DNA of 64,000 nucleotides from Macrophomina tecta (Eukaryota > Ascomycota > Dothideomycetes > Botryosphaeriales > Botryosphaeriaceae): the NCBI GenBank assembly GCA_024180945.1, contig JAKSGN010000003.1:1-64000 (forward strand). Reading direction: 5' to 3'. The notes under the pieces are model-generated. The model did not search any database and was not told the origin of the DNA. It saw nothing but the letters and a program-made list of their open reading frames with translations. The translations under genes and the position numbers were made by a program. Positions 1 to 64,000 of this stretch are shown piece by piece (within the stretch, counting starts at the first letter, position 1; each line of letters begins with the position of its first letter).

Positions 1-1090
1 TGAATTTGTACGCCGGGCTGTCCCAATCGTGCTGCCGCTGCGTCCGCATAAAAAACATCAACACCTGCTCCCACGACCGGGCACGGTCCTTGATCGATTC
101 CTCGTCCATATACGGCTGCAACGGCTGATATCGGGTCTGATGCTTCTCCGTCCTGATCGCCTGCATCCGCATCGACACGCCCGCCCGCTTCGCCACGCTC
201 TCCTGACTAATGCGGGCAACGTCCTCCATCGCCTGCCACACGGCCGTCTCGATCGGCTCGTTCGGATCGTCTTTTTCCTTATCGGCGGGCTTCCATCGTC
301 TGTTCTTCTTTTCGTCCTCCTCGCCGCCCGGCTTGACGATGCACCGCGACAAATCCTCGCGGTTCTTGCCGGCCAAATACTTCTGCCACTGCGTCCGCTC
401 CAACCACGGGTTCGCCTGATCCCTCTCGGCGTCCTGAACGACGGCGGCTGCCTCCTTCTCGGCCTGCTCGAACCGGGCCTGCATCTGCTGCCACGCCCGC
501 GTCCACGTGTCCCTGCTACTATCGTTGCTGCCGCCGTTGCCGTCTTCGCGCGTTCCATTCTCTTCCTCTGCCGGTTGCTGCACCTCGAAATACTGCGATC
601 CGTGCCGGCTCGTGAAAAATCGCTGACAATGCACCCGCCTCACTGCTTCCTGAAACCGCCTCTCGACCCGCTCGCCCTTGCTCTTGCCCGACCCGCCCTT
701 TCGGCTGCCGGCCGACCACTGATGCTCGATGCGCCAATGCTTCTTCATCGTCATTCTGTCCCGGCAAATATACCGGCACCCGTCGGGCTGTAACTCGCAC
801 ATTAACCCGTCCTGATGCAACGGCAACTCCGGGATCGGCCTGTCGATGCCTGCGGGCGCCTGAAATTCTCCGGGGGACCTGATTAATCCGGCAAACGCCA
901 CGACCTCCTCCGCGATCGCCTCTGCGTTCTTTCCGCTGATGCCGTGATGTCTGCCCTGCAAATGCCCTGCCACCTGATCCGGCCACACCGCGTGCCGGCA
1001 CTCCTTGCACACGACGACTCCAAATTCTCCTAACCCTAAATGATGAAAATACTCCGCTGTTTCGGCCATGTTGACTTGCGCTTGCTGCAT
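1..1090 (-). CDS. Telomere-linked RecQ-type helicase, copy A (N-terminal part, runs off left edge)
   Basis: The ATG is at 1090 and the frame stays open leftward to the window edge, about 363 residues. It is the same protein start as copy B at 5501, and in the overlap the two translations are indistinguishable. Visible features are an N-terminal zinc-finger-like pair (CKEC at residue 28, later C/H residues near 105-123) of the kind found in OrsD-like (DUF3505) proteins, then a charged, Glu/Lys-rich region. The recombinase-like and helicase regions lie outside the window. The 5' flank, including the telomere motif and satellite, is duplicated with the gene. Identity with copy B suggests recent duplication or gene conversion. 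Whether copy A is intact cannot be seen from here. Confidence 0.75.
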   Translation of the reverse strand, partial: MQQAQVNMAETAEYFHHLGLGEFGVVVCKECRHAVWPDQVAGHLQGRHHGISGKNAEAIAEEVVAFAGLIRSPGEFQAPAGIDRPIPELPLHQDGLMCELQPDGCRYICRDRMTMKKHWRIEHQWSAGSRKGGSGKSKGERVERRFQEAVRRVHCQRFFTSRHGSQYFEVQQPAEEENGTREDGNGGSNDSSRDTWTRAWQQMQARFEQAEKEAAAVVQDAERDQANPWLERTQWQKYLAGKNREDLSRCIVKPGGEEDEKKNRRWKPADKEKDDPNEPIETAVWQAMEDVARISQESVAKRAGVSMRMQAIRTEKHQTRYQPLQPYMDEESIKDRARSWEQVLMFFMRTQRQHDWDSPAYKF

Positions 1091-1461
1091 GCTCGTTATT
1101 TCGCTGCTATCTGCTTATTCTTTCGCTGCGTTGATGCGGGAAACCACCCTTTGCTATCGAACTAACTACTTTAACCCTTGCTCTTAACTCTCTGACTCGG
1201 CGCCTGCTGCACGTTCGCGCGCTGCGTGCCTACCCGGCGAATGCGCGCTCTTTAACCACTACCGCGCTCGGGCCGCTCTTACCCCATCAACCTTACCCTA
1301 ACTTACCCCAACTGCCAAATTACGCTCGAACACGCGATCGGGCGGGCATGTCATACGCAAAAATTCTTATCGCCTAACCGCGCTCTGCAACATATCTTAA
1401 TTTAACGCGAATCCGACATCTTTTTTCTGAATCGACCGTACTCAATCGACCGTACTCGTAA

Positions 1462-1473
1462 CCCTAACCCTAA
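1462..1473 (-). repeat. Interstitial telomere motif (CCCTAA)2
   Basis: CCCTAACCCTAA, followed by the degenerate AACCTTAA. The + strand reads CCCTAA, as expected if the chromosome end is to the left. It sits between the helicase 5' flank and the 47-bp satellite. Just outside it are two copies of the satellite half-site: TGAATCGACC at 1428-1437 and CAATCGACC at 1443-1451. Confidence 0.8.
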
Positions 1474-1488
1474 ACCTTAATTTTGTAT

Positions 1489-1535
1489 GGGACCTGAATC
1501 GACCCTTATAACGGTCGATTCACTCCTTTCGGTTT
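1489..1535. repeat. Single 47-bp subtelomeric satellite unit, fused to the helicase 3' end
   Basis: This is one unit of the satellite that forms a six-copy array at 5899-6180. It carries the palindrome arms TGAATCGACC and GGTCGATTCA around the spacer CTTATAAC. Read on the - strand it continues the truncated helicase frame into satellite-encoded residues. The RecQ gene was therefore cut at this point rather than ending naturally. Confidence 0.9.
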
Positions 1536-4500
1536 GGTCCATCATGCTACGCGGCTCGCCCGCGTGCACGATCAACCTGATGCCCGGTATATCGATCCCC
1601 ATCCCCAACGCGCTCGTCGCCACTACCACCCGTTCTCTACCCACTCGGAAATCCTCCAACACCTCGTCCTTTCGCCGCTCGCTCATGTCTGCCCGGAATT
1701 CCTCGCACGCGAACCGGCCTGCTTTCGCCAACCGCTCCACCTCCCCCGCGTCTTGCAATAAACTACTACTTTCCCCTCCGCCGACGCCCTCAACTCCCGA
1801 TCCACTAACTCCGCTACCAAATCCTCCTGCTCCTTCCTACTACTCTCCTTCCTGCCAACCACCCGATACCGCACGTTCTTCCGCACCGTCGACCCCCTAA
1901 ACATCTTTACCTCGTCCGCCCTCCATCCCATCCTTTTATACAACCTGCTCTCCTCCGCCGCCGGCAATGTCGCCGTTAATAATATCATCTGCGTCTCTAC
2001 TCCCGCCAACTTGCCCAACTGCTGCAAATGCTTCCGAAAATCCACCCTATCGTTCAACACGACGTGACATTCGTCCACCACGATACGGTCCAACTGCCTC
2101 GTCCGCCTGATGCGCTTTAAAAACGTCCCGAACTCCTCGCCCACCGCCGCCTCCGGCGTCACCAACACGATCGACTCCGCATCCGCCTGCCGCCTGCCGC
2201 CCCATACCGCGCACCGCACCCCCGCCTCATCGCACCGCCGCTTCATATCCTTCCGCAACGACTTCAACGGCACCACTACTACTGTCGTGCCACCGGGTTC
2301 TGCCCACGCCGGCAATGTGAATAACACGCTCTTGCCCGCCCCCGTCGGCATCACTGCCACCACGGGGCTGTGCCCTGCCTTGATCGCATCCAATGCCGGC
2401 TCCTGCACGCTGCGGAAAACCGCCTCCTTACCCACCAACTGCCGCAACTGTTCCTCGGCATTCATCTTGTTTAACCGGATCCAACGATCCAACCGCTCCT
2501 CTTCCGCCTCCTCCTCGAACGGGCACCGCTTGCGCTTTTTGCTCGTCGCCTTGCTATCCGCCGCCTCGTTCCGCTCGTCTGCCTGACCCGTCGGTTCGAA
2601 TCCTAAAAATCGGTGCCAATCGACGCTGCACGCCCGGAACTGCTGCCTTCGTTCTGCCACCCACCCCAACTGCTCCATGATTCCCCTCGCATATACGATT
2701 CCCGCCACGTGCGACGTGTGCCCTGCCTGCGCGTCCGCGATCGCCGCCGCCATGCCGTCCTCATCCTGCCGCTGCTCGCTATCGTCTCCCTCTCCATCGT
2801 CCTGCCTGAACGCCGTCGGCCCGCGGATCCACTGCCTGCTGATTGCTATCGCGATATCACGATACGCCCGCACCGTGACTTCATGCCCTAACCCCGCTGC
2901 TGTCTCCCGCTTAATCGCCTGTCTCATCCGCTCCGTCGTCCACTTCTTGCCCCCGGGCTCGGCTGCCCATAAATGCGCGGACAACGGCGGCGACTGCTCC
3001 TGCTCCTGCTGCTGTTGCTCCTGCTGCTGCTCCTGCTGTTGCTCCTGCTGTTGCTCCTGCTGCTGCCCCTGCCGCTGCCCCTGCTGCTGCTTGCCTCGTA
3101 TCAACACCTCAATTCTCTGCTGAAACGGCAAAACCAACCACAAATACCACACCAACAACTCGCCCACCTCGCGCGGTAAATACCGGTGAATGATCTTGAC
3201 ATCTCCCTGCAACGCGTACCCCTTGTGATACCGCGTAACAAACACGACCATCCCGTCTTCGATGAAAATATGCCGGTGCCCCGCCTCCGCCGTGTTGCTG
3301 TGCCTGATGCTTAATATCTCCGGCCCTCTCGCCGGCTGCCCGCCCGTTATGTGCATCAACACCAATAACTTTTCCTTAAACGCCGCAACCCGGCTCATCC
3401 AATCCGATACCGCCTCGCGGCTCAACCCCGACGCCGTCCCCTGCCGGGTGAACCGCTTTCTGACCGCGCCGTTCTGCATAATCTGCTCGAACAACCACGA
3501 CCTCCCGTCCACGGGGAATCTGTTGCGCTGATCCTGCAAAAAATTCCACCCTCGACGGCCGTTTGTCGGGTCGTCATGCATCGAATGCCACGGCACCGCG
3601 GGCACCTCCCGCCGGCTTTTGCAAAACAACAAATCCTCGACCAACACCTGCGCCGTCGTCTGCGCCAAACCGTGTACCATCCCGCGGAACTGCGCCATGC
3701 TGAACGATATGTTCTTGTACTCCAACACATCTCTATCCCTCCACCCGACGTGCCCTTTCGCCGTTGTGTTGAAATGAATCTTCATACCATACGCCCGCAA
3801 ATCCAAAAACCACTGCATCGGGCTGTCGCTGCCGCGGACCATGAAATCGTCCATCATCTTGTTCACCCACTGCAACCCGCTCCTGCCGGGGCGCCTGCTG
3901 CTCTCGCCGCTTCTACTGCTTCCCCCGCTTTCGTATCCACTATCTTCGAAATCACACGGCCTCGCGCTCGCGCTAAAATGCTCGTTCTCCTCCGCCGGCG
4001 TTGCTACCTCGAATGCCTTCTGAATGACCATGAAATGCGCCACCTTGATCAACGCCGATAAAATCGACCCGTATGTCTCCGGGCCTCTCCAACTGTTGTC
4101 CGTCGGGTCGACTCCTAACACGGCGGCGGCGCATACCAACGCACTCTCGTACTCGCGCTCGACGAATCGTTGATTCAACAACTCGATGCAAAAATCTAAA
4201 CATGCCCGTTGAATCGGGGTTAATTTTTGCCACTTCTCTTCGTCCTTCTCGTTTGTCTCGCTTTCTTCCTCGTCGCCTTCCCCTTCTCCCTCCTCTTCTG
4301 CTTCCTCGTTATCTTCGTTTTCTTTGTTACTTTCTTCCCCATCTTCGCCTCCTTCTACCTCCCGCTCTGCCTCTTCGACCAATCTGACGAATGCTTCGAA
4401 CTGACTGCGGGTGAATTTGTACGCCGGGCTGTCCCAATCGTGCTGCCGCTGCGTCCGCATAAAAAACATCAACACCTGCTCCCACGACCGGGCACGGTCC

Positions 4501-5501
4501 TTGATCGATTCCTCGTCCATATACGGCTGCAACGGCTGATATCGGGTCTGATGCTTCTCCGTCCTGATCGCCTGCATCCGCATCGACACGCCCGCCCGCT
4601 TCGCCACGCTCTCCTGACTAATGCGGGCAACGTCCTCCATCGCCTGCCACACGGCCGTCTCGATCGGCTCGTTCGGATCGTCTTTTTCCTTATCGGCGGG
4701 CTTCCATCGTCTGTTCTTCTTTTCGTCCTCCTCGCCGCCCGGCTTGACGATGCACCGCGACAAATCCTCGCGGTTCTTGCCGGCCAAATACTTCTGCCAC
4801 TGCGTCCGCTCCAACCACGGGTTCGCCTGATCCCTCTCGGCGTCCTGAACGACGGCGGCTGCCTCCTTCTCGGCCTGCTCGAACCGGGCCTGCATCTGCT
4901 GCCACGCCCGCGTCCACGTGTCCCTGCTACTATCGTTGCTGCCGCCGTTGCCGTCTTCGCGCGTTCCATTCTCTTCCTCTGCCGGTTGCTGCACCTCGAA
5001 ATACTGCGATCCGTGCCGGCTCGTGAAAAATCGCTGACAATGCACCCGCCTCACTGCTTCCTGAAACCGCCTCTCGACCCGCTCGCCCTTGCTCTTGCCC
5101 GACCCGCCCTTTCGGCTGCCGGCCGACCACTGATGCTCGATGCGCCAATGCTTCTTCATCGTCATTCTGTCCCGGCAAATATACCGGCACCCGTCGGGCT
5201 GTAACTCGCACATTAACCCGTCCTGATGCAACGGCAACTCCGGGATCGGCCTGTCGATGCCTGCGGGCGCCTGAAATTCTCCGGGGGACCTGATTAATCC
5301 GGCAAACGCCACGACCTCCTCCGCGATCGCCTCTGCGTTCTTTCCGCTGATGCCGTGATGTCTGCCCTGCAAATGCCCTGCCACCTGATCCGGCCACACC
5401 GCGTGCCGGCACTCCTTGCACACGACGACTCCAAATTCTCCTAACCCTAAATGATGAAAATACTCCGCTGTTTCGGCCATGTTGACTTGCGCTTGCTGCA
5501 T
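1536..5501 (-). pseudogene. Telomere-linked helicase copy B: OrsD-like Zn fingers, tyrosine-recombinase-like region, RecQ core; frameshifted and truncated
   Basis: ATG at 5501; 1272 codons are open to 1683. Regions in order: zinc-finger-like C28/C31/H43/H48 and C105/C109/H118/H123 (OrsD/DUF3505 style); an acidic stretch at about 374-422; a tyrosine-recombinase-like region with R725 (ITGGQPARGPEIL), K760, R878, H928 and Y937 (GHTSHVAGIVY), carrying a Q/E-rich insert at about 802-837; then the RecQ helicase core with Walker A K1057 (PTGAGKS) and DECH 1143-1146. Motifs IV-V continue only in a second frame ending at the satellite. The frame change is near a C5 run at 1743-1747, so a one-base indel is likely. 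The coding sequence stops at 1535, just before the motif VI QxxGRxGR segment, so helicase activity should be lost. Subtelomeric RecQ-like genes are a known fungal feature. The recombinase reading is inference from motif order and spacing. Confidence 0.85.
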
Positions 5502-5945
5502 GCTCGTTATTTCGCTGCTATCTGCTTATTCTTTCGCTGCGTTGATGCGGGAAACCACCCTTTGCTATCGAACTAACTACTTTAACCCTTGCTCTTAACT
5601 CCCTGACTCGGCGCCTGCTGCACGTTCGCGCGCTGCGTGCCTACCCGGCGAATGCGCGCTCTTTAACCACTACCGCGCTCGGGCCGCTCTTACCCCATCA
5701 ACCTTACCCTAACTTACCCCAACTGCCAAATTACGCTCGAACACGCGATCGGGCGGGCATGTCATACGCAAAAATTCTTATCGCCTAACCGCGCTCTGCA
5801 ACATATCTTAATTTAACGCGAATCCGACATCTTTTCTGAATCGACCGTACTAATCGACCGTAGTTTCGTAACCCTAACCCTAAACCTTAATTTTGTATGG
5901 GACCTGAATCGACCCTTATAACGGTCGATTCACTCCTTTCGGTTT
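4412..5945. repeat. Right copy of the direct duplication (matches 1-1535)
   Basis: It covers the helicase N-terminal third, its 5' flank (5502-5870), the telomere motif and the first satellite unit. To its right the satellite expands to six units, whereas the left copy has one unit fused to the truncated helicase. The 5' flank (5502-5868) shows no other gene. It presumably holds the helicase promoter. Confidence 0.95.
5872..5883 (-). repeat. Interstitial telomere motif (CCCTAA)2, second copy
   Basis: CCCTAACCCTAA in the same orientation and context as at 1462. It is preceded by half-sites TGAATCGACC (5837-5846) and TAATCGACC (5851-5859) and followed 15 bp later by the satellite array. It probably records a former chromosome end onto which helicase units were added. 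Confidence 0.8.
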
Positions 5946-6180
5946 GGGACCTGAATCGACCCTTATAACGGTCGATTCACTCCTTTCGGTTTGGGACCTG
6001 AATCGACCCTTATAACGGTCGATTCACTCCTTTCGGTTTGGGACCTGAATCGACCCTTATAACGGTCGATTCACTCCTTTCGGTTTGGGACCTGAATCGA
6101 CCCTTATAACGGTCGATTCACTCCTTTCGGTTTGGGACCTGAATCGACCCTTATAACGGTCGATTCACTCCTTTCGGTTT
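5899..6180. repeat. Six tandem 47-bp satellite units
   Basis: Six identical head-to-tail units start at 5899, 5946, 5993, 6040, 6087 and 6134, with no spacers. Each unit begins GGGACC and ends CTTTCGGTTT. Offsets 7-34 form a 28-bp imperfect palindrome: 10-bp arms TGAATCGACC / GGTCGATTCA around CTTATAAC, whose inner TTATAA is itself palindromic. The array ends 176 bp before the NRPS start codon, so the subtelomeric block abuts, and may have replaced part of, the NRPS promoter. 6181-6356 shows no other feature. Confidence 0.97.
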
Positions 6181-6356
6181 GGGTGTTAGTCCCCCGTAAC
6201 ACTAGCCAACTGTGTACAAGGTCCGTCGAGGTGGCGATTAGAGAAACCACTAGAGCAGCGATTTCCTTATTGCGCGTATATAGCATTTGTTCATCCTGTT
6301 CAATGCGGAAATCTACAATACACTTATACCTCTGCCCCCTCTGTTCAGATTGAACG

Positions 6357-9300
6357 ATGCAAAGTCTAAGCATGGAGGGGAGAAATAGCCACACTGTGAA
6401 CGACAACGGCAGTCACATCAATGGAAGTCATCAAAATGGCAGGAATCTCGCTACAGAGCCAACCATCTCTGAAGAACCCAAAGCGGTCGAGGAATGTGTC
6501 CACCATGCGTTCGAAGCGCAAGCGCGTGAGAATCCTCAAGCACCGGCCGTCGATGCCTGGGACGGAAATCTGTGCTATGCGGAGCTGGATATCTTAGCCT
6601 CGACACTGGCGCATCATCTCCTCGAACTAGGGGCTGGGCCTGAGTGTGTGGTCGGGCTGATGTTCTACAAGTCTATGTGGGCTGTGGTCGCTATGGTTGC
6701 TGTCATGAAGGCCGGCAGCGCCTGTGTCAATCTCGCACCAGGCCAGCCTGCGCGGCGGCTCCAGTCAATCATGAGAAAGAGCAAGGCAATTATGGTTGTG
6801 AGCTCACCCACGCACAACTCATCTGCACGCACGTTGAGCTCAAACACGGTCTCAGTCGATGCTCAGTTCCTCAGCAAGCTCCCCCGGAAGACCGCAAGTC
6901 TTCCGCTTGTTGCGCCCAGGAATCCTGCCTACATTCTCTTCACTTCTGGGAGTAGCGGTGAGCCCAAGGGCATCGTTATCGAGCATGGCTCGCTCAGAAG
7001 CAGTTCCCAGGCCCATGGACGGCAGTGGCACATCGGGCCCGGCACGCGTGTGTTCCAGTTTGCGGCCTTCACCTTCGACGTCAGCGTCGCGGACATCTTT
7101 ACTTCCCTTTCGCGCGGCGCCTGCGTCTGCGTTCCCAGCGAACGCGGCCGCATTGAGGACCTTGCAGGTGCGATCCGCCACTTTAAGGCTAACTGGGCTT
7201 TCCTCACGCCCTCTGTCGCAAGCACAATTTCACCGTCTGCAGTGCCCGGCCTGGAAACCCTTGTGCTTGGAGGAGAGCCCGCGACGAGGCAGCTTCTGCG
7301 CGACTGGGCGGACCATGTGGAGTTGATTGTCTGCTACGGCCCTGCCGAATGCTCCGTGTACTGCTCAGGAACAGCGCCGGCGCATCGCGAGCAGGATCCA
7401 TTGAACATCGGATTTCCGGTTGGATGTAAAATTTTCATTGTCGATCCGGATAATCACAACATATTGATGCCACCAGGATTGACTGGAGAGATTGTCGTCC
7501 AAGGCCGCATTGTTGCTCGAGGATACTTGAATCAAGCAGACGTAACTGACGGGCCCTTCTTGGACGAGATACCGTGGGCTGGTAGTTGGAAAGCACGGCT
7601 ATACAAGACGGGTGATCTCGGCCGTATCAACTCGGATGGCTCGATCAATATCGAGGGACGCAAGGACATGCAGGTCAAGATCCGAGGTCAGCGGGTCGAG
7701 CTGGGGGAGGTCGAGCATCACCTCAAGAATATCTTTCTGTCCTCCAACCATATTATCGCACACAGTCCGGCTCAGTCGAGGCCTGGAAATGTCCACCATG
7801 ATCTTGTCGCCTTCGTCGTTGGGCCAGAGACCTGTCGTATGTCTGAGGACGATGGTGCGTGGACGGACAGAGTGGAACATGCTCGAGACTCCCTCAGGGG
7901 CATTTTACCCTCGTACATGTAAGCTTTATAAGCCCTCATCTTTCTCATTGCGCTTGATTCTGACATAATCCACTAAGGATACCCACTTTATTCATACCGT
8001 TGCGAGCCGCGCCCTTGACCGGCAACGGAAAAATTGATCGCACACAGTTACAAAAACTGTACGACAAGTACATCGAAGCGGCAGCATTGCGCACGACCGG
8101 GACATCTTCAGCCACTGAAAATACTGAAGAGAAGCTACTCTGCATGCTTTGGTCGGAAGTGCTTCATGTCCCCTCTCAGAATATCGGACCGAAAGATAGC
8201 TTTTTGCATCTGGGAGGCGATTCTATCAAGGCAATGCTCCTCATTAGCCGAGCCCGTGACGCCGGGTTTAACTTGAGCTTCCGTGCTGCTCCAGGCTCGC
8301 TCAACCTATCCACTATGGCCAAGGAGCTGAGATATAGCGGCGCCACAGAAGTCCCGCATGTTCTAAAACCGTTCTCGCTCGTGCAATCAGCAGACTGCCA
8401 GTCAATGATATCAACTTGTGCCGCATTATGCGGCCTGGAGCCGGGACTTGTGGCGGACATTTATCCCGCAACACCATTGCAGGAAGGCTTGATGGCCTTA
8501 TCTCAGAAAAAGCACGACCAGTATGTGTCTAGATACGTGTTCAAGATACCTCCAGATATGTCTCCGGATCGAATCATTTCTGCGTGGAACGATGTGTACG
8601 AGGGCCTTGATATCCTTCGGACAAGGCTAGTCTACTCCTCTGGGCACAAACGGACACTGCAGGTTATCGTCAGTGAAAGGGTGGAGTGGAGAAGTGATGA
8701 ATATCCGGAAGATCCTCTTGGTCTCGGCGGAGAGGCGGCTTATGGAAAACCGTTATCGAGACTGGCTATCCTGCATGAACGCTCTCAAGGAGATAGACAT
8801 ATCGTTTGGTCTGTCCACCACAGTCTCATCGATGCCATTTCAGTCGGTCTTATTTTTGACCTCGTCGCCGCCCGGTACCGAGCACTCGCAAGCCCATTTC
8901 TTGTCCCGTTCAGAATGTTCGTCGCATTTGTTTCTTCGCTCGACGAGCAGGCGTCGCGTAGCTGGTGGAAAGAATATCTGGCAGACGCATTAGCACCCGA
9001 TTGGCCCCCTACGGCGCGAAATGAATCGCAGGTGGAAACGATATCGCACTCCTTCACATTCGAGTCTCCTCGAAACCGAGGTTTCACGATTGCTACACGC
9101 TTGCGCGCTGCGTGGGCTTTCCTAATTTCAAGCTACTCTGGCTCTTATGACGTGGTCTTCGGATCCACGAACTCTGGCCGCTCGCTTGCAATGCCTGGCA
9201 TTCTCGCCGTTGCAGGTCCGACCATAGTCACAGTGCCTTTCCGCGTGGCCTTCAGCGAGAACCAGACCTTGAGAGCGTTACTTCAATCTGTACAAGACCA

Positions 9301-9700
9301 CGCGAGTTTGATGTCAAGCCATGAGCATCTCGGGCTGCAAAAGATTAAGACCCTCCATGCGAGCACTCGGTCGGCATCGAATTTCCGCTCTCTACTGGTA
9401 GTCCAGCCGCGGCAGGATCAGTCAACACTGGCAAAAGTAACGCCTGTAGTGGTCGCATCCGATCCAGTGGTCGGTAGTTATCCGCTCACGCTGGAGTGCA
9501 AAGAAAACGCTACATGCATCGAGATGGTGCTGAACTTCCAGTCGGATAGTGTACCAAAAGCGAAGGCAGGGCGAATCCTGCAACAAATGGCTGATATCGC
9601 GCAGAGATTCATGACGGAATCAGTCGAATCGCTCGTATTTAACAACCATGTACGCTTACCGCAATCGTTTGGAAATTGCCCGCCAGAGAGCCTGCACAGC
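6357..9700 (+). other. NRPS module 1: A1-T1-C1
   Basis: The adenylation domain shows A3 (FTSGSSGEPKG), A5 (CYGPAECS), A7 (YKTGDL), A8 (GRKDMQVKIRGQRVELGE) and the A10 lysine (LTGNGKIDR). Carrier T1 has LGGDSIKA, with the phosphopantetheine Ser at about 8222. The condensation domain has the active HHSLIDAIS at about 8815. The assembly line starts with A, so this module loads the first residue. Intron 7919-7977 lies between A8 and A10. No lesion is seen in this module. Confidence 0.9.
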
Positions 9701-10110
9701 CAAGATTATCTGCAAACATGTATCCAGGATGAATTCCGTAACATGGCAGCCAAACAGCCATCAGCCCCATCCGTAGTTGGGTGGGACGCGGAGTGGGACT
9801 ATGCTGCTCTGGACGAGCTGTCTACTGCAGCAGCATATGCCCTTCACGAGCTAGATGTAGCGCATGGATCAGTCGTTCCTATTTGTTCGACCAAATCCAG
9901 CTGGGTCATCGTTTCGATGCTGGCTATTCTGAAAGTAGGCGCTGCATTCCTGCCTCTGGACCCCTCAAATCCGCCGGAACGCCTTAAACGCATAGTCAAA
10001 AGAGTCGAAGCGAAGGTTGTCATAAGCAGCACAGACAGCGCCCCCACATTCTCAGGAATCGTGCAGCAGGTGCTTGAACTGACAGAAATCTCCTCTGGCG
10101 TATCTGCCAA

Positions 10111-10154
10111 TCATAACCACGGCCTCCCAAAATCATAACCACGGCCTCCCAAAA
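10111..10154 (+). repeat. 22-bp tandem duplication causing a frameshift in NRPS A2
   Basis: Bases 10111-10132 are repeated exactly at 10133-10154. Because 22 is not a multiple of three, the frame shifts and reaches TAA at 10136-10138. The downstream A3-A8 motifs continue in the frame that the single-copy state would give. This looks like a microduplication by slippage, or an assembly artefact. Confidence 0.92.
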
Positions 10155-11291
10155 TCAGACCCCGCAGCGCTCGCTTACCTGATCTTCACTTCCGGCTCGA
10201 CCGGTGAGCCAAAGGGCGTCGAGGTCGAGCACCGCGCCTTCTGCACCGGAGCCCTGCGGCGTGCGCCATCAATCAACCGGAACGGTAACTCGAGGGTGTT
10301 CCAATTCTCCTCTTATGGATTTGACACGAGCATCGAAGACATCCTGACTACCCTCATCACAGGCGGCTGTGTGTGCGTGCCTAGCGAGCGGGATCGAAGA
10401 GACAACTTCGCAGGGGCATTCAAACAGCTGGGCGCCAACTGCGCCGACATCACGCCGTCGCTCGCGCACGTGCTGAAGCCGGAGGAGCTGCCCGGGTTGG
10501 AGACGTTGATCCTCGGCGGCGAGTTCATGGGCTCCTCTCTAGTCCGGAAGTGGGCAAATGGCAAAGTCAAGCTGATCAATACATACGGACCAACCGAGTG
10601 CGCCATCGTTGCGAGCGTCACGGAGCCCCTGCACAGCGGCGGCGATGCCAATACCATCGGGCGCTTGCCCTGCGGTCGAGCCTGGATTGTTAGCCCCAGC
10701 AATCACAACCGCTTGCTGCCAAAGGGTGCGGTTGGCGAGCTGCTGGTTGAAGGACCTCTGCTTGCCCGCGGCTACCACCAGGACGCTGAGCAAACGCGCC
10801 TCGCATTTGTTACAGGTGTTACCTGGGCGAGTCCGGAGCAGAGGTTCTACAAGACCGGCGATCTGGTCATGGTCATGGAAGACGACAGCCTCGTCTTCAT
10901 TGGTCGAAAGGACTCCCAAGTCAAGATCCGCGGACAGAGAGTCGAACTAGCCGAGGTCGAAACACATGTGGGCGCTGCTTCTGGTGCAGAAAATGTGGTT
11001 GTCGAGTTCCTTTCCGTCCACAACCGAGAACGATCTTTGGTTGCGTTTCTGGCCTTATTTATTTATTTATTTATTTATTTAGTTTAACGTCCTTCTTGAG
11101 TCAGAGACTATCAAAGACGGGCTTTAGAAGCCGTTTCTAGTTATACATTTTCTAGAGGCTCCTTGTAAAAGAAGCATTCTAGGAGAGCACAAGGAATAGT
11201 AGACTTAAAAGCCAAACGAGAGGCAGGCCTCTAAGGAGATAGTATAAGAGAATAGTAATAGAAAACAAAGGAGTGTAAGCGTCGGACGTAT

Positions 11292-14200
11292 TTAAACCCC
11301 GTCGGGCGTGTTGTTAAGAATCCACCGGCGCGTAGATATCTTGGTTTTTCTAAGAAACTCAGCTGTTGCTTGAGTGCCTTTATTTGTAGTGAATAGGTCC
11401 GTAAGATTAAGAATAGGTTTCTCCAGAGCGTCTTTTATAGAGAGCCTTTCAGCTCTATATAAATAACAGTCTAAGAGGAGATGTCTCGGTGTTTGCTTTG
11501 CCGTACCAGAGCAGTAGCATCTATCATCCTCTACATGGTTAAAACGGTAGAGATAGGACTTGAAGTACCCGTGTCCAATCTTCAGCTGGTAGAAGGAGGA
11601 AGCTGTTTCCCTTACTGTAGTAGGGGCGATCAGCTTCCTCTTTATCTTCCAGGTAAATGCTTTACTGTAGGCTGAGCTGGGAACTGATAAGAGCTGGCTT
11701 TTCCACTCGTTGTAGAGAACTTCTTTTAGTTGCATTCCGTAGAATGCAACAGAAGTGTCTTCTGTTGTAGGGGGGATTAACGTTGCTTGTTTAGCAAGTC
11801 TGTCGGCCTCCTCATTTCCGTGCACGTTGACGTGCCCCGGAACCCATTCAACCGTGACTTTGTTGTCCCTGTCTCTTAGCTGCCTGGCAGCGTGAATTGC
11901 CCGTTGCTGCCACCGTTGGCCAGGCGTGTTGTTAGGGTGTTTGAGCCTCAAGAGTGCAGCCTGGTTATCCGCAAAGACTCTTATATCTTTTGACTTGTAC
12001 CCATGTTTGTTGGCTAGCTCAAGGGCAGTGGTTATGCCATCAAGTTCACCGTTATAAACGAGAGCGTTGGGACCAATATTCTTAGTAGCTCTTACTTGGA
12101 TTTTGTCTCTGGATTGGCTGTAATCTAACAGTACCACTCCAACACCTATTCCCATTCCCTGAGGAAGTGATGAGGCATCAGAGTAGAGAGCTATAAGATT
12201 GTCCGGGGCCTCTGCCAACGCTTTTGAGTGCTCAGTAGCAGCATCTGCTTTGCTTAAGGTGGAGATCTCTGTATTGTAGGGAGTGTACCCGGCCCATGGT
12301 GGGTAGAGAAATGGATCGACTTTCTCTATATCCCTGGGGATCGAGCGTAGTGTATCCTTAATTCTCTCTAGCCGTGTAGCTGGGCTGTTCTCTCTAGATT
12401 CTAGATTGATCTTGTCGAGTTCTTTCCGTACTGGATGGTTTTCTCCGAGTTGGCTGATTCTTAATGCGTACTTCCGGAGGGTAGCATTTAGTCGTAGCTC
12501 TGGCGGAGGTATTGCAGCCTCTACTTCCATTGGTTTAATAGGGGCAGTCTTGAACACTCCTAGGATCTTCCGTAGGGCAAGGTTTTGGAGGAGGTTGTGT
12601 TGTCTTTTAACTGCCCACTGGTTGTTCCAGTATAGTTGGCAGCCAAAGTCGGCTACGCTTACAACACAAGCGTTATAGAGTTGTCTAATTGCATAGGGAG
12701 AAAGTCCCCGTTCAACATTAGCTAGCCTTGAGAGGCGTTGGAAGGTAGATCTTGCTTGACTTATTCTTATAGAAACGTGTTCTTTAAAAGTAAGCAGCGG
12801 GTCAAAGAAAATACCTAGCCATCGTACAAGATTCTGGGGCTTCTTCACCTGGCCATCCGGTAGAACAAGAGATGAGGAGGTTGCTTCTTTAGATCTACTA
12901 AAGTGAAGTAGCTCTGTTTTATCCAGGTCAAAGGCAACGCCCTTTTCTTTACCACGTTTGTAGAGCTCTCTTATCTCCTCTTGTAGTATTTTAACGTTGC
13001 GTTTAAAGCTGCTGGAGCTAGCTATTACTGCAATATCATCTATGTAGGAGAGGTAGACAACTTTATGAGAGGGGAAGAGCTCTCGGAGGTAGATAAGGAA
13101 GAGTATTGGTGAAACAGGGCTCCCTTGCGGAATACCTGTCTCAATCGGGCTGAACTCTTCCTCCTCTCCATTAAACGCAAGCCGTAGTTGTCGTTTATTT
13201 AGGAAAGATCTGATCCACGCGAGAAGATTGAGTGGAAGGCCTATTTTTGCCATGATAGTAAGGAGTTGTTCTTGAGCAACGTGATCAAAGGCACCTTTTA
13301 CATCAAGGAATACTACTGATGTTTTACGTTTTACTCGTCGGTTCTCTTCTACCTTATTAGCTAGTAATAAGGCAGCGTCAATAGCAGATTTCTTTAGCCT
13401 TCCCCCAATTTGAGAGGGATCTAGAAGGTGTGTTGTCTCTGCTAGATAACTCAGACGTTTGGCCGTGATTCGTTCTAATATCTTCCCAAGACAGTTGAGC
13501 AAGCTGATGACCCGGTAGGACTTGGGAGCATGTATATCTGGCTTGTTCTTGCTGAGAATTGCGCCTGTTGCTTCTCTCCAGCATAGCGGGTGGTATCCAT
13601 AGCTGAATAGAGTACTGAACACCTTGTAGAAGGCTTGTGGGGCTGCTTTATACGCCTGGATAATGATCTCTTGCGTTATAGTATCAGGCCCTGGGGTTTT
13701 CCCCTTTATTTGAGTGGAGCATGCTTGTTCAAGTTCTGCTTCCTTTAGGAGGGGCCAGTCCCAGTTTGTGGGATTGTATTCCTCCCAGTTGAATGGTAGT
13801 GCCTGTGGAGGTTTTGGGAATAAACCTGTACGGAGGGCAGAACACTTCCCCTTAAAGCTATCTTCTAGTACCGCATTTGGGGCTCGGATTTCAGGGATCC
13901 TTACCTCCCTCCGTGGCTTAGTGTATGACATTGCTTTGTAGATTGACGTTGGGGTCTCCTTAGAGAGAAAGTTGTTCCAGTGTTCGCGTTTTGCTTGTTT
14001 CACCGCCTGTAGAAAGGTGTTCCGGGACTCAAGGTATGCCTTTATGCTAGTAGCGGTGGGGTTCCGTCTGTTATTACGTGTTTTTTGTCCTAGGTCTAGC
14101 CGTAGGTTGTAGAGCTCGTCTGTCCACCATGATTTAAAGCGAGGCCCCAGTTTGAGTTTGGGGATAGTAAGTTCTGCAGCATAGGTAATGGCTTTAGTCA

Positions 14201-15122
14201 AGCTACTACCTAGATTATTAAGTGCTGGGACTGATAACGTATTGCCCCCTGCTATATCCTGAGAGAGGGTAGAGGGGCTTAGCTGCTCTATATCTAAGAG
14301 TACGCTTGGAAGGAGTTGCTCTATCTTCTCCCGGAATAGATTAGAGAATTCCGACCAGTTGGCCTTCCTAGTATTGAACCGGGTGGTAGGCTGTGCTGGG
14401 GAGCTCGTAGGAGGCTCCATTGGACTAATAGAAAAGAAGATTGGGTAGTGGTCTGAGCCAAGGTCTTGAATGACTTTCCACCCTTCTATCCTGTCTTCTA
14501 ATTCTCTAGTTGCCAGGGTAAGATCGATAGTAGTTTCTCTACTAAGATGGCTACGGTGGAAGGTGCCTCTACCTATCTTATTGAGTAGACTAAGGTTGTT
14601 ATCTTCGATCCATTGGATGAGCTGGGGAGCCCTGCTATCTGGGCTAGATCGTGGATCCCACCACGGGTGGTGTGTGTTGAAATCTCCGGCTATGATAGTC
14701 GGTGTGGTTATACTATAGTAACTAAGGACGCGTTCTATAGTATAGAGAGACCCTGCTTCCTCTTGGTCCACTTGATTGTAGAGGTTTAGGAGCTGGAATT
14801 TAGAGTTCTGCTGGATAATCTCAAGTAGTAGTATATCGGGACTAGCAAAGAGATCGGCCTTGTAGTTAACCTGGGTTTCCCTCAGAAACCGTGAGATATA
14901 GGTTAACGTACGAGGCCTTAAACCAGGAGGAGTAACCGGGAGAATTTGACCAAAGGATGGATGGTTGATAGAGCGGTTTTCAGAGGGATTAGGGGAGATG
15001 ATAACCCAAGGTTCTTGAATAAGAATCAGGTCAACTTTTATCTCAACTGCGTAGTTCAGGATTGCCTCGGTAACCGAGGAATTCCTATTAACATTGGCTT
15101 GCAGTATTCTAATAGATCCCAT
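11292..15122 (-). CDS. LINE ORF2: endonuclease, reverse transcriptase, RNase H polyprotein
   Basis: 1276 residues, ATG at 15122. An APE-like endonuclease occupies about residues 1-225 (IQEPWV, AGDFNTHHPWWD, LGSDHYPIF). The reverse transcriptase spans about 470-740, with motif A FLDVKGAFDHV, motif B GIPQGSPVSPILF and catalytic SYIDDIAV (about residue 694). RNase H follows at about 970-1110 (LYSDASS, ADNQAALL, GHVNVHGNEEADRLAKQA). A C-terminal CYCSG...H...C zinc-binding cluster comes last, as in other fungal LINEs. All catalytic residues expected in these domains are present, so it could be active. It nicks the target and primes reverse transcription there. The start codon overlaps the ORF1 stop (TAATG), suggesting termination-reinitiation. 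Confidence 0.95.
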   Translation of the reverse strand: MGSIRILQANVNRNSSVTEAILNYAVEIKVDLILIQEPWVIISPNPSENRSINHPSFGQILPVTPPGLRPRTLTYISRFLRETQVNYKADLFASPDILLLEIIQQNSKFQLLNLYNQVDQEEAGSLYTIERVLSYYSITTPTIIAGDFNTHHPWWDPRSSPDSRAPQLIQWIEDNNLSLLNKIGRGTFHRSHLSRETTIDLTLATRELEDRIEGWKVIQDLGSDHYPIFFSISPMEPPTSSPAQPTTRFNTRKANWSEFSNLFREKIEQLLPSVLLDIEQLSPSTLSQDIAGGNTLSVPALNNLGSSLTKAITYAAELTIPKLKLGPRFKSWWTDELYNLRLDLGQKTRNNRRNPTATSIKAYLESRNTFLQAVKQAKREHWNNFLSKETPTSIYKAMSYTKPRREVRIPEIRAPNAVLEDSFKGKCSALRTGLFPKPPQALPFNWEEYNPTNWDWPLLKEAELEQACSTQIKGKTPGPDTITQEIIIQAYKAAPQAFYKVFSTLFSYGYHPLCWREATGAILSKNKPDIHAPKSYRVISLLNCLGKILERITAKRLSYLAETTHLLDPSQIGGRLKKSAIDAALLLANKVEENRRVKRKTSVVFLDVKGAFDHVAQEQLLTIMAKIGLPLNLLAWIRSFLNKRQLRLAFNGEEEEFSPIETGIPQGSPVSPILFLIYLRELFPSHKVVYLSYIDDIAVIASSSSFKRNVKILQEEIRELYKRGKEKGVAFDLDKTELLHFSRSKEATSSSLVLPDGQVKKPQNLVRWLGIFFDPLLTFKEHVSIRISQARSTFQRLSRLANVERGLSPYAIRQLYNACVVSVADFGCQLYWNNQWAVKRQHNLLQNLALRKILGVFKTAPIKPMEVEAAIPPPELRLNATLRKYALRISQLGENHPVRKELDKINLESRENSPATRLERIKDTLRSIPRDIEKVDPFLYPPWAGYTPYNTEISTLSKADAATEHSKALAEAPDNLIALYSDASSLPQGMGIGVGVVLLDYSQSRDKIQVRATKNIGPNALVYNGELDGITTALELANKHGYKSKDIRVFADNQAALLRLKHPNNTPGQRWQQRAIHAARQLRDRDNKVTVEWVPGHVNVHGNEEADRLAKQATLIPPTTEDTSVAFYGMQLKEVLYNEWKSQLLSVPSSAYSKAFTWKIKRKLIAPTTVRETASSFYQLKIGHGYFKSYLYRFNHVEDDRCYCSGTAKQTPRHLLLDCYLYRAERLSIKDALEKPILNLTDLFTTNKGTQATAEFLRKTKISTRRWILNNTPDGV

Positions 15123-16591
15123 TAGGAAGATGTCTGCTTCCTAGTATTGGAGGTTCTAGGTCCATGCAGCTTCTCTGCCTTACAGCTAACTCCAAAGAGT
15201 GATAGCCTTGAGGATATAGCCTTGCGGGCCTCGTTCTCTGTGCTGAAGGCAATAACAATTGAACCTCCCTGTTGTGTTAGTCGTTTGGCTTCTGAGGTGA
15301 GCCAGTACGGTTCCCCAATTGCTGTAAGACCAGAGTTGAAGGTCTTAATTTCTTCCTTAACTAAGGAGGAGAATTCTTCTCGTGAGAAGGTATTGAGGTC
15401 AGCTGTTGGGATTCCATGAACAGCAACCTTATACCATGGTTTATTCTCTATAATAGAGACCGTAGGTATAACCGAGTCAATGATTTTCTTATTCTTGAGG
15501 AGGAAGTCGGCTGAGTAGCTTTCAGTTACCGTAAGAACAAGGTTCCCTTTCTCTGAGATTGAGGCAGCAGAGATTACAGTTGGCTTTTTTGAGTATGCTA
15601 TCGAGAATGCCTTGTTAAAAGCGTTTCTCATGGCGAAGGATGAGATCTCGCTAGGGCGGCTGACTAGGCGTAGAACTGCTTGCCGGGGGGGTTTCGTCTT
15701 CTTTCCTCCGGTTGGGGAGATGGTTGTCTTTGTTGTCTGTGAGGGGTTCTTCCGGGCGATTGTTGTCCACTCCTGGCTATTGGTAGCGGCAATAGAAGCG
15801 TCGTTGCTCGTGGGGGAATTTGCTAGGGGAAGGATAGGATTGGGAGGCTGTGGAATATGTATAGACGTGGGAGGGGCAGCTGGTAGCTTGTTCAGTTCCC
15901 TTGTCCGGTTGGCTAGAGCCCTTGATGTGTTCTCTAGAGATCGGACTTGGGTGGCAAGGATTGACTTTGCCTTATCGAGTATACCTCCCTCTGTGTACTC
16001 CCTAAAGATCTGTAAGAGGTCTAGGATTTTCCGGTTCTTCTCTAGGTCTTCTTCGAGGTTTGCTGCTTTCAAAAGGCAGTCAAGTGCTCCTTCAAGGGCA
16101 GCGTCCACTGTTGTAAAGACACCAAATCGTGCTCTCTTTTTCTGGCCTTCCTTTGTGTGCACTGTGAAGAGTGTCGTGGGAGGCATAGTAGCGAGAGATG
16201 GGCTACGAGTAGTTCTAGTAGGAGTAGACTCTATCGTGATAGCCGGGCGTTTGAGTGGGTTGCCTATAGGGTGCTGTGCATCTTGTTGTGGGGTAACCGG
16301 GGGGGGTGGGGCTTGGGGGGAGTCTTGAGCAGTTGGGATATCTATCATCTCATGGTCGGTAGACGTTTGTCCTGGGAGGTTTTCCTGGTATTCTCGCTCC
16401 GGTGTTGGGCATCTGGAGGGAATAGGGGAGCCTAGTATGATAGGCCCCCACTCCTTGTCCCCGTGTGGGGGAGGGTCGGGTTGGTCCATTATGCTGGAAG
16501 GGTCTAGGGAGTGCTTGGTAGGAGGCCCGTGTGTTGAGCTTTGACCAGGGGTCAAAATCTCTTCGGTGGTTGGCTGTGGGAGAGGCTCCAC
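15122..16591 (-). CDS. LINE ORF1: Gag-like nucleic-acid-binding protein
   Basis: The open frame is up to 489 codons. The upstream end at 16591 is a GTG and the first in-frame ATG is at 16489 (about 455 residues), so the start is uncertain. The N-terminal third is Pro/Thr/Ser-rich. A coiled-coil-like segment near residues 160-235 is followed by a globular region (SRPSEISSFAMRNAFNKAF onward) resembling LINE ORF1 RNA-binding folds. I see no CCHC zinc knuckle, which many Tad-like ORF1 proteins have. Its stop TAA (15122-15124) shares one base with the ORF2 ATG. The role is presumably RNA packaging and chaperoning of the element. Confidence 0.8.
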   Translation of the reverse strand: MEPLPQPTTEEILTPGQSSTHGPPTKHSLDPSSIMDQPDPPPHGDKEWGPIILGSPIPSRCPTPEREYQENLPGQTSTDHEMIDIPTAQDSPQAPPPPVTPQQDAQHPIGNPLKRPAITIESTPTRTTRSPSLATMPPTTLFTVHTKEGQKKRARFGVFTTVDAALEGALDCLLKAANLEEDLEKNRKILDLLQIFREYTEGGILDKAKSILATQVRSLENTSRALANRTRELNKLPAAPPTSIHIPQPPNPILPLANSPTSNDASIAATNSQEWTTIARKNPSQTTKTTISPTGGKKTKPPRQAVLRLVSRPSEISSFAMRNAFNKAFSIAYSKKPTVISAASISEKGNLVLTVTESYSADFLLKNKKIIDSVIPTVSIIENKPWYKVAVHGIPTADLNTFSREEFSSLVKEEIKTFNSGLTAIGEPYWLTSEAKRLTQQGGSIVIAFSTENEARKAISSRLSLFGVSCKAEKLHGPRTSNTRKQTSS

Positions 16592-18740
16592 TGGAGGAGA
16601 GTGTTTAATTACTCGCTATCGGGAAGTCCAGTGGCGATGCAATTTTGATCCACTATTCCTTAGGGTGTTCTCTACTCTTGTTTCACGTGTGGTGCGATTT
16701 TGGCTCGTTCTGGTAGTGTGGTGGGGTTGCGGAGGCTGTAGTAGGTTGGGATCTATCCGTTTACCTCTTTCTCCTCATATCACGCAATAGCGCGTACGTC
16801 TACGAAGCTAGAATTCTGGATTCTAGCTAAGGGAGTCGAGCGCTTTCAAACGGTACCGGTCTTGGCGCGATTCTCGAGGGTCGAATTCGAAGGTGGCGAC
16901 GGGCTGTGCGTTTCTGGCCTTTGAGGGTTTCAATACGAAAGTTGAAACTATACCGATGACACCGGAGCTGCATTCACGCTTCCAAAACTGCCAGCAAATG
17001 CTGCAAGGTGAAGTGCCCAGCTACATGATTCCCTCGGCTCTGATTCCCGTAACATCAATTCCCCTCACCAGGTCTGGGAAGGTGGACCACAGGTTTCTGA
17101 AACGTATGGTAAAGTCGTTTTCTCAAGAGCAGCTGCTTCAGTATCGCCTAGCGGAGAGGAAACATGGTTTGCCGCTGGTCGATTCTTTACATGTGCTGCT
17201 CGGTGGGATCTGGGCGAATGTATTAGAAATTGATCCAGACTGCCTACGCACAAATTTGGACTTCTTCAAAACTGGGGGAGACTCGCTTAGTGCCATGCAG
17301 TTGGCTGCATCGCTTCATGAAGCCGGATTCCAGCTGTCCGTTTCAGACATCTTCCGCCACGCGGAGCTGTCTGACATGGCTTCGCGCCTCAAAGCCCGAT
17401 CAAGGGTCGACGATTCCAGGACTCTCGACCCTCCACCGTTCAGCCTGCTGCCCGTGGGCTTCTCAGTTCAAGACTTCCTTGCGAAAAGAGAGGTAGATTT
17501 CAGAGAGGAAGAAGTCGAGGACATATATCCCTGTACGCCAACCCAAGAAGCGCTCATGGCGTTGTCCGCAAAACAACCTCGTGCATACGTGGCTCGGTTT
17601 TCAAGCTATCTCCAGGACCGTACGGACGCTGATCGACTCAAACGCGCCTGGGAACAGGTCATACACCATTATCCAATCCTCCGAACGCGCATTCTTCTCG
17701 ATCTCGAGATCGGCGCGGTGCAAATTGTACTGAAATCAGCCGCGCAGACGAAATCTGCATTCGAGTCTCCCCCAGACATCATAAAATACGGGAATCCACT
17801 TTTCTACGTCTAGTTCTCGCAGGATATTGGCAGGGATGTCATCACAGTAACGATTCATCACGCTGTATTTGACGCTCATAGCCTTGCTATAATTCATAAA
17901 GAGCTCCTGCAAGCTTACAAGACCGGAAAAAGTCATGCACCACATAGCTCGATTCCACGCTTCATAGCATCGCTTCAGAGCAAAGACGACGAAGCTCAGC
18001 TCGCTTATTGGCAAAAGGAACTGGAAGGCGGTCCCTCCACTGACTTCTACATCACGGAGCGCACCAACAGGGGCGCCAGGAGAGAAGAAGTGGCAACAAA
18101 TAGAGTTCACCTGGACGATTCTCTGCTGAGTCATGTGTCTTCTTCCAGGTATACCATGGCGCTGCTACTCCGAGCTGCGTGGGCCTTGACCATCGCCACC
18201 TTCACCAATTCAGACGACGTGCTATTTGGAGTCACATTGTCAGAAAGAAGTGCTGCATGCGAAGGGATGAAAGATCTGGTTGCGCCTACCATGACCACAA
18301 TTCCACTTAGGGTTCGAATAAACAAGAGACAGTCAGTTCTCGAGTTTCTCGAGACATTGAGGGCCCAGGCTGCCGACATGATTCCCTTCGAACACACGGG
18401 TCTGCACAAGATTCAGCGCCACATCTCAAAGCGTGTAGAAATCCGTAACATACTGGTGGTACAGCATGACCTCCATGACACTGTGTACGAAAATGCCCTC
18501 CTGGCTGGACCAGCAGAAGGACCGCAGTCTGGAGACGCAACGTCTGCAAACTACTACACGGAGGACCTGGTGCTAGAATGCACCGTGTTGAAGGAAGAAA
18601 TAGACCTTCGAGCCACATTCGATTCTTCTAAGGTTGACAAGCAGCAGCTTGTGCACATGCTGGCCTCGTTCTCCCACCTATTCAAGCAGCTTTGCTGCGT
18701 TGATGAGAGCTTGACCCTTTCTTGTCTCCGGCATTGCGAT

Positions 18741-21700
18741 CAGGACAGCTTCGAGCATATCGTGCACTGGAATACAACGACGCGGGGTATATCGCAAGAG
18801 CAAGCTTCCATTCATGAGCTCGTGAGCGAAAATGCAAAAACAGATCCATATCGGGACGCCATTGTGTCCTGGGATGGCTCCATAACTTTCCAGGAGTTAG
18901 AAAAACACGCAAATAACTTGGCACAACATATTTCCTGGCTTGATATAACCAGTCGCGATGTAACTGTCATACCTGTTGTGTTCGGAAAGTCCATGTATGC
19001 CATCATCGCCATGCTTGCGATCATGAAAGCGGGACATGCTTATACGGCCTTGGACACCTCCAACCCGACACAGAGACTAAAGAATATGGCACAAAAAATC
19101 AGAGCACGCCTTTGTTTAGCTTCCGCAGAATACAGCAAAACCCTCGAGGGAACTGTGGACCGCGTAGTTGTTGTTGATGCAGACCTCCTCAGTCTGCTAC
19201 AATCCCGTGAAGTCAACAGCGCTCCGCCCACGCCTGTGGGTGGACTTGTATCGCCTGAAGCTCCTGCAATAATCGTATTCACATCAGGCAGCACCGGAAG
19301 ACCGAAACCCATAGTACTACTCCACAGGGCCGTTACTAGCTGCGCGAAGGCGTACGGTCCAAGCATGGATTTCGGCCCGCAGACAAGAGTGCTTTCCAAT
19401 GCTGCATATGCATTCGGTGAGTAATGTTCCAGAGGATACCGAGGCAAGACTGATGGATAACGTAGACATTCATGCCTGTGAGATTTTCATAACCCTCATC
19501 CATGGCGGCACCCTTTTCCTGACGAATAGAGACCGATCGAGCTTGGTCGAGGTAATCAATGATTGGAGCATCAACTGGCTGTTCTCAACTCCGTCAGCCC
19601 TGGAAATTTTGCCCGGACCTGATGCTATTCCCTCTGTCAAGACGTTGATGATGATCGGCGAGGCGCCTAGTAGAACTGTCTACTCGAAATGGGTTCGCGC
19701 AGGTCTCCATATAATCAACGCCTATGGACCTGCTGAAAATACCCTCTTTTCTACGATGACCACTGTTGAGACCACACATCAAGATCCCGCATTAATCGGA
19801 AGACCACGCAATACCGCGGCTTGGGTAGTGGACCCCGATGATTACCAAAGAATTTGTCCTATCGGAGCTGTTGGCGAGTTGATGCTGCAGGGACAGCAGC
19901 TTGCAGATGGCTATTTGCATGAGCCCCATAAGACTGCGCTCGCTTTTGTCGAAGCTCCAAAATGCGTGGACGAGCTGGCCAGCATATGGCGGACCATGTG
20001 CTACAAGACAGGAGACCTGTGCCAATTCAACACTGACGGAACACTACGCATTATTGGACGGACGGACTCTCAAGTCAAGCTGAGAGGCCAACGGCTGGAA
20101 ACTGCAGAGGTGGAATATCACCTAAGGAAATTGATCGACGCAGAGCTGGCGGTCGATTGCCTTAACTTCCCCTCAGGGCGCCAGTCGTTGGCTGCATTTA
20201 TCGTGACCAAGAACTCACGCATCCAGCCCTCGTCGGGCCTCATCACGACTGGGACGAAAGAGTTCAAAAAGCAGTGTCATTACGCCGCCACAGCTCTTGG
20301 AGACCATCTGCCGCCATTTATGATCCCCTCTCTCTTCATCCCAATCAGGGCCATGCCACGAACCGCGTCTGACAAGCTTGATCGCAAGCTGCTGCGAGCG
20401 ACAGTCCTGCAGCTCCCGGAAGATACAGCACTGGGATTTGCTATCCAAGGCACCGAGCCTTTGAAGCAGCCTACTACTGAAGATGAGCGCATCTTGCAGG
20501 GCCTCTGGGCTAAGGTGCTCGGTATGGAGCGGCAGAAGATCGGCGTTGAAAGCGGCTTCGAGGCTCTGGGTGGTGACTCAATCACGGCGATCAAGCTCGC
20601 CGTCGCGGTGCGCGAAAATTGCTACAACAAGACGCTCTCTGTCGTAGATATCCTTCGCTTCCCCCGCTTGTCGCAGATGGCCAGCCGCCTGACGGAGGTC
20701 AGGAGACTAGCTGAGCCTGCTCTTAAGCCGTTCGATCTGCTCGGACAAGCTGACACGGGGAGTCTACTGGACTGGGTGAAGGCAGAGCATGGCTTTGAAA
20801 TGCGTGATGCATATCCGTGCACGCCGTTGCAGGAAGGCTTTATGCGGGCAACCGCCCAAAACTGCCATGCTTATGTGAGTCACCAGGTGTTCTCTCTCGC
20901 CAAAGGAGTTGACGTTAGGAAGCTCCGCCTGGTTTGGGAAGATATTATTTCTCGGCACGACATTCTGCGCAGTACAATCATTACGACCCATTCCGGAGAC
21001 ATGCTGCAGGCTGTGCGGCCAATTGCTGAAGATAGCCAACTTGTGGATGCGTTGTCTTTATCCAGCTACCTACAGGAGACCAAGGCTCACGCGGTAAGGT
21101 ATGGGTCGCCGCTGTTCAGAGTGGGCTTTGTAGAAGGGCTTGAGCGCAAAATTGTAGTAACGGCTCACCATGCCGTGTTTGATGCTTGGTACCTTTCCAA
21201 ACTACTCGCCGAGGTGCACGCCGTGTACCACGAGCGCGAGTGTCAAGCGGCAAAGCCTGTGCCCTTCGTATGGTTCGTCCAACACATCCAGAATTCCCAG
21301 GGAGAAAATTCCCAGCTGTTCTGGCAAGCCAATCTAGAGGGGCAGACTACAAGCCAAGTCTTCTCTGCACCGGAGGCAAGTCAGCGGCCTAGACTCGAGT
21401 CGAGCATATCACGATGCTTCAAGCTGCAGGGAACATACCCGGGAAACATGCTTTCGACCATTGTCCGCGCAGCATGGGCTTCAGTTCTGTCGCTGTACTC
21501 AGAGTCATCAGACATTACCTTCGGATTGATCCTCAACGGAAGGAGCGGAGCCGACAGTCTTACGGATTTCGATGCAGTTGCTGGCCCAACCGTCACGACA
21601 GTACCATTTCGTGTACGCATTAACCAACGACAGACGACCGGCAGTTACCTCGATGCTGTCAAGAAATCTGGTATTGATATACTGCCGCATCAGTTCTACA

Positions 21701-22040
21701 GGCTGAAGAGCGCAGGGGGTGAGGGTGCCGATGCGGTTGCTGCCAGCAACTTTGACAACATACTAGACGTGGTGATCGCAGCTGACGACGAGCCTCAGAG
21801 CATTTTGACTCCAGACAAGAGCATTAAGCTATCTCAGCAGTCCAGCTACTATATGACTCCGCTCGTTGTTCTTTCCACTATCCGCCAAGGCGGCGACATC
21901 TCGCTCGATTTGACGTACGACTCCAATACAATAGCCGCCGAAAAAGCTACGCAGATCAGCTCGCAGCTGGAGCTACTCATATCGCAGCTAGCGTCGTTGC
22001 CACCCAATACTCTCTTGGGCGACCTGAGGCTACTTACCGA
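18741..22040 (+). other. NRPS module 3: A3-T3-C3
   Basis: A3 has FTSGSTGRPKP (about 19280), AYGPAENT, YKTGDL, GRTDSQVKLRGQRLE and an A10-like TASDKLDR. T3 has LGGDSITA (Ser about 20578). C3 has HHAVFDAWY (about 21168). The 49-bp intron 19417-19465 is inside A4. No lesion is visible within this module. Confidence 0.9.
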
Positions 22041-25000
22041 GCCTGAGAAGGCGCTCATCAAATCGTGGAACGCATGGGACCCGGAGAAGAGCGCCGCGCG
22101 CCACTGCACTCACGATTTGGTTGAGCGCACCAGCTCACGGCAGCCGGATGTGTCTGCTGTGGAAGCTTGGGATGGGTCCATGACCTATAGGCAACTTGAC
22201 GAAATCACCTCCAGACTAGCCCAGCGCCTCCTCGAGCTGGGTGTCACATCTCAATCCCGCATTCCTCTTTGCTTCGATAAATCTCTGTGGACAACGGTCG
22301 CCATGCTTGCGTGCCTGAAGACCGGGGCAGCCTATGTGCCTTTAGACCCTTCTCATCCGACCCGGCGGCTTCGCACTATTGTCAAATTCGTGGGCGGAAA
22401 CGTCATGATGGCCGGCAAAACGCAGGTGCAGCGCTTCGCTGGGGTTTTGCAGCATGTTATTCTCCTCGACAGCGCGTTCATGGACAGTACCCCCGAGTAA
22501 CGAGCACCCTTTCAAACTCTAGGAAGACCAGAGGATACTGCTATTGTGGTCTTCACTTCTGGGTCGACGGGTCTACCTAAGGGCGTTGAGCTAAGCCACA
22601 CCTCTTTCTGTACGCTTGCTGCTGAAGTTGGTGACCCGATGGATTTCACGAAGATCAAGAACCTTCGCGTGCTCCAATTCGCCTCTTATGCTTTTGGTAA
22701 GTCTCCAATTTTCAGGTTATCTGATCTCTACTATTCACCACTCCTTCAATTTACATATCACTGACCGCTCAGACGTCTCAAATGCCGAGACTTTCCTCAC
22801 ACTCATCTACGGTGGGACCCTCTGCATCATTCCAGACGAGGAGAAGCAAAACGACCTGGCAGGCGCAATCAACCGGCTCAACATCAACTGGCTATACCTG
22901 ACGCCCACAGCCACGACACTCCTGGAACCGAGCCAAGCTCCACGTCTGCAAACCCTCATCCTGGGAGGCGAAGCCGGCAACAGAGATATCATCACCAAAT
23001 GGTCTCCCCACCTGCACCTAGTCAACAGCTTCGGGCCGGCCGAGGGCGGCATCTGGCCGTCCATGTCGCACCTCGCGCCAGGAAGCAGCCCGCAAAATAT
23101 CGGACGGAGTGCGGGGACAAGGCTCTGGATCGTGCATCCAGACAACCACGAGCAGCTAATGGGGCCCGTCGGCGCGGTTGGTGAGCTGCTACTCGAGGGC
23201 CCCATGTTGGCTACAGGCTACTTGCACGAGCCCGCGAAGACCGCCGCCGCGTTTCTCGCCCCACCGCGCTGGGCCGCGAGCTTTGGCGCGAAGGGAACCT
23301 TCTACAAGACTGGCGACCTGTGCTACTACAACGCCGACGGTTCGCTGAGCTATGTTGGGAGGAAGGACGGGCAGGTCAAGTTGAGAGGCCAGAGACTGGA
23401 TCTCGGAGACGTCGAGCACGCCGTCAATGAGCTGCTCCAGCACCCGATGGGAGTAGCGGCTGAGATCGTGCACTTTGCTGATCGGACAGATCCGGTGCTC
23501 GCGGCATTCCTCTGCTCTGAGACTCTGTTTGCTGCGGAAAACCCGGGGAGCCAGGAAGCGCTTACCAGACTGTCTGAGATCACCGGCGATCTGCAAAGCC
23601 AGCTGCAGCTACGTCTTCCTGCCTACATGATGCCTTCGGTGTTCATACCCCTGCGCAATATGCCGCTGACCATGTCCGGCAAGCGAGACCGCAAGGCTCT
23701 AAAATATTTGGCGTCCGGAATGGCGTTTGCTGACTTGGCGTCGAGGGGAGCCCAGCTGCGGAAACAAGTCACAACAGAGATGGAGCTCAAAGTCCGTGGT
23801 GTATGGGCAGCTGTTTTGAACATCAGCCCCGAAGAGATCTATGCGTCCGATAACTTTCTGAAGCTTGGTGGAAACTCCATCCACGTGATGAAGGTGGTTG
23901 CGCTCCTCAAGGCAGCTGATGTGAACATCACGGTTGCAGAAGTCTTCCGGAGTGCGGACCTCTCGGACATGGCAAAGCGCTGCCGAGCCGTTCGAAAGAC
24001 TCCAAAGTCGGAGCACGAGGATCCTTCGAGAAGGCCAGGCACATCAATCCCTAACGCTTATCCCGACCTCATGAAGCGTCTCCACAAAAGCCTAGGTATT
24101 ACAGAAGATGACGTAGAGGACATAGTTGCGGCGGGCGACTTCCAGTCGCACTGTGTTTATTTTGGCAGCCTGAAGTCCCGAGGAACCGCGAATTATCTCT
24201 CCTTCACCTTCCCTGCAGGCATCAATACAACCCGTGTACAATTCGCTTACGAGGTCCTCGTGGCGAAGTACCCCATGCTTCGTACGATGTTCGTCACACA
24301 TCGCCAGGAAGTGGTGCAAGTCACAGTCAAGTCATGGAAGGTTGAGATTGAGAGACTCACAGATGTTGAGAGTGGCGCGCTCTGCAGGGATGAATGGATT
24401 GCGAAAGACAAAGCAAAAAGCAGCGCGCTGGGCAAACCACTTGTACGCGGAGCAATCATAGAATGCCAGGACGGCAGTGCGATCTTCGTGTGCCAGCAAT
24501 CACACGCTCGAAACGACGCTTGGTCAGACCAGCACTTCTGCAGAGACGTCGCCGCGGCATACGAAGGCCGTGTGTTGCCCTCGCGCCCCACCTTTGCGCA
24601 GGTGATACGTCACGCCGAAGGCCTTGACGCTGCGCAGACCGAGGCTTACTGGCGCACGCTGCTAGAAGACTCCAGCATGACACACGTCGTCGCCCACCGG
24701 AGTCCGTCCTATGACAACATTGTCAACGTCACGTTAGAGCGGACGGTCCCCGACTGCGACGCCTCCCGGGTGGGTATCACGGCGGCTACGGCCCTCAAAG
24801 CCGCCTGGGCGCTTGTTCTTGCCGAGTACGCGCAGACTCGAGATGTCGTCTTCGGGCACCTCACCTCCGGCCGAGGCCAGGCGTTCGCGGGCATCGAGGA
24901 TGTGTTCGGCCCGTGCCTGAACATCGTGCCGGTGCGGGTGCCGATCAGTAGCCAGCGGACCGTCGTGGATCTGCTCCGCTACGTCCAGGAGCAGCAAGTG

Positions 25001-25708
25001 GCAGGCCTCGAGCACGAGTGGATGGGCGAGCGCGCCATTGTGCGCCGCTGCACCGACTGGCCGCGCAGGACGCGCTTCAGCTCGGTGGTGCAGTACCAGA
25101 ACATCAACGAGGTCCGCGAGGTGAAGATGGACGGCGGCTCCAGCTGGGATGTCCAGCTGCACGCCGTTGACTACGACTCAGCCGATATCTGGATCCTGGC
25201 GTGGCCCGAAGAGCGGGACGGGAAGGGCGAGTCTGTCAAGGTCACGCTATGTTTTTCCGAGCGGCTGGTGAGCCGCAAGTTCGCAGAATGCATGCTGAGA
25301 CGGCTCTGCGACGTCCTGCATTTCATCTCGAACGGTGACAACCAGCAGCTGCCGATACCTCTCCTCGATGGCGCGGGACAACAGCTGCCTCTACCCGGTC
25401 CACCAGCAAATACTGTCTCGTATCTACCCGCCGATGGCGAGCCGATGCCGTCGCAGTGCCTTTTGGAACGAATGCAGGATGTGGTGATCAAGGCTTGGGC
25501 GCCCCTCCTCGAAGACGATGGGGCTCCTCAACTTCATGTGGATCGGATAAAAACCGCTTATTACGATCTAACCTGCTCTCCGTGGGTAGCAACGCAGCTG
25601 GCGATGGAATATGAGAGTCTTGGCTTTTCCGTTGCAGTGGAAGAAATTATCACTTGTCCCACCATGGAGGGTCAAGCATTTCTACTAGCCAGACGTGTAT
25701 TGGGCTAA
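22041..25708 (+). other. NRPS module 4: A4-T4-C4 plus degenerate carrier tail
   Basis: A4 contains FTSGSTGLPKG just after the in-frame TAA at 22498-22500, then SFGPAEGG, YKTGDL, GRKDGQVKLRGQRLD and LTMSGKRDR. T4 reads LGGNSIHV, Asn replacing the usual Asp but keeping the Ser (about 23876). C4 has SHARNDAWS (about 24503), a terminal-C type. The last roughly 80 residues (about 25460-25700) fold like a carrier domain by pattern, but DLTCSPWVA replaces the usual DLGGDSLLA, so the attachment Ser is displaced or absent. Confidence 0.85.
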
Positions 25709-28700
25709 CATGTGCAAAATTGTGTATTTAGCTGCCGGACTGCGACTAAAGATATGGCTTCGGTAGAACGTGGTAACAACAGAGAGATTTTAAAGAAGTA
25801 AGACATAAAATGTTATCTATATATACAAGTCAAATATAGTATGTACTGGCAAAGGTCAAAGGTCAGTCATTAGTGGCTTGGTATGAGAAAAGTTCTACAC
25901 ACAGTATATTACCGCCCTCTCCACAGTTCTTACTACCCCGGTCAAACTCAGGTTCATTTCACGTCCTCGCGAACGCACGACGAAAGAAAGTCATACCCAT
26001 CCTCAACTGCCCTCTTCGGTTCTCCGTCTAGTCTCGTCCTCAAGTCAAACAAATGCTCCACGCCGTCGACCAACGCAACGCCGGCCCTCACGCCCTTCGC
26101 CCGCAGTGCCTCATACGTCCGCACCGACTGCTCGTACGGGATGAGGTCGTCCGCCGTCGGATGGACCAAGAAGGTCGGGGTGCGGTACCGCCCCGCCACG
26201 ATCTGCGCGAGCGGGCTGACCGCCGCAATCGCCTCGTCCGACGGCTGCGGCAAGTCGTCCACCACCTCGCCCCGGGGCCGGTCCTTCCGCAGCCCGCCGA
26301 GGAGGACGGGCAGAGTCCGGCCCCTCCAGTTCATGTGCAGCGCGATCCGCGACCGCGGGTCTTCCGGACACAGCCATCCGCCGACCGCCCGCGTGCCTTT
26401 CGGCACGTTGTATGCGGTGATTGCTTCATCCAGCACGCCCTCGAGGAGGTCGAGACCCTGCGCAGCGGCCGCAGATGCGGCCGCCTCCGAGCCTATTGGC
26501 ACGTTGGGCTGGCGCCAGAACGGGTCGTGGTAGTCGGTGGGGCAGTAGAATGCGAGGATGGCGTCGGGCGGGTGCTGCGCCGTCCACGCAAGGGACATGG
26601 CGAGCGTGCCGCCCGTGGACCAGCCGACGGCGACGACGGAGGCGGCGGAGGGGTGTACGTCAGGACGACAGAGCGGGAGTGACGGGAGAGCGGTGCGTGC
26701 CCAGTGGAGCGCGTCGCGAACGTCGGTCATTGGGCCTTCGAGGAGCGTGGTTTCGGGGCACAACCGGTAGTCGACGCTGACGGGCAGGAAGCCCTTGGCG
26801 AGCAGCAGCTGGGCCTGCTGTGGCCGGATGTCTTTTCGGGACAGCATGACATGACCGCCGCCATGGATCATGAGTGCTGTGTGCGACGAGACATTAGCGC
26901 ATGGTTCTTGATTCGTCATAAGAGTGCGTGAAGTGTGCGGTCCTAGGGCTCCCTACCGATCAATCGCTGCTTCCCGGCCGGATCACGCTCGGCGGGGTAG
27001 TACACGTCGGCATAGAGGTAGGTGTCACCAACCTGCTTGAACTGCAGCGTTTCCATCAGCTCCCCCGGGCCGTCCTCCCCCCTGCGCTCTTCCGCGCCCG
27101 CGCACGCCACGATTACGCGCAGCTGGTCGGACTCGGTGGACGCGCCATCGCTCCAGTCGACGTGCTTGAAGCCCGCGGCCGTCAGAGAGCGGCGCCAGAA
27201 GTCCTCGTGGGCTAGCACATGTGTGCGGCCGTCATCGAAAAGCCACCAGCCTTCTAGCAGGCCGAAGACAAGGTCGAACCAAAACAGATTGCGGGTCAGC
27301 TCGACCAGGCACAGAACACCCCTCGGCTGCAGCAGCTCGCGGATGTGCGTCGTCGAGTTGACCAAGCTCTTGGTTGCGTGGATGCAGTTCGTCGAGATCA
27401 CGACGTCGTACTGCCCGGCCTGGTGAGCCGGTGGGCTGGCCTCGACGTCCAGCGTCGTGAACTCCATGGACGAAGCGTACGCCGCGAACTTGCGCTTCGC
27501 AGCTGCGACGAGAGAGGGCGAAAGGTCCGTGAAGACGTACGTGAAGGGGATGTCGAGCTGCGACAGGCGCTCCAGCAGATGCTTCGTCGTGCCGCCCGTG
27601 CCGGCGCCGAGCTCGAGGATACGGAGAGGCCGGCTGTTGCCGTCGTTGGGCTGGCTGAGGGCTAGGTCGACGAGGAACTGGCCCAGCAGCTTGGTGCCGG
27701 CCTCGAACATGGGCGCGTGCGTGTACACATCCTCCAGCAGCTGCTTGCTCCTACGGTTGCCGAAGATTAGGTGGATCGGGTCGGCGCCGCCGGTCAGACA
27801 GTCCGCGAGGCGAGGCCCGGTGGTGGCAAGCAGATTGTGCTCGGCGGCGTGCTGTGGGAAGGCGCGGAGGATGTCTTGCAGTAGTTCGTGGGAGGGGGTG
27901 GCAGGCGGGGCTTGGGATGTACGGATGGCGTCGCCATGAGAGCGCTCTACGAGGCCTCCTTCCTCGAGAATCCGCCAGTACTGCTGCATAACTTTTTCAT
28001 GCTTCGCCTGGACGCCTTTAGGCTCTGGGACGACTTTGCCGGGTGGGATGGTGCCGAGGTCGCTGCCTAGTTGCCGGAATGCTTCGAAGACGTAAGCGAG
28101 GACGAGTTCGGCCTGGTGCGGATACACCTTTGTGTGGAAGTCCACGAACTTCGTTTCGGCGGCGAAGACATCGTAGTCGGTGCGAATGCGACCGAAACAC
28201 TCGGAAGCTTGGATTGAGAGGTTCGAGGGCTCTGCACCTGCCGGACGTGTCTTATCGTCAGGGGCGGCGACGGCAGGGGCAGGCCGGCTCGGAGAAAGCG
28301 GTGATACGACACCCGGTTCCGGTGGGGATTGATCTCGCGATGGTCCCAGGACAGGCATGACCATGTCAGTGAGTCCCTGGAGAGTGAGGTCGGGCGTGAT
28401 CTTCGATGCATCCAGCTTGATGCCGAAGACCTTGTCGATGTCACCGCACAGCTCCATGGTAAGAAGGGAGTCCAGGCCCGCATCTGCGAGAACGGTGTCG
28501 CTTTTCAGAGCATCTGCGTCTAGGTGCTCTGCGATCAGGGTGGAAAGCTGAGAAGTTAGAGAACTTCTAGACGGATGCGTTGTTGACATTGGGTTGACGA
28601 TGCTGCGGACACCGGGGGTCGGGGGGTCGGAGACACTGACGGAAGACGCATCGTCATCCTCCGAACAGTCAGTGCTGGAGTGGTCGCCGGAGCCTGCCCT

Positions 28701-29202
28701 CGTCTTTGAGCTCAGGAACCGGCAGAGGGCACCGACGTCAGTCAAATCCTGAAGTTCATCCAGCCTCATGTCCACCGAGAACCGGGTCCGGACTTCGGCA
28801 AGGACTTCCATCACCATGAGGGAGTCGATACCGAGCTCAGCGAACGTCGTATGCATGGCGGTAGTGCCCGCATCGGCATCCGCGACATCACATAGCATCT
28901 TCACAACATCCGATTTCACAGCATCCGGGACGATGGAGCTGCGTCTATGGTCGAAAACTGGAACCGGCTCAGTGAGCGGGGCAGGCGCTGCCACAGTGGT
29001 CTTCCACGATTTCGCCTTCACCTCGGCACCGCCCTTCTTCTCTGCCGCCGCATTGACGCGCGAGAGCACCTTGGACAGCGAGCTGGTGAGCACCTTTTTG
29101 AAGCGGACGGCCAGCATCGCCATGACTACATGTCCGGTCTGGCGATCGAAGACGTAGATGTCGCTCACCTTCTCCCCGCCCGCATCGAGCACGAGCTGGG
29201 AG

Positions 29203-32061
29203 CAGGGTGGCAATCAATTCAATAATATTGACGGTCAATCAATATTGACCAATGTCTTGGCAATCAATCAATCAACTGAGGTCTGTCATTTTCGTCAATC
29301 AATCAATTGCTCCGGGCCAGTTGATTGACGATATTGATTGACGGCTTACCTTGTATAGAAAGCAGCTTTGATGATCATCTCGCTCTTGTGGCGCTCAAGC
29401 CACGTCAGGCTAGCCTTTTATCTGATACACTCTTGGCACACAACGTGTCGGGCACATTCTCTTGGCAGCTAGTATATAAACGCTCTCTCAGAATGGCTAG
29501 AAGGGACAGCTGAATCTGCTCTTTCAGATCCGTTCTACATTTTCTCAGCAGCTCAGCAGCAACTCTCCCACTATCAAGATGGACTCTAGCAACGATCAAC
29601 ACTCTGTTTTAAGCCTCTCTAGCGCGCCCACTAGCCTCTTTTCCTCTCAACAGGACTCAGATCCTGCGCAACCCACCAATCTTGCCGTTGATGGCCGAGG
29701 ACCTGTACGCGAAGGGTGGGAGTACTTCCCATGGCAGAAATTCCGTGGATATCATGTCACAGAGTCAAAGCAGCGCAGCGGGTGGACTTGGGAGCACGCA
29801 TATGACATTGAGGACGTAGAAGGGCGTACCCGCTGGGTCTGTATGTACTGCGTGCACAAGAAAGCCCACAAACCAGCTAGCTTCGCTGCTGCTGGCACTG
29901 ATAATCAGGCAAGGCACCTGGTGACTGAGCACAAGGTTGAGGATCCTACAGGGAAGCGTCACGTCAAACGGGCCAAGATTTCAGTTGCTCAGCGGCTTGG
30001 ACTGGATACGAATAGGCCTTCAGAGCAGGCTATTGTCAATCGCCTTGTCACATCATTCAATCCGGCGTACTTCCAGCAACTACTCACTGATTGGGTCTCA
30101 TCCGATAACATTCCTTTCCGCAAGCTTGAAAGCGAGAGATTCAGGCGCGTTCTAGCTATTTGAATCCTGCAGTAACGTCTACTGGCAGCCTTCCAACACA
30201 CTCTACTGTTCGTAAATGGCTACTTGATGAATTCAACCGCCATAAAGGGATCGTTGCTGAGCTTCTTCAGAGCTCACCTGGCCTTATACACCTTGCCTTT
30301 GACGGCTGGACGTCGTGTAATCACCTCTCTCTACTCGGTATTAACGTCTTCTTCCTTACGTTCTCTGGCACGCTTCGCAAGTTCCTTATTGGCCTCCCAC
30401 ACGCCGAAGGACGGCATACTGGTGACAGCCTTGCGGAAGAGGTAGCCCAGATAATTATGGAATGGGGCATTGGAGGGCAACTTGGCTACTTTGTCACGGA
30501 TAACGCGTCAAACAACGACACGTGCATGGACGCGCTAGCTGAAGAGTTTGGCTTCAATCACAAGCACCGCCGCTTGCGCTGCATTGGCCATATCATAAAC
30601 CTGGTAGTCCGCCAGATCCTCTTTGGCAAGGAAGCTGACGCGTTCGAGAACGACTGCGCTCAGCCAAAGGAGCTACTCGCTGAGCTCCTACTCTGGCGCA
30701 AGAAGGGCCCTATCGGCAAGCTTCACAATATCGTCCACTGGATTCAGCGCTCAAACCTTGTCTATCAGAGACTGCACCAACTTCAGCGGAACGAGCAAGC
30801 GTTGACTGGCGAAAACGGCCCTACCTACGAGGTTATAGAAGATAATGCGACACGATGGAACTCTACCTCCGCCATGATTGAGCGCGCAATCAAGCTACAG
30901 TCAGTCATTGACGCCCTCGTCCTCCACGAAGTTCAAGAATGGGATAAATACGTCAAGCCTCGCACTGCTAGTAGGACTCAGCCAATGCCAGCTAAGACAA
31001 AGAACAAGCCGGCAATCGTGGATGATTATCTAACCTCAGATGATTGGGCAACTCTTGCTGAATATCACTCCATCTTGAAGCCTTTTCATGAAGTCACAAT
31101 CAGGCTACAAGCCAACCCAACTAGTGGTAGGTTTGGCGGCTTATGGGAAGTCCTTCCATGCATGGAGTACCTGTTGAACAAGCTGGAGGAGGTCAAGATC
31201 CGCACAGATCAGTATCCTGACTCTCACTTCAAGGTGAACATCAATTTGGGGTGGGCTAAGCTAGATGAGTACTATCAGCTCCTTGATGATACTCCAGCTT
31301 ACGTCGCAGCTTGCGCCCTTCACCCTGCCTACCGCTGGGAGTGGATTGAGGATCAGTGGGCATTCAAGAAGAGCTGGATCAAGAAGGCAAAGGCAGCTGT
31401 TCTAAAGCTCTGGAAGGATGAGTATCAGTCAATTGCTATTGCTGAGGACCCACAGCTACCGCAGAAGCGTAAACGCGAACATCTCAGCGAATTTGACAGC
31501 TGGCTTGCTGCCTCCAGGAGGACCAAGCATCTAGATCTGACCGAAGATGAGTACACCTACTGGCAGCTCGATACCTCTCCTACAGATGACGCAGTCACCA
31601 ATCCAGTTGATTACTGGATACTACGCCGCCAGCAATACCCCCGCCTATCACGTATGGCTCTGGACCTCTTTTCTATACCGGCAATGTCGGCAGAGGTGGA
31701 GAGGATATTCAGTTTGGCAGGACAAATGGTGACGCCATTGCGCAATAGGCTGGAGGCCAATACTATAGCAGTTGGGCAGATACTACGCTCATGGAACGCA
31801 GAAGGCATCATTGAAAGAAGTTGAGGACTCTATACACGCGGGAGTAGCTATAGCTAGCAAGAGTTAGCTAGATTGTATGGCTATCAATCTCAACACTATG
31901 CCAAGCATCACGAGATTTTGCTACGTGAACCGTGTGTCAATCAATTCAATTCAATCAATATCAACACCTTATTGATCAATCAATTTGACCTTATTGGAAA
32001 ATCCTATCAATCAATCAATCTGGACCCGATATTGACGTTGATTGAATTGATTGCCACCCTG
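29203..32061 (+). mobile_element. hAT DNA transposon inserted in the PKS
   Basis: 2859 bp with 21-bp terminal inverted repeats (29203-29223 and 32041-32061, starting CAGGGTGGCAATCAATTC). The 8-bp target duplication GCTGGGAG is at 29195-29202 and 32062-32069, diagnostic of hAT. Both subterminal regions (29210-29345 and about 31930-32050) are packed with CAATCAAT/ATTGATTG repeats, probable transposase-binding sites. The target copies are identical and the flanking PKS frames agree, so the insertion looks recent. Its own transposase carries a frame break. Confidence 0.97.
29579..31824 (+). pseudogene. hAT transposase with a single frame break
   Basis: The first frame runs from ATG 29579 to 30163 (194 codons) and has a BED-type zinc finger (WVCMYC...H...H). 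The second frame, from about 30157 to 31824, holds the RNase H-like catalytic core (AFDGWTS, FVTDNASNNDTC) and the C-terminal hATC dimerisation segment (NPVDYWILRRQQYP, SAEVERIFSLAG). A one-base loss near 30150-30160, where the expected Leu-Asn-Pro segment changes frame, best explains the break. No GT-AG intron fits. Unless it is frameshifted in translation, the copy is non-autonomous and would need a transposase in trans. Confidence 0.88.
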
Positions 32062-35000
32062 GCTGGGAGTAGACAGTCCAAGCGTGCTGAGCAGCATCGC
32101 CGTGCGCGAATCCCGCCTTCCACTGGATCTTTTCGATGTTCGTGCACACGAACACAGAGTCCGCCGGGCACTCCTTCAGCAGATTCACATGAAGCCCCGC
32201 CACCTGGATGAAGCTGTCCATGAGGAACGGGTTGCAGGCCGTCGCGGCCACGTCAACGGCGCTCCCACCGGACGGCATCTGCACAGCTCCCGCAGCGTCG
32301 TCGCCCTTGCCGACCACTTTGACGACGCCACGGTAGCACGCAGCGTAGTCAACGACCCGCGCGAATGCCTTGTAGATCGGCAGGCCCTGCAGAGCAGCCG
32401 CCGAGGCATCTTCGAGCAGCGCGCCGCACCGGCGGGCGCCGATCAAACGCGTGTAGCGAGCCAGGTCGGCCGCGACACCGCCGTCCAGAGCACTCGGCAG
32501 CGCCACAACGCCCGTCGCGTGCGTCGCCACGACAGACTCGATGCCGGCTGGGCGGCTGCGCAGCACGAATCTCCACGCCGCGAGCCGGCCGTCCAGCTGC
32601 TCCAGCAGCAGCTCGATCTTCCGGTCGGCGTCGACGCCCAGCGGCGCGAGGATCTCCAGCGGCTCGACGACGGCGGCGGGCCGGGCCGCGCCACGGGCGG
32701 GCGCTCCCGCCCCCGCGCCCGCGGCTAGCTGCGCCGCGGCCCGCACCGCGAGCTCCACGTACAGCGACGCCGGGCAGAGGCTGCTGCCCAGCACGGCGTG
32801 GCCGGAGACGAAGGCGGTGAAGTCGGCGCTGCGCGGGTCGACGGCGAAGCGCGCCGACTTGTTGCTGGCGTCGCGGAACCCGTGGAAGGAGAGCAGCACG
32901 GGCGCGGCCGCCGGCGCGGGGGCCTCGAGGGGGGCGGCGGCGGCGTCGGCGAAGGCCTCGCTGTAGTCGAGCCAGTGGCGCGAAGTCTCGAACTGGTACG
33001 GGGGGAGGTGCACGGGGCGGGCGGTTGCGGGCGGGCTGCAGCCGTGGAAGAACCAGGGCTGGACGGGCAGGCCGGCGTGCCAGAGGGCGGCGGTCGCGTC
33101 GGCCAGCACAGCGAGCGCGTCGCGGGCGCCGCGGAGCCGCAAGGGGTGGAAGGCGTGGGCGGCGGCCGCGCGCGGGCCGAGGGCGCGGCGAGCCATGGCG
33201 GCGACGGGCGTGTCGCAGCCGGCCTCGAGCCAGTGGCAGGGGCCCAGGCGGTCGTGCAGGCGGGCGACGGCGTCGGCGAAGAAGACGGGCTGGCGCGACT
33301 GCTCGGCGACGAGGGCGGGCGTGACGGCGGGCCAGCTGGCGCCCTCGGAGCACGTCTCGACCGGGATCGTGGGCGGGGCGAAGGCCAGCGTTGCGGCCAG
33401 GGCGTGCAGCCGCGGCGTGATGCCGTCGAGCAGGTGCGAGTGGTAGCCGCGCGCGACCAGCAGCCGCTTGCTCGCGCGCACCCCGAGCGACGCGGCCGAC
33501 CGGGCCAGCACCTGCTCGGCCGCCGCGATCGACGCCTCGGTGCCGACCAGCACGTGGCTATCGGCCGCGTTGTAGCATGCCACCTCGACCTTGCAGCCCG
33601 CGGCGGCGGACGCCTCGGCCAGCGACACCAGCTTCGACGTCGCGCTGCCGTCCGCCTCGACCCACAGCATCACGCCCTTCTCCGGGCCCCACGCTTCCTC
33701 GATGAGCGCCGCGCGCCCGACGACCAGCTTGACCGCGTCGGCAAGGCTGAGCGCCCCGGCAACGCATAGCGCCGTCAGCTGCCCGAAGCTGTGCCCGATG
33801 ACGGCGGCGACCGGCAGCCCGCACTCGATCCACACCATGGCGCTGGCGTACTGGATCGCGAACAGCGCGGCGTGCAGGCTCGTCACGTCGCCCGCTGGCG
33901 CCTGGCCGAAGACTGCCGGGTAGATGTCGCGCTGGGCCGCGGTGAGCACGAGGTCGCGGCAGCGGTCAAGGTGCCGCCGCAGGACTGGCGAGGCGTCGTA
34001 CACCTCCCTGGACAGCGTCGCCTGGCCGCCCGTCTGGCCGCCGAATGCCAGCACCACCGGCTTTGCCGCAGAGCGCGCCGGCGTAGCCGGGGCAGCGTCG
34101 CCCCGCGCGAATTGGCCCAGCTGGTGCTCCAGGTCGTCCAGGCTGGACGCACTGGCGACGAAGCGGAGCGGCAGGCTGTGGTTCTGCGTGCGCGCCAGCC
34201 GCAGGCAGGTGGCGGCCAGCAGCGCGCGCTCGTCCTGCCGTCCCTTCTCGCGCCGGACGAACTGCGCAATCGCGTCGCAGCGCTGCCGCAGGCTCCAGGG
34301 CGTGTGCGCGGCGACGAAGACGGGGTAGCTGGGCAGCCCCACCGCGACCGGCGGCCGCCTCGCCCGCGCCCGTGCCGGCGGCTGCGTGACGACCAGTGAC
34401 GCGTTGCTGCCCGCGGCGCCGTAGTTGTTAATGCAGGCGGCGCGGAACGCAGCGTCCCAGGCCCTGCTCACGCGCGGCACCTCGATGCGGTCCGGCTGCA
34501 GCGGCGGGATACGCGGGTTCAGCGTGGAGAAGGCGGTCTGGCGCGGGATGGTGGCGTGCTCGAGCATGAGCACGACCTTGACGAGCGCAGCGGCGCCGGA
34601 CGCGGCCTCGGTGTGGCCGATGTTGGCCTTGACGGAGCCGACGGCCAGCAGCTGCTCGCGGCGCGGCCCGCCGAAGACCTGGCGGATGCTGGCGCACTCG
34701 ATCGGGTCGCCGACGGGCGTGCCGGTGCCGTGCGCCTCGACGTAGCTGACCTGGGCCGGCGCGAGCCCGGCCCGGGCGGTGGCCTGCCGGTACATCCGGC
34801 TCTGCGACTCGGCGTGCGGCACGGTGATGGCGCTGCTGTTGTCGCTCTGGCCCACCGCCGACCCGGAGATGACGGCCAGCACGTCGTCGCCCGCGGCGAG
34901 CGCGGCGTCCAGCTTCTTCAGCACCACCAGCGCGGCGCCCTCACCGCGGCAGTATCCGTCCGCCGCCGCGTCGAAGGCCTTGCACTCGCCTGTCGCGCTG

Positions 35001-36919
35001 AGGAACGAGGCCGCGCCCAGATTCTGGTACAGCCGCGGGCTCGTGATGACGTTGACGCCGCCGGCCAGCGCCATCGCGCACTCGCCCGTCGCGACGGCTC
35101 GGCAGGCCGAGTGCAGCGCGACGGCCGACGACGAGCATGCCGTGTCGTACGTCACCGACGGGCCGGTGAAGCCGAAGTGGTGGCTGATCTTGCCGCTGAT
35201 GAAGGCGCGCAGCGTGCCCAGCGCGGAGAAGGCCGTCGGCTTGTGCGCTGCCACGTTGTCCTCGTAGTCCACCGCGCCGACTCCGAGGTAGCAGCCGACA
35301 TCCGCGTGGTTTGCTGCGGTTGCGGGCAGGTTGAGGTAGCCCGCCGCCTCCAGCGCCTCGTACGCCACCTGCAGCGCCAGCCGCTGCTGCGGGTCCATCG
35401 ACGCCGCTTCCCGCGCCGACTTCTTGAAGAAGCGATGGTCGAAGCCGGATGCGTCCGAGATGAAGTTCCCCAGGTATGCGTCCTTGCCTCCGGTCTGTCG
35501 GCGCAGCACTTCTGGCGAGAACCGGTCCCGCGGCAGCTCGCGGAGCATCGAGGTCCCGGAGTTGATGATGTCCCAGAATTGCGAGATGTCGTTGGCGCCT
35601 GGCAGTCGGCAGGCCATGCCGATGATGGCGACTGCGTGCTCCGGGTAGATGGGCTCCGTGGGCAGCTTGCAGTGGGAAACGGTTACCCCTGGGACTGTGT
35701 GCAACTCGCGCGGCAGGAAATCCGCCAAGCCGATGTTGAGTATGGTCACGGGATGACCCTGGTCGGGTTGGAGCTCGCCGACGGCGTTGGTGATTGTGTC
35801 ATGCCATCGAGAGGGATGGCACAGGAGCGATTTGACCGCGATCGTGGAGAGAGATCCGGCCTTGATGACTTGTCCATCGCTATTCGACCGCAGCGGAGCG
35901 AGAAGCTCGCTGGCTTCAGGGAGCTGGAGGTCGGCATAACCCGAACAGAGTTCGATGAGACGATTGGCGGCGGTTTCGTGGACGGAAGAGTGGAAGCGGC
36001 CTGCTAAGCTGATGGGCTTCGCCGAGAATCCGTTGGACGCGAGCTCGGAGAGCAGGCGATCAGACTCTGGTTCTGCGACGGTCACCGTGGCCGTATTTGA
36101 GTCTGAGATGACGGATACATAGGCCTGCGGGACGTCAGCAAATTTAGTATGGTTCGGCGAGAGACATACACTGGTGTGGAGCTCGAGAATCTGGTTCAGA
36201 TCGTCGAGGCTAAAACTTGACTTCCGGCGGACAGCAAAGCATGCCGCGGGATCAGATCCGGAAGCAGATGCGCCATCGAGATCGACGTAGGCGCCAACGG
36301 CAACGGCAAGCCTCAGTGCAATAGCAGCTAAGCGGCCGAACTCGGCCGAGGTCCTGGAGCAAGCAATGCAAGCGGCTGTAAGAAAGCCGGTGCAGAATCC
36401 CTGAGCATTGCTTTCACCAAAGGCTTTGTCGCTGCCTCGGAAGTTGCAAGTGTACTGCGCCACGTGCACAATGGTCGTCAACGGTGTCGCCAGCGTATTG
36501 GGCGGGCCCTGGGTGCGTTGCGCGAGATCTTCGCCGTCCAACCAAGCTCGCAGCTCGCCAAGAAGGCGCAGCCCCGGCACATTTGATAGACGAGGGTCTG
36601 CGGCAACCAGCGTGACCCAGAGACTATCCAGGCCCCTGATGGCTTCTGTGAAAGGTTCAAGATCGGTCTCCTCGAGAAGAATCTTCCGGATCTGGGCAAG
36701 CTCGTCGGGTGTGGGCCAGGTCGTCTGCGGGCCGAATACGACAAGGGTTGACGAAGGCATTGTGATGGTCCTCGATCGTTGAAGTGAATCCGAGGCGTTG
36801 AAAGAATGTAATCGTGTAAAGGCAAGATGGTCACTGTGAGCCTGGCATGCTTCGAGTTTAATGTGTCGTACTGGCTTGCGTCCTCGCCGCCCGCAGCTGC
36901 ATAGCGAAAAGATATGGCG

Positions 36920-36950
36920 ACTCGGGTCTGCTGTAGGCAACAAGACCCGA
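36920..36950. promoter_or_regulatory. Paired RGACCCGA motifs in the PKS promoter
   Basis: ACTCGGGTCT (36920-36929, AGACCCGAGT on the - strand) and AGACCCGA (36943-36950) face each other about 160-190 bp upstream of the PKS ATG. They are part of the cluster-wide motif series. The rest of 36761-37225 shows no gene. Confidence 0.6.
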
Positions 36951-37225
36951 TTATAGTCGGTACCGTCAGCACAGATGTGCCGTAGCCGTATCCTAGAGCC
37001 GTATTCTGATTGCCGGTAAGAAGGGCTGTAGATGCCGTACTGATAGGATGACCGGAGAGACAGCTCCGCCCCTTGCCCGTCGTGGGCGTTGGGGCTTATT
37101 CTGCAGCAGTTTTTGGTGCACGCTCCGATCCAAGCCCCATACATTCTGACTGCACAACAACAAGCAAGGGAGGAGAGCATGAATCGCGTTTTAGAGCAAC
37201 GAGCCCCCAATGTTCTTGGTCCATT

Positions 37226-40200
37226 CTATGCTAGGAATGCTATACTACGCCAATAGGCTACATAACGCTCGATCAGTTTAGGACTGATCGCATACATAGA
37301 GCGCAGGGTCCCCGATACAGCCCTCATCCTAGATGTGTCCATTACGACCTCGCCACCGGACATACGGACGAAGTCCCTCTCAAAAAAAGCCTCCAGTTTC
37401 TTTGCCGGACTCTCCTCCGCATCCGTATCGGGCAAATCCCTGAGCTGAGCTAGCCAGTCAGCATAAGGTACATAATTCAGATGCGACAGGCCGAGTTGCG
37501 GCGTCAGATCCTGCATCAGATCGTGCCATGACTGCCGTATCGGATTCTCAAGCTGATATGCACCGCACACAGGCTTGGCAGAGAGTGCAAGCTCAGCTAT
37601 AGCTGCTGCTGCATAGTCAGCCGGCAACCAGGAAAAGGTCTGCGATATCTGTCAGCAACGGCACGTACATCTAAGTGCGTATGGGGTAAATTTACACCGG
37701 GGATGACTGGCAAAGTACCCAGTTGCTGCGCCGTCCGCAGCAGGGCGGGAAAGTGTTCTTCTGTATTCCAGTAGCCAGACTTGCTGGATCCAGACATCTG
37801 CCCAACGCGGACGTACATTGTCTCCACTCCAGCTGCCTCGCTCTGCTCAATGATCTTCTCGCACACGAACTTCGCTTGTCCGTAGCCCAAGCTCCCAATG
37901 CAGGATTCTGCGTCCACAGAGGTCTCTGGAACTAGGCGCCCGCCGTGTGTGGCCGCGTAATTTCCCACAACGGCGATTGAGGAGACGAAAAGGAAGCGAG
38001 AGGCCGCTGCGGATAGTGGTCCGGGGTGGCGGGCTGCAGCGCTTTTCGCCAGCTCGAGCACGTTTCGCAGTGCCGCGAACTGCGGTTCAAACGACGCTAG
38101 CGGCCGTCGAAAGTCCATCGGCCAGGCGTTGTGCACGATGTGCGTTACGGTGCAGCAAAGGCTGAAATACGTATCTTCGTCCAGGCCTAAGCGAGGCTGC
38201 GATGCGCGTCCCTCCAGCACCGAGATCTTCTCCCAATGAGCTTGAGGGATGTCGATTCTCTTTTCAGTCAAAGCCTTCTGGAGTCGGTCTTTCGGATGGA
38301 CGCTCGTTGGAGAAGGCCTGTTGTAGCAGACAATTTTGCTCACTTCCGGCAACCCTGCCAAATGGGCCAAGAGGTGTGTTCCAAGGCTCCCTGTGCTTCC
38401 TGTCAGGAACACGACACAGCGCGGTTCATTCGCCGTGTACTTGTTAACGAAAGACTCTAGCACCTGCCGCTGGCCGGGGCGCACGGTTGCATCGTCGCCG
38501 CCGTGTTTCAATGCATCAGCCATTTGCGCCACCGACGGATGAAGGTACACAAAGTCCCTCCCGACTGTCTGCGCAGCGTTCGGAATCTCCCTGGCTGCAG
38601 CCAAGATCAAACGGCGCAGGTGCGTTGCCTGAACTGAATCCATACCCAGCTCGAACAGGTCAGCATCGGGGGCGAGCGATTGAGGCTTCGTCTTCCACTT
38701 GAGCCGGTGCAACACCATATCCACGAGACCCGCTTTGAGGTTTTCCACCGAGAACACCAGGTCAATGTCATCCGCCACTGCGCCATCGTCCAGCCTGCGG
38801 TACGCGTCCGAGATCTCCTGCTCGAAGAGCGCGCACGCCTCTTTGCCCAACACTGCGCCCTTGTCCGAGCGGGGCAGCGAAAGCCCGCTCGGCACCATAA
38901 CGATCAAATCCCTCGACAGGATCCGTGCGTGCTCATCCATACGATCGTTCACACTCTCGATGTGCGGCCAAATCAGAGACTTGAAGTGGTCCACGTTTTC
39001 GGCCAGAGACGCCGGCGCAGCCTCGACCAGGACGCCTACCTGCGGCTGGCCCTCGCCGAACACAGCAACAGCGCCCACATTCTCCGCTTCCGAGATTGCC
39101 GCCGCCAACGCGCTCGCGAGGACCTTCTCGCCGGTGGCTAGCACTATGAGGTCGTCCGAGCGGCCGACGGGGCGGAAGTCGGCCATCGAGTGCCGCGGAT
39201 TAGTCACGAGCTGGTCCTGCACGTCAAACGGCGTCGTCCAACCGGGTGGCACCACGCGGAGGTTGTATTGCTTCGCGGCCGCGGCGTCGTCCTCCCGCTT
39301 GCTGCCAGGGACACGGATCAGCTCGATGTTGAGGTCTGTCCGCATCCGGAAGAAGTGCCAGTCGTAGTCCGGTCCGGGGACGAACATGACGGAGAGTGGC
39401 CCGGTCTCAGTCGTCCCGAACGAGTTAACGACGCGGACGCCGGCCGCGGCGAGACATTCGCCCGTCACGCGCTTCAGCGGCCCGCCGCCGCATCCGACGA
39501 AGTCGAGACGCCGGAGAGCTTCGATACCGTGCGTGTGGGGTAGCTGGCAGATATCTTCGAGGATTGTGGGTACGGACATGAGCGAGCGCGCGTTGGTCAG
39601 ATTGATGAGTTCGACGGTCGAGAGACCATTTGGCACGGTGAAAGATGGGAGGGCGGTGAAAGTCTTGCCGCAGCCGAGAGAGAGCGCAGGAGCTACCAGC
39701 CCGAATCCCTTGCAGTCGCTATTAGAATCATAGGTTTCCATAAGACGAGGATGCATGTCTTACATGGTAAAGAGGCAGCGTGGTGACGTTCAGCCCGAGC
39801 GCTTGATGCTCATGATCAAACTGATAGCATGTTGCATAGCTCAGTAGATAGGCGTGAGATGTATAGATTGGCTTGGGAAGCCCCGTACTGCCCGACGAAT
39901 GGAGAATGAGGACGTCGCGGTCACTCAGGTGTTCGTAGTCTCCGTCAGGAAGGGCTGGTGGCGGCTCTGAGCTATTGCATTCTGTAAGGTATTCACTATA
40001 ACTTCGCGCAGCGCAGATCTGAACATCTGCCCCTGCAGTCGCCTCTTGAGCCGCTGCAGTTAGACGAGGCGATACGACTATTGCCTTGGTGGATGTTTCT
40101 GCGAGCAGATGCTGAATTGTTGGTGCACTCAGTCGAGCGGAAAGTAACACAACCTGCGCATGTTCAGCTACCTGCCAGAATATTAGCACCGACAGATACT

Positions 40201-40542
40201 TACCGGCATACCCAAGCTCATCAGAGCAAATAGATGGAGAAGTATCCCAATATCACTGTCCATCAAGAGAGCTACAGTGCTATTGTTGCCAGCTTCCGTT
40301 CTCGCGACATTATCTTTGAGCCATTGTGAACATTTGGCGACAGAATGAATCAGTTCCAGACAGGTAATGCGGCGCAGTCCCAAGCCATCCGATTGCTTCT
40401 CTGCCTGTACGCAGAACGTATGCTCCGGGTTGTTCTCGGCATTGAACCGGATGAGGTCGGGGAACGTCCGGATGCGAGCATCACCATTGGAGACTTGTCG
40501 ATCCACCACGCGGGGGATCGGGGGTACCACGAACCGCGCCAT
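37226..40542 (-). CDS. NRPS-like adenylation-thiolation-reductase (aryl acid reductase type)
   Basis: Exons: 40542-40204, 40153-39764, 39708-37696, 37639-37226, giving 1051 residues. The 50-, 55- and 56-bp introns have GT-AG ends; the first was set to 50 bp because the nearer acceptor would leave only 32 bp. The start MARFVVPP at 40542 was preferred over an upstream ATG. The adenylation domain has HSSGSTGLPKP, LPLYHGFGL across an intron, NSFGTTETGP and GRSDDLIVLATGEK. The carrier has ELGMDSVQA. The terminal reductase has the NAD(P)-binding TGSTGSLGTHLL and a YGQAK catalytic pair. Enzymes of this layout activate an aromatic or other carboxylic acid, tether it and release it as an aldehyde. Beside an NR-PKS with its own esterase, it probably reduces the released methylated aryl acid. 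It looks intact. Confidence 0.88.
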
Positions 40543-40650
40543 GATGCTGAAAGAGCTTTGGGGGAGACAGAGGATTCTCGCGCTTTGTAGAATTATGTCC
40601 GAAAATTCCAGTATCTTGAACAAACTTCAGTGAAGCTACGGCTTCAGCTT

Positions 40651-40696
40651 AGACCCGAGTTGCTGTGTGGTTCGCCAGTGGACCCGTCTCGGGTCT
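40651..40696. promoter_or_regulatory. RGACCCGAGTY sites in the bidirectional reductase/acyltransferase promoter
   Basis: AGACCCGAGTT (40651-40661) and an inverted pair GACCCG-TCT-CGGGTC (40681-40695) lie in the 295-bp gap between the divergent NRPS-like (ATG 40542, -) and acyltransferase (ATG 40838, +) genes, so one set of sites could drive both. Confidence 0.65.
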
Positions 40697-40837
40697 CCGG
40701 CGACATCAGCAACCTAGGGGCCAGATGGAGCGTCGAGACGCCGAATCGGCTTTTAATCTGTGGTATTACCGCCCTCGATGCAAAGATGAGAAGTAAGTGA
40801 CAACTGTCAAGCTTCGCCGAGCAGCATCAAGCTCATC

Positions 40838-42452
40838 ATGATGGCCTCTTTCGTCACTCCGCTCGACCAGCGCGAGCCTACACCACCCTGGTTCCTGCCT
40901 TCGGTTCTGCTTCCGGGATTCTGCGCGCTCTTGATTCCTCCAAAGTTCTACTATGCGCGAGCTCTGCTATCCGGTTCGGCCTTGGCTTACCTGCTCCTGC
41001 AGGCGCCGCGATACACCGCCTCAGACGCGGCGGTCGACTTCATCGGCGGCGTATACATGGGTGCTGTGGCACTCAAGTGGCTGGACTTCGTCGTGCTTCA
41101 CCGAACTGAGCGCGAGTACCACCGCAGCAATCCATCGGCATCCAATCCAGACATCAAGACTGGTCAGTTCGACAGCTGGATCAGTCGTCTCAGCTACTCA
41201 TTCAGTCTTTGGACCACAACCAGAGGAGTAGGATGGAGTTGGCAAGTAAAGAACATTCCTCAAGGGGTTCTGGCAGGCTATCCCCGGCTGTGCGTCTTTT
41301 CCAGCGATTCAGAGCAGTATCAAAGAGGTTATCACTGACACGCAACACCAGGAGATTCGTCCGCATGTGCCTCCACCGCGCGCTGTGGTGCCTCCTTGGC
41401 GCTGACTTCCTGCATTCGGTCATGATGCGCACGCCGTTCAATCAATCAGACCCTCTCCCAAACCTCTTCTTACAACCGCTCCCCACGCGGCTTCTGGTGG
41501 CCTGGACAGCCGGTTTTGAGGCATACTGTCACCTGCAGTTGCCGTACTACATCTTTGCCACGCTGACAGTCGCACTCGGAATCTCCCACCCGGAGCAGTG
41601 GCCACCAATCATGGGTGCTTTCAGCGCGGATAGCTGGAGCGTGAGAAACTTCTGGGGGTAAGTGTTGCACAGCGACGTCTCCGATCCGCCTTTTTCCATC
41701 TCTTGCCCATCCTGTGCCTCTGATATACCAATGCTCACCGTTCCACAGCAAGTGCTGGCACCAGCAGATTCGCCGCAGTATTAGCACGCTCACCGAACCG
41801 GCCGTGCGCCTCCTGCGCCTTCCCGGGAAGGGCCTCATCGCACGGTACGTCAAGATATACGTCGCCTTCCTATCGACCGCAGCCTGCCACCACCTAGGCG
41901 CATACCTCATCAGCCGCACGCACGGCGACATGTACTGGCTGTGGCTGAGCCAGGCCACCGTCATCATGCTCGAGGATTTTGTTATTTGGCTAGGCAAAAA
42001 AGCGGGCGTGCGAGATAGCGGTGAGTTTCTCCCTAACCCGGACCCTCCCTTGCAACCCCTCCATCCAATTCGTCAACCCATCTTTCCGTGACCCGTTCCT
42101 GACTGACTTGTTCGTTGCCTATGTGTGTCATTCAGCGCTGATCCGCTCCGTCGGCTTTGTCTGGACCTACACCTGGCTTAGCGGCAACCTGACCCTGCCA
42201 ATCGCTTCAGGCATCGCGCTACACGCCGGCGCCGCCCGCGACCCTTGCCCCGTCGGACTGGCCGACAGGTTCCCTCTTCCAAGCGTTGGCGATGGCGGCG
42301 TCCCAAGTCTGTGGGTCGTCGTGGTCGATCGGGGCGTGGCGTTTTACTTCGTGGCGCAGGCGCTGACGCTGCTCGAGGCCGAGTCTTGGTCCGATGTCAG
42401 GAAGGCGCTGTGGGGAGGTGGTGCAGCGGTTGCTTTGGCGCTGCGGGGATAA
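40838..42452 (+). CDS. Wax-synthase-type membrane O-acyltransferase (MBOAT_2-like)
   Basis: Likely exons: 40838-41245, 41305-41657, 41749-42020, 42136-42452, about 449 residues. The first intron is the least certain; 41267-41325 fits the frame equally well. Multiple hydrophobic membrane segments are evident. The family hallmarks are RGVGWSWQ, FWGKCWHQQIRR (spanning intron 2) and the putative catalytic His region CHHLGAYLIS. Fungal members of this family transfer acetyl or longer acyl groups to hydroxylated secondary metabolites in the ER membrane. It is the only rightward gene of the polyketide cluster and shares its promoter with the reductase. A second Met at 40841 could be the start. No lesion is visible. 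Confidence 0.8.
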
Positions 42453-43587
42453 GGTATGGAGATGGGAGGGGAAAACTTAAAGGGGTTTGTTCGTTCATAA
42501 ACGGCGCGGTGTTTTTTTAATTATCAATTGGCCGGCATTCGGTTTTGTGGGGATGGCCATTGTTGTATTGAGCCCGGTTTAATGGGCCTCTTAGGTGTTT
42601 TACTTAGATTCATGTTCAAATGTGGCGAGACAGTTTGCTCGTGGCATTCGCCTCGACATAAAGTACCAGACTCTGAAAGTGTCACTTAATCAGCTATCTC
42701 ATGTCATGATGCGAAAGTCATTCTGCGTGACTTTTTTAATCAAATCATTAATGCCGCAACCGAGTCCTTCATTTGAAGTGGGTCTCTTATAATATTACAT
42801 CAGCTGTCACACCCCGTTGGTACACGAGTCTCACTCAGATATAAATGAAAACAAATGGACGAATGCGTCCAGGCCTAAGCATCAACCCTCGATCAGTTTA
42901 AAGTTCCTCTGGAACGGCCAATCTGTTTCAAGTTTCTTCTTAGCGTGAGTCTCTACTAACCTCTGCCATCTGAATAGAGTTAGCAGATATGATAAATTAT
43001 CAGACACAAATCATACACAATGATAATTTGTACTTTAGATCATTTAAGTCTTGTGAACAGCTTCAAAACGGTTCGGAGAATTATTCCTATGAGAAATCTT
43101 TCTTTTATGCTGTACGGAAACGAGAAGAACCATTTGTATGCATATGGGCGTTTTTGTATTGCCCGTGAAAAACTTTCATGTACGTGAATGGGTTTAAGGC
43201 CCTAATTTCTTCTGAGATATGCCAAACATGTGGCGGTTAAACTACAGAGAATTGTGCATTATTATCATGGACAGAAGAATTTAGCACACGCAATAAATGT
43301 ACCATGAGTGTGGTGAACGGATGTATGAGACAGCTAAAAAGACTAATTGTAACGGAAATTTTATTAGCCATTCCAAAAGCATCCATCACCCCACCGGAAG
43401 ATCCCTCGCGAACTCTGATACATGGTATCATGCTGCTGGAGAGTTCTCTTTGCCGGCTCTAGATAACCCCGGCTTCAAGTTCTTTCTTGATCGTTTGGTT
43501 TCGCTCAAGCTGCACTCGCGGAACGATATCATGCCGAATGCAGCGGATGAGACTTCCATATGCAAAACGTAGCAACGCCCTAATCTC
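42453..43587. other. Noncoding, AT-richer gap between acyltransferase and transporter
   Basis: About 1.1 kb between convergent genes. Six frames show only short fragments without recognisable domains or splice-joined coding potential. No terminal repeats or RNA gene were recognised. It probably contains the 3' ends of both transcripts. Confidence 0.6.
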
Positions 43588-45028
43588 TCAAACCTTTGCC
43601 ACGACCTTCGTACTCTGCAGCAGCCTCGTGGTCAAGAAGAAGCAACCGGCCACAAACATGCTTACACCGCAAAACACCTGCAACCACCTGTAGCCGCCGC
43701 CATCCTTGCTCAACAGCGCACCGCCGATGGGATTGCCGGTCAAGCCTGCGAAGCTTGCGATGAAGAAGGTGGTGCCGACACGGACGCCGATCTGGCGCAA
43801 ATCCGAAATCTGCGCGACGAGAGTGGGAAGCAGTGCGACGAAAGAGCCGGAGAAGAAGCCGTAGATGGCGCTGAAGGCGATGGTGGAGGCGTTGGCGTGT
43901 GCGGGTATCCAGAGACCCAGCACGAAGACAACGGACAGCGTGATCGTCAGCACCATCACGTTGAACCGGCCGTACTTGTCCGCGGCCCAGCCGGAGAAGA
44001 TGCGGCCGAAGATACTGGAGCAAAATGCGTGAGCGACGGTGGGGGGAAGCTTCGAGGGGAGTGTATGGGGTCAGATGGCTTACCTCATCGCGTTCAGGAT
44101 CGCGAGCTGGTAGTTGGCAAGAGAATCGGACATGCCGTGCGCTTCGGCGTACAGGATGATGTAGTTAGTTGGCAAGAATATGCCCCAGAAGAAGAAGAAC
44201 GACCCCAGGGCTAGAGTGAGGAAGCGCATGTCGGCCAACGGCTTGACGAACTCGAGGGGGACAAATGGCTTGGGCGTGTGATTCAGACGTGACTTGCAGG
44301 ACAGACAGGCAATAGCCAAGAGGCCAAGGAAGAGGAAGGCGATGGTACGAACGGTCCAGCCGAAACTGACGCCGTCATCGATCATGCGGCTGAACATGAT
44401 GCTGTGCGAATGTGTGAGAAGTCGAGCGGTCACAGAAGAACAGGGCCACTCACGGAAGAAGGAGGCCGCCCAGAGCGGAGCCGCTGGCGACGATGCCAAC
44501 GGCCAGGGCACGCCGCTTGAAGAACCACGTGGTGGCAGCATTGCTACTGGCGTAGAAGAGAGCGCTGGCGCCGATGCCGGAGCAGATGCTCTGAGCCAAG
44601 AAGAGCTGGTAGTACTCTTTACCAAGACTCATCATCATAAGGCCAAAGACGTGCATGAAGGTTCCGAAGTAGAGCAGGCCGCGGGCACCGTAGCTGTCGA
44701 ACACCTTGCCGAAGATGGGGGCCATTGCCTGGAGCATGAAGACCTCGGCTGACAGAATCCACGAGATGGACGAGGCCGAGTAGCCGGAGAGCTGGCGCTG
44801 CGAGTAGTAGGTCTGGAAGACGCCGATGCTGCTCACCCAGCCAAAGGAAGCGAAGTTGCAGCACCACGCTCCCGCGACGGCGAGCCAAGCGTCGAGCCCC
44901 CCGTCCGGGAAATCCTGCGGCCGCATGCCCGGAGGTGGGCCCGGCGGTGTTGGCTTCTCGGCGGGTGGCTCGACGGATCCTTCATCGGTGGATGGGGGTA
45001 GTGTAGTTTTCTCAGTGGCGGATGCCAT
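43588..45028 (-). CDS. MFS transporter, monocarboxylate-permease-like
   Basis: Exons 45028-44454, 44401-44084 and 44014-43588 give 439 residues. The introns are 52 and 69 bp. A Pro-rich cytosolic N-terminus leads into DGGLDAWLAVAGAW and FGWVSSIGVFQTYY, typical of the fungal monocarboxylate-porter branch of the major facilitator superfamily. About 12 hydrophobic segments can be counted, with GRIFSGWAADKYGR as the loop motif of the second half. In this position it most likely exports the polyketide or a precursor at the plasma membrane. Two exact RGACCCGAGTY sites lie about 205-265 bp upstream. Confidence 0.88.
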
Positions 45029-45232
45029 GCTTGGTCTCGCGAGTCAGCGTGGATGTGCTGGGCAGGGACGAGGGCGGCAGCGGCATGGGGTGCGCCACCA
45101 TTACTTTATCAGCTGGCAGCGGGACAGAGAACGGTCGCGGGATGGCGGTGTTAGCGGGATGCCGACCGCCGAAGTCCGGCGCGGTTCCTGTCAGCAAGTC
45201 AGGCCGGGCATGCAAGGTCCCGTTTACTTCCC

Positions 45233-45293
45233 GGACCCGAGTTCGTGCAATCTCCTCGCTTCCTCTGGTTGGCCACACGCCGGGACCCGAGTT
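45233..45293. promoter_or_regulatory. Two exact GGACCCGAGTT sites in the MFS promoter
   Basis: GGACCCGAGTT at 45233-45243 and again at 45283-45293, as direct repeats 50 bp apart. This is the strongest-matching pair of the cluster-wide motif. Confidence 0.7.
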
Positions 45294-46688
45294 GGGGTAG
45301 ACACCAGCAATCGTCCCAGAGCCGCATCGCTGGTCCAACCGCGCTTGCGCCCACGCAGTAATAATAAGCTCTAGCTTTCAGCTCTCGGGCCATCCCTCAC
45401 CGTTTTGGGCTACTCCAACGGCCACTCGCCCATCTCATTTGCTCAGTAGCCAGGCAGACGCCTGCAAATGGCTCCAAATCCAGTACGGTGGCCGGCGTCG
45501 CTGAAATCAGGCATCCAGCATGCTACTCCACGCTGATCCCGTCGCCGGGAAATGGCACATGTCTCCCTTTGTCGATAACCGCACACAATTGCAAGACTGC
45601 CCCCATGCGAAGCCCATGTGCTGCTGCGCCTGCGCCACCCCCGCGCCATGATGAGCCACTTACATCCCTCCCCTGGTCTCAGCCGACATTTTGCCCTGCA
45701 TACACGACAGAATCGAATGACTGCCGCCCGAGCGACTGCATCTAGACTCCTCCCCCACCTTCTTTCGCGTTCGCGTTCGCGTCGTCGAAACTCGTAGCTC
45801 AATCGCTTCGCTTGCTGCGCACGCAACGCAATGGCCCCACCAGCAGTCCCTCTGCCCTCTTCCTCACACGTTGCTTTTTGCCTTCGACTCTACACCGCTT
45901 CGAGCAACATCCCCCGGCAGGATCGTACCACAGTGCGCCGGGCCGGGGTGCCGCAGGCCCGTCAGCTGGCTGGAGGGCTGGCGAGATGGCGCGATCGATC
46001 TCCACGCTAATACCAAGCAGCGGAGGCCATACGAAGCTTTGCCTTGGCGCGCGGAGAGCCGTTTCTTAGCTCCGCCCCCGCCGTCTTGGCATTTTCTTTT
46101 CTGAGCAATTCGATGCGCGTCCGCTAGCGCCGTCGTAATCACGGGCATCGGGGGCCGGACACCCCTCCGCGGCGTCACATGGGCGCTCGCCGGCCACTTA
46201 CCCTCGGGAAAGCGCGTTTGGCTTGAGTGTGAGGTTGATGCAGGAAACCAAAACGGACGTGTTCTGGTCGGCCGATTGGACGTCGTTCGGCGCGCGAACG
46301 AAACACGCTCTCCCGTCCGACGTGCGGGTGAAATTTTTGGTTTGGCAACCGGCCCTGTCTCCGGCTTGACTCGACGCGTGGTGGGCACCAAATCGCAAAA
46401 CCGAGGCACAGAAGTATGCGAGCAACGAGAAGGGTGAACGAGGAAGCGTTTTATCACATTTGAGCTGTAAACAACTTCACTTTGACCATGTCGCAACGTC
46501 GGTCCTTCTCGGCAACAAGTCTTGTATTCGATTTAATCTCCACGCTAGCTTGATGCTCCTGAACGCCGACTATGATGACACAAAACTCGACGTACAGATG
46601 CGCGCTATCACCGTATCCCTATCGCGAACCACTAGACATTACGGCCCCGCAGCGCCATTTCTGCGATAGTCCAATTCGTCCACGGCAG
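45294..46688. other. Noncoding gap between MFS promoter and GMC oxidoreductase 3' end
   Basis: About 1.4 kb. Several open frames exist on both strands but none has a domain, signal peptide or codon pattern I recognise. A small CGTTCG-type microrepeat sits near 45767-45783. No gene is called. Confidence 0.5.
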
Positions 46689-48914
46689 CTAGCCCTTGAT
46701 ATCCGCGGCGATCTTTTCAGCCAACATGTCTGCGCGATAGTCAGCGCCGCGGAGCAAAACGCACAGCAAATCCGAGTTCCACCGCAGAAGGGAGCATTGC
46801 AGGAGCCGGGGGGGGGGGGGGGGGGGGGGGAACTCACAAACAGACGCGACCGGATGCCCCGGCGGCAAGAACGGAAACGCAGACGCATCCACCACTCTCA
46901 GCCGGCCAACCCCAAACACTCTGGCGCGCGAGTCGACAACCGCCAGCGTGTCATTCTGTCTGCCCATTTTGCACGTGGCGGCCGGATGGAAGATGGTGCC
47001 GAAGCTCTTCTTCACGAGCGCGAGCACCTCCGCGTCCGTCCTGACCTGCGGGCCGGGGAAGTACTCATCGCCGATGGTGATGTTGCGCAGCGCGGCCGTC
47101 TCAAACAGCTGCCGCGCTCTCCGGTATGCGGCAACGGCCATGGCCTGGTCGCCCGGGTGCGTGAGCCAGTTGGGGCTGATGAGCGGCGGGACCCGCGCGT
47201 CGGCCGACGCGATCGAGACGTTCCCGCGTGATAGCGGCGTGACCAGGCCCATGGCCATCGTCGCGTAGTTGTACGAGTCGCGCGGCCCGTCCGGCGGGTT
47301 GACGAAGTTCTCCTGGTATCCAAAGTAGCCGCCCACGGCGAGGAACTCGAGGTCTGGCCAGTCGGCTGGAAATTCCGCGAACGCGGATTTGATGGAGGCG
47401 GACCAATTGCCCGTCAGTGAGGCGGGCACCTTTTCCCATGCTGTGAGGGAGAATCGGAGGGTTTTGTGGTCAGTGACGGGGAAAGAGGGGAGGTGGAGTC
47501 CAGCAGACGTACCGAGGAAGTCGCCGCCCGTGCTGGCGAGGAGACCGTCCTGCTCACTTCGGAACTGCTCGATGGCATCGTAGTAATTGTTGCCGAATGC
47601 CAGCGATGATGCTGTCTGCACATTGACGCGCCAGCTGGGGCCGAAGAGGATGTGGTCCTGCAGTCGCCACCGGGCATCAGTTTACCAGTTGCCTGCCGAT
47701 AGGGATGAAAGGAAAATCGGAGGCAATGACGGAACACGGTCATGGAGACCAATAAATACTGACCCACATGTTCTGCCCGACGCCAGGCCTGTCAGCCACG
47801 ACTGGAATGTCGAACTGCTTCAACGTCTCCGCCGGACCCACACCGGACACCATCAACAGCTGCGGGGACTGGAATGCACCGGCAGATAACACAATCTCCT
47901 TGTTCGCCGAAAGCGTGTACGGGAAGCCCGCCGAGTCGACCTCGACAGCAACCGCATTCTTGTCCCCGTCAAACACGACCTTTGTCGCCATCGTGTTGAC
48001 GTACACGACGAGGTTGTCGCGGCCCAGTGCGGGGCGCAGAAACGCCGTCTCGGACGACGCGCGCTTGCCGGACTCGTGGTGCACGTTGACGAGCGGGAAC
48101 GAGGAGCCGATCAGCTCGCCGCTGGTGAAGCCGTCGCGGGGCATGATGCCCAGCTCCTTCAGGCCCTCCTGCACCCATGTGCTGAAGGCCTGCGCGTAGT
48201 TGGAGAACGTCACGGGCAGGGGCCCGTCGCCGGGCACGGCCACCGTTGCCTCGTCGTAGTGCGGCGTGGCGTTGACGCCGCGCTTGCCAATGTCGGGCGG
48301 CGTAAAGTTCAGGCTCTTCTCGAAGAAGGGCAGCAAGTTGTCCCACGCGTAGCTGTCGTCGCCCACCGCGTCCGCCCACAGCTGGTACGACTGCTTCGTG
48401 CCGCGCTGGTACGCCATGTAGTTGCGCGCCGTGCACCCGCCCAGCGTCTTGCCCCGCGCGAAATGGCTGACTGCGCCGTCGGCGCCCTGCATGTTCTCGT
48501 CAGCGGAGCTCTCTGTACTTGCTGATTGGCTGGGCTCACCGCTTGCGGTGTGGTGGTGAAGTTCCAATCCACCAACGGGTTGACGTCCGCCGGCGACTTG
48601 CCGTCCCAGTAAATATTGTTTGCCGGAATCTCGCTGTGGTTGCCGTTGGTGATCTCGTAGAAGCTGCCCGCCTCGATGACCGCCACCGACTTTGTGGGAT
48701 CTTCGGACAGCCGCGCCGCCACAGCCAGCCCAGCGTTGCCGCCGCCGACCACGATGTAGTCGTAGGTCGCGTTGACGTTGGGGGTGCCGAAGTTGTTGCC
48801 CAGAAGCCCGCGGGCTCGGAGCTGGTGGACGGGCTGGTTGAGGGCCGCAGCCCCCGCCAGGAGCGGGAGGCCCAGAGTGAAGAAGGTAAGAGGGCGGCTG
48901 CAGCGGGCGTGCAT
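46689..48914 (-). CDS. Secreted GMC family FAD oxidoreductase
   Basis: Exons 48914-48540, 48486-47764, 47657-46838 and 46729-46689 give 652 residues. The introns are 53, 106 and 108 bp. A signal peptide (hydrophobic LTFFTLGLPLLAGAAA) precedes the FAD-binding YDYIVVGGGNAGLAVAARL. GMC signature 1 is GKTLGGCTARNYM, and the substrate domain ends in HPAATCKMG and PPGHPVASVY with the catalytic His region. The tiny last exon supplies the conserved AEKIA ending. Family members oxidise alcohols or close rings in secondary metabolism (patulin PatE is one example). The cargo is unknown here. The last intron contains a 23-base homopolymer just after its donor. Two near-matches to the cluster motif lie upstream. 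Confidence 0.9.
46808..46830 (+). repeat. G23 homopolymer inside a GMC oxidoreductase intron
   Basis: Twenty-three consecutive G on the + strand. On the coding strand this is C23, starting right after the donor GTGAGTT. It is likely length-variable. Confidence 0.95.
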
Positions 48915-49138
48915 GGTTCGTGGCCCGTCGCGAAGATGTCCTACTGATGGTGGTGACTTACGACCTGGGGCGGCTCACTGGGATCTTTATACACTTCGAC
49001 GAGGCCGTGAGGCTGTGCGAATCCTTCATCCGAAGCCAATTTTGCTCGCTTGGACGGATATTCCTGAGCAGAGAGATTGAAGTCGGCCACATTGATTACC
49101 AGCCTGGTGCCTGGGCCGGTGGACAATGGTTGCGCCAC

Positions 49139-49176
49139 GGGCCCCGAGTTCGGTGCTGGTGGCTCAACTCGGATCC
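49139..49176. promoter_or_regulatory. Inverted near-matches to the cluster motif upstream of the GMC gene
   Basis: GGCCCCGAGTT (49140-49150) and AACTCGGATCC (49166-49176, GGATCCGAGTT on -) each differ by one base from GGACCCGAGTT. They are inverted and lie about 225-260 bp upstream of the GMC ATG. The rest of 48915-49461 holds no recognisable gene. Confidence 0.5.
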
Positions 49177-49461
49177 CAACAATGAAGTCTCCCTTCCTTT
49201 CGTATCGTTCGACCGGTCGCCATCGGACGGAACTTCTTCCCCCACAGAGGGTCTTGTGGTGTCTACGGTGAAAGGCAACTGCGATGCCAGAAAAACTCGG
49301 CCGGACGGGAGAGCACACGTGGGAAACAAGGGAAAGCGGAGGCTGAATGAATGTAAGATAGAATAGTCTGCACTATCGGAGGCAACTGAAATAATTTCGG
49401 CCTGGAGGAGGCAAAGAGCAAAAGGGAAAGCAAAAATCTCTCGCGCGCGACAAGACCGGCT

Positions 49462-50390
49462 TCAAGAGGATTTCGCCAAGGCACTGAGTAGGCCCTGGCG
49501 GGCTTCAGACCTGGCGGCCTCCACCTTGTCGTAGCTGAGCACGGAAGTGCCCACCGGCACATCCAGCTTTCCTTGCTTGAGGCCGAAAATGGTCTGCTCG
49601 ACATAGTCATCCACCGGCATCCCCCAGGATCGGCCGTTGCTAACGCCAGGCTGGTCATCATGCAGTTCAGCTGCGGGAGGAATGATCGTTAGCCAGTCCG
49701 GCAGCTGCTGTGGCGCAAGGAGAAGGAGGGAAGGAGAAGGAAGCCGCACATTGAACCAACGGAGGAAAAAGCTCGACAACATTGACGGCGGACCCGCTCA
49801 GCTGATCTCGCAAGCACTGGATGAAAGCGTGCAGGGCGGCCTTGGAGGCGCAGTAGTTGGGCACACGGGACAGAGGTACCAGGGCGAGCCCGGATGAAGT
49901 GCTAGCGTAGGTCGCGTCAGCGCAGCCCGTCAGCCATGCCCTCGCGAGGCGGCGGAGGCGGCGGAACTCACTACATGAGGGTGGTGGGGGCGGACTTCTG
50001 CTGCAGCAGCGGCAGGAAGGCGCGAGTCAGGGCGACGGCGCTGAGGTAGTTGACGGTCATCTCCGCCGCAACCTCGTCCATGGCCACTGTGTCGGGCTTG
50101 GAGAAATCCAGGATGCGCTGCACGCCCTGGTTGACCAGCACGCAGTCCAGGTCCGGGTGCGCGGCACCGACGCGGGCGGCGAAGGCGGGCAGGTCCGGGA
50201 TGCGCGAGAGGTCGAACTGAAAGCCGGCGGCCTTGTCGGCGCCGTGCTGGGCGACAAAGTCGTCGAGGCGGTCCTGACGGCGGCCCACGACGACGACGCG
50301 CGAGCCCTCGGCGACGAAGCGGGAGGCGAGGGCACGGCCGATGCCGCTAGTGGCGCCGAGAACAAGCACTTTCCTGTACGGGAAGGGCAT
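49462..50390 (-). CDS. Short-chain dehydrogenase/reductase (DltE-like)
   Basis: Exons 50390-49972, 49901-49750 and 49670-49462 give 259 residues. The introns are 70 and 79 bp. The second intron's ends were chosen because they restore the family's Pro-Pro...Glu-Leu-His segment. The classical SDR pattern is clear: TGxxxGIG as GATSGIGRAL, a downstream VNQGVQ in place of NNAG, SSG for the catalytic Ser, and YCASK for Tyr/Lys. It would oxidise or reduce a hydroxyl/keto group with NAD(P)H in the cytosol. One exact GGACCCGAGTT sits 76 bp upstream of the ATG, supporting membership in the polyketide cluster. Confidence 0.88.
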
Positions 50391-50465
50391 GGCGAGAGGC
50401 GGAGGGGTCCTGGTGCGGCGGAGAGGCAGCGGCAGCGCAGAGCCCTGAAATAGGCGGCCGCTGGC

Positions 50466-50476
50466 GGACCCGAGTT
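50466..50476 (+). promoter_or_regulatory. GGACCCGAGTT site in the SDR promoter
   Basis: An exact match to the cluster motif, 76 bp upstream of the SDR start codon. It lies in the 226-bp gap below the Myb-like gene's stop. Confidence 0.65.
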
Positions 50477-50616
50477 GGACGGGCGGGCGGGCGGGCTCGG
50501 ATGCAGACAGACGACAACACATGGGACATGCACATGCACGCATACGGGCTGAGCAGGGGGAAGGCGTTGCCGGGTAAACGAGGCTGCGCCGCGGGCGGGG
50601 CGGCCACAATTAATTT

Positions 50617-51633
50617 CTACGTGGGTAGCGCGTCGTCCCCCACCACCCGGATCTTGACCTTGACATTGGCCGTGAACAGTGCGTTGATGACGTGCCCAAC
50701 GGCATCGGACTGCACGTCCTCGATGATCAACGTCACCTTGTTGCCCGGCGGCCGCGGCGGGGTCCAGCCGGGATGCAGATCCGCCGCGAAGTCCAGCGGC
50801 AGCGAGAGCTGGTCCAGCCCCGGCAGCGCCCAGGGCGGCAGAGGCTCGGGCGCTCCCGCCGCGCCCTGCATCAGCTCGAGCGCGAACGCGTCGCCGCCTG
50901 CCGCCAGCAGCGCTGGGTCGCTGGCGCTCATGGCTGCGTCGCCGTCCGCCGCCGCCGCGCCGCCGCCGCCGGCGGGCTCGCAGCTGCTCCTGCTGCTCCC
51001 GCCCTCGCTCTGCGCCGCGCGCCGCGACCGCTCGCGGCCCAGCTTGGTGTGCCGGTTCTTCAGGTCGGTCGCCGACCGCCCCGGCAGGCACGTGTCGCGG
51101 ATCAAGGTCCAGCTGTGGCCGTGCGCTGCCACCGCCGCCAGCAGCCGCTCGTCGTCGGCGCGCGTCCACTCGCTGCGCTCGAGCCCGGGGTCGAGGAAGT
51201 TCTGCCAGCGTTTGGCGCACTCTGCAGCCGTCTGTTATCATCGTCCGCGCACGAGCAGGGGGAGGGGGCGCAACGCACGGTCGGCGTGCCGGGAACCCAC
51301 CGCCTCGGCCACCAGCGTCCAGCGCAGGCCCACGCGGTCGACGGCCGCCTGCAACCGCGCGTCCTCGCCCGCCGTCCACGCGCCCTTGCGCATTGCGCCG
51401 CTGAGCTTGCTCCACCGCTTGCGGCAGTCTTTGTTCGTGCGCCCCGGCAGCTTGGATGCGACGGCGTTCCAATCCTTGAGCTGGCCGAACTGGGCCGCTG
51501 GATCCCGTTCAGCACACACCCGCCCCACCCCCGTCCGGCTTCAGTGCTCACCTTGCAGCTCTGCTTCGGCGCGCAGCACGCGGTCTTCGTCGTCGGTCCA
51601 CCAAACCCGTTGCCTGGGAGCCGTCGTGCTCAT
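50617..51633 (-). CDS. Myb-like DNA-binding protein with three SANT/Myb repeats
   Basis: Exons 51633-51552, 51497-51301 and 51231-50617 give 297 residues. The introns are 54 and 69 bp. Repeat 1 runs from QRVWWTDDEDRVL to LPGRTNKDCRKRW, repeat 2 from KGAWTAGEDARL to TAAECAKRW across intron 2, and repeat 3 from SEWTRADDERLL to LPGRSATDLKNRH. Each has the spaced Trp residues of the Myb fold. The C-terminal half is Ala/Gly/Pro-rich, ending in a more ordered segment (NKVTLIIEDVQSD). It is embedded between SDR and P450. I saw no RGACCCGAGTY site in its promoter, although all its structural neighbours have one, which suits a cluster regulator. It may equally be an unrelated resident. Confidence 0.82.
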
Positions 51634-51900
51634 GTTTCAGGGGATTGCTGGCTGGTTGGCTCGTGGTGGCCTCTTTGCCGCCCTATATATACAAGCCTTA
51701 TCCGTGCCACCGATCCTTCAGGCGCCCAGCCTGGAGCGAGGCTTGACCGCGGCGCTTATGTTGAACAAGCAATGGCTCCCCGGCGAGGCAGGGAACGGCG
51801 CGGTCCGAGCCCGGCTGCTCGCCCTGCGATTGGCCCGACATCGTCACGGCTGCTATCGCCGCCCGCTCGCCCAGCCTCGGTCCTCCGCCCGCGCCGTTGG

Positions 51901-53731
51901 CTAAATCCTGCTGCACTGCTGCCTCTTCTTCACCTGCACCCGCAATCCTTCCTGCGCCACGAACCAACAATTTTCCACCCGCCATGCCTCCGCGTCCACC
52001 AATTGGAACTGCCGCTTTTGCGTGAGCATCCGCCACGACCGGGCGTCGACAACGGCGTTGCTTACCTCGTATGCCTGCACCAGGCTCGGCACCACCTTTA
52101 GCATTTCGAGATTCGCGATGTTGCGTCCCAGGCACTGTCGCCTGCCCGCTCCAAACTGACATCCCTACCGCGTCAGCCTCCGTCCCCGGCCTTCGGGCGT
52201 CGCGTTCGGCGAGCTTACCGTCATGATACTGGCCTCCATACGCTTCCGACGCTCCTCGTCCCCGACCAGCCAGCGCCCGGGATTCCACTCGTCGGCGTCT
52301 TCGCCAAACGTGGGCCGGTGTCTGTTGGCCACCCATCCGCTCATGCCAATCACCGTGCCCCCGGGAAGGTGTTTGCCGGAGATGGTCGCCCCGCCAGCTG
52401 GCACCACACGTTCCAGAGGCAACCCAAATGGCGCATGCATGCGGATTCCTTCCTTCACGCAGGCCGCAAGATACGGGAGCTCTCGCACCTCGCTCCACTT
52501 GCATGGCTGCGACAACTGCCCGCGCCGCGCCGCTTCGTCCAGCTCTTCGCGCAACCGCTGCATCGTGTCTTCGTTCCGGAGCAGATGGTACCAGAGGCAC
52601 CTCAACACCGCCGCCGTGGAGTCGCTACCTGCCGTGATGTTGGAGAACACCCATACGGTGACCGCCCTACGATAATGTCAGCGCATCAGCCCATTCCCCC
52701 GAATGGGATCGCAGCCACAGTCCGCCTTACCAGTCCGGCACCGAGGAGTCCGTTGCCTGCGCCTCGACAAACCGTGACAAGAAGTCCCGCGGGTTTGCCT
52801 CGCTCGCAGCGGCCCAGCTCTTCTCGACCGCCCGCCTCTCGGCAACGCGCTTGGCCGCGAACGCCATGATGGGGGACGCGGTCGACGGCCAGAACCGCAC
52901 GAGCAGCGGGTTTTTGTTCCAGAATCGATCGATCCACGGCATCTGCGTCACCGGGGCGGCGGCCTTGAAATGCTTCCAGATGCTGCCCATGACCCCGTCG
53001 ACGTCGGCGCCGCGGTCGAGGAAGCCGAACTTGCGCGAGAAGGTCAGCTCGCCCATGACATCGAAGGCAAAGTACTGCAGCCAGTGGCCCAAGTCGCAGA
53101 CCGATGCCTCCGGCTTCTCCGACGCGAACCGCCGATCCAGCTGGGCGAGCAGCAGTCGGATCGTGTCGTCGACGTACGGCTCGAAGGTCACCAGGTTGCT
53201 CATCGAGAAGATGCCCGCGATCGGCCGTTTCAGAGCGCGGTGCACATCCTCGTCGTCGGTGCCGAAGAGACTGGGCAGGGACTTGCCGCGCGTGTAGGGA
53301 AGGAGAACTTTGTAGAACGGGCCCTGTCGTTTCCCTTCCGTCAGCATGCATCCGTTTCCTCCCCGGCCCTCTGTCTCTCCCACCAGCGCTGGCCGTGCGT
53401 CCATTCGTGCACTCACCTTTCCGTACTCTCGTCCTTTGAGTGGGTAGATTGTCGGGATCTGGCTTGGGTCCGCGCACGACACCATGCCCGGCCCGAAGCG
53501 CACCAGGTCGCCGTACTGCCCGTGCAGTTCCGCATGGATCTCATGCGCCCGCTTCGACAGCACCCAGCACACGCGGGGCAGGTTGCTGAAGCCCGCGAGG
53601 AAGGGCCCCGGCACGTGTCGCAGCTTCAAGTAGCTTTGCAGCGTCGCAAAGGCGTAGAAAAGAACGCCGGAGAAGACGAGCAGCGCGGCGGCGCTGACGA
53701 CACGCGCGACGTCGTCGTCGTCGAGCTGCAT
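51901..53731 (-). CDS. Cytochrome P450 monooxygenase (pisatin demethylase/benzoate hydroxylase-like)
   Basis: Exons 53731-53417, 53323-52731, 52666-52219 and 52155-51901 give 536 residues. The introns are 93, 64 and 63 bp. The N-terminal membrane anchor is VVSAAALLVFSGVLFYAF. Other landmarks are the Pro-rich hinge RHVPGPFLAG, the I-helix AGSDST, the K-helix KEGIR (ExxR), NPGRW, and the haem loop FGAGRRQCLG with its Cys ligand. The segment around GPGMVSCADPSQIPTIY resembles the pisatin-demethylase-like group. It would hydroxylate or demethylate the polyketide at the ER. The first intron is 93 bp with no in-frame stop, so a retained-intron form would add 31 residues before the conserved GPFYK. 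Confidence 0.92.
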
Positions 53732-53858
53732 GCTTGGAGATGATAGACCGAATGGGAATCACTGAGTTGAAGGTGGACTTCTACACTCGACGGCAGTTAA
53801 GAGTTGAGACGAACCGCGTTCCGTGGTAGATCTAATGTATGAGCAGACACTGCTTGAC

Positions 53859-53913
53859 GGACCCGAGTTCGGGGTCGTGCGCCCGCGATGTAGGATGAGT
53901 AAGACCCGAGTCT
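53859..53913 (+). promoter_or_regulatory. RGACCCGAGTY pair in the P450 promoter
   Basis: GGACCCGAGTT (53859-53869) and the palindromic AGACCCGAGTCT (53902-53913) lie about 130-185 bp upstream of the P450 ATG. No gene is recognised in the rest of 53732-54305. Confidence 0.65.
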
Positions 53914-54305
53914 GTCTCCTTTGTGAAGGGTACACCGGCCACGCGCTCAAGGCGAGACGCAGCTCGTGCCTTGCGGGCTGCACATGGAGCAAACTTCGAG
54001 TGATCTGTCAGAGGAGAACTGGGTCTGGCGCGACTCTCGGCATATGACAATGCCCTGCAAAGGTTGACCTCGACTCCTCATGCTTATCATCTACTGCCGC
54101 CGAAGTGAAGTCAGATAGTCCGGAAAGATTGTACGAGCCGGTAAGAACCCGGGATATAACATGCAGTTTGTGCAAGACGTCTACACAGGCAGGCACTGTA
54201 AGAAGGAAATGACGAGTGGCGCCAACGAGCGGCACGACGAGAAATGGAATTCAGCAACAATACAACGACTGTTCACATCGACAAATCACGCCTTGGGCGG
54301 AGCAA

Positions 54306-55531
54306 TCACCGCGGCTCCACGTACGACGCCCTGATCCTTTTCAGCATGTGCTCCTCCACCGTCGGCCACTTCTGTCCCTGGCCACTCCCATCCAGCGGCG
54401 CGAGCGGACAATCCAAATTGCCGTCGTAGAAGAAGACGACGGAGTAGCGATCGCGGTCGGCAGAACGGTTCACGACGCGGTGCACGCTGCTCTTGTACGC
54501 GCCGCGCGTCCACATGGCCAGCATGTCGCCGACATTGACCACGACCGCGTCGGCGCGCGGCGGCACGCCCACCCAGCGCTCGCTCGCCTGGTCCTGCACC
54601 TCCAGCCCGCCGGTCGCGTCCTGCAGCAGCAGCGTGACAGCGCCGAAGTCCGTGTGCGCGCTCGCGCCGATGCGGCACTCGTCGCGCGAGCCGCCGCCGC
54701 CCTGCCGCGCGGGCGGATAGTGCAGCAAGCGCATCGGGGCGGCCGGCACGCCCGCCATGAAGCCGTCAAACACGCGCGGCCCGTGCGGGAGCGTGCGCGC
54801 GATGATCTCGAGCACCGTCCGCGCGAGCGCGTGCGCGGCGGCGAAGTAGGCCTCGACCGGCGCGCGGAAGGCGGCCGCCGGCAGCGAGGCCGGCCACACG
54901 TTGGCGCCCATGTTGAAGCGGCGGGCGACGACCCGCGGGTCGGAGAGCGGGAGGTCGGGCCCGGTGAAGAAGCTCTGCCGGGGGGGGACGGGGGCCTCGC
55001 GTCAGCCACTGCACTCCGTACCGTACCGGCCAGCGGCCGTGTCTCTTCTCATCGGCAACTTACCTCCTTCAGGTCCGGCAGCGTCGCTTGCCCCTCTTCG
55101 TACGACTGCGACCCCATCGCCTCGTACCCGCGGTGCCCGGGATACTGCCGCATGTCCAGCGCTGCCTTCTCCGCCGCCGGCAGCCCGAAGAACGCGCGCG
55201 CCGCGCCGAAGATGGCGGCGCGCTCGGCCGCGGACGGCACCCCGGCCCCGGTCAGCTGGAAGAAGCCCGTATGCTGGCACGCGGCGCGCACCGCGTCGAC
55301 AACGCCCTGCGCGCCCGGCGAGGACGGGTCGCGGACATAGGGCGTCAGGTCGACGGTTGGAATGGTGATGGGCGGCTGCGCGGAAGCGGCTGGGGCGGAT
55401 TGCGTGGACGAAAACCGCTGGCCGGGCGGAAGAAACGGGCCGGTGGTGGGTGAGCGGAGAGACCTGAGGGCAGGGGGGATGGCGACTCGAGCCCGGATGG
55501 TGGGGAGAAGGTTGCATCTGCGTGCTGCCAT
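54306..55531 (-). CDS. 2-oxoglutarate/Fe(II)-dependent dioxygenase
   Basis: Exons 55531-55064 and 54974-54306 give 378 residues, with an 89-bp intron. The start MAARRC at 55531 opens an Arg/Ser-rich stretch that could be a mitochondrial presequence. The DIOX_N region begins ITIPTVDLTPY, and GFFQLTGAGVP is the typical N-terminal motif. The iron facial triad is HTDFG (His and Asp) plus HRVVN (His), and RDRYSVVFF gives the 2OG-binding Arg and Ser. All catalytic residues are present. Such enzymes hydroxylate, desaturate or rearrange small molecules. It is the outermost gene carrying the cluster motif on the right. Confidence 0.9.
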
Positions 55532-55922
55532 TTCATATGTCGATGTGCCTGAATAGTGTGCCAAACACGGCAAATTGGGTGTCCTAGCCCTGCGAAAAAG
55601 TGAAGGGAACCAACTGATAAAAGTAAAGCGGTAAGCTGATTTTTCATCTGCAAGCCCGCGTCCCTGCCCGGGGCAGACGCGTGTGTGCTCTACCTCGACC
55701 TTCTATCTCTAATGTTACTCGGTTCCCGCAGACATGGCTTGGAAAGGCGTGTTGCGCGCGGCCTCGAGCCGGCGTAAGATTGCAGGGGTAACGCTGCATC
55801 GCACGTCGCCGCGTGCTTTGGATCGAAGCAGGAGGCGGCTTACTGGTAGCTCGTGAGCCGCGAGTTTGTGGCCTGAGCTAGATTGTCTTTTGCTGTCAGC
55901 ATCTCCCGAATATTGCCCCGCG

Positions 55923-55939
55923 GGACCCGACTTGGGTCC
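55923..55939. promoter_or_regulatory. Palindromic GGACCC-GACTT-GGGTCC upstream of the dioxygenase
   Basis: A perfect 6-bp inverted repeat around GACTT. GGACCCGACTT is one base from the cluster consensus. It is about 390 bp upstream of the dioxygenase ATG, further than in the other genes, and is the last copy I can find on the right. Confidence 0.5.
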
Positions 55940-55940
55940 C

Positions 55941-57848
55941 TTCCAATCCTCCCTCCTACGGATGTTCGACGAAGCGCATAGAGAGTAATTATAAAATTTT
56001 ATTATAGGATACTAGACCTTTGAATTAACCACGAAGGTTAGGATATCTAGCTACGAAGCGTATTTTATATGTCTAAAGGAGATATACTAATCTATAGATT
56101 GTAGTTAGAGTTGGATTTATCTATTTTCTAGATTACTCTTTCTCTTGGATTGATGCAAAGGCTTTCGATTCAAGGCGGGCCGCAAACGTAACTTCTTACA
56201 TGTGTGCTTCAGCTTCGCTTCTTAGCTATGTGTTGGGATATAACTCAATCAATTCGCACTGAATAACTGTGCGGCGCCGTGCTTTTTTCAGTCCAACACT
56301 ATGTGTTGAACTTGGTGGAAAAATTGATGAGATTCTCGGTGATAGACAGGAATAAGAAGGGGTGCCCTCTTATATCCGTGCCACTAACGCTAGCTATACT
56401 ACTGAGACACTTGTGAAGCTAACTAGTATAGTTATAACGCTCGTGAAACCGCTATTCCAACACTATGCCTAATGTTCTTGAACAACCCACCCTCCCAAGA
56501 AGCCCCTAGGGCACCCTTTGGACATCTGTTCATTGACTTGATGGACAAAGCAACTGGCAGGTACCTGCACTGCGTATGATACTAGATCTGGCCCTCCAGA
56601 AGCTTTATTTCATAATAGCTGAGTGCAGTAGAGCAGATTCCACTAACGGCGATGTCCAGACCGGTCATACTCTAGAAATTCCATCACGACTATCGGCATT
56701 CGGGCACAGGATGAGGCGATGGCGGTGTAAGTTTACTGTTGAATCATTTTTGTCGCCTCTCTGACACCGAAGTCCCCAGATTCCCAAATGCGTAAGAAAT
56801 CGAGGACCAATTTGCTATGGGCAGATTTTCGACAGCCGACCCTAGCGGTGCGTCTACCCAATGTCGACCATCATGAACCGTTCCTCGTTCCCTCAAATCG
56901 GTCGAACCCGCGAAGTGAGGGTGGTTGCCTTGTCTCAAGGCCCAATGAGTTGATTGGTCATTTACGAGTCAGCAATCAACCCCTCTGTAGTCGACTTTCT
57001 TTCAGGCGCCCAACATGCCCCCCTTTCCATGATTCAACCCTCAGTCATTGCGTTCAGGTAGTCGACCGCAAGCACAGCATAGCGCACCGCGGGCGTAGCT
57101 AGCTGCAGATATTTGGTTACTTCCACATTCTTCTCCTTTGTTTGGCCTCGGGAATCTCGAATGATAAGCTCATCAGCATATACCCGATATAAGTTACTAT
57201 AGAGCCCTCACGACTGCCGCTGGTAGCAGAGTTTGCGTTGTATACCTTTTATTCTCCGCTCAACACGTCTTCTGCCCTTAGACTCTCACCTCCCCTTCAT
57301 TAGGAGGTGTTCTCTCGGTAACGTCGTCGGAAATTTGCACATCACCCATTCGGGATAAAGACTATTCTACTACCCTCTAACAAGACCTCTCCGAGTATAA
57401 TTATTGCTATGATCTCTTCCAACTCAGCGGTGATCCTTCGGCCATGAGTCAACCCCGTTGGGCTAACGGAGCTATTGTCAGATAAACTTTAGCTACGACT
57501 CGTATTCGGTCTCTTGGCGAATTGTTGGGATGCCGTAGTACCACACGAAAACCCTATCAAGAAAGGGAGTACTCACTAACATGTAAACGTTTACATATGG
57601 CAAAATATAATCTGGCCAGCCAGCGGAAAACGCACTTCTCTTGAATAGAAACACAGGTCAGGCAGTAGGTAAGGTAGAATCGAGTAAGCACTCGTCATAT
57701 ACTTTCTAGTAATAGTTGATGTTTGATTGATACTTTCGTTTATACCTATTCATGACTCCATTCGCCCTGGATATACTTTTGCCATGGGCCGCTCGTGACT
57801 TGGTTATGTCTTACCTGTAACTTGGCTCACATTTCCTAGTGTCTTAGG
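55941..57848. other. Gene-poor, AT-richer tract
   Basis: No convincing gene. It contains a solo LTR (56231-56462). The - strand around 57100-57250 has a Copia-RT-like YADELII fragment without enough context to call. Stops are dense in all frames, consistent with old degenerate repeats. It separates the polyketide cluster from the genes to the right. Confidence 0.55.
56231..56462. mobile_element. Solo LTR (Copia-like) with 5-bp target duplication
   Basis: A 232-bp sequence beginning TGTTGGGATA and ending TATTCCAACA. These are short inverted ends of the TG...CA type. It is flanked by CTATG at 56226-56230 and 56463-56467. No internal coding region lies inside, so this is probably the product of LTR-LTR recombination. 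Confidence 0.75.
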
Positions 57849-58011
57849 ATGACGCGGCTTGTTCTTCTACCACAATGCGACCCTTCCAGGGCGAGATGTG
57901 TATTGTATCCTGGATGCCGTGACGACTATAAAGCCTGGCTTCATCATTCTACAGATGGTTCTCTCACACATCCGCTTCCACTTCTTTGCTCAACTACCAC
58001 TGCCATCCGCA

Positions 58012-58354
58012 ATGCTTCCTTCAATCTTCTTCGCGGCCATCCTTGGTACCGCTGTCAGCCTCGTAGCTGCCAGTCCTATCGAAGTAAACGAGTTCCATCC
58101 TCGGTGCTTTGAGTTTACCCCTAAGACCTGCTGGCCTCCGGGCTCTGAGTGCAAGACGGTAAACTCTATCTTCCTTTCCCATGCAGCCACTCTCAAGCTA
58201 ATCTTGCTACTAGAGATGTGGAGACCCCGGATGGTGCTCCGGCAGCGATTTTGGTGGCCCTACTGCTACAGCGGTGAGTAAGCCCCTCTCGAGATGTGAT
58301 TCTTAGCTGAACAATTTCTAGGGTGGCTGCATGCCGCACGAGGGAGGAATCTAG
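58012..58354 (+). CDS. Small secreted cysteine-rich protein, three exons
   Basis: Exons 58012-58158, 58214-58273 and 58322-58354 give 79 residues. The 55- and 48-bp introns are both phase 0 with CTAG acceptors. A clear signal peptide (MLPSIFFAAILGTAVSLVAA) is followed by a mature part of about 59 residues with six cysteines spread over the three exons, a spacing suited to a compact disulfide-bonded fold. A TATAAAG lies about 80 bp upstream (57927-57933). Small secreted cysteine-rich proteins are common effector candidates or antimicrobial peptides in ascomycetes. I do not recognise this family and assign no activity. It is isolated in gene-poor DNA. Confidence 0.65.
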
Positions 58355-59381
58355 AGACCTTTCCAGAGAGACAGTGTACCAGATGGGGAGGAGATCTTCA
58401 GTTTCTATATCAAGTCCTGTCAAGTTGTGTTTTCTGCTCTTGTCATTCTATACTGCCGCGAATTTACTGCTCCCTAGAGCTAAGTTCGTATGTCTTAATA
58501 CGTTAATTTATTTGATTGGCGTTCCCAAGCCGCACATTTCCCCCCTCCTTTTCAGAATATGGGGTATTCTGAGCCCTTCTCAGAATGTTCACAAAACGCG
58601 CCCCTACTAGCTCGCTATGACATAGTCAATTATCTTTACCGTTGTAGATGGCACAGAAGAACAGTACACGAAGAATAGCTCGGTGATGGACCTGGCGTTT
58701 GATCACAGCTTCCGGCCGCATGGTATTCAAGCATTCTCTGCCCTTCAATTCGCCTATATCAGTGAATGGCGTGGAGAAGACGTAGGTGAAGGGAGATGAA
58801 GAAATGGTGGCCGATTCACGCGGATGGAGCGCCGCGTGAGTTGAGCACCATGTGGAGACACGATCACGTGTTGATAAGTAGCGAGGTTGTTATTCATCCT
58901 CGGCTGGGAAAGGAGCCCGCTCACCGCCCATCTCTCGCCTCCACACTTTCGGCCAGCACTTGGATAGACAGCAATGCGCAAATGCAAACCACTCTGCACA
59001 TTCTCAGACCCTCGGGGCTACCTAACAGACTCCTCAGTGGACGCAGATAAGTGCGGCATTTTCCAGCAGAGGCGCACAGGGCGAAGCTGCCGCCTCTACG
59101 CGTCTTGGAAGCCAGACCCTCGTTCCGCAGATCGTGCCGCACCCTGACACGGAATGCCCAGCAGTATTTCATCGCGACCATGGCATTACCGCACCAAGTC
59201 GTACAAGCGGCGGGGCGGAAACGGGACGGGTGCGGCGGACCTGCCTATGTGCGGTAAGATCCCCTTCCGTTTAATCTACATACTCCCGTTAGCGCTGACC
59301 GCAAAGACCATCCACAACTCTTTTCAAAATCTGTTCTGCCAGAGAAGGTCTCGTTCTCCGGCGTCCCTTCTCTCCGCCTCC
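58355..59381. other. Noncoding gap
   Basis: About 1 kb with only short, domain-free frames on both strands. It presumably contains the 3' end of the small secreted protein gene and the promoter of the esterase relic. Confidence 0.5.
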
Positions 59382-60363
59382 ATGTTGTTTTCTGCCGTTG
59401 CCGTGTCGTGGCTACTTGCCGCGTCGGCCTCCGCGCGCCTGGGTGGATACGAGGTCCTCACAAGCAGCGGCCCAGTAATTGGCCATGCAGCAAATGCCAG
59501 TGGCGTTGCTGAGTATTTGGGAATACCTTACGCAAAACCTCCTGTATGGTCTCTTCGATTTGCTCCTCCGAAAAGATATATTGGCAACATAACTTTCGTC
59601 GCCTCGCAATATGGCTTCACCTACCCGCAAACCGCCGCGGCCCGTGTCAACTATCCCGACAGAACGCCTCAGGCACAGCGCATTGTAGCCAATTTCGCTG
59701 GACAGCTGAACCACACTCAGAGCGAAGACTGCCTTACCTTGAACGTCTGGTCCCGGCCCGAGTCTAACAATCTTAAACCTGTCCTTGTCTTTATCCACGG
59801 AGGGCGTTTCACTATTAGCGAAAGCAACACACTCCAAGAAGCCATACCTGGTCGGTAACACGGATCTAGAAGCAGGATACTATCGCTGGGCTGCCTATGG
59901 TGCTGGAAGCATTCTCAGTGATGCCCAATGGGACTACTTCAACCTTGTTACCTTCACATGCCCCAGCACTTACGGTGTAGCTGCTCGCGCTCGCTTCGGC
60001 GTTTCCTCATGGTTGTTTCGTTACGGCGGGGACTGGGACATTGTGCGCCTCTATCCCAATAGTTCCGCTTACCACGGTACAGACATGCATATGGTGTTCG
60101 GGAACTCTGCCAAGGTCAGTGGTCTGCCAGACGAAGAATCGCAGGCGCAGCTCGAAAAGGTCGTCATGCATGCCTGGGCTACATTCGCCAGCGATCCGCA
60201 GATTGGCTTGGAAAAACTGGGGTGGTCGCAATATCATAACGGCACAGACTACATCTCCTACATCCTCATGCAGCATTCACTGTCGCATATTTGGGCAGAT
60301 ACGCTCGTCGAACTCGGATTCAACAAGAGCTCTGTACCGGCCTTCGTTTCACCCAACAAATAA
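59382..60363 (+). pseudogene. Type-B carboxylesterase with its centre deleted
   Basis: From ATG 59382: a signal peptide (MLFSAVAVSWLLAASASA), then the family N-terminus (GPVIGHAANASGVAEYLGIPYA), SEDCLTLNVW and the oxyanion motif VFIHGGRF. That frame ends at 59858. A second frame, from about 59815 to 60363, resumes with the family's C-terminal third (SKKPYLVGNTDLEAG...) including the catalytic-His region AYHGTDMHMVFGN. The middle, with the nucleophile-elbow Ser (usual GESAG) and probably the acid residue, is absent and the frame shifts at the junction. Intact relatives are about 550 residues. This is a deletion pseudogene of an extracellular esterase or lipase, unrelated by motif to the polyketide cluster. 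Confidence 0.85.
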
Positions 60364-60794
60364 GCTAGTTCTTGTGCATCTCTTAATTTGTCTTTCTACA
60401 GTGTATAGGTCAACAGGTCTGGAGAATTGTGATCTGACGGAATTCGAAAAGGGCGAGGCGTTTCAACCGAGGAGAATGAGCAGGTCCATGGGTTAGTACC
60501 GTGCGGGCTCAAGTCGTGAAAATGTATCGCAGTGCCGTTTTATTCCATCGCACTAGTAACGTAGGCAATGGTTAGGCGGCTCTAAGCATCATTGCCCAAC
60601 AAGTCACCTTGGAACGATCCTCTCCTCCTTTTGCCTCGATGAAAGTCACAGGAGTCGAGCGACATACCGTGCTAGCACACGTCTCGATCGGTCTGCCGCC
60701 ATACTGGCGGCGTCGCATGACAGAAATTTTACATTACAATACTATATTAAATTTATCAGATGATTTCTATCCTAGGATGTTTGATGAGTGCCAT

Positions 60795-61802
60795 CTACCC
60801 GCCCACACGTTTTAGAAGGTTATCGGCCTGCTTGCGCACGCTGCTTTGGATAAAGGCACAGACAGGCCCATAAATGTTTTCCCGCCCTTCCACCTTCCAA
60901 GCCTTCGTCATGCGGCTTAACTGCTTCAGCATGCTCTTGACTTTCTGAATTCCAATCGACGTGATCTTGCGCCGAAGGGCTTCCACATCTGGGCCCTCAA
61001 TGGTTCGAGAGCCAAAATGGAATATCCGGTCGCAGGGCATGGAAACGGCTTTGACGAATGTAGCCGTGACCTTGTAGAGAAGGACGTGGGCGAGCACGAT
61101 CAAGGACGGATCATGCTCGTGTTTGCATGCCAAGAAGTCCTTCATGATGCTGAGAGAGTCCCGATTCAGCCGCAGTTTGTAGCAGACCGACTCTTTCTCG
61201 CCGGAGTCTGAATGAGCTTCTTGGACAGCACACATGATAGCTACAAAGCAGGTGCAAATGCCGCCATCACCAGAATTTCCCGGATATCCTGGGAGGTCCC
61301 CATACCATGGCTCGTAGTTGAGAGCCATTGGCGTACTTGTGAACTCTGTGTTTTTCCGGTCCACTGGAGTCGGAGCGTAGCCAGTCGGAGCTGCCGGGTT
61401 GATTTGCAGGGTCGACAGAGGTGACTGTGGTGACCATGCCTCGAATGATGGATCGATTTGGGTGTTACATGAAGAAGGGCTTGCATTTTCGCCTTGTAGG
61501 CTGGATGCATGCAAGGCCGGCAGTCCGTCTGATAGCGGCGAGTTGGACGGAAGATTTTCGGGGGAGCGCATCTCCATGGAGTCCGGGAAACGATTTTGCA
61601 TAGGGGCTGTTCTCTTTAGCTTCTTCTTCGAGGTTTTGGGGCGCCCTACAGGCTTTGAGTCACTGCGGACGCAAATGACGCCCCGCCGGTGACATCGAAT
61701 GCAAGCGCCTGGTCCATGATAAGAGCATTTGAGCTTCAACTGATGGCAGCGGTCGCAGGCCGCACGCAGCCGCCCGCCAATTCTTTGTTTAGTCTCCGTC
61801 AT
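60795..61802 (-). CDS. Zn2Cys6 transcription factor, AflR-like architecture
   Basis: A single exon, 335 residues, ATG at 61802 (MTETKQR). The binuclear zinc cluster follows the pattern Cx2Cx6Cx7Cx2Cx6C (CDRCHQLKLKC...CIRCHRRGVIC) at about residues 17-45, with a basic linker (GRPKTSKKKLKR). The middle is Ser/Pro-rich and the C-terminal part helical. Length and layout resemble AflR-type regulators of secondary-metabolite clusters, which act as nuclear activators. An A18 run just upstream (T18 at 61809-61826 on +) would encode a Lys stretch if translation began earlier, which is why the later ATG was chosen. It could control the adjacent right-hand P450 and genes beyond the edge. No cluster motif is seen in its promoter. 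Confidence 0.85.
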   Translation of the reverse strand: MTETKQRIGGRLRAACDRCHQLKLKCSYHGPGACIRCHRRGVICVRSDSKPVGRPKTSKKKLKRTAPMQNRFPDSMEMRSPENLPSNSPLSDGLPALHASSLQGENASPSSCNTQIDPSFEAWSPQSPLSTLQINPAAPTGYAPTPVDRKNTEFTSTPMALNYEPWYGDLPGYPGNSGDGGICTCFVAIMCAVQEAHSDSGEKESVCYKLRLNRDSLSIMKDFLACKHEHDPSLIVLAHVLLYKVTATFVKAVSMPCDRIFHFGSRTIEGPDVEALRRKITSIGIQKVKSMLKQLSRMTKAWKVEGRENIYGPVCAFIQSSVRKQADNLLKRVGG

Positions 61803-62426
61803 GACTTCTTTTTTTTTTTTTTTTTTCGCTTTGAGAGGGTGGTCGTTGGTGAGTATGCAGGCGACGTAGCTGCATGTTGAAGCACCTCTGCCTTGCACCT
61901 ATGTACTGAGAAGATGCGGGATCGAAGAACTAAACAATAACGAATTCCAAGCTCTTCGGAACTGATCCTCCTTCCCAATATGGCTTCCATGAGTTGTCGG
62001 AGCTGGTGCCCTGACTTACATTTTAGGGAATGTGCACAGATCGCCCGGGGAATTCGAAAAGCCCGCATCGGCGCGTTCAGCTATATGGTTCAAGGAAAGC
62101 GAATAGAGAGAGATAGAATCATCGTGGAACTCAGTTGGGAGGACTATGCAGAGGGAGACCTGCTTCGGGCACTTTTTCTTTCGTCCGCTTACCTATGATC
62201 GGCTCTTTTTGCGCTTCTGACGGGAGAATAAGGCCCTTACCCACGCGCAGAACAAATCAATACGGCAAGTGCGCAGCGGGTAATTTTCCCGCTCAGTTTT
62301 GGGCATATTCTTTCAGCATACAAGCCGCAATTGGTATGAGCAGCGAGTGATCCGTATATTTTTCGGCCCCGCCGCAGATTGTGCCCTTCACGACGAGGCA
62401 TCTGTTCTGCTCGCCTTGCTACTACT

Positions 62427-64000
62427 ATGGAGCCAATTATGTCCCCGACATTTCTCTTCTCAGCATCTGCGTTTCTTCTTCTTCTAGTCCTCGTGGGCGC
62501 AAAAGTCTTGAAGATTGGGTCTCGCCCGTCAAACCTCCCGCCTGGCCCCAAAACGAAACCTGTATGGGGCAATCTAGGGCAGGTTAGTAGACTCACGTAT
62601 AAGCATGCATTAATGGAAACGCTAAACATGTAGTAGTTTAATATCCTCTTCCCACAGTACAAGTATACAGAATGGGCTAAACAGTTCGGACCGGTCTACA
62701 CGGTAATGCAGGGTGACACACCGCACTTGGTAGTCAGCCGGGCAGATGACGCACGCGAGATATTCGTGAAGCAGGGCGCCAATACTCAAGGTCGTGGCAG
62801 CCAGCGCTTCCAGGTGGAGGCGATGCGGGACGGATTCTTGCCGAGCCTGATGGAAGGCCCCAAATGGCGTGAGGCTCGCAAGATGTGGGCGTCGGTGCTT
62901 AGCCCAGGGCCGGCCAAGCAGTATGTATTCTACCAGGAGATGGAGGCACACGCGCTGCTGCACGACGTGGTCAAGAATCCGGCAGCCTGGCGCCAGCACA
63001 TCGAGCGGTACGCCAATAGCATTGCCATGACCATGGTGAACGGGCAGCGCGTCAAGAACGCCGACGACGAGTGCATTAAAGACACTATCCAGGATCTGTT
63101 CGACATGTCCGAGATCGGTATGCGCGGCGCTGTCCTCGACCTCTGGCCCTTCCTGTGGAAGCTTCCGAAGTTCATCTTCCCTGTCTTCAAGGAAGCCAGG
63201 CGCTGCGCTAAGAAGCATCGCGCATTTATCCTCAAATACTGGAACGGCGTCAAGGACAGCGTTGCCCAGGGAACTGCTATCCCGTCCTTCAACAAAGCCA
63301 TCAACGACAAGCTGGTCCACGGCTATAAGAATGTGACGGAGCTTGAGGCTGCCGAGATCGGATACACGCTTTTGACCGGTACGACCGACACGACGTCTTG
63401 CAGCTTGATCAACTTTGTTGCCGCGATGTGCCTTAATCCGGAGCCCCAGCGTAAGGCACAAGAAGGTCAGCCAGACCCCGATGCTCTACGTGAATGATAC
63501 AGCGGCCATGTGCGCTGACCCAAATGTTTGCATACAGAGATTGATCGCGTCGTCGGCCGTGAACGCCTTCCTGAGGAATCAGATGCTCCTAATCTGCTCT
63601 ACACGAGGCAGCTGATACTTGAGTAAGTGATCTGCTGCTTACTTAGCCGTCGAATTCTCTACACGGGTACTTTCTGACTATGCGTGATAATGCAGAGCAG
63701 CTCGATGGATCACCACTGTGCCACTCGCCCTGCCCAAGTCTAGCAATGGTCCTGTCCGCTGGCGTGGCTATGACATTCCATCCGGCACCGGCCTCGTCCT
63801 CAACTCCTACGCCATTCACAGAGGTGCGTGTCAGCCTGTTTAAAGAGAACTAAGGGAACGATCCGGAAGGGCTAACCACACATCCTTTCCGTACCACACC
63901 AACAGACCCAGACCTCTTCCCATCCCCCGAAAGGTGTGAGCCGGAGCGTTGGGCGGGCCGGCTCGATGCGGCGTCGCCGTCAGCAGATGAGCAGATCTTG
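62427..64000 (+). CDS. Cytochrome P450 (OrdA-like), truncated by the right window edge
   Basis: Exons 62427-62582, 62658-63465, 63538-63622, 63696-63823 and 63906 onward. The introns are 75, 72, 73 and 82 bp. The start MEPIMSPTFLF gives an N-terminal anchor (FLFSASAFLLLLVLVGA) followed by NLPPGPKTKPVWGN. The I-helix is LLTGTTDTTS, the K-helix ExxR is EAARW, and PERW is present. The haem-binding loop lies beyond position 64000. The sequence resembles P450s near O-methylsterigmatocystin oxidoreductase. Its neighbour is the Zn2Cys6 regulator, transcribed away from it, so the two may belong to another cluster starting at the right edge. No RGACCCGAGTY site was found nearby. Confidence 0.9.

Follow-up and report, generated by a model that had tools for sequence, protein, structure and literature searches.

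Organization of the unit at the contig end

The window, the whole stretch of 64,000 nucleotides of Macrophomina tecta DNA that was analysed, is the left end of contig C3 in an assembly of 54.1 Mb and 37 contigs. Next to the contig end lies a minus-strand gene whose protein combines an OrsD domain with a RecQ helicase (Table 1). Like the telomere-linked helicases (TLHs), it is a RecQ helicase gene present in many copies at chromosome ends, contig ends being taken as chromosome ends. That the chromosome ends of fungi carry helicase genes is long established, without a clear task for them. TLHs include S. pombe tlh, Magnaporthe TLH and U. maydis UTASa. The OrsD domain is also described for part of the Ustilago elements in passages of PMC10532341.

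The frame of the window copy is broken near its 3' part. TLH sequence ends at 1538 and a second, distal unit begins there, so that at the junction 1538/1537 a distal unit meets a truncated proximal one. Longer TLH open frames, of 1329-1339 aa and, on contig C28, of 1722 aa, are found elsewhere in the genome. On the other side, the window from 6184 to 16591 holds an NRPS-like gene (by eye; frames 6357-11087) that starts about 170 bp beyond the left end of the TLH unit, followed by LINE-like frames at 11292-16591 (by eye).

Table 1. Features of the TLH units at the left end of contig C3 (residue numbers refer to the 1272-aa frame; first and second set are the homologue sets described in the text)
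Feature	Position	Strand	Basis
TLH ORF, 1272 aa	1683..5501	-	ORF list
OrsD (PF12013), residues 22-124	5130..5438	-	Pfam, E 1.7e-22
N-terminal part of recombinase region, residues 545-690, probable core-binding side	3432..3869	-	conservation, models, dN/dS 0.09
Tyrosine recombinase (YR) catalytic region, residues 691-968	2598..3431	-	conservation, spacing, predicted fold, selection
R725, box-I arginine	3327..3329	-	120/120 first set; 113/117 second set
K760, lysine right behind strand 2 of predicted three-stranded hairpin	3222..3224	-	120/120 first set; 116/116 second set
R881, box-II arginine	2859..2861	-	119/120 first set; 84/88 second set
H928, box-III histidine	2718..2720	-	118/119 first set; 69/75 second set; low-confidence stretch in both models
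Y937, candidate nucleophile	2691..2693	-	119/119 first set; 72/72 second set; low-confidence stretch in both models
Gln-rich insert, residues 801-840	2982..3101	-	sequence
RecQ helicase, DEAD half, residues 1031-1181	1959..2411	-	Pfam; Helicase_C half cut in window copy
Six 47-bp repeats, left end of unit	5898..6183	-	left terminus CCCAAACCG at 6183; other DNA from 6184
Inverted repeat in 47-mer (example), TGAATCGACC-GTTATAAG-GGTCGATTCA	6140..6167	.	sequence; shuffles
Distal TLH unit: one 47-mer, upstream region, TLH codons to ~363; cut by contig end	1..1537	-	
TTAGGGTTAGGG tract within unit	5872..5883	-	second copy at 1462-1473

The region between the OrsD domain and the helicase

Pfam reports nothing credible between OrsD and DEAD in the window TLH. 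The original prediction placed a region resembling tyrosine recombinases (YRs) there, and the letters that it quoted (R725, K760, H873, R878, H928, Y937) are all present in the minus-strand ORF 1683-5501. In the titles and abstract openings covered, no link between a telomere-linked helicase and a tyrosine recombinase was found, and passages of PMC12857005, PMC4522978, PMC10532341, PMC10799480 and PMC6829926 likewise hold no mention of a YR domain in TLHs. The S. pombe, Magnaporthe and Ustilago TLHs are set apart from the present protein by their descriptions, which mention no such domain in those passages.

Conservation was followed in two homologue sets. The first came from a search with residues 500-970 and consists of the best 120 of 472 proteins (PF00270 is also listed for 114 of these 120). 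The second, more distant set came from a search with an 8-member alignment, with 120 listed of 487 proteins, 117 of them new; it comprises 127 aligned stretches, many partial, and n is the number of residues present. Names in the second set include Aspergillus, Penicillium, Cladophialophora and Trichoglossum, and the names Tanacetum and Quercus among the homologues are probably fungal contamination. Both sets were retrieved via the recombinase region and are uninformative on the share of TLHs without it.

Of the residues that had been proposed as catalytic, R725, K760, H928 and Y937 are strongly conserved in both sets, and E728 is present in 120/120 of the first. R878, named in the original prediction, is kept in 2/120; R881, three residues later, is kept in 119/120 and is for this reason the box-II arginine. 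R-K-R-H-Y is complete and in order in 117 of the first 120, the three exceptions being RKCHY, RKRYY and one protein without letters in the His and Tyr columns. In the same set the proposed His-Tyr spacing of nine recurs in 119/119 and an Arg-Lys spacing of 35 in 118/119, one of the 120 lacking the columns. Conservation by itself is not decisive, because 88 of the 424 alignment columns of the first set are at least 98% one residue.

The weak point named in the original prediction, the absence of the HxxR histidine, extends to nearly all homologues. H873, the nearest histidine, is kept in 11/120 and is mostly Q; at the HxxR position itself (878) the first set has A 81, Q 26, R 2 and H 2 of 120, and box II reads mostly [A/Q]xYR. 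Starship captains (PF11917/DUF3435), which also occur in this genome, are, like the TLH domain, fungal YRs, and the captain sequences gathered for comparison have Tyr at the HxxR His position, with the Arg kept, in 44/44 covering rows (of 97). The missing histidine is not fatal to the recombinase reading, since these captains are also without it. It would suit a YR fold that is no longer catalytic and instead binds DNA sequence-specifically, bringing the helicase to the left-end repeats, as would half-sites that change in step between unit families. We consider lost catalysis improbable, given the five catalytic residues, tyrosine included, in 117/120, the captains that also lack the histidine, and the lack of any reason in pure DNA binding for keeping Y937.

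Among twelve known recombinases, XerD being one, the six classical positions can be lined up, with a single Thr in place of the Lys. Unlike Xer, Cre and other tyrosine recombinases, TLHs nearly always lack the HxxR histidine; their spacings are longer than in Xer and Cre (medians R-K 35, K-R 88, R-H 44), the domain is fused to OrsD and RecQ, and similarity at the profile level is absent. Behind box I, T-K-G-Y of the captains resembles H-K-G-Y of the TLHs (by eye), whereas the His-Tyr spacing of captains is 10 and that of TLHs 9.

The structure comparison that had been proposed for the domain gave a divided answer. Foldseek alone returned no significant match with either of two models, while VIA-align, a second look at the Foldseek candidates (176 and 422 chains aligned), aligned the predicted fold of both models with YRs, as expected of a YR catalytic domain. 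K760 directly follows the second strand of a modelled hairpin with strands at 745-748, 751-758 and 769-774, in which the loop between the last two is of low confidence. Both models are also of low confidence around H928 and Y937.

Profile comparisons gave no such likeness. With eight diverse members (seven without the poly-Q insert), Pfam, PHROGs and NCBIfam returned no tyrosine-recombinase match up to E 10; the sole name mentioning a recombinase was PF20552 ('recombinase-like helix-turn-helix'), in 2/8 members at a best E of 0.048. PF00589 had no match in M. tecta's own genome, PF11917 none to the TLH domain, and the domain profile gave two chance hits only against PDB sequences. By hhalign the domain was not significantly similar to Xer or captain profiles (at most 3% probability; 3.0 and 0.2 against captain PF11917), so that the suggested comparison with DUF3435 captains revealed no significant profile likeness. 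In these non-significant alignments box I falls in register against both profiles, together with the lysine against the captain profile and with the His-Tyr motif against the Xer profile. The control, captain against Xer, reached 5% when four captain sequences were used and 56% when 97 were. Low-complexity inserts do occur in the protein, as had been noted; that they are the main reason for the hidden domain was rejected, as members free of the poly-Q insert are equally unmatched. The long Gln-rich insert is absent from most of 13 other fragments (by eye), P0075 having one. A search for related loci in viral contigs gave 20 stretches that fitted the pattern, of which 0 were confirmed. Judged by predicted fold and active site, the domain belongs to the YR superfamily and fits no known family.

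Selection was estimated as dN/dS between the window copy and the divergent copy on contig C28. The three catalytic pieces gave 0.046, 0.05 and 0.018, the acidic insert 0.074 and the whole recombinase region 0.079. DEAD stood at 0.099, and values of 0.23-0.32 were obtained for the OrsD part, the linkers and the mid region; the Gln-rich insert yielded no value. As dS ranges from 0.19 (N-terminal part) to >1.5 (short pieces), individual ratios are approximate, and copies have probably exchanged some sequence. By these ratios the constraint on the recombinase domain is similar to that on the helicase, and the domain is under purifying selection.

The region might instead be a helical domain of another kind in which the motif arose by coincidence. 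An absent profile match, weak Foldseek results and low model confidence around H928 and Y937 are what such a chance resemblance would give; the fold comparison with two models, five ordered conserved residues, fixed spacing and purifying selection make it very unlikely. The conservation and order of the five residues, the predicted fold and the purifying selection instead indicate a genuine YR domain with high confidence, held slightly lower than it would otherwise be because neither model is good in the stretch around H928 and Y937. The domain is likely to be catalytically active. The TLH is best explained as a three-part enzyme of an OrsD-type region, a YR catalytic domain and a RecQ helicase, which by its domains should be able to bind DNA, cut it and unwind it. 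With a recombinase active site conserved in TLHs, the matter of their task becomes directly testable, as the question whether one tyrosine cuts and joins DNA at the ends.

The left end of the unit and its junctions

One to seven 47-bp repeats stand at the start of a unit, and the left end is fixed: the starting points of 17 out of 20 distinct junctions fall inside a stretch of four bases (TCCCAAACC to CAAACC). One of the others, at the C27 contig end, is clearly outside this 4-nt range, and two are ambiguous and were counted as outside. The 20 junctions were judged by eye from 31 rows, 11 being dropped as point variants inside an array. For the phase preference P is 4e-15, computed on 17/19 junctions, some of which may not be independent (GATG, GATGG and GATGGA are one place). 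A further C5 junction fits the 4-nt range by eye and stands outside the 17/20 count. At the C27 contig end itself (C27:1-2620) there are seemingly mini-units consisting of 47-mers and about 400 bp of upstream region; the TLH coding part is absent in the 600 bases of C27:1-600, and one C27 junction has another phase.

Among the targets joined to the left end are a LINE, subtelomeric DNA from several contigs, and older TLH units that were cut at various points; for 8 of the 17 junctions the target itself looks like TLH or unit sequence (by eye). The LINE has a single cut site, in its RNase H part by translation, seen at seven contig arms. At four of the five sites with known uncut sequence, 3-5 bases are common to target and left end (CCCA in the LINE, CCC at two TLH-unit sites, and CAAAC); the GATG site has no bases in common with it. 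With microhomology at most testable junctions, repair-type joining fits too. The 47-mer contains an inverted repeat of two perfect 10-bp arms, 8 bp apart, located 16 bp inside the junction; arms of at least 10 arose in 9 of 20000 shuffles of the 47-mer. No unit was seen as a complete insertion bounded by flanks on both sides.

The TLH on C28 (C28:230000-243598) is intact and divergent, with 1679 aa, and its first 1583 aa include OrsD, DEAD and Helicase_C, hence both helicase halves. Its unit begins at the corresponding point, CTAACC... (by eye), with a second AAACCGAAA motif about 350 bp further inside. Three half-site copies in this unit all have GACT for GATT (by eye), and the left arm is irregular. 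The change common to the three copies suggests that a protein reads the half-sites. The left end of the unit cuts a pogo-type transposase-like gene (by eye); downstream there is another copy, which differs from the first. A two-ended insertion at this place was considered and rejected, as the right pogo-like transposase differs from the left, cut one and overlaps the same part of the protein (by eye).

Possible spread of units between chromosome ends

Of 153 candidates, 36 were scored. The 44 TLH matches listed are all oriented outward, toward the nearer contig end, and the 29 of them that were measured lie within 20 kb of it. The first 13 TLH matches, from different contig ends, are 97-100% identical, and the distance from the repeats to the contig end is nearly equal in most of the ends examined. 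One internal piece was seen, a degenerate TLH fragment in the opposite orientation about 250 kb from a contig end (C21:1316000-1316300).

Seventeen of the 74 contig ends finish at the same base (...GGCGTACAAATTCA), around TLH codon 363: C1, C3 (both), C5, C6, C7, C8, C9, C11, C13, C18, C21, C30 (both), C31, C33 and C36, position 1 of the window being one of the C3 ends. On C33 this common end point is joined to a new unit. The assembly contains no (TTAGGG)4. The simplest reading is that a common TLH-telomere junction has been copied between ends and that the telomere repeats were lost in assembly. Passages of PMC6829926 report telomeres on 7/14 nuclear contigs in one isolate of M. phaseolina and on none in another. 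The identical last base would also be explained if the TLH resembled a telomere resolvase that processes palindromic sites into closed or trimmed ends (hairpin telomeres), an idea that we regard as extremely unlikely.

How units reach new ends can be modelled in the following way. The TLH would bind beside the left end of the unit that encodes it, at the inverted half-sites (GGTCGATTCA), and strands would be nicked or exchanged via Y937 while the helicase part opens the DNA. The unit would be joined onto truncated chromosome ends, truncated older TLH units included, with its gene outward, and the ends would grow as stacks of units. Whether the YR acts at the left-end repeats is about an even question; that it drives the joining to chromosome ends is tentative and somewhat doubtful, as the distance from the junction to the inverted repeat inside it is 16 bp, repair typically leaves microhomology, and insertions with two sides were not observed. 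What speaks against joining by repair, with the recombinase doing something else, is that one phase of the 47 is used almost every time.

Yeast Y' elements and the HeT-A arrays of Drosophila are helicase-bearing or mobile units that are stacked at chromosome ends and truncated on the distal side. The TLH unit differs from both in having a protein with a YR domain and in joining by its 5' side at a fixed point. TLH-type elements are compared with yeast Y' elements in passages of PMC4522978, and this comparison fits a different account, in which an active YR serves the host at the ends, as a topoisomerase-like or junction-resolving enzyme, and break-induced replication and microhomology joining spread the units passively, as with Y'. 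The near-identity of the first 13 matches, the nearly equal distances, the 3-5 nt microhomology and the varying number of 47-mers at the left end agree with passive spread. It leaves unexplained why differing targets meet a single 4-nt phase of a 47-bp repeat at 17/20 junctions, and why the divergent C28 unit has a corresponding start. We regard it as possible, short of probable.

The recombinase part of the original prediction thus stands on fold, residues, spacing and selection. Self-mobilisation, its other part, is supported only indirectly, by a fixed left end with many partners, outward orientation and the position of the measured pieces near contig ends; the unit has the look of a chromosome-end element, and repair joining fits too. 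With the agent of joining left aside, we put at about 0.7 the probability that the YR domain is genuine and under functional constraint and that it belongs to a chromosome-end element whose left end is fixed. It is rather unlikely that TLH units form a new class of chromosome-end transposon, in which an OrsD-YR-RecQ enzyme attaches its own left end to telomere-less ends and these are rebuilt without telomerase. The hidden, conserved YR domain does suggest that TLH units may spread by self-attachment to chromosome ends. If one tyrosine of the protein does cut and join DNA there, TLHs would be added to the small number of known routes by which mobile elements form chromosome ends, and a rapidly changing portion of fungal genomes would gain an enzyme behind its change.

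Captains also resemble the TLH unit in that the captain gene sits near the left end of its element; unlike TLHs, they have no helicase and move large cargo. AcademH, KolobokH and Helitrons are, like TLH units, fungal mobile elements that encode helicases, and are set apart by descriptions, in passages of PMC10799480, without a YR joined to a RecQ helicase. The M. tecta genome itself contains 43 PF11917 matches (loci L009-L020), which are exon pieces, some with stop codons; a captain protein from it matches Macrophomina phaseolina proteins at 94% along its full length and at 98% along part of it.
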